A stretch of 38,905 nt of DNA from an uncultured Candidatus Peregrinibacteria bacterium (GTDB taxonomy: Bacteria > Patescibacteriota > Gracilibacteria > UBA1369). The stretch covers positions 1 to 38,905 of the forward strand of contig CALMAI010000041.1 of assembly GCA_937858825.1 (NCBI GenBank), written 5' to 3'. The stretch's first letter is position 1. Each line of letters opens with the position of its first letter. The notes beneath the pieces were generated by a model. It saw only the letters and a list, made by a program, of their open reading frames with translations. It was not told where the DNA came from and did not search any database. The position numbers were made by a program, and so were the translations under genes. Positions 1 through 38,905 of the stretch are shown in pieces.

Positions 1-2244
1 CGGTTGCGAGCCAGCCCTGCCCCCTCGGCCCGCCCCCGCCCCCCTGGCACCCCCCAGCTTCAACCGCCTCTGCAGCAGTGACGCGGACGCTTTTCGCTCT
101 TCAACAATCACTGTCAGCGCCTGTTGATACAGATCATCATCCTCATCTCCAAACGCGCTTTGCGGCAAACCGTTCAACTTCTTGTTGGCGGTCTTTGGCG
201 AAATAATATCGTCCAGATAGTTTGGCGGACACATCACTTTTAAATGATTGGTCACCTTCTCGATCTCTTTTGAACTCACCAGCACACCCTGCACACGCAT
301 CGGCTGAGAAACCCCACCCGGCAGGAACAACATGTCTCCCTTTCCAAGCAGGTCCTCCGCCCCAGCTCCATCAATAATCGTTCGGCTGTCCACCGCGCTA
401 CTCACCGCGAACGCGATACGCGTTGGCACATTCGCCTTAATTAAACCGGTAATAACATCCACGGACGGCCTTTGTGTAGCAATAATCAAATGGATTCCCA
501 CCGCACGCGCCATCTGCGCGATCCGGCAAATAGACGCTTCCACCTCTTTCCCGGCAGCCATCATCAGGTCTGCCAACTCATCGATCACCACCACAATCTT
601 CGGCATCTTTTGCATCTTCGACTCTTCATCCCCCAAAACTTCCGCCTCCAGCGCCGCCTCATTATATTCAGCAATGTTACGGAACCGCTTGTCAGAAAGC
701 AGCTGATATCGACGGTTCATTTCCGCCACCGCCCATCGCAAAGCAATCGCCGCCTTTTCCGGATCGGTAATCACCGGCGTGAGCAAATGTGGAATCCCAT
801 TATAAGAAGAGAGTTCCACCCGTTTTGGATCGATCATAATCAACTTTAGATCTGCCGGAGAGTTTTGATACAACAGCGACAAAAGGAACGCGTTCATCCC
901 CACAGACTTACCGGCACCCGTGGCACCCGCAATCAAAACGTGAGGCATTGCAGCCAGATCCGCACAGATTGGTTTCCCGGAAACATCGCGCCCAAGCGGC
1001 ACACGCAGGTTTGAATCAATATTCATATACTCTTCACTTTCCAGAATTTCACGCAAATGCACCGAACTCCGCTGATCGTTCGGCACTTCAATTCCCACCA
1101 GCGACTTCCCTGGAATCGGCGCCTCAATACGAACAGCCTGCGCCGCGAGCGCCAAAGCCAGATCGTTCTTTAAACCCGTAATTTTTGAAAGCTTGATCCC
1201 CTCACTCGGCCGCAACGTGTATTGGATAACCGTCGGCCCAACATGCACCTCTTTCATCTCTACCTCAATCCCAAACTGCTTCAACTTATTCCGGATCGTG
1301 AGCGCGTTTTGATGCAACACTTCATCGTCCATGTCCGCGCTTGGCTTGGCCGGAGCCAACAAATCCAAAGACGGCGGCTCCCATGTAAAGTCGTCTTCAA
1401 GAATCGTCTCTTCCTTGGCTTCAAACGAATCCGTCTCTTTCACAGGGATCTGTTTTTCCACCGGTTCCGATGGAGTGTCAGACGCCACAGAGGTAACCGG
1501 ACGCTTAATCGTAACCATCTCAATAGCATCATTGCTATCCAGCATCTTCATCTTCTCACGCTGAAAATCTGCCTCAGTCGGCTCTTCCTCCTCATCTTCC
1601 AACTCCTCCATAATCTCTTCATCGGTCTTCTTCTTTTTCACGGGACGTTCACGCTTCGCGGGCTTTCGCACGATCTTAATATCCGGTTTCAGGAAAGACA
1701 TAAACGCTCCCAAAGAGATCTCGAACGCCAAAAGCACTCCAACCAGAAACAGTGTCAAAAAGACCGCGGCAGCTCCAATCTGTCCAACCTTCAAAACCTC
1801 CTGAAACAAAAAGTTCATCACAAACCCAATGTATCCTCCATAATTCCCATTCTGAGCTTCAAGAAAGAGTGAATCCATCGGCACATACAGATGGAGAATA
1901 CTCAACACCGCAACCGTAATAATAAAAAGACCCAACAGGCGTGAAAGCGTAAAACTCATCTTCTTACTAAAGAAGAACATGAACGACGCGCCAAAGAAAA
2001 GGAATGGCAAAACCTGCACACCCCAACCAAAAATCGGCTGAAGAACCCCCATCCAAAACTCACCAATCAGCCCAAAACTATTATTCAGACTCAAGAGCGT
2101 AAACACTCCGAATCCAAGCATAATCACACCCCAAATCTCCTTCAATACTGCGGACTTCACCTCCAGCTTAATTGCTTTCTTCCGTCGACGGGTTGTCGTG
2201 CTCCGCTTACGCGTGGCTGTGGTTCTCCTGCGGCGTCGAGCCAT
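1..2244 (-). CDS. ftsK: DNA translocase FtsK/SpoIIIE, 3' end cut by window edge
   Basis: Hexameric ATP-driven DNA pump that clears chromosomes from the division septum. Reading the minus strand from the ATG at 2244 gives 748 codons with no stop. A basic N-terminus (MARRRRRTTATRKRSTTTRR) is followed by about four membrane helices (residues 35-180), an acidic linker, then the motor domain. Walker A GATGAGKS is at residues 440-447 (904-927), and Walker B VVVIDELADL is near 552-561. The alpha and beta motor parts are intact down to ASASLLQRRLKLG. The following winged-helix gamma domain, which reads KOPS sites, should start with GYARAARLL. It reads instead as a Gly/Arg/Pro run over the last 18 codons, which looks like poor sequence at a contig end. 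Family assignment is certain; the last 60 bases should not be trusted. Confidence 0.96.
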   Translation of the reverse strand, partial: MARRRRRTTATRKRSTTTRRRKKAIKLEVKSAVLKEIWGVIMLGFGVFTLLSLNNSFGLIGEFWMGVLQPIFGWGVQVLPFLFFGASFMFFFSKKMSFTLSRLLGLFIITVAVLSILHLYVPMDSLFLEAQNGNYGGYIGFVMNFLFQEVLKVGQIGAAAVFLTLFLVGVLLAFEISLGAFMSFLKPDIKIVRKPAKRERPVKKKKTDEEIMEELEDEEEEPTEADFQREKMKMLDSNDAIEMVTIKRPVTSVASDTPSEPVEKQIPVKETDSFEAKEETILEDDFTWEPPSLDLLAPAKPSADMDDEVLHQNALTIRNKLKQFGIEVEMKEVHVGPTVIQYTLRPSEGIKLSKITGLKNDLALALAAQAVRIEAPIPGKSLVGIEVPNDQRSSVHLREILESEEYMNIDSNLRVPLGRDVSGKPICADLAAMPHVLIAGATGAGKSVGMNAFLLSLLYQNSPADLKLIMIDPKRVELSSYNGIPHLLTPVITDPEKAAIALRWAVAEMNRRYQLLSDKRFRNIAEYNEAALEAEVLGDEESKMQKMPKIVVVIDELADLMMAAGKEVEASICRIAQMARAVGIHLIIATQRPSVDVITGLIKANVPTRIAFAVSSAVDSRTIIDGAGAEDLLGKGDMLFLPGGVSQPMRVQGVLVSSKEIEKVTNHLKVMCPPNYLDDIISPKTANKKLNGLPQSAFGDEDDDLYQQALTVIVEERKASASLLQRRLKLGGARGAGAGRGGRAGSQP

Positions 2245-2334
2245 AGTTTTATCGCTTTAAGACTTGGTAAATACTATAAAGGAAATCCCTTATTTTGAAA
2301 ACACTATTTATCAGCAATATGTCAAACCCAACAA

Positions 2335-2363
2335 TTGACAATTATCCATAAAAAATGAATAAT
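2335..2363 (+). promoter_or_regulatory. Sigma70-type promoter for the 2500 gene
   Basis: TTGACA (2335-2340), a 17-base spacer and AATAAT (2358-2363). Transcription would start near 2370, leaving an untranslated leader of about 130 bases, much longer than the 15-25 bases inferred elsewhere in this window. I see no obvious terminator or riboswitch fold in the leader. The rest of 2245-2499 holds only the ftsK upstream region, with no gene I can support. Confidence 0.55.
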
Positions 2364-2499
2364 ATGCAACCGTTCTTTCACAATCAGCTTTGGGACATAT
2401 GTCTGTTTTCGAGATAGATTTCTTTTGGATCTGCTCCGCAGCGTCCACGCGAACTTCCCGCCCTCGAAAACAAACCGGTGTCCCAACGAAAGGAAAACT

Positions 2500-2859
2500 A
2501 TGACCATGCCTGTCCATCTTGAGCATGTCCTCGGGCTCGCGCGCGAGACCAAAGACCAGGAAGAAAAACTGAACTGCCTTCGCGTAGCCATCACCCTGAG
2601 CATCCATGAACCCGGCGATTCGGCCGAGATCATCAACAAAGCCTTGCCCGAACCCATCTACACCAAGTTGCTGCTCGACCTTCTCATCGTCGATGACAGC
2701 ATCTGGAACATAACCACCATGGTTGTCCTCGGGCTTCGGCCCGATCCAGAACTCCCCAAAGAGCTGGAAAGGCGAACCCGCGAGTCCGCCGATCCCAAGT
2801 TCGCCGAGATCTGTCAGATGATCCTGGATCAACGACCACCTTTCCAACCACCACCCTAA
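2500..2859 (+). CDS. Hypothetical protein, 119 aa, GC-rich orphan
   Basis: I do not recognise this protein. It is soluble, with no signal peptide or membrane helix, and appears mostly helical. It carries acidic and proline-rich stretches (LRPDPELPKELERR) and ends in a proline-rich tail. The ATG at 2500 is chosen because AAAGGA lies at 2489-2494 with a five-base gap, the clearest Shine-Dalgarno in the window. Third codon positions are mostly G or C (roughly three quarters by eye), far more than in gltX next door. It has its own promoter and a strong terminator and forms no operon. Foreign origin by transfer is a reasonable inference. That it is a real gene is supported by start signal, codon bias and terminator. 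Confidence 0.72.
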   Translation: MTMPVHLEHVLGLARETKDQEEKLNCLRVAITLSIHEPGDSAEIINKALPEPIYTKLLLDLLIVDDSIWNITTMVVLGLRPDPELPKELERRTRESADPKFAEICQMILDQRPPFQPPP

Positions 2860-2874
2860 CACTTGGCGGGACCA

Positions 2875-2898
2875 AGCGGACAGCAATGTCCGCTTTTC
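2875..2898 (+). terminator. Rho-independent terminator after the 2500 gene
   Basis: Perfect 8-bp stem AGCGGACA / TGTCCGCT with loop GCAA (2883-2886), followed by a short T run. It lies 15 bases after the stop codon and separates this gene from gltX. Confidence 0.8.
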
Positions 2899-2956
2899 CC
2901 TTTATAAGGAAACCAAAAATCTGCTACCATAAAAGCCGTTTTAACAATTGAACATC

Positions 2957-4531
2957 ATGATCCGAACCCGCTTCGCCCCATCCCCAACAGGTTACCTTCA
3001 CGTTGGAGGGCTCCGTACCGCGCTTTTTAACTACCTCTACGCCAAACACAACGGCGGCCAGTTCCTTTTAAGAATCGAAGATACAGACCAAAAACGGTAC
3101 GTGGAAGGCGCGACCGAACACCTGATAGAAACCCTTAAATCCGTGGGACTCAACCATGATGAAGGACCGGAAGCAGGCGGACCATTCGCTCCCTACGTCC
3201 AGTCTGAACGGACAGAAATGTACCGAAAATACTGCGCTGAATTGGTGGAAAAAGGAGCTGCTTACCCATGCTTCTGCACAGCCGAGCGATTGGACGAAAT
3301 GCGCAAACGCCAAATGGAATTAAAGCAGGCTCCAATGTACGACCGGACCTGCGCGAAACTCAGCCCAGAAGAAGTGAAAGCCAAACTGGATGCCGGAGAA
3401 GAACATGTGATCCGCCAAAAAATTCCGCACGGAGAAAAACTCCGATTCAAAGACCACATTCGCGGAACCGTTGTTTTTGAAACTCAAAACATCGACGACC
3501 AGGTCCTCATGAAATCGGACAACTTTCCAACCTACCACCTGGCTAATGTTATCGACGACCACCACATGGAAATCACCCACGTTATTCGTGGAGAAGAATG
3601 GCTTCCATCCACACCAAAACACATTTTACTCTACCGGGCATTTGGCTGGAACGAACCCGAGTTCGCTCACATTCCCCTCCTCCTCAACAAAGACAAAACC
3701 AAACTATCAAAGCGCCAAAACGACGTCAGCGTGGAAAGCTATTTGGAAAAAGGATACCTGATTCCGGCACTTATGAACTTTATTGCTCTGCTTGGATGGC
3801 ATCCGGGAAAAGGCGAAGAACAGGAAATCTACACCATGGACGAGCTGATTGAACGATTTGATCTGGAACAGGTTCACAAATCCGGTGCCATTTTCGATAC
3901 CGAAAAACTGGACTGGTTCAACTATCGTTGGGGCAAAGAGATCCACAACCAGGAGATGGCAAAGGTCGCCAAAGAGGTCGATGCCGATGTAAAAATTGAA
4001 ATGAACCAACGCAAAGAACAGGTCTACACCTTCTCTTCATCAGAAAAAGAGGCCGAATTTCAGAGCAAACGCGGAGAAGCACTGTTGGAAAAATGCAAAG
4101 ACCAGATTGAAGACAGTTGGATGGAACAAAAAGAGCTTCTTCTACGCGCCCTTGTCACTCTGGAAGACAAAATCATTAAAAATCCACACGAAACACATGA
4201 TAACCTGAAATGCTTTTTCACTTTCAAACAAGCCGAAAAAGAACTCATCATGAATGAAAAAATGAAAGTGGATGAGGCCACAGCCAAACAGGCACTGGAA
4301 GAAAGCCATAAAGCCCTTTCCGGCTTTGAAGACTGGCAAACCATGGGCGCGCTTCAGCAGTTCATGCTCAACCTTATTCAGGAAATAGGCCTTAAAAATG
4401 GACAGGTACTCTGGCCACTTCGGGCTGTATTAAGCGGAGAACAATTCTCACCAGGAGCATTCGAAATGCTCTGGGCACTCGGCAAAGATGAGAGCCTCAA
4501 TCGAATAAAAATCACGCAAGAGCAGCTCTAA
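2957..4531 (+). CDS. gltX: Glutamyl-tRNA synthetase
   Basis: Class I aminoacyl-tRNA synthetase that charges tRNA-Glu, and possibly tRNA-Gln if a GatCAB system exists elsewhere. The protein is 524 aa. It opens with MIRTRFAPSPTGYLHVGG, which contains the HIGH-equivalent signature (HVGG). The KMSKS-equivalent loop reads KLSKRQND, followed by VSVESYLEKGYLIPALMNFI, typical of GltX. The C-terminal third is the helical anticodon-binding domain. Start choice: the family begins at this ATG, and an in-frame TTG at 2948 would only add three residues. There is no Shine-Dalgarno. A TGC-TACCAT extended -10 (2922-2930) lies 26 bases upstream. The only tRNA gene in the window is tRNA-Glu, at 16254. Confidence 0.97.
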   Translation: MIRTRFAPSPTGYLHVGGLRTALFNYLYAKHNGGQFLLRIEDTDQKRYVEGATEHLIETLKSVGLNHDEGPEAGGPFAPYVQSERTEMYRKYCAELVEKGAAYPCFCTAERLDEMRKRQMELKQAPMYDRTCAKLSPEEVKAKLDAGEEHVIRQKIPHGEKLRFKDHIRGTVVFETQNIDDQVLMKSDNFPTYHLANVIDDHHMEITHVIRGEEWLPSTPKHILLYRAFGWNEPEFAHIPLLLNKDKTKLSKRQNDVSVESYLEKGYLIPALMNFIALLGWHPGKGEEQEIYTMDELIERFDLEQVHKSGAIFDTEKLDWFNYRWGKEIHNQEMAKVAKEVDADVKIEMNQRKEQVYTFSSSEKEAEFQSKRGEALLEKCKDQIEDSWMEQKELLLRALVTLEDKIIKNPHETHDNLKCFFTFKQAEKELIMNEKMKVDEATAKQALEESHKALSGFEDWQTMGALQQFMLNLIQEIGLKNGQVLWPLRAVLSGEQFSPGAFEMLWALGKDESLNRIKITQEQL

Positions 4532-4540
4532 GAAAACTCT

Positions 4541-4556
4541 TTACAAACCTTTGTAA
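4541..4556. promoter_or_regulatory. Perfect dyad, possible operator
   Basis: TTACAAA-CC-TTTGTAA: 7-bp arms with a two-base centre, ten bases downstream of the gltX stop and ten bases before the next ATG. The loop is too short and no T run follows, so it does not look like a terminator. A protein-binding site is inference only. Confidence 0.35.
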
Positions 4557-4566
4557 CGAAGGCATC

Positions 4567-4932
4567 ATGAGCGCAGTTATAGAGGGTGTGGTACTTAACC
4601 CTATCAACATGCACTTCAATCAACTTAAAGAGATCATCAAACATCTTCGAAAGGTAGTGCCGTGTAATCAATGTGAGCGCAAATTCGAGCCGGAAGGAAT
4701 TCAGGTTCTCAGCACCTATGGTGATGAAGGACTCTTTTACTTTTCGTGCTACAACTGTCTGAATCAACTGGTCATTCATGTGACCGTTGTTGATGATAAC
4801 GACAACGAAAAAAGCCTCAACATTCAAGCGACTAATGCGCCAGAAGTAAGCAAAAACGACGTATTGGATATACACAATTTCCTCGCCGGATTTAACGGTG
4901 ACTTTAAAAATCTTTTCTCTGAAACCCACTAA
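4567..4932 (+). CDS. Hypothetical zinc-ribbon-like protein, 121 aa
   Basis: No named family recognised. The key feature is two CxxC pairs, C33/C36 (VPCNQCERKF) and C61/C64 (SCYNCLNQ), spaced as in zinc ribbons or rubredoxin-like knuckles. A C-terminal region with beta-strand character follows and ends FNGDFKNLFSETH. It has no signal peptide, so it is probably cytoplasmic. A weak AAGG precedes the ATG. The next gene starts one base after its stop, so the two are probably translated from one message. Binding of zinc is inferred from the cysteine spacing; the role is unknown. Confidence 0.75.
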   Translation: MSAVIEGVVLNPINMHFNQLKEIIKHLRKVVPCNQCERKFEPEGIQVLSTYGDEGLFYFSCYNCLNQLVIHVTVVDDNDNEKSLNIQATNAPEVSKNDVLDIHNFLAGFNGDFKNLFSETH

Positions 4933-4933
4933 T

Positions 4934-5170
4934 ATGAAAAAAACTCTTTCTCTGGCTCTTACCCTCGGAACTCTTGTAGCTTTTGCCGGATGTAACCAGG
5001 CACAGTCAGAAGCGGATCGACTTCAACAGGAAGCTCAATCACGAATTAACGACGCAAACCGTCAGGCACAAGAACTTCAACAACAGGGTGAACAGATGAT
5101 GAACGACGCACAGGAAAAGATGCAACAGGCGCAGGACGCCGCAGACGCCGTTCAAAAACTCGCGGAATAA
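4934..5170 (+). CDS. Small lipoprotein with coiled coil, 78 aa
   Basis: Starts MKKTLSLALTLGTLVAFAGC, a lipoprotein signal peptide with lipobox AFAGC and the lipidated cysteine at residue 20. The mature part (about 58 residues) is almost entirely charged and Gln/Ala-rich heptads such as QAQELQQQGEQMMNDAQEKM, predicting one long helix or a coiled-coil oligomer anchored in the membrane. This resembles Lpp-like or spacer lipoproteins in form only. ATG 4934 is chosen because it gives the complete signal peptide and lies directly after the previous stop. A strong terminator follows. Confidence 0.85.
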   Translation: MKKTLSLALTLGTLVAFAGCNQAQSEADRLQQEAQSRINDANRQAQELQQQGEQMMNDAQEKMQQAQDAADAVQKLAE

Positions 5171-5189
5171 CCTTCCAACAACTTCAAAG

Positions 5190-5222
5190 CCACGCCCCAC
5201 ATTCAGGGCGTGGTATTTTTTT
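5190..5222 (+). terminator. Rho-independent terminator
   Basis: CCACGCCC (5190-5197), loop CACATTCA, GGGCGTGG (5206-5213), then TATTTTTTT. It ends the operon of the zinc-ribbon-like protein and the lipoprotein. The next ATG follows only seven bases later, so that gene is either fed by read-through or has a promoter hidden upstream. Confidence 0.9.
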
Positions 5223-5228
5223 ACCAGC

Positions 5229-5927
5229 ATGAGCGTGAAACTGAAAGCACAACTCCACGTCCACACAAAACAGGACCCGGTTGAAAATATCAAACATACC
5301 GAAAAGCAAAAAATCGACTTCGCTGCCAAACACGGCTATGAAGTCATGGAAATCCCCTGCCATAATGTTTTCATCTTCAATGAGGATCTCCGCAAATACG
5401 CCGAAGAAAAGCGCATTCTTCTTATTCCCGCTATTGAAAAAAGTGTCGAACGAAAACATGTACTCATCCTCAATGCGGATGTAGAGGCTCAAAAAATCAA
5501 AACCTTTAACGACCTTCGCCTCTACAAAAAAAACCATCCCGAATGCCTGATGATTGCGGCTCATCCATACTATCCGGGACCAATATCGCTCCACAAAAAC
5601 CTGGAAGAACACATCGACATTTTCGACGCCATTGAATACAGCTGGTACCACTCAAAACGCATCAACAAATACAACGAAAAAGCCGTAGCAATGGCTGAAA
5701 AACACGAAAAAACCATTGTCGGAACAAGCGACAACCACCTTCTCCCCTACTTTGACGAAACCTTCAGCACCATTGAAGCCAAAGAAAAAACTGTTGAATC
5801 TGTGCTAAAAGCCATCCGCGACGGTCATGTCACTTTCGTCAGCCACGATCAAACGCTCTGGACCATGTTCTACGTAATCGTGAAGATGCATCTGCTCCAA
5901 CTCATTAAAAAGATCAGCCTCCGCTAA
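5229..5927 (+). CDS. PHP-domain metal-dependent phosphoesterase
   Basis: A 232-aa single-domain PHP protein, the fold shared with histidinol phosphatase and DNA polymerase exonuclease domains. Metal ligands can be read in order: H10-x-H12 (QLHVHTKQD), H45 (IPCHN, the usual TDH triad with Cys in place of Asp), E70 (IPAIEKS), H112 (AAHPYYPG), and D168/H170 (GTSDNH). It probably hydrolyses a phosphoester, but the substrate cannot be read from sequence. The last 25 residues are hydrophobic and basic (FYVIVKMHLLQLIKKI) and may touch the membrane. The start is seven bases after a terminator and has no Shine-Dalgarno. Confidence 0.87.
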   Translation: MSVKLKAQLHVHTKQDPVENIKHTEKQKIDFAAKHGYEVMEIPCHNVFIFNEDLRKYAEEKRILLIPAIEKSVERKHVLILNADVEAQKIKTFNDLRLYKKNHPECLMIAAHPYYPGPISLHKNLEEHIDIFDAIEYSWYHSKRINKYNEKAVAMAEKHEKTIVGTSDNHLLPYFDETFSTIEAKEKTVESVLKAIRDGHVTFVSHDQTLWTMFYVIVKMHLLQLIKKISLR

Positions 5928-5948
5928 CTAGAAGAATTCCACATAAAA

Positions 5949-5957
5949 TGGTATAAT
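5949..5957 (+). promoter_or_regulatory. Extended -10 promoter for pta-ackA
   Basis: TGG followed by TATAAT (5952-5957), a consensus extended -10 element. No convincing -35 lies 16-18 bases upstream. Start of transcription near 5964 gives a leader of about 15 bases before the pta ATG. Confidence 0.65.
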
Positions 5958-5978
5958 AAACAAAAATAAAGCTGTACC

Positions 5979-6959
5979 ATGGAATTCCTCGAAAACATAA
6001 AAAAGAAGGCGCGTGAACTCAATAAGCGCATCGTTTTTCCTGAAACACAGGATCCCCGCACACTCAGAGCCATTGCTATTATTATCGAAGAAAAATTGGC
6101 AACCCCCGTCCTCTTAGGCAAAGAGGATGCCATTAAAGAGCTCTGTAAAAAGGAAAACATTACTATCGACTGGTCAAAAGCAGAATTTATCGACCCGCAA
6201 GATCCGGCTTATACGGAAAAATACGAACAAGAACTCATCAAGCTCCGTGGCAAAAAAGGCATGACCCCGGAAAAAGCCAAAGAATGGATCGCCAACATCA
6301 ACTACTTTGCCGTAATGGTTGTCCAATGCGGAGATGGCGACGGATTGGTAACAGGAGCCAACGTACCATCTGCCGACACCTATCGTCCCGCACTCCAAAT
6401 CATTAAAACCAAAGAGAAATTCCACAAAGTTTCAGGTGTTTTCTTCATGGTTTTCGAGGATCGTTTGATTCTCTTTGCCGATTGCGCCCTTAATATTGAT
6501 CCCAACTCTCACGACCTGGCGGACATTGCCATCGACAGCGCCGAAACAGCCAAAAAGTTTGGTATCGAACCCCGCGTGGCGCTCCTTTCATACGGCACCA
6601 ACTCCCACTACGACCATCCATACATTCAAAAAGTGAAAGAGGCAGTCAAAATCATCAATGATCGTGCTCCAGAGCTGATGGTGGAAGGAGAAATGCAGGT
6701 GGACGCGGCATTGGTTCCAGAAGTGCCGGCACGCAAATTCCCGGAATCCAAAATAGCCGGAACCGCCAACGTCCTCATTTTCCCGGATCTCCAGTCCGGC
6801 AACATTGCTTACAAACTGGTGGAACGACTCGCCAAAGCCAAAGCCATTGGCCCAATCCTTCAGGGACTCAACAAGCCCGTAAACGACCTTTCCCGCGGCT
6901 GCAGCACTCAGGACATTGTGGACCTTACCGCCATCACCGCCTGTGAATCTGAACTATGA
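5979..6959 (+). CDS. pta: Phosphate acetyltransferase
   Basis: Converts acetyl-CoA and phosphate to acetyl phosphate and CoA. At 326 aa it is the short, single-domain Pta type, without the N-terminal DRTGG regulatory region of E. coli Pta. Family motifs include RIVFPETQDPRTLRA at the N-terminus, the CoA-site region DGLVTGANVPSADTYRPALQ (about residues 119-138), ALLSYGTNS, and VEGEMQVDAALVPEV. The stop codon TGA overlaps the ackA start in ATGA, so the two enzymes are translationally coupled. Context and length agree on a catabolic acetate pathway. Confidence 0.96.
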   Translation: MEFLENIKKKARELNKRIVFPETQDPRTLRAIAIIIEEKLATPVLLGKEDAIKELCKKENITIDWSKAEFIDPQDPAYTEKYEQELIKLRGKKGMTPEKAKEWIANINYFAVMVVQCGDGDGLVTGANVPSADTYRPALQIIKTKEKFHKVSGVFFMVFEDRLILFADCALNIDPNSHDLADIAIDSAETAKKFGIEPRVALLSYGTNSHYDHPYIQKVKEAVKIINDRAPELMVEGEMQVDAALVPEVPARKFPESKIAGTANVLIFPDLQSGNIAYKLVERLAKAKAIGPILQGLNKPVNDLSRGCSTQDIVDLTAITACESEL

Positions 6960-8065
6960 AAATCCTTGTCATCAACGCCGGATCTTCATCGCTTAAATAT
7001 GAGCTTTTCAACAAAAAGCTCGACTCTCTTGGCGACGGATACATTGAAAGAATCGGACAAAAAGGACAGATCCCCAACCATGAAAAAGCTGTCAAACAAG
7101 CCCTTGAATCCATCCAAAAAAAAGGACTTGTCACCTCTTTGGTAGAGATCAAAGCCGTTGGGCATCGCGTGGTTCATGGTGGTGAAAAATACAGCGCCCC
7201 TGTACGCATAACTCCATCCGTTCAAAAAGAGATTCAAAAACTGTGCAAGCTTGCGCCATTGCACAATCCCCCAAACCTGGCCGGAATCAAAGCCTGCAAA
7301 AAACTCCTTCCAAAAGCTACGCAAGTCGCCATTTTCGACACAGCTTTTCATCAAACCCTTCCCAAAAAAGCTTTTATCTATGCTCTTCCATACGACCTTT
7401 ACAAAAAGGAAGGCATCCGCCGATACGGTTTTCACGGAACCAGCCACCTCTATCTGAGCAAAGTTGCAAAAAAACTTCTTGGGAGAAAAGCGGATCGGCT
7501 CGTCACCTGTCATTTAGGAAACGGATCCAGCCTCGCCGCAGTCAAAAATGGAAAATCGATTGATACCACCATGGGATTCACACCTCTTGAAGGTGTTCCA
7601 ATGGGTACCCGTAGCGGCGACATTGATCCAGCCATAGCCGTAAAACTCTCCCAAAAGTTGGGACCGGAAAAAGCAGACAACCTGCTCAATAAACAGTCTG
7701 GATTATTGGGACTCACAGGTAAAAGTTCCGACATGCGCGACCTGCTGGTCACACGTAAATCCAATAAAAAATCTCAACTGGCTATCGATATTTTTTGTTA
7801 TAAAGTAGCCCAAAAAATTGCGGCATTTACAGCCTCTCTCCAGGGATTGGATGCCATTGCCTTCACCGGTGGGATCGGTGAAAATTCAGGCTATATCCGT
7901 GCTCAGATCTGCCAATACCTCCCTCATCTTGGAGTCAAAGTGGATGCGACAAAAAACCGGAAAAACACAACAATCTTCAGTGTGAAAGGGAGTAAAGTCA
8001 GTCTCCTCAACATCCCAGCCGACGAAGAAAAAGAGATCGCCAGCCAAACCCTCAAGCTTTTATAG
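6956..8065 (+). CDS. ackA: Acetate kinase
   Basis: Makes ATP and acetate from acetyl phosphate, the second step after Pta. The protein is 369 aa, about 30 shorter than the usual 400. ASKHA-fold motifs are complete: LVINAGSSSLKYELF at the N-terminus, GHRVVHGG, YGFHGTSH, CHLGNGSS, MGFTPLEGVPMGTRSGDIDP and AFTGGIGENSG. The start overlaps the pta stop by four bases. Together these two genes provide substrate-level ATP in a fermentative metabolism. The missing length seems spread over loops rather than being one deletion. Confidence 0.97.
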   Translation: MKILVINAGSSSLKYELFNKKLDSLGDGYIERIGQKGQIPNHEKAVKQALESIQKKGLVTSLVEIKAVGHRVVHGGEKYSAPVRITPSVQKEIQKLCKLAPLHNPPNLAGIKACKKLLPKATQVAIFDTAFHQTLPKKAFIYALPYDLYKKEGIRRYGFHGTSHLYLSKVAKKLLGRKADRLVTCHLGNGSSLAAVKNGKSIDTTMGFTPLEGVPMGTRSGDIDPAIAVKLSQKLGPEKADNLLNKQSGLLGLTGKSSDMRDLLVTRKSNKKSQLAIDIFCYKVAQKIAAFTASLQGLDAIAFTGGIGENSGYIRAQICQYLPHLGVKVDATKNRKNTTIFSVKGSKVSLLNIPADEEKEIASQTLKLL

Positions 8066-8084
8066 CAAAACAACAAAATTAAAC

Positions 8085-8113
8085 TTGCGTCAAACGGCGG
8101 ATACCTCTAGAAT
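8085..8113 (+). promoter_or_regulatory. Sigma70-type promoter
   Basis: TTGCGT (8085-8090), 17-base spacer, TAGAAT (8108-8113). Predicted start near 8120 gives an 18-base leader before the ATG at 8138. Confidence 0.75.
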
Positions 8114-8137
8114 AGATCCGCTATTTTTGAAGCAAAA

Positions 8138-9592
8138 ATGCTCCCATTTCAAAAAACAACGGTCTATAGAAAAGCGCTCGAAACGCTTCAACAAGTCCTT
8201 CACGAATATACCAGACAAAACGATCCAAACCTGGCCGGACGGCTTCAGGAAGAGGCTTTCGACGTAACCACAAATCTGGCCAAAGCCTTTAGCAAACTCA
8301 AAAAAGATGAGCAAATGCAGCTCAAATCTTCCATTGAAGGAGTAGTGAGCATGATTGCTTTGCTCGATTTATCTCAACAAAGTAAAAACAATATCTCCTC
8401 AGTTAAAAGAGAACTCCTGGTCGATAAGTTGCGATGCCTCCAATCCGACATTGAAAATTTTAAAAAGACGCAGAAAAAAATTCTGATCCTCAGCGCCAAA
8501 ATGGGCCACGGCCACATGAGTGCCTCATCGGCGATTGAAGAAGCGATCCAGGAACGCTACGGCTACGATTACGATGTTGAAATCATCGACTTTGTTGAAC
8601 TGCTCAGCTCCACCATGAACGCGTTTTCAAAAAGATATTATGAAAGTTCGGTGAAGTTCGCCCCAAACATGTACAAACTCCTCTACGAAAGCTCCAACAA
8701 AAACGTCCAGATCATCAAACTCTTGAACCAAATCAACTATCCATTTGTCCTCTCTAAAATCAAAAAATTTTTTGAAGAAAAACAGCCGGCATTGCTCATC
8801 TCAACCTTCCCAATCTGGAACTACCTGGCCGCTGATATCTGGAAAAAATACAACAAAGATGCCAAGTTCATTAGTGTTGTAACCGATTCAATCACCATCC
8901 ACAACAGCTGGGTCCTGGCCGATACCGACCACTACATCGTGGCCAACGAAGACACCAAACAGTCACTCATTGATTTGGGTGAACAGGAGGAAAAGATCAA
9001 AACATTGGGATTCCCGGTGAAGCTGGATTTCATGGAAAACATCGACCAAAAAGCTTTCCTGAAGAAGTTAAAACTCAATCCTAAAAAGAAGACGATCCTC
9101 TTTTTGCCGACCTCACAAGGAACACGCAAAAACCAAAAAATCGTTAAAAGTATTATGGAGTTTGATCCACACGTAAACCTGATAATCATTACCGGACGCG
9201 ACTCAAAGAACAAACCAAAACTGGAAAAAATCACATCAGGAAGAGAAAACGTTCGCATTATTGGATGGACCAATAAAATGTCTGACTTCATTAAAGCTGC
9301 GGATATTGTAGTCACCAAAGCCGGTGGAGCAACCATCATGGAATGTATTGCCGCCGCCAAACCAATGATTATCACCTCTGTGATTCCAGGGCAGGAAGAA
9401 GGAAACGCCCAGCTTATCAAAAAATATCACCTTGGAATTGTATGTGGATCACGCGACAACATCGCCGAGCATATCGACTACATCAACAAAAACCGCTCAA
9501 CTTTCGACCGTTATCTCACAAAACAGAGCAACCCAAAAGCCGCGCTCGACATTGCTGAATTCATCCACGAACTACTGGAAGCCGAGGTTTAA
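8138..9592 (+). CDS. Four-helix-bundle domain fused to MGDG-synthase-like glycosyltransferase
   Basis: 484 aa in two parts. Residues 5-90 look like a 23S-rRNA intervening-sequence-type four-helix bundle: TTVYRKALETLQQVL, then helices with NLAKAF in the place of the family's NIAEG. From residue 113 a processive diacylglycerol glycosyltransferase (UgtP or MGDG synthase type, GT28) begins with ILSAKMGHGHMSAS, the glycine/histidine loop of that family. Its C-terminal half carries the nucleotide-sugar motif VTKAGGATIMECIAAAKP followed by GQEEGNAQLI. The likely role is adding sugar to a membrane lipid from a UDP-sugar; donor and acceptor are not readable. No signal peptide or membrane span is seen, as expected for a peripheral enzyme. 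It has its own promoter. The enzyme family is well supported; the N-terminal family is recognised from pattern only. Confidence 0.85.
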   Translation: MLPFQKTTVYRKALETLQQVLHEYTRQNDPNLAGRLQEEAFDVTTNLAKAFSKLKKDEQMQLKSSIEGVVSMIALLDLSQQSKNNISSVKRELLVDKLRCLQSDIENFKKTQKKILILSAKMGHGHMSASSAIEEAIQERYGYDYDVEIIDFVELLSSTMNAFSKRYYESSVKFAPNMYKLLYESSNKNVQIIKLLNQINYPFVLSKIKKFFEEKQPALLISTFPIWNYLAADIWKKYNKDAKFISVVTDSITIHNSWVLADTDHYIVANEDTKQSLIDLGEQEEKIKTLGFPVKLDFMENIDQKAFLKKLKLNPKKKTILFLPTSQGTRKNQKIVKSIMEFDPHVNLIIITGRDSKNKPKLEKITSGRENVRIIGWTNKMSDFIKAADIVVTKAGGATIMECIAAAKPMIITSVIPGQEEGNAQLIKKYHLGIVCGSRDNIAEHIDYINKNRSTFDRYLTKQSNPKAALDIAEFIHELLEAEV

Positions 9593-9657
9593 AGCTTGGA
9601 GAAGCAATCGTGCAGCCTCGAAGAGCGAAGCCTCTCCGAAACAAATGTATGATGCGA

Positions 9658-11643
9658 CTACAAAGCCGCCTCGTAAACCTGCGTTTCATCGAGGAGATAG
9701 ATCTTATTCGTGTCTTTATCCACCCACATATCACGAATATCGCCAAGATCATCAAATACCATTTGGCGGGTATAGGTCGCACCACCAGTCCGGTCATCTT
9801 TAAAGTAAACGAGCACGCGCTTCTTAGCTGGCTCAAGAACATAAATCGCCCCCATATCCACCTCGGTGTAAATCTTTGTCGGACTCTCTACAGGATCGGT
9901 CGGCTCTTTCTTAATTGGGAAATCTTCACGGTTTCCGCTAAAGAGTTTGGTGATATACCCATCATTATTCAAAACATACACGTTGATATCTGTCGCCAGA
10001 TCTACACCATTCTGAAGATCCGCGTTCACGTTATATGGCTCTCCGCTGTCAAAACTGTCACGCCGTCGGGTGTAGCGCCAGATCTGATTTTCACTCGGAT
10101 CCAAAATGTAGAACCGGTTGCTGTAAGCGTGGATCGCAACACCGTTCTTAAACGCGCCATCCGTTGTATCCACAAAAGTCACCCGATTATCCTTAAACTC
10201 CATTACCTTTCCGGATTTGGTGTAGAAAAGGAGTGAATCGTCTTCATCATAAACCGTTCCCGCAATCACCGTTTCATTGTCATCAATCGTAAGTGGATCC
10301 TGAACCTGATCCAGAATAATTGGATAAAGAGCGTTATATTCATACGCATAAAGAATATCGTTCAACTCCAGAAGCCCCAGGGCGCTCACGTTTTCCCGTT
10401 TTTCAGCAAGGTTTGCAATAACCCGATACTCAGGATGAACAACACCATCCAAGAGGTTTCGCGCATCCTGAATCTGCTCAAGCAGTTCATTAGCCTTTGC
10501 CCGATGGTACCCGGAGTTCAAGACCTCAATCGCTTTACTTTCAGCCTGAATGAGCATCTCTCCAGCTTGATCTTTATTAAACTGACCAGTTGTTTCCGCA
10601 GAACTGATAGTCTCCTGAACCTCATTCAACGTTGCCGCAAAACTCTCAATCTTTTCCTGTTCACTCGCCTGGGCCCGAAGCCACCATACCACCAGTGTTA
10701 AAAGCAAAATTCCGGCAATAATCAAAGCCATGATCTGCTCTTTTGTAAATCCTGCAATCAATCGACCTCCACTTTCCTGCCGGACAGTCGGACTTGTCAC
10801 TCCACCCTTGCGACTCGACGCAAGAGCTGTAACCCTCCGCCTAAGGTCATCAACAGAACCAGTCAATCGATTCAACGCATCTTTCATAGCAGAGCCCCCC
10901 TCATTTCTTTGCCGTGGAGCATTGCTATATGACTCCTCTTTTTCAAGATGTTCCTCAATCTGGCCTTTCTCCGTTGCTGTTAGTTTTTGCGCGCCTTCAG
11001 CAATTCCAACTCCAATAAATCCAACACGGCCCAAAACTTCGGTCATCATATAATCTTTCAACTCACCAAGAGACGAAATCAGGTTCCGCCCACTCAAAAT
11101 CTTGGCCAGATCGGTCTTGCTCACATATCGAAGCAAACGGGTTGAACTCAAAAGCACCAGATCCCCAGGCTCCAAAGTTCCACTGGCAATATTCGCGAAA
11201 TATTCAGCCCCATCATCCTCCCCCAAACCTTCACTCACTGTACTGCAAAGCCGCTTTCGTACAAGATAGGCCTCTGCCTCACCGGTCTGAGTCAGATAAA
11301 GTGTATTATCCACAATCGCGGCGATCAAAATATGCAAATTCCCCAAATAGTCAGAAGCTTTTTCCTCCTTCATCTTCTGCAACGCCTTATTCACAAGACG
11401 AACAGCTTCCTCAAATCGCTCATACGGATCCCTCTCCAAGTCAGCAAAAAAACCTTTCCGAAGAGTATCAAAAACGGTTTCTCCAATAGCCTCGGCTTCA
11501 GCCGGATTATTCTGAATCTCTATATTAATATAGATTTTTCCGCTATTATCGCCACCTTCGCCAATGTCGTATGCGTAATTCTCGACAAAACTTCCTTCGT
11601 CTCTTCCGACAAACAAAAATTCGTGGTGTGTACGGAGTGACAT
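9658..11643 (-). CDS. Membrane protein: degenerate PP2C-like domain, TM helix, propeller-like outer domain
   Basis: 661 aa. Residues 1-215 follow the PP2C phosphatase layout: a strand pair near YAYDIGEGGD, GNLHILIAAIVDNTLYLTQT, GEAEAYLVRK where active enzymes have GDSRAYL, and GDLVLLSSTRLL where they have LLCSDGL. The metal-binding aspartates are therefore missing. A variable basic/Ser linker leads to one membrane helix near 298-320 (IMALIIAGILLLTLVVWWL). A helical stretch follows, then about 240 residues of repeated beta hairpins (FYILDPSENQIWRYTRR, INVYVLNNDGYITKLF, IYVLEPAKKRVLVYF), which suggest a beta-propeller outside the cell. Start: ATG 11643 is preferred, since the TTG seven codons upstream falls at the predicted transcription start. 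It is transcribed divergently from the amidotransferase gene. Function unknown; a sensor or scaffold is inference. Confidence 0.82.
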   Translation of the reverse strand: MSLRTHHEFLFVGRDEGSFVENYAYDIGEGGDNSGKIYINIEIQNNPAEAEAIGETVFDTLRKGFFADLERDPYERFEEAVRLVNKALQKMKEEKASDYLGNLHILIAAIVDNTLYLTQTGEAEAYLVRKRLCSTVSEGLGEDDGAEYFANIASGTLEPGDLVLLSSTRLLRYVSKTDLAKILSGRNLISSLGELKDYMMTEVLGRVGFIGVGIAEGAQKLTATEKGQIEEHLEKEESYSNAPRQRNEGGSAMKDALNRLTGSVDDLRRRVTALASSRKGGVTSPTVRQESGGRLIAGFTKEQIMALIIAGILLLTLVVWWLRAQASEQEKIESFAATLNEVQETISSAETTGQFNKDQAGEMLIQAESKAIEVLNSGYHRAKANELLEQIQDARNLLDGVVHPEYRVIANLAEKRENVSALGLLELNDILYAYEYNALYPIILDQVQDPLTIDDNETVIAGTVYDEDDSLLFYTKSGKVMEFKDNRVTFVDTTDGAFKNGVAIHAYSNRFYILDPSENQIWRYTRRRDSFDSGEPYNVNADLQNGVDLATDINVYVLNNDGYITKLFSGNREDFPIKKEPTDPVESPTKIYTEVDMGAIYVLEPAKKRVLVYFKDDRTGGATYTRQMVFDDLGDIRDMWVDKDTNKIYLLDETQVYEAAL

Positions 11644-11699
11644 AAAACTTGCAGTAAATTCCAAGCAAAAATACTATAAATCTGCACCAAACACAAGTT
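11644..11699. promoter_or_regulatory. Divergent promoter region with overlapping -10 elements
   Basis: This 56-base gap must drive both flanking genes. Plus-strand TATAAA (11675-11680) and minus-strand TATAGT (11678-11673) share four bases. Only one polymerase could occupy the site at a time, so the two genes may be mutually exclusive in initiation. No good -35 is visible on either strand. Confidence 0.45.
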
Positions 11700-12281
11700 A
11701 TGAAAACGCTCATCATCGACAATTACGACTCCTTCACCTATAACCTGGCCCAATATTTTGGAGAGTTGAACGCCAATCCGGTTGTTCACACCAATGACGC
11801 CATCTCTGTTGAAAAAATCAACAGCATAAAACCATCTCACATTGTTATTTCCCCCGGACCTGGAACCGTGGAAAAACCTGACGATTTTGGAGTCTGCGAA
11901 CAAGTCATTCTTACATATATGAATAAACTTCCAATTCTGGGGGTATGCCTTGGACATCAAGGTATTGCCAAAGCACTTGGTGGAAAAATAATCACTGCCC
12001 CAACCATCATGCACGGGAAAAAAAGCATCATTGAACACAACAATGAAGGTATTTTTCAAAACATAAAAAATCCTTTTACAGCTATGCGATATCACTCACT
12101 CTGTATAGACGAAACATCGCTCCCCTCAGAACTCACCATTACCGCCCGTGCCCAGGACGACAACACCATTCAGGCCATTCAACATGACATCCACCCCCTT
12201 TTTGGTATACAATTCCATCCAGAATCCTTTGGAACTCCCGAAGGCAAAACCATACTTTCTAACTTTTTGCGTTATGGCTAA
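11700..12281 (+). CDS. trpG/pabA: Class I glutamine amidotransferase, TrpG/PabA type
   Basis: 193 aa, full length for the family. It releases ammonia from glutamine for a partner chorismate-using synthase (anthranilate or aminodeoxychorismate). The triad is intact: C83 in GVCLGHQG, H173 and E175 in GIQFHPES. Other family marks are IIDNYDSFTYNLAQYF at the start and SPGPG for the oxyanion region. No TrpE, PabB or other partner lies in the window, so the pathway is undecided. The following membrane-protein gene overlaps its end by eight bases (ATGGCTAA). Family is certain; the pathway name is open. Confidence 0.93.
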   Translation: MKTLIIDNYDSFTYNLAQYFGELNANPVVHTNDAISVEKINSIKPSHIVISPGPGTVEKPDDFGVCEQVILTYMNKLPILGVCLGHQGIAKALGGKIITAPTIMHGKKSIIEHNNEGIFQNIKNPFTAMRYHSLCIDETSLPSELTITARAQDDNTIQAIQHDIHPLFGIQFHPESFGTPEGKTILSNFLRYG

Positions 12282-12549
12282 AAAGAACAACGATATGATG
12301 ACCATGAAAGAGAACAAAATGCTGGTAGAAGTAATCACTGGTGGATTTATGGGTTCAATTGCAGGGATTATTCTGGGACTTATTCTTGGATTGCTCATCT
12401 GGTTTATTGCCGGAATCGTAGCATCAGCAGATCCACAATCTTTTAGCACTCATCCTCCGGTAACTGCCATAGCATTCCTGGGAATGGGATTTGGAGCAGT
12501 CATTGGAGCAGTTTTTGGCAGCGTTGTTGGATTAAAACAACGAAAATAA
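12274..12549 (+). CDS. Small membrane protein with glycine-rich helices, 91 aa
   Basis: Starts MAKKNNDMMTMKENKM inside the end of the amidotransferase gene. Two membrane helices follow (IAGIILGLILGLLIWFIAGI and AFLGMGFGAVIGAVFGSVVG), both rich in small-residue spacing of the glycine-zipper kind that favours helix packing. It ends in a basic KQRK tail. No family recognised. The upstream in-frame reading is inside the amidotransferase gene and is not a plausible start. Overlap with the previous gene implies coupled translation. Confidence 0.75.
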   Translation: MAKKNNDMMTMKENKMLVEVITGGFMGSIAGIILGLILGLLIWFIAGIVASADPQSFSTHPPVTAIAFLGMGFGAVIGAVFGSVVGLKQRK

Positions 12550-12553
12550 AGCT

Positions 12554-12582
12554 TTGACAGATCACACCCTTACGGCTAGAAT
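12554..12582 (+). promoter_or_regulatory. Strong sigma70-type promoter for rpmH-rnpA-yidC
   Basis: TTGACA (12554-12559), 17-base spacer, TAGAAT (12577-12582): the best -35 and spacing in the window. Predicted start near 12589 gives an 18-base leader before rpmH. Confidence 0.85.
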
Positions 12583-12606
12583 CATACGGCCCTTTTAAAA
12601 AATATT

Positions 12607-12756
12607 ATGCAAGGCAAACTCAAAAAACGGAAAAGAGCACGAACACATGGCTTTCTGAAGCGAATGGCTTCGAAAACCGGACGCGCAGTGCTGAATCGAC
12701 GCCGAAAAAAAGGCCGCAAACAACTGACCGTTAAGTCAAAAGGAAAGGTTTACTAA
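12607..12756 (+). CDS. rpmH: Ribosomal protein bL34
   Basis: A 49-aa, strongly basic protein of the large ribosomal subunit. The diagnostic core reads [20 protein letters not shown] followed by [12 protein letters not shown], the L34 signature. It has a short C-terminal extension (TVKSKGKVY) beyond the usual 44-46 residues. The gene sits directly before rnpA, the order found across bacteria, behind a strong promoter. Confidence 0.96.
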
Positions 12757-12759
12757 TAC

Positions 12760-13086
12760 ATGCTTTCTTATAAAACCCGGCTCCGCCGTAGCAGAGTCGA
12801 ACACATTCTCAAAAAAGGTCAGAAACAGGCGAATCAACACTTCAGCATCAAATTTTTACGAGGATCCGGGAATCAAAGCCGATTTGCCGTTGTTGTCAGC
12901 TCGAAAGTAGAGCCAAAAGCCGTTCATCGGAACCATTTAAGAAGAAGAGTTTACGAAGCTCTCAAGCACGCAGAGCAACCTCAAGATCCGGTCGATATGG
13001 TGCTGATAACAAGAAACAGTGTGAAAGAGATGTCGTTTCAAGAGCTCCAAGAAGAAATCAATCGCATCCTGAGCAAGATCACATGA
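12760..13086 (+). CDS. rnpA: Ribonuclease P protein component
   Basis: 108-aa basic protein partner of the RNase P RNA in 5' maturation of tRNAs. The RNR motif is present as RNHLRRRVYEAL, and the central strand reads FAVVVSSKVEPKAVH. It begins three bases after rpmH and its stop TGA overlaps the yidC start (ATGA). No RNase P RNA gene is in the window. Confidence 0.95.
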   Translation: MLSYKTRLRRSRVEHILKKGQKQANQHFSIKFLRGSGNQSRFAVVVSSKVEPKAVHRNHLRRRVYEALKHAEQPQDPVDMVLITRNSVKEMSFQELQEEINRILSKIT

Positions 13087-14321
13087 AAAAAGCAGCCAAT
13101 ATTCTCCAGTACGTCGTCGTTTTCCTCTTGGTCTATATGACCATCAATTTTTTCTTTAATGGAAACCAGGAGCCCGCCTCCGGGAATGACTTTGACGTAA
13201 GCGTTAATAAAGAGCTAAGCCAGAACGAACTGGTGACCGTAAAAGTCAAAAACAACACCGACTTTGAAGCAATCATTGAAGATAACTGTCCAAACGAGCC
13301 ACTCACCGTTAGTAAAAAAGTGAATGGTGAATGGCAAACAGTTCAGGCTACACGAGAAGACTGTGAAGATGCGGCAGACACAACCATTGCTCCCGGCCAA
13401 GAAGCAACAGTCAGCTTTAGTGGATGGAACTACGAACTCTTCAACGAGTTGGGAACCTATAAGGTTGCCGCCGATATTAAAGTGCCGGACAGCCCGGATA
13501 AATCCAAAATCTTCGAATCAAACGAGTTTGAAGTCAAAGAACAGGGATGGTTCTCATTCCTTTGGACTGTTGGTTTCTATCAACCAATTTTCAACGCTCT
13601 TATATATATAACAAGCGTTCTTCCGGGAAACCAACTCGGTTTCGCAATCATCATCCTCACGATTATTATTCGTACCATTTTGCTTATTCCTGCGCACAGA
13701 TCCATGAAGTCTCAGCGCAAAATGCAGGAACTTCAGCCAAAACTCAACAAGCTCCGTGAAAAATACAAAGATAATCAGGAAGCGCTGGCGCGGGAAACTA
13801 TGGCTCTGTGGAAAGATCATAAGGTGAATCCTGCAAGCAGCTGCTTGCCACTCCTGATTCAACTCCCCTTCCTTATCGCTATCTTCTATGTGATTCGAAG
13901 CGGACTAAGCCCGGACAACGTCCACCTTCTTTACGAACCACTCAAAGACTTTTCATTCTCAGCGATTAACACCAACTTCCTGGGAATCCTTGAACTGACT
14001 CAAGTAAACACCTACGTACTTCCACTTATTGTTGGAGGATTGCAGTTCTCACAAATGAAGCTGGCCATGATCCGCAATAAGAAAAAAGCAGCCACCGACT
14101 CACCAGAAAAAGAGAAGAAGAAAAAAGCTCCGGAAATGGAAGTTGCCAACCAAATGATGGTTTACTTTATGCCTGTTATGCTCGCACTTTTCACTGCTTC
14201 CGTACCAGCCGGTGTTGGACTTTACTGGTCCACTTCCACGCTGTATGGTATAGCCCAACAGTTTGTGGTGAACCGCCAGGTTCAGGAAGAAACCTCCTCT
14301 GTGAGGGTTATCAAAAAATAA
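13083..14321 (+). CDS. yidC: Membrane insertase YidC/Oxa1 with Ig-like outer domain
   Basis: 412 aa. Inserts and folds membrane proteins, alone or with Sec. Residues 7-25 form the first membrane helix. Residues 38-152 form an extracytoplasmic domain with C69 and C94 and an Ig-like pattern (LTVSKKVNGEWQTVQ, then TIAPGQEATVSF, then LGTYKVAADI). The insertase core runs from about 155: the hydrophilic-groove arginine is R197 in TIIIRTILLIPA, followed by the cytoplasmic hairpin (QPKLNKLREKYKDNQEALAR) and membrane helices up to GVGLYWSTSTLYGIAQQ. Gram-positive YidC proteins usually lack a large outer domain, and this one does not resemble the proteobacterial P1 domain. It is coupled to rnpA and followed by khpB. 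Confidence 0.95.
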   Translation: MKKAANILQYVVVFLLVYMTINFFFNGNQEPASGNDFDVSVNKELSQNELVTVKVKNNTDFEAIIEDNCPNEPLTVSKKVNGEWQTVQATREDCEDAADTTIAPGQEATVSFSGWNYELFNELGTYKVAADIKVPDSPDKSKIFESNEFEVKEQGWFSFLWTVGFYQPIFNALIYITSVLPGNQLGFAIIILTIIIRTILLIPAHRSMKSQRKMQELQPKLNKLREKYKDNQEALARETMALWKDHKVNPASSCLPLLIQLPFLIAIFYVIRSGLSPDNVHLLYEPLKDFSFSAINTNFLGILELTQVNTYVLPLIVGGLQFSQMKLAMIRNKKKAATDSPEKEKKKKAPEMEVANQMMVYFMPVMLALFTASVPAGVGLYWSTSTLYGIAQQFVVNRQVQEETSSVRVIKK

Positions 14322-14348
14322 TCTATCTATACTTTAATTCTGCACGTC

Positions 14349-14813
14349 ATGGAAATTCTGATCCAAGAAACCGTTGAAGAACTTCTCAATAAACTTTCTA
14401 CTCCTTTCAGAAAAGTCCGGATCGAAGCACAGGAAGATGGAATGTATAGAATTAACATTGAAAGTGAGGAACCAAGCCTGCTCATTGGACACCATGGTGA
14501 AAACATCCACGCCCTCCAAAACATTTTAAGAATCATTCTCTGGAAGAAGAAGCCGGAAGAAAAATTCAGTGTTATGGTTGATGTGGACGATTACCGCAAA
14601 CGACAGGAAGAAAACGTGATCGACCTTGCAGAAAGAAAAGCAGAAGTTGTACGACAAAATCAGGAAGCGCAGTCGCTTCCCCCAATGTCACCATATTTCC
14701 GACGTGTTGTGCACCTCCATCTGGCCAAAAACTACCAGGACGTAGTAACTGAATCAGTAGGCGAAGGAGATTTCCGCTATTTGACGATCAAGCCAAAAGT
14801 TACCAACCAATAG
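14349..14813 (+). CDS. khpB: KH-R3H RNA-binding protein (KhpB/Jag)
   Basis: 154 aa. Single-stranded nucleic-acid binding protein usually encoded after yidC. A KH domain with the GxxG loop is at residues 46-51 (LLIGHHGENIHALQ). An R3H domain carries R118-xxx-H122 (MSPYFRRVVHLHLA) and ends GEGDFRYLTIKP. The N-terminal Jag domain found in many Firmicutes is absent, so this is the short form. A TATACT -10-like element (14328-14333) lies just upstream. In other bacteria KhpB affects division and wall synthesis, and an SLH-RlpA wall protein follows directly here. Confidence 0.93.
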   Translation: MEILIQETVEELLNKLSTPFRKVRIEAQEDGMYRINIESEEPSLLIGHHGENIHALQNILRIILWKKKPEEKFSVMVDVDDYRKRQEENVIDLAERKAEVVRQNQEAQSLPPMSPYFRRVVHLHLAKNYQDVVTESVGEGDFRYLTIKPKVTNQ

Positions 14814-14817
14814 GGCC

Positions 14818-15837
14818 ATGAACCCCATCGCATACAACAAGATCCAGAGACCATTTGCTGCCTTGCTCGTGGCAGTGATCTCCATTGGATTTTCATCGCA
14901 TTTTGTCACAGCACAGGAAGTGGCTCCTTTTCCCGATGTTGAAGAAGGCAATGAGTATTTTGTAGCCGTTTCATATTTAAAAGAGATGGGACTCATTGAA
15001 GGCTACGAAGATGGGACATTCAAACCCTACCAATCCATTAACCGTGCCGAAGCCCTGAAAGTCCTTTTGGGAGCTTTCCCTGAAGAAGGAACAACCACAA
15101 TGGAACCGGCAAGCCCGGACCCGGAACTTTTCCCGGATGTTCTCAGCAGCGATTGGTTTTACGCCTACGTTATGGAAGCCAAAGAGGATGGACTGGTTGA
15201 AGGATACCCAGACGGGCTGTTCCATCCCGAACAAACTATCAACAAAGCAGAAAGCCTTAAAATTGCTCTCATTCGTGAAGGAGGATTCATTCCCGAAGAA
15301 GCAACCGCCATGCCATACACCGATGTTCCAACAACTGAATGGTATGCTCCCTATGCAGAAGTTTCCAAAAACCGCACAATCTTCCTGGAAAGCCGCAGCG
15401 ATGGCGCACTCCATGCCGACGAACTCATGACCCGCGGAGAGTTTGTAAAAATGATCTATCGCATCATGAAAACTGCAGAAGGATCAACCTTTGCCCGGGC
15501 AACATGGTACGGAAGTGCGGGTGTAAACTGGGGAACAGCATCTGGTGAAAAATTCGACTACGCCGCCATGACAGCAGCCCACAAAGACCTTCCATTCGGA
15601 ACAATTATCCGGGTCACCAACGTCGCCAACGGTAAACAAATAGACGTTAAAATTAACGACCGCGGCCCTTATCCAACAGGTCTGGATCTGGACCTCACCG
15701 CAGGCGCATTTGAAGAGATCGCTTCACTTGGAGCCGGCGTTATTATGACCGAATACGAAATTGTAGAAGACCCGACATCTGCTGAAGAACAACCAGTTGA
15801 AGAGCCGAGCCAACTACCTCCTGAATACGGATTTTAA
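14818..15837 (+). CDS. SLH-domain protein with RlpA-like double-psi beta-barrel
   Basis: 339 aa, secreted (signal peptide about residues 1-32, cut near VTAQ). Three SLH repeats occupy about 38-80, 103-146 and 165-212: GYEDGTFKPYQSINRAEALK is the first, GYPDGLFHPEQTINKAESLK the second, and the third is weaker. Residues about 220-312 form an RlpA-like barrel: ATWYGSAGVNWGTASGEKFD, then DLPFGTIIRVTN and DVKINDRGPYPTGLDLDL. RlpA is a lytic transglycosylase acting on peptide-free glycan strands, and SLH repeats bind secondary wall polymer. The combination suggests a wall hydrolase held at the surface. A short acidic, proline-rich tail follows. It starts four bases after khpB. Confidence 0.92.
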   Translation: MNPIAYNKIQRPFAALLVAVISIGFSSHFVTAQEVAPFPDVEEGNEYFVAVSYLKEMGLIEGYEDGTFKPYQSINRAEALKVLLGAFPEEGTTTMEPASPDPELFPDVLSSDWFYAYVMEAKEDGLVEGYPDGLFHPEQTINKAESLKIALIREGGFIPEEATAMPYTDVPTTEWYAPYAEVSKNRTIFLESRSDGALHADELMTRGEFVKMIYRIMKTAEGSTFARATWYGSAGVNWGTASGEKFDYAAMTAAHKDLPFGTIIRVTNVANGKQIDVKINDRGPYPTGLDLDLTAGAFEEIASLGAGVIMTEYEIVEDPTSAEEQPVEEPSQLPPEYGF

Positions 15838-15840
15838 TTT

Positions 15841-16200
15841 ATGGATTTCGAACTCGATATCAGACGGCGCCGCGGGAAAATCATCCCACAAAAAAAAACT
15901 CTCTCCTTACAGGTTAAAAGGAGTATCTCTTTGCTGATCGCAACACTCCTCTTTCTCACCGTGCTCATTAGCATCGTCTACCTGCTCAACACCACCCAAT
16001 CCAACCAAAAAGGATACGTCCTCCAACAGGAACAACTTAAAAAGGACGATCTTCTCCTTCAGGACCGCGACCTTGTTAACGAAATCATCGACGCGCAATC
16101 CTATAACAAGATTGAAGACAGCAATCTGGTCCAGGATATGATTAAACCAGAAAACCCGATTTACGTTGATCCACCACCACCATCCGAAGAGGAAGCCTAA
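15841..16200 (+). CDS. Small single-span membrane protein, FtsL/DivIC-like layout
   Basis: 119 aa. A basic cytoplasmic N-terminus (MDFELDIRRRRGKII) precedes one membrane helix at about 30-49 (SLLIATLLFLTVLISIVYLL), then a Gln/Lys/Asp-rich helix with heptad character (QQEQLKKDDLLLQDRDLVNE) and a proline-rich acidic tail. This is the layout of FtsL/DivIC division proteins, but the sequence alone does not prove membership. It begins three bases after the SLH-RlpA gene, so a wall or division role is plausible by context. Confidence 0.7.
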   Translation: MDFELDIRRRRGKIIPQKKTLSLQVKRSISLLIATLLFLTVLISIVYLLNTTQSNQKGYVLQQEQLKKDDLLLQDRDLVNEIIDAQSYNKIEDSNLVQDMIKPENPIYVDPPPPSEEEA

Positions 16201-16207
16201 AAAACTC

Positions 16208-16235
16208 TAGACTTCTGGCTCTCAAACGATATAAT
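16208..16235 (+). promoter_or_regulatory. Promoter for tRNA-Glu
   Basis: TAGACT (16208-16213), 16-base spacer and a perfect TATAAT (16230-16235). Predicted start near 16242, about 12 bases before the tRNA. Confidence 0.7.
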
Positions 16236-16253
16236 GCTTTGGCGAAATTGCGC

Positions 16254-16328
16254 GGTCCCATCGTCTAGTGGTTAGGACATCAGGTTTTCATCCTGAAAAC
16301 GGGGGTTCGATCCCCCCTGGGACTACCA
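16254..16328 (+). tRNA. tRNA-Glu (anticodon UUC)
   Basis: 75 bases including an encoded CCA. Acceptor stem GGTCCCA / TGGGACT (one G-U pair at the end), D-arm GTCTAGTGGTTAGGAC, anticodon stem TCAGG / CCTGA around loop TTTTCAT (anticodon TTC), variable loop AAAC, T-arm GGGGG-TTCGATC-CCCCC, discriminator A. All stems close. It has its own promoter and terminator. Confidence 0.96.
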
Positions 16329-16335
16329 ACTCAAA

Positions 16336-16360
16336 CGGATTACTTCAATCCGCTTTTTTT
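16336..16360 (+). terminator. Rho-independent terminator of tRNA-Glu
   Basis: CGGATT (16336-16341), loop ACTTC, AATCCG (16347-16352), C and seven T. It faces the end of the minus-strand gene at 16375. On that strand the hairpin is followed by only three T, so it ends mainly the tRNA transcript. Confidence 0.85.
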
Positions 16361-16374
16361 AAACCTTTTTAAAA

Positions 16375-16755
16375 CTACGAACTCAGAAACTGTTCCTGAA
16401 TCAGGCCCGGAACATTTCCAAAATCCGGAATCATTGTCTTCACATTCGACAACAAAGACGAAAAATACTCATTCATCTGAGAAAACTGATTTGTGAGAAG
16501 ACCAAAAGTCGACTCAACATTTGTGCGGATATCAGTAACTTGCGTAGTGAGGTTATTGATCGATGTTGTCATCTGCCAGTAAATATAAGCCAAAAGGATC
16601 AAAACAATCACGAACGGCAAAACCTTCAAAGCCATATCGAGCAAATCCCGATGCTTCTGCTGTTTATTGGTTCGTAACTGAAGATCATAAATCTTCTGCA
16701 GAAGCTCATTCTGCTTGCGAAGCTCTTGTACCAGTTCTGATGTTTCGTTTGGCAT
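16375..16755 (-). CDS. Coiled-coil protein with one membrane helix, 126 aa
   Basis: No family recognised. An N-terminal coiled coil (SELVQELRKQNELLQKIYDL) and a basic stretch are followed by one membrane helix at about 45-63 (VLPFVIVLILLAYIYWQM). A polar helical region of about 60 residues follows (TTQVTDIRTNVESTFG). It starts 12 bases after the mutY stop, so it is the last gene of a three-gene minus-strand operon. Nothing links it functionally to DNA repair. Confidence 0.75.
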   Translation of the reverse strand: MPNETSELVQELRKQNELLQKIYDLQLRTNKQQKHRDLLDMALKVLPFVIVLILLAYIYWQMTTSINNLTTQVTDIRTNVESTFGLLTNQFSQMNEYFSSLLSNVKTMIPDFGNVPGLIQEQFLSS

Positions 16756-16767
16756 ACGCGGATTATA

Positions 16768-17826
16768 TCATACTCGCCACATCCCCTTCTTTTCGCGCAA
16801 AATTGGGAACAAAACCTTATTCCCTTCCAAAAAATCATACTGCTCAAACTCATCCGCTGTTATCCAGTCAATCTCTTCAGATGCCAATGGCTGCGGATCG
16901 CCCAACAAAAGCGAACACCGGTGAAACGTCGCATCATAAACATTTCCACCAAATTCAACCTCCAATCGGTGAAAAGGCGGTCGCACAGAAACCTCAACGC
17001 CTAACTCCTCCATCATCTCACGCTTTAACGCCGCCCTCCTATCCTCTCCAGACTCCACTTTTCCACCAGGAAACTCCCACTTTCCACCATTACTATCCCA
17101 AAGACGTCGCCGCGCGATCAAAACCTTCCCTTCATGAATAAGCAGGCCGGCAACCACGGCTATCGCATTCTTTGAAACCTTTTTAATCGGCTTTCTTCTT
17201 CGAACCTCAATACCTTTGCAACTCTCATGATGAAATGGGCAAGATTCCCCAGCCTTTAATGCCGTTCCAACATCCATCAATGCATGGTGAAAAGCCGCCC
17301 CATTCCCATCAGAAATATGTCTCTCCAAAAATGCTTTTTTTTCGGATCGATTCAAATCTTCCCAAACCTTCCTATAAACATGACCAAAAACCTGCTCCAC
17401 ATTTGTATCGATCGCTGCAATATCCTGCCCAAAAGCAAAATCACAGATCGCACCGGCTGTATAATCGCCTATTCCGGGCAACTTCACCAAAACGTCAAAC
17501 TCTCGCGGGAAAACTCCATCCAACTCATTCAAAATACCCTTGGCCGCGCCATGTAACCCCCGCGCCCGCCGATAATAGCCAAGACCACGCCACTGCTCCA
17601 AAACATCTTCCCAATCAGCATTAGCCAGACTTGAAGCATCGGGAAACCGCTCCAAAAAACGCCGATAGTAATCGCGAACGCGCTCTACCTGCGTCTGTTG
17701 AAGCATCACTTCAGATATCCAAATCCTATAAGGATCATTCGTGTTCCGCCAAGGCAAATCCCGCCCATGTTCGGCGTACCACTGCAACAATTTCCCTTCA
17801 AAATCTTTGTAAAAAGATGTGGTCAT
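16768..17826 (-). CDS. mutY: MutY-type adenine glycosylase with C-terminal Nudix hydrolase domain
   Basis: 352 aa from the ATG at 17826; a TTG one codon earlier is less likely. MutY removes adenine mispaired with 8-oxoguanine. The glycosylase half has the catalytic glutamate E39 (WISEVMLQQTQVERV), the helix-hairpin-helix LVKLPGIGDYTAGAI and the catalytic aspartate D140 (AAIDTNVEQVF). The iron-sulfur loop is incomplete: MDVGTALKAGESCPFHHESC keeps only two cysteines (196, 203) of the usual four. The C-terminal domain has a full Nudix box, G255-x5-E...REMMEELGV (255-277), which ordinary MutY C-terminal domains have lost. It could therefore also hydrolyse 8-oxo-dGTP like MutT. It lies five bases after the 75-aa gene. 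Confidence 0.93.
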   Translation of the reverse strand: MTTSFYKDFEGKLLQWYAEHGRDLPWRNTNDPYRIWISEVMLQQTQVERVRDYYRRFLERFPDASSLANADWEDVLEQWRGLGYYRRARGLHGAAKGILNELDGVFPREFDVLVKLPGIGDYTAGAICDFAFGQDIAAIDTNVEQVFGHVYRKVWEDLNRSEKKAFLERHISDGNGAAFHHALMDVGTALKAGESCPFHHESCKGIEVRRRKPIKKVSKNAIAVVAGLLIHEGKVLIARRRLWDSNGGKWEFPGGKVESGEDRRAALKREMMEELGVEVSVRPPFHRLEVEFGGNVYDATFHRCSLLLGDPQPLASEEIDWITADEFEQYDFLEGNKVLFPILREKKGMWRV

Positions 17827-17831
17827 CAAAA

Positions 17832-18059
17832 CTAAAACCCATTCAAAGCCGCTCTCATCGCTTTTTCTGCCAGCTCCTCATCAGTAAGCTCTTCTTCAAA
17901 AGAAATCACATTTTCCACTCTTTTTGTCGTATCCAGCTGGCAAAGATCAATACCATGCGCTGCCGCCGCCACACCCCGTTCAGAAGCCCGAGCCTCTTCT
18001 GCCCTCAACTCAACATCCTCAACTCTCTCAGTAGCCTGTTCAAAAAGTGATGATTTCAT
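17832..18059 (-). CDS. Small acidic hypothetical protein, 75 aa
   Basis: Starts MKSSLFEQATERVEDVELRA and ends ISFEEELTDEELAEKAMRAA plus LNGF. It is highly acidic, helical and soluble, with a single cysteine. No family recognised. ATG 18059 is chosen because upstream in-frame ATGs fall at or before the predicted -10 element (18093-18088). The mutY gene begins five bases after its stop, so translation is probably coupled. It is the first gene of the mutY operon. Confidence 0.68.
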   Translation of the reverse strand: MKSSLFEQATERVEDVELRAEEARASERGVAAAAHGIDLCQLDTTKRVENVISFEEELTDEELAEKAMRAALNGF

Positions 18060-18087
18060 AAAACTTTTATTAAAAATAAAGGAGAGC

Positions 18088-18115
18088 ATACTATCAAAAA
18101 AAACTCTACCGTCAA
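18088..18115 (-). promoter_or_regulatory. Promoter of the mutY operon
   Basis: Read on the minus strand: TTGACG (18115-18110), 16-base spacer, TAGTAT (18093-18088). Predicted start near 18081, 22 bases before the ATG at 18059. Confidence 0.65.
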
Positions 18116-18147
18116 TCTCACAACTCATCCAGTCTTTTTTTAAGAGA

Positions 18148-18177
18148 CTTACATTTATAAGCGTTTTAAGCTATAAT
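18148..18177 (+). promoter_or_regulatory. Promoter of the 18199 gene
   Basis: CTTACA (18148-18153), 18-base spacer, perfect TATAAT (18172-18177). Predicted start near 18184 gives a 15-base leader. It is divergent from the mutY operon promoter, about 30 bases away. Confidence 0.6.
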
Positions 18178-18198
18178 ATAAGGATTTCATCAATTGGT

Positions 18199-18756
18199 AT
18201 GAGTCCAGCAAAAAAAGAAAAAATCAAAATCAACAAGCCTAACGGCCCAAAAGTCGGCATCTGGCTGGACAGCTACGATGACATTTTTTCAAATTTCGAT
18301 CCCCGTATCTACACACTCCGAACCGTCTCGGAAGATTTCCTGGAACAAGCCAAAAACATCACCTCTGACAGAACAGCAACCGCCTACGACATAAAGCTAC
18401 TTATCCCGGAGAATAAGCGAAACCTCACCACCGAAAAAATCATCACCGAGCACCTAAAAACATACTTTAAGAATCAGACCGAAGCAGTAAAAAACCAGAA
18501 AAAGAAAGTACTGACCCGGGGAATCATCACCGCCCTGATTGGAATAACCCTCATGTTTGTGGCAACCGTTCTGGCCTACCTGGACACACGGACTTATCCT
18601 GAAACTGTCATGCTCGTTTTCTTTGAACCAACCGGATGGTTTTCTGCCTGGTATGGTCTGGATATGATCTTCTACACCGCTCAGGAACACAACAAAGAGC
18701 TGGAGTTCTACCAAAAAATGTCCGACTCGAAAATCACCTTCGACAAGTACGCCTAA
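18199..18756 (+). CDS. Hypothetical membrane protein, 185 aa
   Basis: A soluble N-terminal domain (residues 15-80) includes GIWLDSYDDIFSNFDPRIYT and YDIKLLIPENKRN, a wording I have seen in conserved uncharacterised bacterial proteins. Two hydrophobic segments follow, at about 110-130 (IITALIGITLMFVATVLAYL) and 136-158 (VMLVFFEPTGWFSAWYGLDM). A polar helical C-terminus ends in TFDKYA. Both soluble ends probably face the cytoplasm. It has its own promoter and converges on rarA with a seven-base gap. Function unknown. Confidence 0.78.
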   Translation: MSPAKKEKIKINKPNGPKVGIWLDSYDDIFSNFDPRIYTLRTVSEDFLEQAKNITSDRTATAYDIKLLIPENKRNLTTEKIITEHLKTYFKNQTEAVKNQKKKVLTRGIITALIGITLMFVATVLAYLDTRTYPETVMLVFFEPTGWFSAWYGLDMIFYTAQEHNKELEFYQKMSDSKITFDKYA

Positions 18757-18763
18757 AGGTTCC

Positions 18764-20065
18764 CTATTTCATACCTTGCCGCAAAGCTGCCAGGCGCTCT
18801 TTGATCCTGGCCTCAATTCCACGATCAGTCGGTTCGTAGTAGACAGTGCCCTCAAGTTCATCCGGCAAATGCTGCTGTTCCACCTGCGCATTTTCATGAT
18901 TATGCGCGTACTGATATCCCTTTCCGTACCCCCAATCTTTCATCAACTTGGTTGGCGCGTTGCGAATATGGAGTGGAACCTCTAAGTTTCCCATTTTTTT
19001 AATGTCCGATTGAGCAGCTTTCACGCCCTTATACAAAGCGTTACTCTTGGGAGCCATACTGCAATACACCACAGCCTGCCCCAAATTCACGTCACACTCC
19101 GGCATCCCATTAAAATGGCATGCCTGCTGCGCCGCCACACAAACAGACAAAGCATTCGGATCCGCCATCCCAATATCTTCTGAAGCAAAACGGATCAAGC
19201 GCCGCGCTATATAAAGCGGATCCTCCCCACCTTCCAACATTCGCATCATCCAGTAGAGCGCCCCATCAGGATCGCTATCCCGCATACTCTTATGGAGCGC
19301 CGAAATAATATTGTAGTGCTCCTCCCCTTTTTTATCGTACCTCAGATTCTTCCGCTGCAACACTTTCTGAATATCCTCATACGTCACTTTCTCCTTCTTC
19401 ACCAGTTTCGCCACCACCTCAAACGTATTCAAAAGTGACCGAGCATCACCATTGGCATACTGGATTAAAAAATCTTTTCCTTTCTCATCCAGACTCATCT
19501 TCCTCTCAAGTTTCTCCGCCACCTTCTTCACCGCCCGATCCAAAATTCCACCAAGCGCCTCATCATCCAGACTCTTAAAAACAAAAACCTGCGACCGCGA
19601 CAACAGCGCCGAATTCACCTCAAAAGAAGGATTCTCCGTCGTGGCTCCAATCAGCGTAATCGTCCCATCCTCCACATGCGGCAACAGCGCATCCTGCTGC
19701 GACTTATTAAAACGATGGATCTCATCCACAAACAAAACCGTTTTCGCACCCATCTCCTTCTTGGACTTCGCCCGCTCCACCACTTTCCGCAATTCCGGAA
19801 CACCACTCGTCACCGCACTCACCTGTTCAAACTCGGCCTGCGTTGCACCAGCAATAATCTTGGCCAACGTGGTCTTCCCCGTTCCCGGCGGCCCGTAAAA
19901 AATCATCGAAGAAATATTGTCCTCCGCAATTAATTGCCGCAAAAGTTTCTGCTCCCCCACAATCTCTTCCTGCCCAAAAAATTCGTCCAAACTGGCAGGC
20001 CGCAGCGCATGAGCCAGCGGTTCATTCCAGACATTGTCACCAGATTGTTGAAACAGATTGGTCAT
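18764..20065 (-). CDS. rarA: Replication-associated recombination protein A (RarA/MgsA AAA+ ATPase)
   Basis: 433 aa. A AAA+ ATPase acting at stalled replication forks, related to clamp loaders. The start MTNLFQQSGDNVWNEPLAHA is chosen over longer readings because the family begins there with ALRPASLDEFFGQEE. Walker A is FYGPPGTGKTTLAKI, Walker B VLFVDEIHRFNKSQQD, sensor 1 LIGATTENPSFEVN, and the arginine finger lies in LLSRSQVF. The C-terminal tetramerisation region includes DPDGALYWMMRMLEGGEDP and SEDIGMADP, both typical of RarA. It stands alone on the minus strand and is divergent from the HAD gene. Confidence 0.96.
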   Translation of the reverse strand: MTNLFQQSGDNVWNEPLAHALRPASLDEFFGQEEIVGEQKLLRQLIAEDNISSMIFYGPPGTGKTTLAKIIAGATQAEFEQVSAVTSGVPELRKVVERAKSKKEMGAKTVLFVDEIHRFNKSQQDALLPHVEDGTITLIGATTENPSFEVNSALLSRSQVFVFKSLDDEALGGILDRAVKKVAEKLERKMSLDEKGKDFLIQYANGDARSLLNTFEVVAKLVKKEKVTYEDIQKVLQRKNLRYDKKGEEHYNIISALHKSMRDSDPDGALYWMMRMLEGGEDPLYIARRLIRFASEDIGMADPNALSVCVAAQQACHFNGMPECDVNLGQAVVYCSMAPKSNALYKGVKAAQSDIKKMGNLEVPLHIRNAPTKLMKDWGYGKGYQYAHNHENAQVEQQHLPDELEGTVYYEPTDRGIEARIKERLAALRQGMK

Positions 20066-20076
20066 TGGATTAGTAT
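20048..20076 (+). promoter_or_regulatory. Promoter of the HAD gene, overlapping the rarA start
   Basis: TTGAAA (20048-20053), 17-base spacer, TAGTAT (20071-20076). The -35 lies inside the first codons of rarA on the other strand. Predicted start near 20083 gives a 26-base leader. Confidence 0.6.
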
Positions 20077-20108
20077 GATGCCTTGAACCATTGCAATCTG
20101 CAAACAAA

Positions 20109-20999
20109 ATGCCAGAAATCAAAGAGATCATTTGGGATGCCGACAACACCATCTGGAACTGGGTCCGTTATGCGGCAAAGGCGTATCCAGTCATGGCCGA
20201 AGAGATTGCCCGTCAGACCGGAAAATCGGTTGAAGCCGTGGAACAGGGCATGAAAAATTACTATACCCGCACCAGAACCATTGAAAGTCCCTGGCTCATT
20301 CAGGATCTTCAACGTCAGGGCTTTTTTCAAGATCTTGGTTGGGATCAAAATCGGATCGACCAGCTCCGTGATAACGTCCACGCCGTTTTCAAATCCACCC
20401 GCACCAAACACTTCCGCATGTATCGGGGAATTGGAAAAATTCTACAAACAACCAGAAAACATAACATTCTCAATCACATTGTCACCGATGCTCCTGCCCA
20501 ACAAGCTCGCCTCCGATTAAAAAGATCCAAGCTTCACAAATACATCACCGATGTATACGCCCTCAAATTCCACGACAAACACAACGAAGCACCCGATCAT
20601 ATTAAGGCCAAAGAGGCTGCCGGCGAATACAATGTTCCTTTCAATGTTTATGAACTCGATGCGGAAAAACCGGACACCCGATTGGAAAAAATCATCCACG
20701 CCATTGAAGAAACCCATGGAAATCTATCGGATTATATTCGCGACCATGTAGCCATTATTGGCGACAATCCCAAAAAAGATATGGAACTTGCCCGCAAATA
20801 TGGATGTCTTGGTATCCAGGCCGATTGGGGAAAACCAACCCCAGAAGAGCTGGCTATTCTGAGACGATTCGCGCCAGAAAAAGTTGTCCGCAAAAACACC
20901 AGCATCTGGACGCCTGACCAGGAAGCCTCATCAAACATTGTTTCCATTGAAAATCACATTCAGGAAAAAGTTCTCGCAGAACTCCAACTTACGGCATAG
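20109..20999 (+). CDS. HAD-superfamily hydrolase
   Basis: 296 aa. Motif I is IIWDADNTIWNW: nucleophile D10 and acid/base D12, with the WDxDNTIW wording close to MDP-1-type magnesium-dependent phosphatases. Motif II is probably the threonine in IVTDAPAQQA, and motif III/IV reads VAIIGDNPKKDMELARKYGC. A helical cap of about 80 residues lies between motifs I and II, and a longer insert after it. It is probably a cytoplasmic phosphatase; the substrate is unknown. ATG 20109 is preferred over a TTG at 20091. It converges with the next gene with a 12-base gap. Confidence 0.88.
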   Translation: MPEIKEIIWDADNTIWNWVRYAAKAYPVMAEEIARQTGKSVEAVEQGMKNYYTRTRTIESPWLIQDLQRQGFFQDLGWDQNRIDQLRDNVHAVFKSTRTKHFRMYRGIGKILQTTRKHNILNHIVTDAPAQQARLRLKRSKLHKYITDVYALKFHDKHNEAPDHIKAKEAAGEYNVPFNVYELDAEKPDTRLEKIIHAIEETHGNLSDYIRDHVAIIGDNPKKDMELARKYGCLGIQADWGKPTPEELAILRRFAPEKVVRKNTSIWTPDQEASSNIVSIENHIQEKVLAELQLTA

Positions 21000-21011
21000 A
21001 TCTGCAAAACA

Positions 21012-21737
21012 TTACGAGCGATCCATAAGACGCTTTTTCACTGCTTCCATCCGTTCAAAAATCTGAACCACAATATCTTCAGTCAAAGTTCCTTCACGAA
21101 AATGAAGATTCAACTCCTCCGCAAGATCATCGAAAGCCTGAATAAACTCTGGTGGCATCGTTTTAAAAACCTCAGGTTCATCTTGGAAGCGCTCAGAAAA
21201 AGGCATTATAAGTCGATCATCAAGACCTTCGAAAAAATCCAGAATATGCTCATCCACACCCAACTGCCGAACCTTTTTCCGCTGTTCAACCATGGCCTTT
21301 GCAACAGAGTAAAAAGCGCTCATTTCATTCACATATGTTGTTGCCGCAACTTCAGGCGCCATGATTTCAATAAACTTATCCATGCTAAGTTGCTCCAGAC
21401 GTTCTTTTAAACGCTTAACATCCACTTCGGTCAACAACCCCTGCTGAAAAAGAGCAGAAAACTCCTCTGAAATTGCACGAGTCGCAGCAAGGAAAGCAGG
21501 CGGCTGAGCCTCTATTAGTTCAGGTGAATCGGCATAAAACTCTTCAAACGAACAAACAGCTTGCTCCCGTCCAAGCTCTTCAAGAATATTTCTAATATCT
21601 TCATGAAACCCTTCAGCATCAAGAACACCGTTCTCTATATGCGATTGAGCAATAAAAAGAATTCCGCCAATCTCATGAAGATATTCGGCTCGCGCTCTCT
21701 CCGGCGTTAGGTCTGTATTCTTATATTCGAACATCAT
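21012..21737 (-). CDS. Hypothetical all-helical protein, 241 aa
   Basis: No family recognised. Starts MMFEYKNTDLTPERARAEYL and is acidic, soluble and helical throughout. Two segments look like internal repeats: PELIEAQPPAFLAATRAISE and PEVFKTMPPEFIQAFDDLAE. Both are followed by similar text, EFSALFQQGLLTEVDVKRLK and ELNLHFREGTLTEDIVVQIF, about 110 residues apart. The protein is therefore a tandem duplication of one helical unit. The predicted promoter ends so close to the ATG that the message may be leaderless. The first two codons are both ATG, and either may be used. Confidence 0.75.
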   Translation of the reverse strand: MMFEYKNTDLTPERARAEYLHEIGGILFIAQSHIENGVLDAEGFHEDIRNILEELGREQAVCSFEEFYADSPELIEAQPPAFLAATRAISEEFSALFQQGLLTEVDVKRLKERLEQLSMDKFIEIMAPEVAATTYVNEMSAFYSVAKAMVEQRKKVRQLGVDEHILDFFEGLDDRLIMPFSERFQDEPEVFKTMPPEFIQAFDDLAEELNLHFREGTLTEDIVVQIFERMEAVKKRLMDRS

Positions 21738-21742
21738 AGTAT

Positions 21743-21770
21743 ATAATAACATGATTTGACAATAATGCAA
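21743..21770 (-). promoter_or_regulatory. Promoter of the 21737 gene, possibly leaderless
   Basis: On the minus strand TTGCAT (21770-21765), 16-base spacer, TATTAT (21748-21743). Start of transcription would fall at about 21736, on the start codon itself. Confidence 0.5.
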
Positions 21771-21826
21771 TAGGAGATGAAAAGCCTGAGCGATGAGAAT
21801 AACCAACCAAGTCCCCACATACTCCC

Positions 21827-21855
21827 TTGCGAATAGAGCCCAATTTGCGTACTCT
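21827..21855 (+). promoter_or_regulatory. Candidate promoter of the sod operon
   Basis: TTGCGA (21827-21832), 17-base spacer, TACTCT (21850-21855). Predicted start near 21862, 24 bases before the sod ATG. The -10 is weaker than others here. Confidence 0.45.
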
Positions 21856-21885
21856 GTTGCTGACTAATCTGTAACTTGAAGAACT

Positions 21886-22473
21886 ATGGCTTACGAAGCA
21901 AAACCACTTCCATTTAACAAGCAGTTGATTGGAATCTCTGAAAAAGCGATCCAAATTCACCATGACAAACTCTACACAGGATACGTTAACAAACGGAATG
22001 AGATCGAAGAAAAACTGCAAACAGTAGACCGGGCTTCTGCCAACGCAACCTACTCTGACTACGGAGAACTTAAACGTGAAGAGTCTTTCGCGGCAAATGG
22101 CGTCGTCCTTCATGAATACTATTTCAGTGTTTTGGGAGGAGAGGGACAACCAAGCGGAGATCTAATTGCAGCGATTGAAGCAAATTTTGGGTCATATGAT
22201 AAATGGCTTGAAGACTTTAAGGCAGCCGGCATGGTGGCCCGTGGATGGGTAGTTCTTGCTTACGATTTCAACACCGGAAAACTCCACAACTACCTCTGCG
22301 ACGCGCACAACCACGGAGGAATCTGGGGAGCAATGCCAATCGTTGTCCTCGACATGTATGAACATGCCTACTTCATCGACTACGGATCTGACCGAAAAAC
22401 ATACATCGAGGACTATATGAAAAACCTTAACTGGGAAAAAGCGAATGAACTATTCGCCAACGTTAAAAAATAA
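21886..22473 (+). CDS. sod: Superoxide dismutase, Fe/Mn family
   Basis: 195 aa. Converts superoxide to hydrogen peroxide and oxygen in the cytoplasm. Metal ligands by alignment of motifs: H25 (QIHHDKLYTGYVN), H76 (GVVLHEYYF), D156 and H160 (VVLDMYEHAYFIDYG). The second-sphere residue that is Gln in the E. coli enzymes is H143 here (HNHGGIWG). The residue two before the ligand Asp, which influences metal choice in the family, is V154 rather than Gly or Thr. The enzyme therefore belongs to a divergent branch, and iron or manganese use cannot be called. It leads a run of four same-strand genes. Confidence 0.94.
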   Translation: MAYEAKPLPFNKQLIGISEKAIQIHHDKLYTGYVNKRNEIEEKLQTVDRASANATYSDYGELKREESFAANGVVLHEYYFSVLGGEGQPSGDLIAAIEANFGSYDKWLEDFKAAGMVARGWVVLAYDFNTGKLHNYLCDAHNHGGIWGAMPIVVLDMYEHAYFIDYGSDRKTYIEDYMKNLNWEKANELFANVKK

Positions 22474-22491
22474 TTCTTTTCTCTGCAACGC

Positions 22492-23016
22492 ATGAATCAT
22501 CACAACCAAAGTGGAAACCAAAATTTCCAACACCACGACGAAGGACGTCACGATCCCAACAAAGATCACAAAGATAAATCACCAAAGAAAAACATCGTCG
22601 ACATCGACGCCGAAATGATTTACCAGGAAAAACACTGGCAGCCATTGAGCGAACTCCGCCCGGATCTGGTTGACAGTTTTAAGGAAGGAACATCTCCTCT
22701 CACACAAATGCTCGAAGACCAAACCTGTGAAGGAGTCCTTCACATTAAAGGATCATTTTTCGAAGCACACAAACAAGAGATCATGGGATCAATCCGCCAC
22801 AGCGATGACATGGCCCGCGAACGCGACCCAATGAACCGCGTGGTGAACATTGTCCGACTCGACGAAATGGACATTGGTGTATTCACCAGCAAAAATCAGC
22901 TGGCAGTAACACTTGGCAAAAAACTCGATAGCGCGTATAAAGGTGGAGACCTGAACATCACATGGTCGAAAGGTGACCGCGAAGTTGAGGTTGTCTGGAC
23001 CAAAGACCTTGATTAG
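22492..23016 (+). CDS. Hypothetical protein with His/Asp-rich N-terminus, 174 aa
   Basis: No family recognised. The first 30 residues (MNHHNQSGNQNFQHHDEGRH and on) carry seven histidines plus many Asp and Asn and are probably disordered. Residues 35-174 look like one compact alpha/beta domain (QTCEGVLHIKGSFFEAHKQE, NRVVNIVRLDEMDIGVFTSK, DREVEVVWTKDLD). It has no signal peptide. It lies 18 bases after sod and 18 bases before the ferredoxin gene, which suggests one operon. Metal binding by the histidine tail is inference from composition and neighbours. Confidence 0.75.
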   Translation: MNHHNQSGNQNFQHHDEGRHDPNKDHKDKSPKKNIVDIDAEMIYQEKHWQPLSELRPDLVDSFKEGTSPLTQMLEDQTCEGVLHIKGSFFEAHKQEIMGSIRHSDDMARERDPMNRVVNIVRLDEMDIGVFTSKNQLAVTLGKKLDSAYKGGDLNITWSKGDREVEVVWTKDLD

Positions 23017-23034
23017 TACGAACCCCATCTAGAA

Positions 23035-23256
23035 ATGAAAATTAAGATCGATCGTGACCTCTGTATTGGCGCTGCCCCATGTGTGGCCATCGCTCCCGAA
23101 GTATTTGAGCTGGATGAAGAAGGTAAAGCTATTGTTCTTGATCCCAAAGGAGCCGATGATGAAACCATTAAACTTGGTGCCGAAGCCTGCCCAACTCTGG
23201 CAGTAATCCTCTTCGACGAAGAAAGCGGTGACCAAATCTTTCCAAAGGTGGCATAA
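23035..23256 (+). CDS. Ferredoxin with three cysteines, probable single cluster
   Basis: 73 aa, acidic. The cluster motif reads C10-IGAAP-C16 near the N-terminus and C52-P in EACPTLAVILF. The position that holds the second cysteine of a [4Fe-4S] site (CxxC) is A13, leaving three cysteines. By known family behaviour such proteins carry a [3Fe-4S] cluster or a [4Fe-4S] with a non-cysteine ligand. It is a small cytoplasmic electron carrier; partner unknown. Located in the sod cluster. Confidence 0.9.
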   Translation: MKIKIDRDLCIGAAPCVAIAPEVFELDEEGKAIVLDPKGADDETIKLGAEACPTLAVILFDEESGDQIFPKVA

Positions 23257-23312
23257 AATTTGCGGCAGAACATATTTTCATATAAGCTACTCTCTTGTTA
23301 GCTTTTTCGTCT

Positions 23313-24272
23313 ATGACCATTCCGACCGACATTGCAGACGCCATTTTTGCCAGTCTTAAAGCGGCAAAAAACGTACTCATTATATCTCATCGCGGTCCGG
23401 ATCCAGACACATTAGGCAGCAATCTTGTGCTCAGAAAAATCCTTGAAGACATGGGCAAAAAGGTTACTTCAGCCTGTGTAGATGAAGTCCCACACACCTA
23501 CCATATCGTTCCCGACATCCAAACATTTGTCACCGATTTCAATCCCAGGGACTACGATCTTTTCATTGCCGTGGATGCAGGATCCATCAGCCAGGCCAAC
23601 TTCCCTTTCAAATATCCAGAGATTGTTGAAAAAAATTTCATCAATATTGACCATCATCCTTCCAATGAAGGATACGGCACCCTCAACCTGGTTATGGACA
23701 AAGCCGCATCAGCAACTTTTGTAATCTATCATCTTTTCCAGCATTGGAACATTGAGATCACTCCCTACATTGCAACCTTGCTCCTCTACGGCCTCTACTA
23801 CGACACTGGAAGCTTCATGCACTCCAACACTTGTGATGCTGTTCTGGAAATGGCCAGCGACCTCCTTGTAAAAGGCGCCGATCAGGAGATTATCATCAAA
23901 TCCCTCTACCAAAACAAAACTATTAACCAGTTACGACTTTGGGGCCGGGCGCTCGAAAGCATGGAACTCACCTCTGGCAACGTAGCTGTCGCAGCCGTCA
24001 CCGAAGACGATTTCAAAGCTACTCACGCAACCCACAACGACCTGAGCGGACTCATCGATTACGTCAGCTCTACCAAAGGCAGCAATTTCGCCACACATCT
24101 CAGCAGTCAGGAAGACGGCACTATTAAAGGATCCTTCCGCACCCGCCGCGATGATGTAAACGTTTCCGCGCTCGCTCAAAACTTTGGAGGCGGCGGACAC
24201 AAGAAAGCTTCCGGCTTCAGCATCAAAGGAAAAATCAAACGCACATCCCAGTGGTCTATAGTGGGCGAGTAA
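23313..24272 (+). CDS. DHH/DHHA1 phosphoesterase, NrnA/pAp-phosphatase type
   Basis: 319 aa from ATG 23313; a TTG at 23295 is less likely. NrnA-type enzymes degrade short oligonucleotides and pAp, or cyclic-dinucleotide products, using two metal ions. Motifs: ISHRGPDPDTLGS (residues 24-36), FIAVDAGS, NIDHHPSNEGYG, LLYGLYYDTGSF, then DHHA1 with RTRRDDVNVSALAQNFGGGG and HKKASGF. Motif I begins SHRGPDPDT rather than DHRxPDxDA; the metal-binding histidine and aspartates are kept. It follows the ferredoxin by 56 bases and a hairpin follows its end. Confidence 0.93.
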   Translation: MTIPTDIADAIFASLKAAKNVLIISHRGPDPDTLGSNLVLRKILEDMGKKVTSACVDEVPHTYHIVPDIQTFVTDFNPRDYDLFIAVDAGSISQANFPFKYPEIVEKNFINIDHHPSNEGYGTLNLVMDKAASATFVIYHLFQHWNIEITPYIATLLLYGLYYDTGSFMHSNTCDAVLEMASDLLVKGADQEIIIKSLYQNKTINQLRLWGRALESMELTSGNVAVAAVTEDDFKATHATHNDLSGLIDYVSSTKGSNFATHLSSQEDGTIKGSFRTRRDDVNVSALAQNFGGGGHKKASGFSIKGKIKRTSQWSIVGE

Positions 24273-24304
24273 ACCTGAATTTTCGCAACTCAAAATTCCT
24301 TCAC

Positions 24305-24328
24305 AGCCTTTAACTTTAGGCTCATTTT
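24305..24328 (+). terminator. Weak terminator-like hairpin
   Basis: AGCCT (24305-24309), an eight-base loop, AGGCT (24318-24322), then CATTTTT. Short stem, so only moderately convincing as the end of the sod-DHH operon. Confidence 0.45.
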
Positions 24329-24379
24329 TGATAACCTTCTTTGGCGAGAAAACACTATACCTAGTATATCAAAACCAAT

Positions 24380-25018
24380 ATGACAACAACTCCTAGTACC
24401 ACTTCACAAACCAAGAATCTTATCATCGAAGATAACCTCGAAAGCATTTTCGATATTCTCAAAGAAGCAGTACTTTCACACCGTGATGGAGTACGCGTAA
24501 GCATCAGTTTTTCAAACATTCGCTCTCGTGGTGACATTATCACCTCAATCCAAAAACCTTCTCAGGGAGCGGTTTCATTTTTAAAACTGTTCGACAAAGC
24601 ACTCAGGACAATCGACAATAAAGAAGGAAAAAACAAACCAGACATCGCTATTTTAAATGTGGATCATCCGGACATCCTGGAGTTTCTCAGCTATGAATCA
24701 CACTTTTCAATGAAAGTTGGCGTGACCAAAGAGTTCATTAAAGCTGTTGAAGAAGATGCCATGTACGATCTCATCGACCCGCGAACCGGACAAAAAGTGA
24801 ACCAGCTCAACGCCCGCGGCGTGTACGATCTGATCAGCGAGAAGACAATGAGCAGCGACGAATCCGGCATTATTTATCTGGATAAAATCAGCACCGTTCA
24901 AATGCCAAAACGTGAACAACAACCCTTGAACGAAAATCAAAACTCACTACCTTTTACCGAAGAAACCAAAACACAAGCAGAAGAGATTATTCCACCTCCA
25001 GTGGTGGCCATGGCATAA
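24380..25018 (+). CDS. Stand-alone ribonucleotide-reductase-like fragment without cysteines
   Basis: 212 aa. Residues about 37-172 read like an internal piece of the RNR large-subunit barrel, class II/NrdJ wording. DGVRVSISFSNIRSRGD matches the GFNFSxLRPxGD strand. QGAVSFLKLFDKALRTI matches the PVSFMxxFD region. AILNVDHPDILEFLSY matches the VDHPDI helix. KVGVTKEFIKAVEEDAMYDL plus IDPRTGQKVNQLNARGVYDL and SGIIYLDKIS match the run up to the finger loop. It ends before the NxCxE finger loop with the radical cysteine, and the whole protein contains no cysteine at all, so it cannot be a reductase. The N-terminus is a short polar extension and the last 40 residues are a disordered acidic/proline tail. 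A candidate promoter TTGGCG-17-GTATAT ends about ten bases before the ATG. The helical-protein gene starts 24 bases downstream. A binding or regulatory role is inference. Confidence 0.82.
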   Translation: MTTTPSTTSQTKNLIIEDNLESIFDILKEAVLSHRDGVRVSISFSNIRSRGDIITSIQKPSQGAVSFLKLFDKALRTIDNKEGKNKPDIAILNVDHPDILEFLSYESHFSMKVGVTKEFIKAVEEDAMYDLIDPRTGQKVNQLNARGVYDLISEKTMSSDESGIIYLDKISTVQMPKREQQPLNENQNSLPFTEETKTQAEEIIPPPVVAMA

Positions 25019-25042
25019 GCCTGTACCCTTTAATGCTTTTCT

Positions 25043-27379
25043 ATGGGAGCTCGAAAACTTGAAAGTTCCAGTGCCTTCGAGGCCGAAACTATCAGCAACC
25101 TGGCTAAAAATAGAATCGAACTGGCAGAGGCCAAAAAGATTCGTGATCTTCGTGAACAGATAACAGCGCTCATTGATGACGCCTGCGGAAATCGTGAATC
25201 CGGAAAACGAAAAGAGTTTGAATCCCGACTTCAACAGGAACTAAAAGCCAGCTCCATTGATGGACTGAATATGCTCAGCACCAAGGTGGAGGTTTACCGT
25301 GATAACGTCAACAAAACCCTCGAAAAATATTTTGGCATGGTCGAACAGCGAGAGTACGACCACCTTTTTGTGAATAGACCAGGACGCGACGCCCGAGCCC
25401 TCTACAAAGAAGAGTTCCTGGAAGCCAGCGACGCCAAACGTGAAAAATTGTTAGGTGAATTCGCCTCATACATGGCCGAGCAGCAAAAAACATTTGAAGA
25501 GCTGGCCAGCTATGTATCACCGGAAACTATTTCCCGCATGCGTCGCAGCGAACGAATTCGCCTGCTCATGTATGTAAAAGGATGTGGACGCCTTTTGGAT
25601 GAAAACAAAGAGCTTTTTGCCGAAAGTGAAATAGCCGAGATTAAAGCCCAAATGGCTGACTGCACCAGCCCCACAGATCAGCAAAAACTCATGACTCAAA
25701 TTGCGGGGAATCTGGAAAAACGAAAATGGTATAAAGAAGTTTTTGATCGACTGCCATCAAAGTATCAACAAGTTTGGGGCAAAATCGACCAAATGACATT
25801 TGCCGAAAGACAAGTAAATTATGAAAAACTAATTGTCCGCCTTGAAGAAGAGTATGAAGACATTCTGGATAACCACCCGGATCGCAAACATATTGGAACC
25901 AAAGACCGGGCCTCAGCTTTAGCATACGTTCGAAGTGATAAAATCAGCGGTGGTGACAAATTCCGCGCCCTCAAAGGACTTGAAAAACAGATCCAACAAC
26001 AAAAAACCGAAGTTTCGAACCCATTTGAAACAACGCTAAATGAACTACAGCAGTACAAATCACCCCGGGAAATCAAACGACTCCGTGACCAATTCTACAA
26101 TGGAGAAACCTATGAACAGAGAAAGGAGCTGGCAGAAAATATTAAAACAGAACTTATTAACGCTCAATCCGAAAGCAAAGAACGCCAGGATTTAATGGGT
26201 GAATATAAGGCTAAACTGGAACAGGATCTCGCAACAAAGATCATCAGCAAAAAGACACTCAAAGCCGCGCTAAAACGAGCAGAAAACCAGTCAATCGACG
26301 AACTCCAGACCACACTGGTCATCTACAAACCAGATCGTGAACGCCGGATCAAACTCCTGAAACAGTTTAAAGCTCTTCCAAAAGAGATTCAGGATAAGAA
26401 CATCGACTTCTTTGAACTCACACACACAGAACGTGTCATGCGCATGGAAGAGTTAAGCCAATATGAAAAGAGTGAAAAAACAGATGAACAAAAAGAGAAA
26501 AAGATCACAGAAAAAAACACTGCCGAGGAAATGCCAACCCAGGAATCGGAGCAACAAAACCATCAGCCTCTTGAATCCAAAGAAGACTCTGACAACGCAA
26601 AAATCGAGAAACTTATGGCCCTCGCCTCCAGCGCTACAAGGCAGCAAAACTATGAAAAAGCCATTCAACACTACCAGGACATTCTGGCTATCGATCCACA
26701 AGACGAACTCGCGGCCATGAGTCTTCAATTTGTAGAAGGAAAGCTGCACAAAGCCCAAGAAAAAGCTGCACAAACAAACGAAGAGGGGGGAGAGCAACAA
26801 CTCACCGAGTCAGAAAAGAGCAGACTGAAACAGGCCATTAATGATGCCTCAAACAACTCAGGAGTAATGAGACGAAGAAAGCAGCACGCCATGACCGAAG
26901 AGCTTACTGATAATCTTAAAAAATCTCAGGCCAAGCATGGAGTGGTGTCACTCGAAGACAGAAACAAGAACATGACCGAAGATGAAGTACAGGCAAACAA
27001 GCAACTTGTAGAGGCAACCGGCAAGAACAAAATGCTTGTTGATGGAAGAGCCGAAGACGCGATTTGGTTTAACGATGAAGGATACCGCGACCTTTCCGAT
27101 CCAAGCAAAGAGCTAAAAGTAGAGAATCAAATTGCCAAACAGATAGCTAATGGACAAGTAATGGACAACATCGTTGCGCACAAAACTGATGGAACTATGT
27201 CCAATGCAACAAACGCCGAAAAAAATCTTCAAAAGAGGAAAACAGAGACTAAAAATATCATTAAGTCGATCGCAAAAAAGAAACTGAAAATCGACGATTC
27301 AAAAGAAGAAGCGCTTAATATCGCCCTCGAAGAAGAAATGAAGAAAAAGGACATCTCTGTTTCACTCCGGGCCGCATAA
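25043..27379 (+). CDS. Large helical repeat protein, 778 aa
   Basis: No family recognised. Highly charged and alpha-helical along its whole length, with no signal peptide or membrane span. A unit recurs: WYKEVFDRLPSKYQQ ... MTFAERQVNYEKLI (from about residue 227) and IKLLKQFKALPKEIQD ... LTHTERVMRMEELS (from about 436), with a weaker copy at FEELASYVSPETIS ... RRSERIRLLMYV. A disordered Glu/Gln/Lys linker lies at about 475-520, then one TPR-like unit (RQQNYEKAIQHYQDILAIDP, about 533-552). A basic and acidic C-terminal third follows. It lies 24 bases after the RNR-like gene, so the two probably act together. A scaffold role is inference. Confidence 0.8.
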   Translation: MGARKLESSSAFEAETISNLAKNRIELAEAKKIRDLREQITALIDDACGNRESGKRKEFESRLQQELKASSIDGLNMLSTKVEVYRDNVNKTLEKYFGMVEQREYDHLFVNRPGRDARALYKEEFLEASDAKREKLLGEFASYMAEQQKTFEELASYVSPETISRMRRSERIRLLMYVKGCGRLLDENKELFAESEIAEIKAQMADCTSPTDQQKLMTQIAGNLEKRKWYKEVFDRLPSKYQQVWGKIDQMTFAERQVNYEKLIVRLEEEYEDILDNHPDRKHIGTKDRASALAYVRSDKISGGDKFRALKGLEKQIQQQKTEVSNPFETTLNELQQYKSPREIKRLRDQFYNGETYEQRKELAENIKTELINAQSESKERQDLMGEYKAKLEQDLATKIISKKTLKAALKRAENQSIDELQTTLVIYKPDRERRIKLLKQFKALPKEIQDKNIDFFELTHTERVMRMEELSQYEKSEKTDEQKEKKITEKNTAEEMPTQESEQQNHQPLESKEDSDNAKIEKLMALASSATRQQNYEKAIQHYQDILAIDPQDELAAMSLQFVEGKLHKAQEKAAQTNEEGGEQQLTESEKSRLKQAINDASNNSGVMRRRKQHAMTEELTDNLKKSQAKHGVVSLEDRNKNMTEDEVQANKQLVEATGKNKMLVDGRAEDAIWFNDEGYRDLSDPSKELKVENQIAKQIANGQVMDNIVAHKTDGTMSNATNAEKNLQKRKTETKNIIKSIAKKKLKIDDSKEEALNIALEEEMKKKDISVSLRAA

Positions 27380-27411
27380 CCAAAACCAAGATAGTAAAAA
27401 CGGCTTATCTA

Positions 27412-27420
27412 TGCTACAAT
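27412..27420 (+). promoter_or_regulatory. Extended -10 promoter of the methyltransferase pair
   Basis: TGC plus TACAAT (27415-27420) forms an extended -10. The matching -35 position reads TAGTAA, which is weak. Predicted start near 27427 gives a 17-base leader. Confidence 0.5.
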
Positions 27421-27443
27421 AAGCAGAAGCATTTTGTAGAAAC

Positions 27444-28004
27444 ATGGATCTCTTAATGGACCTGCTCGCCACCATCACAACATATCTTGTCCTCCTGGCC
27501 TGTATTGCCTTTACAGCGATCATTTTTGCAACAGTCATAAGCAACCTCCTTCTCAAAGTGCCGTTTGTCCCCAGCAGTAAACGGGTCATTAAACATATCG
27601 CCAAACTGGCCAATATTAAAAAAGATGACCAGGTATACGATCTTGGATCTGGCGACGGACGTTTCCTCTTTGAAGCCGATCAGTACACCAACAAAGAACT
27701 CATCGGATACGAACAGGCTCTCCTTCCCTACTGTCTGACCAAAATAAAAAATCTATTCCGCAAATCCAACATTCGCATTCATATGAAAAACTTTATGAAT
27801 GCCAACTTGAGCAACGCAGATTTAATCTACTGCTACCTGGGACCGGAAACCATGACAGAAATTGGTGAAAAAGTTCAGAAGGAGTGCCGCAAAGGAACAC
27901 GTATTTACAGCAACACTTTCTCAATCCAGAACATGAAGCCCGAAAAAGTCTGGCCAAAAGACAAAAAAAATCGACTCCCAACTATTTACTACTATAAAGT
28001 ATGA
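27444..28004 (+). CDS. Membrane-anchored SAM-dependent methyltransferase, copy 1
   Basis: 186 aa. Residues 8-36 form a membrane helix, followed by VPFVPSSKRVIKHIAKLANI and then class I methyltransferase motif I VYDLGSGDGR (64-73). Later strands read LIGYEQALLPYC (acidic SAM-ribose residue) and ADLIYCYLGPETMTEIG. The order of one N-terminal helix, a PFVP-type loop and a short Rossmann domain resembles the FAM173/ATPSCKMT family of lysine methyltransferases. In that family the eukaryotic member modifies the ATP synthase c subunit. Assignment to that family is from pattern only. Its TGA stop overlaps the start of copy 2. Confidence 0.85.
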   Translation: MDLLMDLLATITTYLVLLACIAFTAIIFATVISNLLLKVPFVPSSKRVIKHIAKLANIKKDDQVYDLGSGDGRFLFEADQYTNKELIGYEQALLPYCLTKIKNLFRKSNIRIHMKNFMNANLSNADLIYCYLGPETMTEIGEKVQKECRKGTRIYSNTFSIQNMKPEKVWPKDKKNRLPTIYYYKV

Positions 28005-28597
28005 TCAAAGACGCAATCATCATCGCCGGCGGAGTCTTGATTCTCATGCCACTCTTCTACGTCATGAGCAACGCCCCATTCAACCTCTACACGCTGACTG
28101 CCTACATGGCATTGCTCATCCCAACACTTGCCGCCCTGGTCAACGGCGCGCCCTTTGTGCCAACCCCAATGGGAGCAGTAGAAAAGATGCTTAAAGTCAG
28201 CAAAATAAAAAAAGGCGACAAAGTCTACGACATAGGATGCGGGGATGGACGGGTAGTCTATCTGGCCGCCAACAAACACGAAGCCAATGCCACCGGCTTT
28301 GAACTCTCTCCCTTCGTCTTTATCTTTGCCAAAATCCGGCAACTTTTATGGCGATCCAAAGCAAAAATACAGTTCGCCAATTTCAAACACAAAAACCTTT
28401 CTGACGCCGACATTATTTTCTGCTACCTTTTGCCAGAAACACTCCTCAAGCTGGAACCAAAACTCAGCAAAGAACTCAAGCCTGGCGCACGCATTATCTC
28501 CTACGCTTTCCCCATTGCCAGTTGGGAGGAGGTTAAGAAACACCCTCGTGACGCGAAGCAGAATATCGCCCCAATTTGGGAGTACGTGAAGCAATAA
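28001..28597 (+). CDS. Membrane-anchored SAM-dependent methyltransferase, copy 2
   Basis: 198 aa, paralogue of the preceding gene. The N-terminus has one or two hydrophobic segments (AIIIAGGVLILMPLFYVM and LYTLTAYMALLIPTLAALV). The shared linker reads APFVPTPMGAVEKMLKVSKI, then motif I VYDIGCGDGR (75-84), ATGFELSPFVF and ADIIFCYLLPETLLKLEPKL. The two copies keep the same architecture but have diverged clearly, so the duplication is old or each has its own substrate. Overlap of four bases (ATGA) shows coupled translation. Its last 65 bases overlap the end of comEC on the other strand. Confidence 0.86.
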   Translation: MIKDAIIIAGGVLILMPLFYVMSNAPFNLYTLTAYMALLIPTLAALVNGAPFVPTPMGAVEKMLKVSKIKKGDKVYDIGCGDGRVVYLAANKHEANATGFELSPFVFIFAKIRQLLWRSKAKIQFANFKHKNLSDADIIFCYLLPETLLKLEPKLSKELKPGARIISYAFPIASWEEVKKHPRDAKQNIAPIWEYVKQ

Positions 28598-29996
28598 CCT
28601 TCAATAAAAACAGATAGTAAAGCCCCACTGCCCACCAGGGAAAAGCTGGGATTGTTACAAGTGCAAAAGGAATTTGCGCCACCAGATGAACCCCTTCAAT
28701 CAGGATCATCAAAAAAATTGAGCACACCCCAAGCCAGAACCACACAATCGGCAGCCATAAAAAACTGGACACCAAAGCAAAAAATGAAAAGAGCATAATC
28801 AACGGAATCAACGGCAAAAAGATCACATTTGCCAACGGTGAAATGATCGAAAAGACACCAAAGTGGTAGAGCACAATAGGAGTTGTAAAAATTGTTGCCG
28901 CAATAGTCACCAAAAGTCCTTCTCCCAAAAATGCGGGCAGCTTTTTCACATACGGCTCAAACAACGGCATCAATTGCATCAACCCAAGTGTGGAAACAAA
29001 CGAAAGCTGAAACGAAACATCCCATATCAAAATTCTTGGACTTACCAGGATCATCAAAAAGCCGCTCAGTAAAAGAATATTCATCCCATCCGTCTTACGC
29101 CCTTGAAAAATAACAAAAACCATAAGAGCTCCCATAATCGATGCCCGCACCACACTCGCTGAAAGCCCGGTAAGAAGCGCAAAAAGAAAAATCGCGAACC
29201 ATGTAGCCACAAACCGCACACGCCGACCCAAACCCTTGAGAAGAGTACCCACAATAGTAATCAGCAGGGTGATATTATAGCCGGAAATAGCCAAAATATG
29301 CGTTAACCCCGAACGTTGAAAATCGTCCATCAGCACCTGCGGGATACTTGCCCGCATCCCCAATAAAAGACCTAAAACAATACTGGCACCCGGCTCTCCA
29401 AACAGTTTTTCAATCTCATCCCTGATCCCATGCTTTAACCAATACACCAACGACCACCCATCAAACATCCCTTCCTGATGCCTTATTAATCGAACCTGTG
29501 GTTGATACATCACCGCAAAAATTCCATCCTTGGCAAGATAGTCAGCATAGGAAAATGTTTCAAATTCAGCCGGCTTGGCAAGCTGCCCACTCACAGTAAT
29601 CACATCTCCATACTTATATTGAGGATATCTTCGTAACTTCACCAGAACTTTCCCCTCAACCAAAAAAGATTCCAATTTTTCTGCAGCCACAACCACATAT
29701 TGAGCATCATTCCTCACCTCTGGATCACTCACAATTACCGCCTCAATCACAACTTTTTGATTCATATCTGTATAAAATCCCACATCTGCAGGGTCAAACA
29801 CAGGAAAACTGGCTCCAATGACACAAAAACCAACAAAATATCCAAAAACAACAGGCATCACTCCTCTCCTCCACCACAATAATGACAAAAAACCAACAAA
29901 CACTGTCCACCACGGAAATATGCTCCCAATTCCTACCCCTAAAAAGAAGGAAAAAAGGAACAGCTTCAATTGCCTGGATTGTGAGAATATAGCCAT
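28533..29996 (-). CDS. comEC: ComEC/Rec2 competence channel, without metallo-beta-lactamase domain
   Basis: 487 aa from ATG 29996 (a TTG at 30017 is less likely). ComEC forms the inner-membrane channel for single-stranded DNA in natural transformation. Layout: N-terminal membrane helices, an OB-like DUF4131 domain (YGDVITVSGQLAKPAEFETF, about residues 130-175), then the multi-span Competence domain with the conserved ILAISGYNITLLI, GLSASVVRASIMGALMVF and WDVSFQLSFVSTLGL. The protein stops after the last membrane helices. The C-terminal metallo-beta-lactamase domain present in Bacillus-type ComEC is absent, so strand degradation would need another enzyme. Its end overlaps the second methyltransferase gene. 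Confidence 0.94.
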   Translation of the reverse strand: MAIFSQSRQLKLFLFSFFLGVGIGSIFPWWTVFVGFLSLLWWRRGVMPVVFGYFVGFCVIGASFPVFDPADVGFYTDMNQKVVIEAVIVSDPEVRNDAQYVVVAAEKLESFLVEGKVLVKLRRYPQYKYGDVITVSGQLAKPAEFETFSYADYLAKDGIFAVMYQPQVRLIRHQEGMFDGWSLVYWLKHGIRDEIEKLFGEPGASIVLGLLLGMRASIPQVLMDDFQRSGLTHILAISGYNITLLITIVGTLLKGLGRRVRFVATWFAIFLFALLTGLSASVVRASIMGALMVFVIFQGRKTDGMNILLLSGFLMILVSPRILIWDVSFQLSFVSTLGLMQLMPLFEPYVKKLPAFLGEGLLVTIAATIFTTPIVLYHFGVFSIISPLANVIFLPLIPLIMLFSFFALVSSFLWLPIVWFWLGVCSIFLMILIEGVHLVAQIPFALVTIPAFPWWAVGLYYLFLLKVIASRTPKLGRYSASRHEGVS

Positions 29997-30048
29997 AAAT
30001 TGATCATAGCCACTCAAGATGAAAAGAGGATAAAAAATTCCTCCGTAC

Positions 30049-30102
30049 TACTTAGTAATACTTAATGGTACATTATTGACATTTATGCAAATTTATTATA
30101 AA
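30049..30102 (+). promoter_or_regulatory. Promoter with upstream direct repeats, TrmB-type gene
   Basis: TTGACA (30076-30081) and TATAAA (30097-30102) are separated by 15 bases, shorter than ideal. Upstream, TACTTA occurs twice exactly ten bases apart (30049-30054 and 30059-30064), one helical turn, inside a GTAC-bounded AT-rich stretch. A regulator binding one face of the DNA is plausible; self-regulation by the adjacent TrmB-like protein is inference. Confidence 0.45.
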
Positions 30103-30129
30103 TTCACTGCTTGTAACATTTACAACATC

Positions 30130-30981
30130 ATGAACCTAGAAGATACACTCCAGCTGCTCCGCACACTCAAAGAGGTCGGCCTCTCTGCCAATGAAGCAAA
30201 TGTCTATCTCACTCTTCTAACTCTCGGGCCCAACCCCGTGAGCACCGTTGCCAAAAAAGCAAATCTTAACCGGTCCAGCTGCTACACCATCCTCGACAGG
30301 CTCATGCAAAAAGGGTTTGTTCATCAAAGCAACAAACAGAATGTCACCTACTTCTCCAGCGTTGATCCAAAGTTGATGCTCAATCAGCTCACCAGCAAAA
30401 AACATGACCTGGAAGACCGGATTGAAAACCTTCGCCGATCAATGGGCCAGTTTGAAAGGATTAAATGTGACTACTCACAAAAACCAACAGTCCTTTTCTA
30501 TGAAGGAGAAGCAGCTATTCAAAATATTATGGAAGATACCCTCAATGCCAAAGAGGAGGTCCGCGCCTATGCCAGTCTGCAGGAACTTACCAATCTCCTT
30601 CCAAACTATTTCCCGGGCTACTACAAAAGACGTACCCAAAAAGGAATCTTTATTAAAGCCATCTATCCAGCCAACCAATTGTCCTATAAACACAAACTCC
30701 GCGATCACAAAGAGAATCGGGAAAGCCGACTGATTCCACCCGAATTCAATTTCCACCTGGATATTCTTATCTACGACAACAAAGTCGCCATAACCTCTTT
30801 AAACGACAAGTTTGGACTCCTTATTAAGAGCCAGTCCATGGCCAACGCCCAGAAAAAAATCTTCGACATTATCTGGGAAGGAACCAAAACCTACGATGAC
30901 GTCATGACAACCATGATGGAGCAAAAATACGGAAATCCTCAAAAAACAGCGACTAAAAGGAAAAAATCAACATCTGTTTAA
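30130..30981 (+). CDS. TrmB-family transcriptional regulator
   Basis: 283 aa. A winged helix-turn-helix at residues 8-75 (LRTLKEVGLSANEANVYLTL, then PVSTVAKKANLNRSSCYTIL for the recognition helix) is followed by a dimerisation coiled coil (TSKKHDLEDRIENLRRSMGQ). The C-terminal domain of about 160 residues has FYEGEAAIQNIMEDTL and a PLD-like TrmB effector fold. TrmB proteins are common in Archaea and in CPR bacteria and respond to small molecules, often sugars; the ligand here is unknown. ATG 30130 is chosen because an in-frame TTG at 30076 is the -35 element itself. Confidence 0.9.
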   Translation: MNLEDTLQLLRTLKEVGLSANEANVYLTLLTLGPNPVSTVAKKANLNRSSCYTILDRLMQKGFVHQSNKQNVTYFSSVDPKLMLNQLTSKKHDLEDRIENLRRSMGQFERIKCDYSQKPTVLFYEGEAAIQNIMEDTLNAKEEVRAYASLQELTNLLPNYFPGYYKRRTQKGIFIKAIYPANQLSYKHKLRDHKENRESRLIPPEFNFHLDILIYDNKVAITSLNDKFGLLIKSQSMANAQKKIFDIIWEGTKTYDDVMTTMMEQKYGNPQKTATKRKKSTSV

Positions 30982-30984
30982 TCA

Positions 30985-31020
30985 AAAAAGCCCCCCAGTC
31001 AAAAGACTGAAGGGCTTTTT
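30985..31020. terminator. Bidirectional rho-independent terminator
   Basis: AAAAAGCCC (30985-30993) pairs with GGGCTTTTT (31012-31020), with an inner AGTC/GACT stem and AAAA loop. A and T runs on both sides let it end both the TrmB-type gene and the convergent lipoprotein gene. Confidence 0.92.
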
Positions 31021-31031
31021 CTAATACTCAA

Positions 31032-32159
31032 CTACTCAATTTCAATTCCAACGTCTCCAACAGTTTCGATGTTTACATCACCAAAACTGTCCATCATGGC
31101 ATTCACTTCTTCTTCAGTCATTCCTGCTTCCAATGCTTCATCCATCATGGCATCCAGACTCGCATCATCCATCATCATAGAATCGTCAGTCAGACTGTCG
31201 TCTATCATCATAGAATCGTCCACTGCCCCCATTCCGCCCATCATCATAAGTGGTCCAAGAATCTCTTCAACCGGGAACTCTTCAGCATCAGCTGGAGCCT
31301 GAACAGTAACAGCTTCATTGAAGTCACCAAGAGTAAGGGTCATAGAAATTGTTCCACTTGGTTCACCCTCGGAGCCCTTCAAAGTAATAGTTCCGTCAAA
31401 CTTATTGATGATTCCACCATCTGCAGCAACCCAAACGTCACCAGCAATTTCAACCTTGTCGAGTTCCGCAACAGCTTCCTCAAACTCAGCATCAGAAACT
31501 GTTTCTCCCTGAGCTTCAGAAGCTTCTCGAGCAAACTGAAGAAGTGCCCGCTTATCAATATTCACCTTATAACGATGACTTGAAACACCCATAACATTTT
31601 CAGTTCCAACAAACTCAGGAGTAGCAAAGACCTTTGAGTCTTCCATAGCCTGCTTCATCTCTTCTTTCATAGCTTCATCCTCTTCAGTCATCATAGCGAA
31701 CTCATCGAAAGTTCCTTCTGGAACTGGAACCATCCACCATTTGTTCATCATTTCAGTGAACTCAGATGGAAGATCCTCTCCCTCAATAGCAAGAGCCATA
31801 ATGTTAAAGTAGAGGGTTTCAGCATCGAGCCGAACTTCCCCCTTCAAACTCCCACCTCCTGCATCAGAGGTAGCAGACCCATCAACATCCAGGGTCATTT
31901 TTGGCATAGTTTTATCCATAGCATCCATTTCTCCGTTCAACGTAAAGTCGAACTGAACATCATCTCCCAATGGATCAGTTAAATCACCCTTCAAAGCCAA
32001 CTCATACGAGTATGCTTTTACGTCAGTAAGGTTCATAAGACCCTCTTTGAGGACCTCATCAGCTGGTTTTTCAGGTGGTGGAGCCGCCGCGCATCCAGCA
32101 AGTACAGCAACCAGAGCGATTGAACTCAACGCGCTCTTCACCATGTGAGTCTTCTCCAT
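31032..32159 (-). CDS. Surface lipoprotein with Met/Asp-rich tail, 375 aa
   Basis: Lipoprotein signal MVKSALSSIALVAVLAGC with C23 as the lipidated residue (numbering from ATG 32159; ATG 32144 is an alternative). The mature protein is very acidic. Residues about 45-285 look like a LolA/LppX-type half-barrel of amphipathic strands (AYSYELALKGDLTD, DVQFDFTLNGEMDAMD, GVSSHRYKVNIDKRALLQFA, GGIINKFDGTITLKG), a fold that binds hydrophobic ligands. The last 75 residues hold Met/Asp repeats (DDSMMIDDSLTDDSMMMDDA). Ligand and partner unknown. The fold is a pattern-based inference; the lipoprotein nature is clear. Confidence 0.85.
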   Translation of the reverse strand: MEKTHMVKSALSSIALVAVLAGCAAAPPPEKPADEVLKEGLMNLTDVKAYSYELALKGDLTDPLGDDVQFDFTLNGEMDAMDKTMPKMTLDVDGSATSDAGGGSLKGEVRLDAETLYFNIMALAIEGEDLPSEFTEMMNKWWMVPVPEGTFDEFAMMTEEDEAMKEEMKQAMEDSKVFATPEFVGTENVMGVSSHRYKVNIDKRALLQFAREASEAQGETVSDAEFEEAVAELDKVEIAGDVWVAADGGIINKFDGTITLKGSEGEPSGTISMTLTLGDFNEAVTVQAPADAEEFPVEEILGPLMMMGGMGAVDDSMMIDDSLTDDSMMMDDASLDAMMDEALEAGMTEEEVNAMMDSFGDVNIETVGDVGIEIE

Positions 32160-32191
32160 AGATAAATAAGAGATAAAAAATACTAAATGTC

Positions 32192-32219
32192 ATTCTAAAG
32201 AGATGATGACAAAAGTCAA
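32192..32219 (-). promoter_or_regulatory. Promoter of the lipoprotein gene
   Basis: Minus strand: TTGACT (32219-32214), 16-base spacer, TAGAAT (32197-32192). Predicted start near 32185, 26 bases before the ATG at 32159. Confidence 0.7.
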
Positions 32220-32244
32220 ATTTGTTTGTTATTAAAGCCAAAAG

Positions 32245-32273
32245 TTGACCCTTCAAAGCATTAAGTTTATAAT
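32245..32273 (+). promoter_or_regulatory. Strong promoter with predicted leaderless start
   Basis: TTGACC (32245-32250), 17-base spacer, perfect TATAAT (32268-32273). The usual start site 7-8 bases further falls at 32280-32281, which is the A of the next ATG. Confidence 0.8.
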
Positions 32274-32280
32274 CACCAAC

Positions 32281-33015
32281 ATGAACGAAAAGTTGCAAAA
32301 AAATCTCAAACTTCTGCTCGCCCTTTTTGGACTTGTGGCTGTGGTTCTTGTTGCGATTATCATTCCATCCAATCCACAAAACTTTCAGGGACAACTCAAC
32401 AGTCAGTTAGAACAAAACGGAGAAAATGGATGTCAGTCGCTCAATCTTAAAACAATCCCTCAAAATCTTACAGCCCACCAAAGTGGGACTATTATTATAG
32501 AAACAGAACCAATGGAATGGGCTGGTCCATTCAGTGTATCAGCCAGTAGCGGTACACTTACCGATGCAAGTGGCAACGCCGACTCACTTTTTGAAACGAA
32601 CGAAAAGGTAATTAATTTTTCTGGAGGTGATGAAGGATCTTCCATCACCGTTCAGGCTATTGGAAGCGATACCTGTATAGACTCGATCGAAGTCCAACCT
32701 CCGGCAGTCCAAAACTGCGTCGCTCTTACCATTTCAACCTATCCAGAACCTCCGGCAGAAAATGAAAGCCTGGAAATAAGCATTCAGCCAAGCCCAAATG
32801 AATGGCAGGGATTCTTCCTTATACAGGCCGAAAGTGGAAAACTAACCTTATCCGACGCTGATTCAATGGCCCAGGGAACCAACACCTCAACCCTCATTAC
32901 CGATCTTAAAAAAGTACTCTACAACGGCGGGAAAAACGGAGAAACCATCAACATAAAAGCCTTGGGTGAAGGCAACGAATCCTGCTCAACGGCAATCACC
33001 ATTGGAACTGAATAA
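32281..33015 (+). CDS. Membrane-anchored protein with two cysteine-bounded beta-sandwich repeats
   Basis: 244 aa. One uncleaved N-terminal membrane helix (residues 10-28, KLLLALFGLVAVVLVAIII), then two similar extracellular units of about 85 residues. Each starts and ends with a cysteine: C51-C132 and C146-C235. Matching text is LNLKTIPQNLTAHQSGTIII / LTISTYPEPPAENESLEISI, EPMEWAGPFSVSASSGTLT / SPNEWQGFFLIQAESGKLT, and ITVQAIGSDTC / INIKALGEGNESC. The pattern suggests two Ig-like domains, each locked by one disulfide. It lies nine bases before the SLH-CAP gene and is probably co-transcribed with it. No named family. Confidence 0.82.
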   Translation: MNEKLQKNLKLLLALFGLVAVVLVAIIIPSNPQNFQGQLNSQLEQNGENGCQSLNLKTIPQNLTAHQSGTIIIETEPMEWAGPFSVSASSGTLTDASGNADSLFETNEKVINFSGGDEGSSITVQAIGSDTCIDSIEVQPPAVQNCVALTISTYPEPPAENESLEISIQPSPNEWQGFFLIQAESGKLTLSDADSMAQGTNTSTLITDLKKVLYNGGKNGETINIKALGEGNESCSTAITIGTE

Positions 33016-33024
33016 TCAAGCTCC

Positions 33025-35547
33025 ATGAAAAAAACAATCAGCTCGCTTTTAACAACCATACTCCTCATTACTTTGAGCAGCGTTCCTGCACATGCACAAA
33101 GTTTCTCAGATCTCCCTTCCAACAGCAGCTACAGCACAGCCATCAACTACCTCGCGGATGCCAACATTATCAATGGCTACCCGGACGGAACTTTTAAACC
33201 GGACCAACAGGTAAATCGGGCAGAGTTTTTAAAACTCGTTCTCGAAAGTTCAGAAATCCCAAAAGATGTAAGCACGCCAACACCATTCCCGGACATCGAC
33301 AACACCGCCTGGTACGCTCAATACATTCGCAAAGCTTATTCAGAAGGATGGGTTCAGGGATATCCGGACGGAACTTTTAAACCCGAACAGTCTATTAACA
33401 AAGTGGAAGCTCTCAAAATCATTGGAGAAATTCAACAATGGCAACTGGAACAACCAGAAGAAAAACCGTACAACGACATTGAAATTTCTGCATGGTTTAG
33501 TTCATACGTCTCTTACGCAAAAGAGAAAAACTTCCTTGAAGAACGCACATCTCTCTATTTCCCGGAACTCCTCTTCACTCGGGCTCAAGTAAGTGAAGTC
33601 CTCTTTCGCAGCTTTATTACGACCAAAAGCGGAGAAGATGTTTACTCACCTCTCCTGGCGACAAAATATCCCGCCGCAGATTTCGCTATCGACCCTTCCC
33701 AGGAACCAGCCCCAACTCCCACACCAACGCAACCCCAGCCAACCGACTTCACCCCGGTTGAATTCCAAACCTACAATACCGATTTCTTTGAAGATGTTCG
33801 TCTTGATGAAACCATCCCCAATACCTTCTACCTCAATGAGGTCTATTATATAGAAGGAACCATAACCGCCGACGCAGATTTTGAAGGGATTTTCACCTTT
33901 TTGGCTCCAGAAGGAACAACCAATTCATCCCAATATCTCAACTTCATTGCTGATGTAAACAACAAAAAGTTCAGCATCCCTGTGATATTCAGACAAGCCG
34001 GAAACTACAAAATGGGAATCATTCCGGGAACCTACGGGGAAAGCAAAGTCATCAACATTTCTGTATTGAACGAACTCCCGGAAGCTGCATCCGGCAACGC
34101 CAGCCCTCCCACCCAACCGACTATTCAGTACAAAAACCAAAACACCACTGTTGACTGGAAAAGCCCGGGGTCCGACATAACCCAACTCACCATTTATCAG
34201 GACAACATCTCTAAAGACTTCTTTTTCCGCCAAAACAAAAACAGCTTCACCATTGATTATGTTGACTTTCTTGGTTTCCAAAATGGAACAACCCGCTACA
34301 AACTCAGAAGAGCCGCCATCAGCTCCCAGGCCCCACTCACCTTTAGTAGTGCCTGGTCTTCAACCACGACTCCCCTTACCTTTCAGGCAACAGAACACAA
34401 CTTCAGCCTCATTAATGAAGACGTAAATATCACCAACCTTCCAGAACTTCTCTCCAACACCTCTCAAATCTCCTTCTCCGGGACATCATCCACCGAAGTC
34501 TTTTTGGAGGCAGCCATCACCAAACCAGATGGTTTTGTAGAACTCTTCAATATGAATGCTTCCGGACCAATGGGCGATTTCTATAACACTCCAACAGTCC
34601 TTCCAGGATCAACTTTCACTTATAGTTATACCCCAACAGAACCAGGAACCTACATTGTAGAGGTCAATGGAACCGATGGTACAGCTGTCATCAACACTCC
34701 TGTATATGTTTCCAATGGGATCCCGTTAATCCCAGACTTTTTTGACCTCAACGCCTACACAGGAACCGAACAAAATTTCTCACTTCAAAACTCCCGGGAA
34801 CAACTCCTCAAACTGATCAACGAAGATAGATCCAAACATGGGCTCAGCTCTGTTATTGCTGATCCCGACCTTAATCAGCTCGCCCAGGAACACTCAAACG
34901 ATATGAACAACCGCGATTACTTCAACCATATCGATCCAGACGGCAAAACTCCAAACGATCGCAGGCTTGCTCACAGTATTCCTATGCCTGTCGGTGAAAA
35001 CCTGGCACTGGCACCAACAACGCTCTACACCCACAAAGGACTCATGCGAAGTGGCATTCACCGCAACAATATCCTCAATCCGAATTGGTCAAAAGTTGGT
35101 ATCGGCATAGCAATCGACAAAAATGGCTCACTCCTTACCACCCAGGAATTTTCCCGCAATCCATATACCGACTCTGAGCTCAATGCCATTGAAAACAAAA
35201 TCATATCCGCTATTAATGACAAACGTTCTCAGGTTGGAGTTTCAGTCATGCAGATCGGCAGTGATATTCAGTTTATCGCCGACGAATGGAGTAAAAAAAT
35301 GGCAGAGCTCAATTTTAATGACTTCACCTCTCCTAATGGAGACACATTAGAAGACCTTGTTGGCCAGTATGCTCCACAAAAAGTAGTTAATGCAATCGTA
35401 CTTGATTCTGTCGATCTGCAAAAAATTATAGAAGAGGCTATCAATAGCAACGAAACTACCAAGAGCCAATGGACCAAAATTGGAGTTGGTGTAAAAAGTA
35501 ATAATATCGGCTCTCTCAAGACCACCGTTCTCTACACCACGAACTAA
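33025..35547 (+). CDS. SLH-domain surface protein with CAP domain, 840 aa
   Basis: Signal peptide residues 1-24 (ends VPAHAQ). Three SLH repeats follow (about 26-68, 86-130, 150-195), two containing GYPDGTFKP, which tether the protein to wall polymer. A Pro/Thr linker (PAPTPTPTQPQPTDF) leads to about 340 residues of beta-rich, Ig-like sequence. A CAP/SCP domain lies at about 588-712, with the family marks HSNDMNNRDYFNHIDPDG, PVGENLA, SGIHRNNILNP and WSKVGIGIAI. Residues 715-840 look like a second, decayed CAP copy (IISAINDKRSQVGVS, FIADEWSKKMAELNFND, TKIGVGVKSN) that has lost the histidine and glutamate motifs. Extracellular role unknown; adhesion or envelope maintenance is possible. Confidence 0.92.
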   Translation: MKKTISSLLTTILLITLSSVPAHAQSFSDLPSNSSYSTAINYLADANIINGYPDGTFKPDQQVNRAEFLKLVLESSEIPKDVSTPTPFPDIDNTAWYAQYIRKAYSEGWVQGYPDGTFKPEQSINKVEALKIIGEIQQWQLEQPEEKPYNDIEISAWFSSYVSYAKEKNFLEERTSLYFPELLFTRAQVSEVLFRSFITTKSGEDVYSPLLATKYPAADFAIDPSQEPAPTPTPTQPQPTDFTPVEFQTYNTDFFEDVRLDETIPNTFYLNEVYYIEGTITADADFEGIFTFLAPEGTTNSSQYLNFIADVNNKKFSIPVIFRQAGNYKMGIIPGTYGESKVINISVLNELPEAASGNASPPTQPTIQYKNQNTTVDWKSPGSDITQLTIYQDNISKDFFFRQNKNSFTIDYVDFLGFQNGTTRYKLRRAAISSQAPLTFSSAWSSTTTPLTFQATEHNFSLINEDVNITNLPELLSNTSQISFSGTSSTEVFLEAAITKPDGFVELFNMNASGPMGDFYNTPTVLPGSTFTYSYTPTEPGTYIVEVNGTDGTAVINTPVYVSNGIPLIPDFFDLNAYTGTEQNFSLQNSREQLLKLINEDRSKHGLSSVIADPDLNQLAQEHSNDMNNRDYFNHIDPDGKTPNDRRLAHSIPMPVGENLALAPTTLYTHKGLMRSGIHRNNILNPNWSKVGIGIAIDKNGSLLTTQEFSRNPYTDSELNAIENKIISAINDKRSQVGVSVMQIGSDIQFIADEWSKKMAELNFNDFTSPNGDTLEDLVGQYAPQKVVNAIVLDSVDLQKIIEEAINSNETTKSQWTKIGVGVKSNNIGSLKTTVLYTTN

Positions 35548-35578
35548 AAATTTTTACAGTAAAATCCTTGAGAAAAGG

Positions 35579-35606
35579 TTGTTAAAAGGGCAAAAATCAC
35601 TACAAT
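35579..35606 (+). promoter_or_regulatory. Promoter of the LCP-dac-mraY operon
   Basis: TTGTTA (35579-35584), 16-base spacer, TACAAT (35601-35606). Predicted start near 35613 gives an 18-base leader before ATG 35631. Confidence 0.6.
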
Positions 35607-35630
35607 AGTAAAGACCATTTTTTGACGACC

Positions 35631-37286
35631 ATGGATTTCAAAACACGCCGAATCAGGAAAAAACCCAAGCCACAACGAATTAAACGAAAAACCACTGAAT
35701 TCAAAGCCCCAAAAGGGCATAGTTCCAAAAAAAGCGACTACTCTGTCCATTTCGCGACAGCAGGAGGAAGCCTCCTCCTGATTGTTCTCCTCTTAGTTGG
35801 AATTTATTGGGCTGTCAGCAGCCTCGACTTTTCCGGAATCGTCTTTTCATTCGGAAAATCTCTTGTGACCGATGAAACCGGAAAAACCAACATTCTCCTT
35901 ATTGGAACTGGTGGAGAAGGACACGATGGAGCCGATCTCACCGATACACTCATCGTCGCAAGCATTGACTACGACAATCTGATTGTCCCAATGCTCTCTA
36001 TTCCACGTGACTTCTACATTCTTCCGCGCCAGGAACGAATTAACAGCGTTTACTTCAGCACACTGGCCGAAGGAAAAACCTCAAAAGCCGCCATCCAGGA
36101 ACTGGAAAACACGGTTGAAGAGATCACAGGACTCGAAATCCAATACTATGCCAAAGTCGATTTTGGCGGATTTGTAGACATTGTTGATGCTCTTGGAGGT
36201 GTTGATGTTGACGTTGAAAATGCTATTTACGATCCATACTATCCAAAAGGAGAAACCATTTACTACGAAACATTCAGCATCGACGCGGGACCACAAACCC
36301 TCAACGGTGAAACCGCGCTCAAATACGCCAGAAGCCGTAAAACAACCAGTGATTTCGATCGCGCCAAGCGACAACAACAGCTCCTTTTCGCCATCAAAGA
36401 AAAAGCTCTCAGTCTGGACATCCTCACCAATCCAACCAAAATTGGCGAAATCTACGACTCCGTTGATGACAGCATCGAAACCAACCTCTCTCTTGGTGAA
36501 ATCCTGGAACTTGGAAAACTGGCTGAAGAGTTCCAGAAAGAGAACCTCTACCCATTGGTTATCAATGACGACCCAACATCCTGCGGTGGATTGGTTTACA
36601 CTCCGGCCCGGGAGTTTTTCTCTGGAGCATCAGTCCTTCTTCCTGTCGGCGAAGAGTATGAATATGTAAATTTCTTTGTTGGTTTAGTCATGAACAACAT
36701 TCAAAGCATTTCGAACCCAACCGACGAAATTCAGGTCTTGAACGGAACAAAAACAGAAGGACTGGCATACGAAGGTCTCAACCTGCTCGGACGCTTCTGC
36801 CTGCCGGTTGTCTACTACGGAAACAGCACCGAAAAACCATTGGAACTTTCGACCATCTATTATAAAACCGACGAAGAAGGCAATCCTCCGCAATCACTGG
36901 AAATGATTCAAACCCTTATGCCAAACCTTCAAACCCAGGAAGGCATCCCACCGGAATACCTGGAAACCGAAAGACGGATGAACTCGACCATTGTTATAGA
37001 ACTTGGAGAAGACTACCTCCAAAACAGAATCGAAGATCCGTTCAAAACACTCGAATTCTATCGTCCACCAACCACAACCAGCAGCAATGAGGAGGATGAT
37101 GAAAACGATGCCACAACTACAACAGACGAAAGTGACGACACAACACCCGGCGAAGAAGAGACAACAGAACCGCCGGTCGAAGAAACCATCCCGGAATCAG
37201 ACCTAACCCCGAACCCGGCAGCAGATCCCACTCCTACAACAACCGAACCTGAGCCTGCGCCAAACACCCCTGATAACCAACAATGA
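35631..37286 (+). CDS. LytR-CpsA-Psr family protein with LytR_C domain
   Basis: 551 aa. LCP enzymes transfer lipid-linked glycopolymers onto peptidoglycan outside the cell. A basic cytoplasmic N-terminus of about 40 residues precedes a membrane helix (SLLLIVLLLVGIYWAVSSL). The LCP catalytic domain runs from about 85: TNILLIGTGGEGHDGADLTD, TLIVASIDYDNLIVPMLSIP, RDFYI, and later GETALKYARSRKTTSDFDRA and KRQQQLLFAIKEKA. The pyrophosphate-binding arginines are present. A LytR_C domain follows (EIQVLNGTKTEGLAYEGLNL). The last 80 residues are a Thr/Glu/Pro-rich disordered tail. The stop overlaps the carboxypeptidase start (ATGA). It probably attaches the polymer that the SLH proteins bind. Confidence 0.94.
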   Translation: MDFKTRRIRKKPKPQRIKRKTTEFKAPKGHSSKKSDYSVHFATAGGSLLLIVLLLVGIYWAVSSLDFSGIVFSFGKSLVTDETGKTNILLIGTGGEGHDGADLTDTLIVASIDYDNLIVPMLSIPRDFYILPRQERINSVYFSTLAEGKTSKAAIQELENTVEEITGLEIQYYAKVDFGGFVDIVDALGGVDVDVENAIYDPYYPKGETIYYETFSIDAGPQTLNGETALKYARSRKTTSDFDRAKRQQQLLFAIKEKALSLDILTNPTKIGEIYDSVDDSIETNLSLGEILELGKLAEEFQKENLYPLVINDDPTSCGGLVYTPAREFFSGASVLLPVGEEYEYVNFFVGLVMNNIQSISNPTDEIQVLNGTKTEGLAYEGLNLLGRFCLPVVYYGNSTEKPLELSTIYYKTDEEGNPPQSLEMIQTLMPNLQTQEGIPPEYLETERRMNSTIVIELGEDYLQNRIEDPFKTLEFYRPPTTTSSNEEDDENDATTTTDESDDTTPGEEETTEPPVEETIPESDLTPNPAADPTPTTTEPEPAPNTPDNQQ

Positions 37287-38194
37287 TTTCAACTTTCCTT
37301 AGCATCTTCACGGCAGGGACTTTGATGACGAACGATGTTCCAAACGCTGTCCCACACACCATGCCGTGGAACGAAAATGTCCTTCTGGAAGCAACCGCGG
37401 TCCCCACAAAAAAAGAGCAAAACATTGCGCCAGTCATTAACGCCAAAGCAGCCCTTGTTGTGGATTTAAAAAATGGATTCATCCTCTACGAAAAAAACAT
37501 TCACGAATCCCTGCCAATCGCCAGCCTCACAAAATTAATGACCACCACCATCGTTCTCGAAGAGAATTCACTGGATGAAATTGCGACTATTTCTGACTAC
37601 ACCGCTTCAACAGAAGGGAAAAAAACCTGGCTCGCTTCGGGTGAAAAAATCACTGTTGAAAACCTTTTATTCGCGGCATTGATCGATTCCGCCAACGACG
37701 CCGCCGTTGCTCTGGCCGAACACAATGCCGGATCTGTAGAGGCTTTTGTTGAAAAAATGAACAAAAAGGCTACCGACCTTGGCCTCCTTTCAACCAGTTT
37801 CACCAACCCAACAGGTCTGGATGAAAACAATCCTGGCGACGACCCGGAACATCCACGGGGAAACTACTCATCCGCTTACGATTTAGCTCTTTTGGGAAGA
37901 TATGCTTATGGAAAGAGTTTCGTCCGCCGTGCCGTCAGCAAAAAGGAATTGGAAGTAGCATCCACCAACGAAGCTATCCAACACAAACTCACCAACACCA
38001 ATCAGCTTTTAGACAGCTACTTAAAGGTTCTTGGCCTTAAAACCGGAACCACCGACCTTGCCGGAGAATGCCTTATTACCGTTATCCAAAACGACCAGGG
38101 AAACGACATTCTGACAGTAGTCCTCAACAGCCCATCCCGTTTCAATGAAACCAAGCTTCTGGCAGATTGGACATTTAGAACCTACACCTGGTAA
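37283..38194 (+). CDS. D-alanyl-D-alanine carboxypeptidase (PBP5-type, S11)
   Basis: 303 aa. Trims the terminal D-Ala of peptidoglycan stem peptides. The serine acylation motif is S81-x-x-K84 (IASLTKLM), followed by SxN at 136-138 (IDSANDAA) and KTG in VLGLKTGTTDLAGE. The N-terminus is short and only weakly hydrophobic (MISTFLSIFTAGTLM), a poor signal peptide. The C-terminal membrane-attachment domain of E. coli PBP5 is missing, since the protein stops soon after the catalytic domain. Translationally coupled to the LCP gene and nine bases before mraY. Confidence 0.94.
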   Translation: MISTFLSIFTAGTLMTNDVPNAVPHTMPWNENVLLEATAVPTKKEQNIAPVINAKAALVVDLKNGFILYEKNIHESLPIASLTKLMTTTIVLEENSLDEIATISDYTASTEGKKTWLASGEKITVENLLFAALIDSANDAAVALAEHNAGSVEAFVEKMNKKATDLGLLSTSFTNPTGLDENNPGDDPEHPRGNYSSAYDLALLGRYAYGKSFVRRAVSKKELEVASTNEAIQHKLTNTNQLLDSYLKVLGLKTGTTDLAGECLITVIQNDQGNDILTVVLNSPSRFNETKLLADWTFRTYTW

Positions 38195-38203
38195 AACACA
38201 TTC

Positions 38204-38905
38204 ATGGATCTTGTAAGTAATCTTCGCCACCTCGCCCTTATTTTTGGCTCACAAATATCAGCCTTTGTCCTGGCGATTATTCTGGCACCAACCGTTATCC
38301 GGCTTCTTCATAAATACAAGTGCAGCAAACAGATTCGCGAAATTGCCTCAACCGGAGAAAGTGCCAGCATTTTTCAATCGCTTCATGGAAAAAAGAAAGG
38401 GATTCCGACCATGGGCGGAATTCTCATCTGGGGAACCGTTCTTATTATATGTGTGGCTTCATATATTCCGGCAAATCTGGGATTCACCAACAGCTCCCTG
38501 ATTGAACGTGAAGAGACCTATCTACCAATTTTCACACTCATCACCACTGCTCTCCTCGGTGCAGTTGACGACTATTTCAACATTCGAGGATTAGGCAAGA
38601 GTAAAGGATTAAACATTAAGCCAAAATTCTTTTGGCTTACATTGTTCGCGGCCGCCGGCGCCTTATGGTTCTACTTCCGCCTCGGCTACGACCAGATCCA
38701 TCTTCCCGGTATCGGCGACTTCTTTATTGACTGGTGGTACATTCCCCTCTTCGTTCTGGTCATCACCTCCACCGCCAACGCCGTCAACATCACCGACGGA
38801 CTGGATGGCCTCGCCGGCGGCCTTCTCATCACCGCCTTCGGCGCTTTTGCCATCATTGCCTTCGCACAAGGACTCTTCATTCTTGCCGCATTCTGTGCCG
38901 TCATT
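38204..38905 (+). CDS. mraY: Phospho-N-acetylmuramoyl-pentapeptide-transferase, 3' end cut by window edge
   Basis: 234 codons are visible and the frame is open to the last base. MraY makes lipid I by moving phospho-MurNAc-pentapeptide to undecaprenyl phosphate at the inner face of the membrane. Motifs seen: KKGIPTMGGILIW, LLGAVDDYFNIRGLGKSKGL (catalytic Asp pair) and NAVNITDGLDGLAGGLLI. Multiple membrane helices match the ten-helix topology, of which about six are present. Roughly 110-130 residues are missing at the end by comparison with the usual family length. It is the third gene of the wall operon. Confidence 0.96.
   Translation, partial: MDLVSNLRHLALIFGSQISAFVLAIILAPTVIRLLHKYKCSKQIREIASTGESASIFQSLHGKKKGIPTMGGILIWGTVLIICVASYIPANLGFTNSSLIEREETYLPIFTLITTALLGAVDDYFNIRGLGKSKGLNIKPKFFWLTLFAAAGALWFYFRLGYDQIHLPGIGDFFIDWWYIPLFVLVITSTANAVNITDGLDGLAGGLLITAFGAFAIIAFAQGLFILAAFCAVI

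Follow-up and report, generated by a model that had tools for sequence, protein, structure and literature searches.

The betaherpesvirus R1 homologues (HCMV UL45, MCMV M45 and HHV-6B U28) are large-subunit proteins of the ribonucleotide reductase (RNR) type that have lost activity and have other roles (PMC11772975). In yeast, the inactive RNR paralogue Rnr4 (R4) is kept for its service to the enzyme (PMC3267527). The class II RNR of Pseudomonas aeruginosa is split into NrdJa and NrdJb, and both pieces are needed for activity (PMC4520616). In the class II NrdJ of T. maritima, the effector is contacted by Asp141 at the ribose and by Arg171 and Lys158 at the phosphates, and the substrate contacts include Asn320, Glu324 and Arg207 (PMC4728125). 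The bacterial clamp-binding consensus is QL(S/D)LF, with variation tolerated (PMC9690074; PMC4549789). For E. coli, a tie between RNR and the replisome has been both proposed and questioned (PMC2773459, PMC2826317).

The window, that is, the whole stretch of 38,905 nucleotides analysed here from a Ca. Peregrinibacteria genome (G000), carries an open reading frame at 24380-25018 that is very likely a selected, catalytically dead RNR derivative. The frame, its landmarks and its neighbours are as follows.

23310..24272, forward strand: DHH-family (NrnA-like) gene, upstream marker of the slot (PF01368 and PF02272; conserved synteny).
24380..25018, forward strand: pseudo-RNR gene, 212 aa, without cysteine (PF02867, E 2.9e-21; dN/dS 0.021 against G001; slot shared with relatives).
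24419..24883, forward strand: folded core, residues 14-168, the RNR specificity-site and dimer-interface stretch of the barrel (AlphaFold2, Foldseek to T. maritima NrdJ, alignment).
24431..24433, forward strand: Asp18, equivalent to T. maritima NrdJ Asp141 (effector ribose), invariant in active and dead forms (1xje alignment; PMC4728125).
24521..24523, forward strand: Arg48, equivalent to T. maritima NrdJ Arg171 (effector phosphate), invariant in active and dead forms (1xje alignment; PMC4728125).
24620..24649, forward strand: residues 81-90 at the position of loop 2, degenerate; GGKRRGANMG in active relatives (alignment).
24938..24955, forward strand: QNSLPF, clamp-binding-like motif in the disordered tail (QxxL(P)F in eight of nine family slot tails; QxxLF-type motif in DnaE of the same genomes).
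24980..25003, forward strand: EEIIPPPV, conserved tail motif common to the linker of full-length NrdJ (alignment).
25043..27379, forward strand: helical protein gene, 778 aa, with one weak TPR-like match, adjoining slot NrdJ in families f1, f7, f13 and f9.
27444..28597, forward strand: two methyltransferase-like genes, downstream markers of the slot (domain matches; conserved synteny).

The RNR barrel domain PF02867 matched residues 16-145 of ORF 24380-25018 with model positions 8-146 of 523, above the curated cut-off (E 2.9e-21). The top NCBIfam matches were class II (B12-dependent) NrdJ models, with PRK08665 at E 1.2e-38, and the best PDB chain by sequence was T. maritima NrdJ (1xje, E 5.5e-13). 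An AlphaFold2 model, computed from an alignment of the window protein, a near-identical relative and phage RNR segments, was confident over most of residues 11-150 and had pLDDT below 50 for residues 168-205. With this model, Foldseek ranked 1xje first (E 1.4e-12, probability 1.00). The original prediction of a cysteine-free fragment of the RNR large-subunit barrel in a clean frame was thus borne out by the open frame, by PF02867 and by 1xje through both routes, and the structure check that it had proposed gave an RNR-like predicted fold rather than a contrary one. The RNR-like stretch had been put at about 135 residues; its homology to the barrel stood, but it is slightly longer, at about 155 residues (14-168). 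With no cysteine in the 212 aa, the radical cysteine and the redox cysteine pair of class II RNR are absent. In the alignment the finger loop NPCGE is deleted and substrate loop 2 is degenerate.

Ten genomes of family f1, including G000, show the same slot, in which a DHH gene is followed by an RNR-like gene, often the helical gene, two methyltransferase-like genes and mostly a ComEC-like gene, the last named from a reading of the sequence alone. The product of the RNR-like gene is shortest in G006, at 189 aa; those of G000 and G001 have 212 aa and that of G009 has 336 aa. Forms of 587-634 aa are encoded by G007, G008, G005 and G002, and the longest, of 725 aa, belong to G004 and G010. The motifs ACFVLP, NPCGE and EACNLGS were present in the slot proteins of G004 and G010 and lost in the other slot proteins of the family. 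The contigs of G003 and G011 end at the slot and are uninformative on its RNR gene. In family f7, the NrdJ in the same neighbourhood is full-length, at about 815-848 aa, has a Zn-ribbon-like C-terminal end and is followed by the helical gene.

The slot RNRs of G004 (L038:9890-12067) and G010 (L039:8648-10825) are full-length, with the active-site cysteines and with the clamp-like motif already there. Despite these cysteines, they lack the Zn-ribbon-like C-terminal end of other families. The absence of this end alone is no proof of lost activity, because tandem-array RNRs elsewhere in the phylum include members without it. Such arrays, in which two to four RNR-like genes of class II follow one another, were observed at L159-L168 (G179, G185, G484, G212, G428, G285, G277, G358, G159 and G413); most members keep NxCGE, and the Zn-ribbon-like end is often found in some members only. 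In G484 and G358, one frame of about 1430-1457 aa contains two successive RNR units. In family f13 (G049:C9, G054:C50) the slot-type NrdJ frames are 1135-1155 aa long, and the finger loop of G049, VVHNCGEQPL, resembles the end of an intein lying within the catalytic loop.

The short form was sought in relatives, as had been proposed, and recurs in two further genomes. That of G001 is 99% identical to the window protein, and that of G006, which belongs to another genus, is 55% identical and has the same slot and the same MTTTPS start. In a search of 148 relatives and of 380 genomes drawn from the whole phylum, closely related frames of less than 350 aa were confined to family f1. The remaining matches above E 1e-20 lay in longer frames, of which a few were cut or merged. 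When contigs of GTDB genomes were scanned, only the near-identical relative and one distant match were returned. The genomes are fragmented, and all seem to have been assembled from metagenomes.

Between G000 and G001, the pseudo-RNR gene displayed 33 synonymous and three replacement differences (dS 0.29, dN 0.006, ratio 0.021), and the dN/dS values of twelve neighbouring genes in the same pair ranged from 0.015 to 0.118. Tail residues 173-212 displayed two synonymous and no replacement changes. This purifying pattern in both the whole gene and its tail indicates that the gene is not decaying. Catalytic residues lost and purifying selection on a form held by G000, G001 and G006 together characterize a conserved pseudoenzyme. 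The domesticated pseudoenzyme of the original prediction was therefore supported by the short form in three genomes, by the dN/dS comparison with G001 that had been suggested as a check, and by a complete NrdJ elsewhere in the genome.

The protein had been described as stopping before the finger loop and continuing in a new polar tail. The alignment gave a less simple picture on the first point and contradicted the second. The short forms are without the N-terminal region and without the barrel from the finger loop on, and they retain the C-terminal end of the protein, an internal deletion having rejoined this old end. The tail of ORF 24380-25018, NSLPFTEETKTQAEEIIPPPVV, aligns with SQLPFNTDTNK...VEEIAPPPI, the end of the full-length orthologue of G010, and NSLPF...EEIIPPPV is thereby paired with SQLPF...EEIAPPPI. 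Since the tail aligns with the end of a full-length protein after an internal deletion, it is not new; it is the ancestral RNR linker with two conserved motifs. Outside family f1, the EExxPPPI-type motif sits in the linker before the Zn-ribbon-like end of NrdJ, and in the slot it is present in active and dead forms, including the full-length relatives.

The effector contacts were mapped through the gap-free part of the 1xje alignment, giving Asp18, Arg48 and Arg35. The last is the counterpart of Lys158, a position occupied by Gln in several dead and two active relatives. Six active slot-type enzymes share 74 invariant positions, 15 of which, including Asp18 and Arg48, are unchanged in all seven distinct dead forms; the probability that both anchors were retained by chance is about 0.04. 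The retention of the anchors may thus be taken as supportive, not decisive, evidence for a kept effector site. Loop 2 (GGKRRGANMG) is lost in every dead form. In active RNRs this loop reads the effector base, and with its loss any nucleotide sensing may therefore be unspecific. The ATP cone was strong in the dead form of G009 (E 8.5e-23) and weaker in that of G005. Since the G009 protein keeps both the ATP cone and the effector anchors, the signatures of the two allosteric nucleotide sites persist in it although its catalytic site is gone. The nucleotide sensor suggested originally is plausible in view of the retained anchors and of the two dead relatives with an ATP cone, but the binding itself is something we infer.

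QNSLPF occupies residues 187-192, a segment with pLDDT below 50, and fits the relaxed form QxxL(P)F. The slot tails contain QNSLPF in G000 and G001, QLSLF in G004, QSQLPF in G010, QVNLPF in G009 and QPPLF in G002, G005, G007 and G008. A clean clamp-like motif was not found in the slot tail of G006, and the motif is absent from the active NrdJ of other families. A set of 175 large ORFs, taken from 14 DNA stretches, included eight with QxxL(P)F in the last 60 aa. All eight are slot RNRs (eight of the nine family slot proteins), and four of them come from one clade, so that they are not eight independent cases. The DnaE proteins of seven family genomes have a QxxLF-type pentapeptide at a shared position in the C-terminal part, and DnaN is encoded in the window genome. 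The clamp motif of Hda is QLSLPL, and by likeness to it the proline-containing QxxLPF could be read as a clamp motif. Judging from this motif, the tail may bind to the clamp. A literature search for an RNR with a clamp-binding motif gave matches on the clamp and on E. coli replication, and nothing relevant on RNR pseudoenzymes or Patescibacteria NrdJ was found in the open literature searched, though other papers may exist.

A family search of the window genome detected two RNR loci, ORF 24380-25018 and, on another contig, a complete NrdJ of 1241 aa that passes the PRK07562 curated cut-off. The similarity between the window protein and this NrdJ is low (about 25%). Because a complete NrdJ exists elsewhere in the genome, as the original prediction had asked, the short ORF is unnecessary for catalysis. 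The complementary half of a split RNR was not found in this search (assembly about 96% complete), and nothing that a sequencing error could have separated from the ORF was recoverable nearby. A split RNR with its second half elsewhere is unsupported in this assembly, in which the search gave only the ORF and the one complete NrdJ.

The large NrdJ is the working RNR in G000, G001, G005, G006 and G009. In G007 and G008 the working RNRs are a class I NrdA type and a class III NrdD, the NrdA type having been assigned by frame length and score in these two genomes and by model in G003. In G002 it is a 791 aa frame resembling monomeric class II (TIGR02505, E 1.1e-92, below the curated cut-off of that model), and the view that G002 has no working RNR was rejected after this frame had been read. 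The type of working RNR varies between genera of family f1: large class II NrdJ, NrdA type plus NrdD, or monomeric class II.

In the tree of neighbouring genes, G000, G001, G006 and G011 formed one supported clade and G002, G003, G005, G007 and G008 another, with G004, G009 and G010 unplaced and the backbone poorly supported. An AU test of the neighbouring genes rejected a single clade of dead-slot genomes (p 0.02), on a set that included G003 and G011, whose slots are unreadable, and that had few markers in common with the outgroup. The tree of the RNR segment grouped the dead forms together. A single ancestral loss of catalysis is weakly disfavoured by the neighbour-gene tree, and independent catalytic losses within the family are possible, not established.

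The helical gene begins 24 bases after the stop of ORF 24380-25018, and the tightly linked downstream gene that had been predicted is therefore real. The linkage is conserved in other families: the helical gene lies directly 3' of slot-type NrdJ in f1, f7, f13 and f9, whether the RNR is catalytically intact or not, and in G006 it overlaps the pseudo-RNR gene by four bases. The helical protein was modelled as all-helical at low confidence (pLDDT 58.8). No helical gene was detectable genome-wide in G002, G007 and G008, which keep the dead RNR. In G005, the 359 aa frame that comes directly after the dead RNR contains a weak match to the helical protein (G005:C52:3681-4070) and may be a helical gene that has become shorter. 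The idea that EExxPPPI docks the helical protein is unsupported, the motif persisting where the helical gene was not found.

A working class II RNR (NrdJ) very probably once occupied the slot, and ORF 24380-25018 is its reduced, dead descendant. With other RNRs supplying dNTPs, the slot gene lost the substrate loop and the catalytic cysteines; the shortest forms also gave up about three quarters of their length. Purifying selection has retained the gene for another job. Probably dimeric, the kept core may still bind ATP or a dNTP in what was the specificity site. The tail, which is disordered, may dock on the DnaN sliding clamp via QxxL(P)F and on a further partner via EExxPPPI. The protein would then be a nucleotide-responsive adaptor at the replication machinery, here probably with the adjoining helical protein. 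The reading that we tentatively favour, at somewhat less than an even chance, is an adaptor that binds nucleotides and may also attach to the replication clamp. The fuller version, an RNR turned dNTP sensor on the replication clamp that discarded its catalytic half, possibly more than once in the family, and kept the allosteric site and a clamp-docking tail, is doubtful.

The conserved gene order in four families and the four-base overlap in G006 would also suit a selected pseudoenzyme whose main role is structural, as a partner of the helical protein, without nucleotide sensing or clamp docking. However, the dead RNR persists in G002, G007 and G008, where no helical gene was detected, G005 has a weak match only, and the retained effector anchors and ATP cone would be left unexplained, so that we consider this unlikely. 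The protein might instead regulate the working RNR or join it as an extra subunit, either inhibiting it or forming a heterodimer with it across the former dimer interface. The dimer-interface and specificity-site region lies within the kept segment (PMC4728125), and yeast Rnr4 sets a precedent, being an inactive paralogue that the active small subunit requires (PMC3267527). Yet the dead gene sits beside large NrdJ, NrdA plus NrdD, or monomeric class II depending on the lineage, a variety that a partner adapted to a single RNR would hardly fit, and the similarity to its own NrdJ is about 25%. The RNR inhibitor of the original prediction thus became less likely, and such a role in general seems rather improbable. 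Some other function, not pointed to by the present evidence, is improbable to the same degree: selection is clear and EExxPPPI occurs in active and dead forms without a known partner, but the effector anchors and the clamp-like motif favour the adaptor, not strongly.

That the gene is a decaying remnant of a redundant RNR would agree with the complete RNR elsewhere and with most of the gene being gone. The clean frame, the dN/dS of 0.021 and the 55% identical short form in another genus, with the same slot and MTTTPS start, make it highly improbable. The fragmented assemblies could point to a sequencing or assembly artefact that truncated a full RNR gene, but G001 carries the same form with 33 silent differences, a 55% identical one is present in G006, and no other RNR part lies nearby. 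The chance of this is negligible, and sequencing error or chimeric assembly was rejected on account of the same form in independent genomes.

Family f1 presents an enzyme losing its catalytic half, with the effector-site module under selection and intermediates alive in the same slot, and the window protein represents a natural minimal RNR effector-site module. If the sensor on the clamp were true, it would tie dNTP sensing physically and directly to the replisome of bacteria. If the tail binds the clamp, this would bear on the debated tie of RNR-related proteins to the replisome.

Compared with dimeric class II NrdJ (PRK08665 type; T. maritima, 1xje), the core of the window protein is homologous, the predicted fold is the same and the effector anchors are kept, and its gene occupies the slot of full-length NrdJ in related families. 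It differs in being without the catalytic cysteines, finger loop, loop 2 and Zn ribbon, at a quarter of the length. NrdJa/NrdJb is likewise a class II RNR divided into pieces, but in the window genome a complementary piece was not found. The protein resembles bacterial beta-clamp clients (QL(S/D)LF) in that a flexible region close to its C-terminus contains a QxxLF-type motif (PMC9690074, PMC4549789), which makes it a candidate client. The betaherpesvirus R1 proteins are viral and act on host signalling, whereas the window protein is bacterial, of class II, and consists of one segment and a tail. Yeast Rnr4 is a small-subunit paralogue pairing with active R2, whereas the window protein is a large-subunit fragment found beside several RNR types. 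Dead RNR paralogues are thus already known from betaherpesvirus R1 and yeast Rnr4, and the window protein is a further variant.
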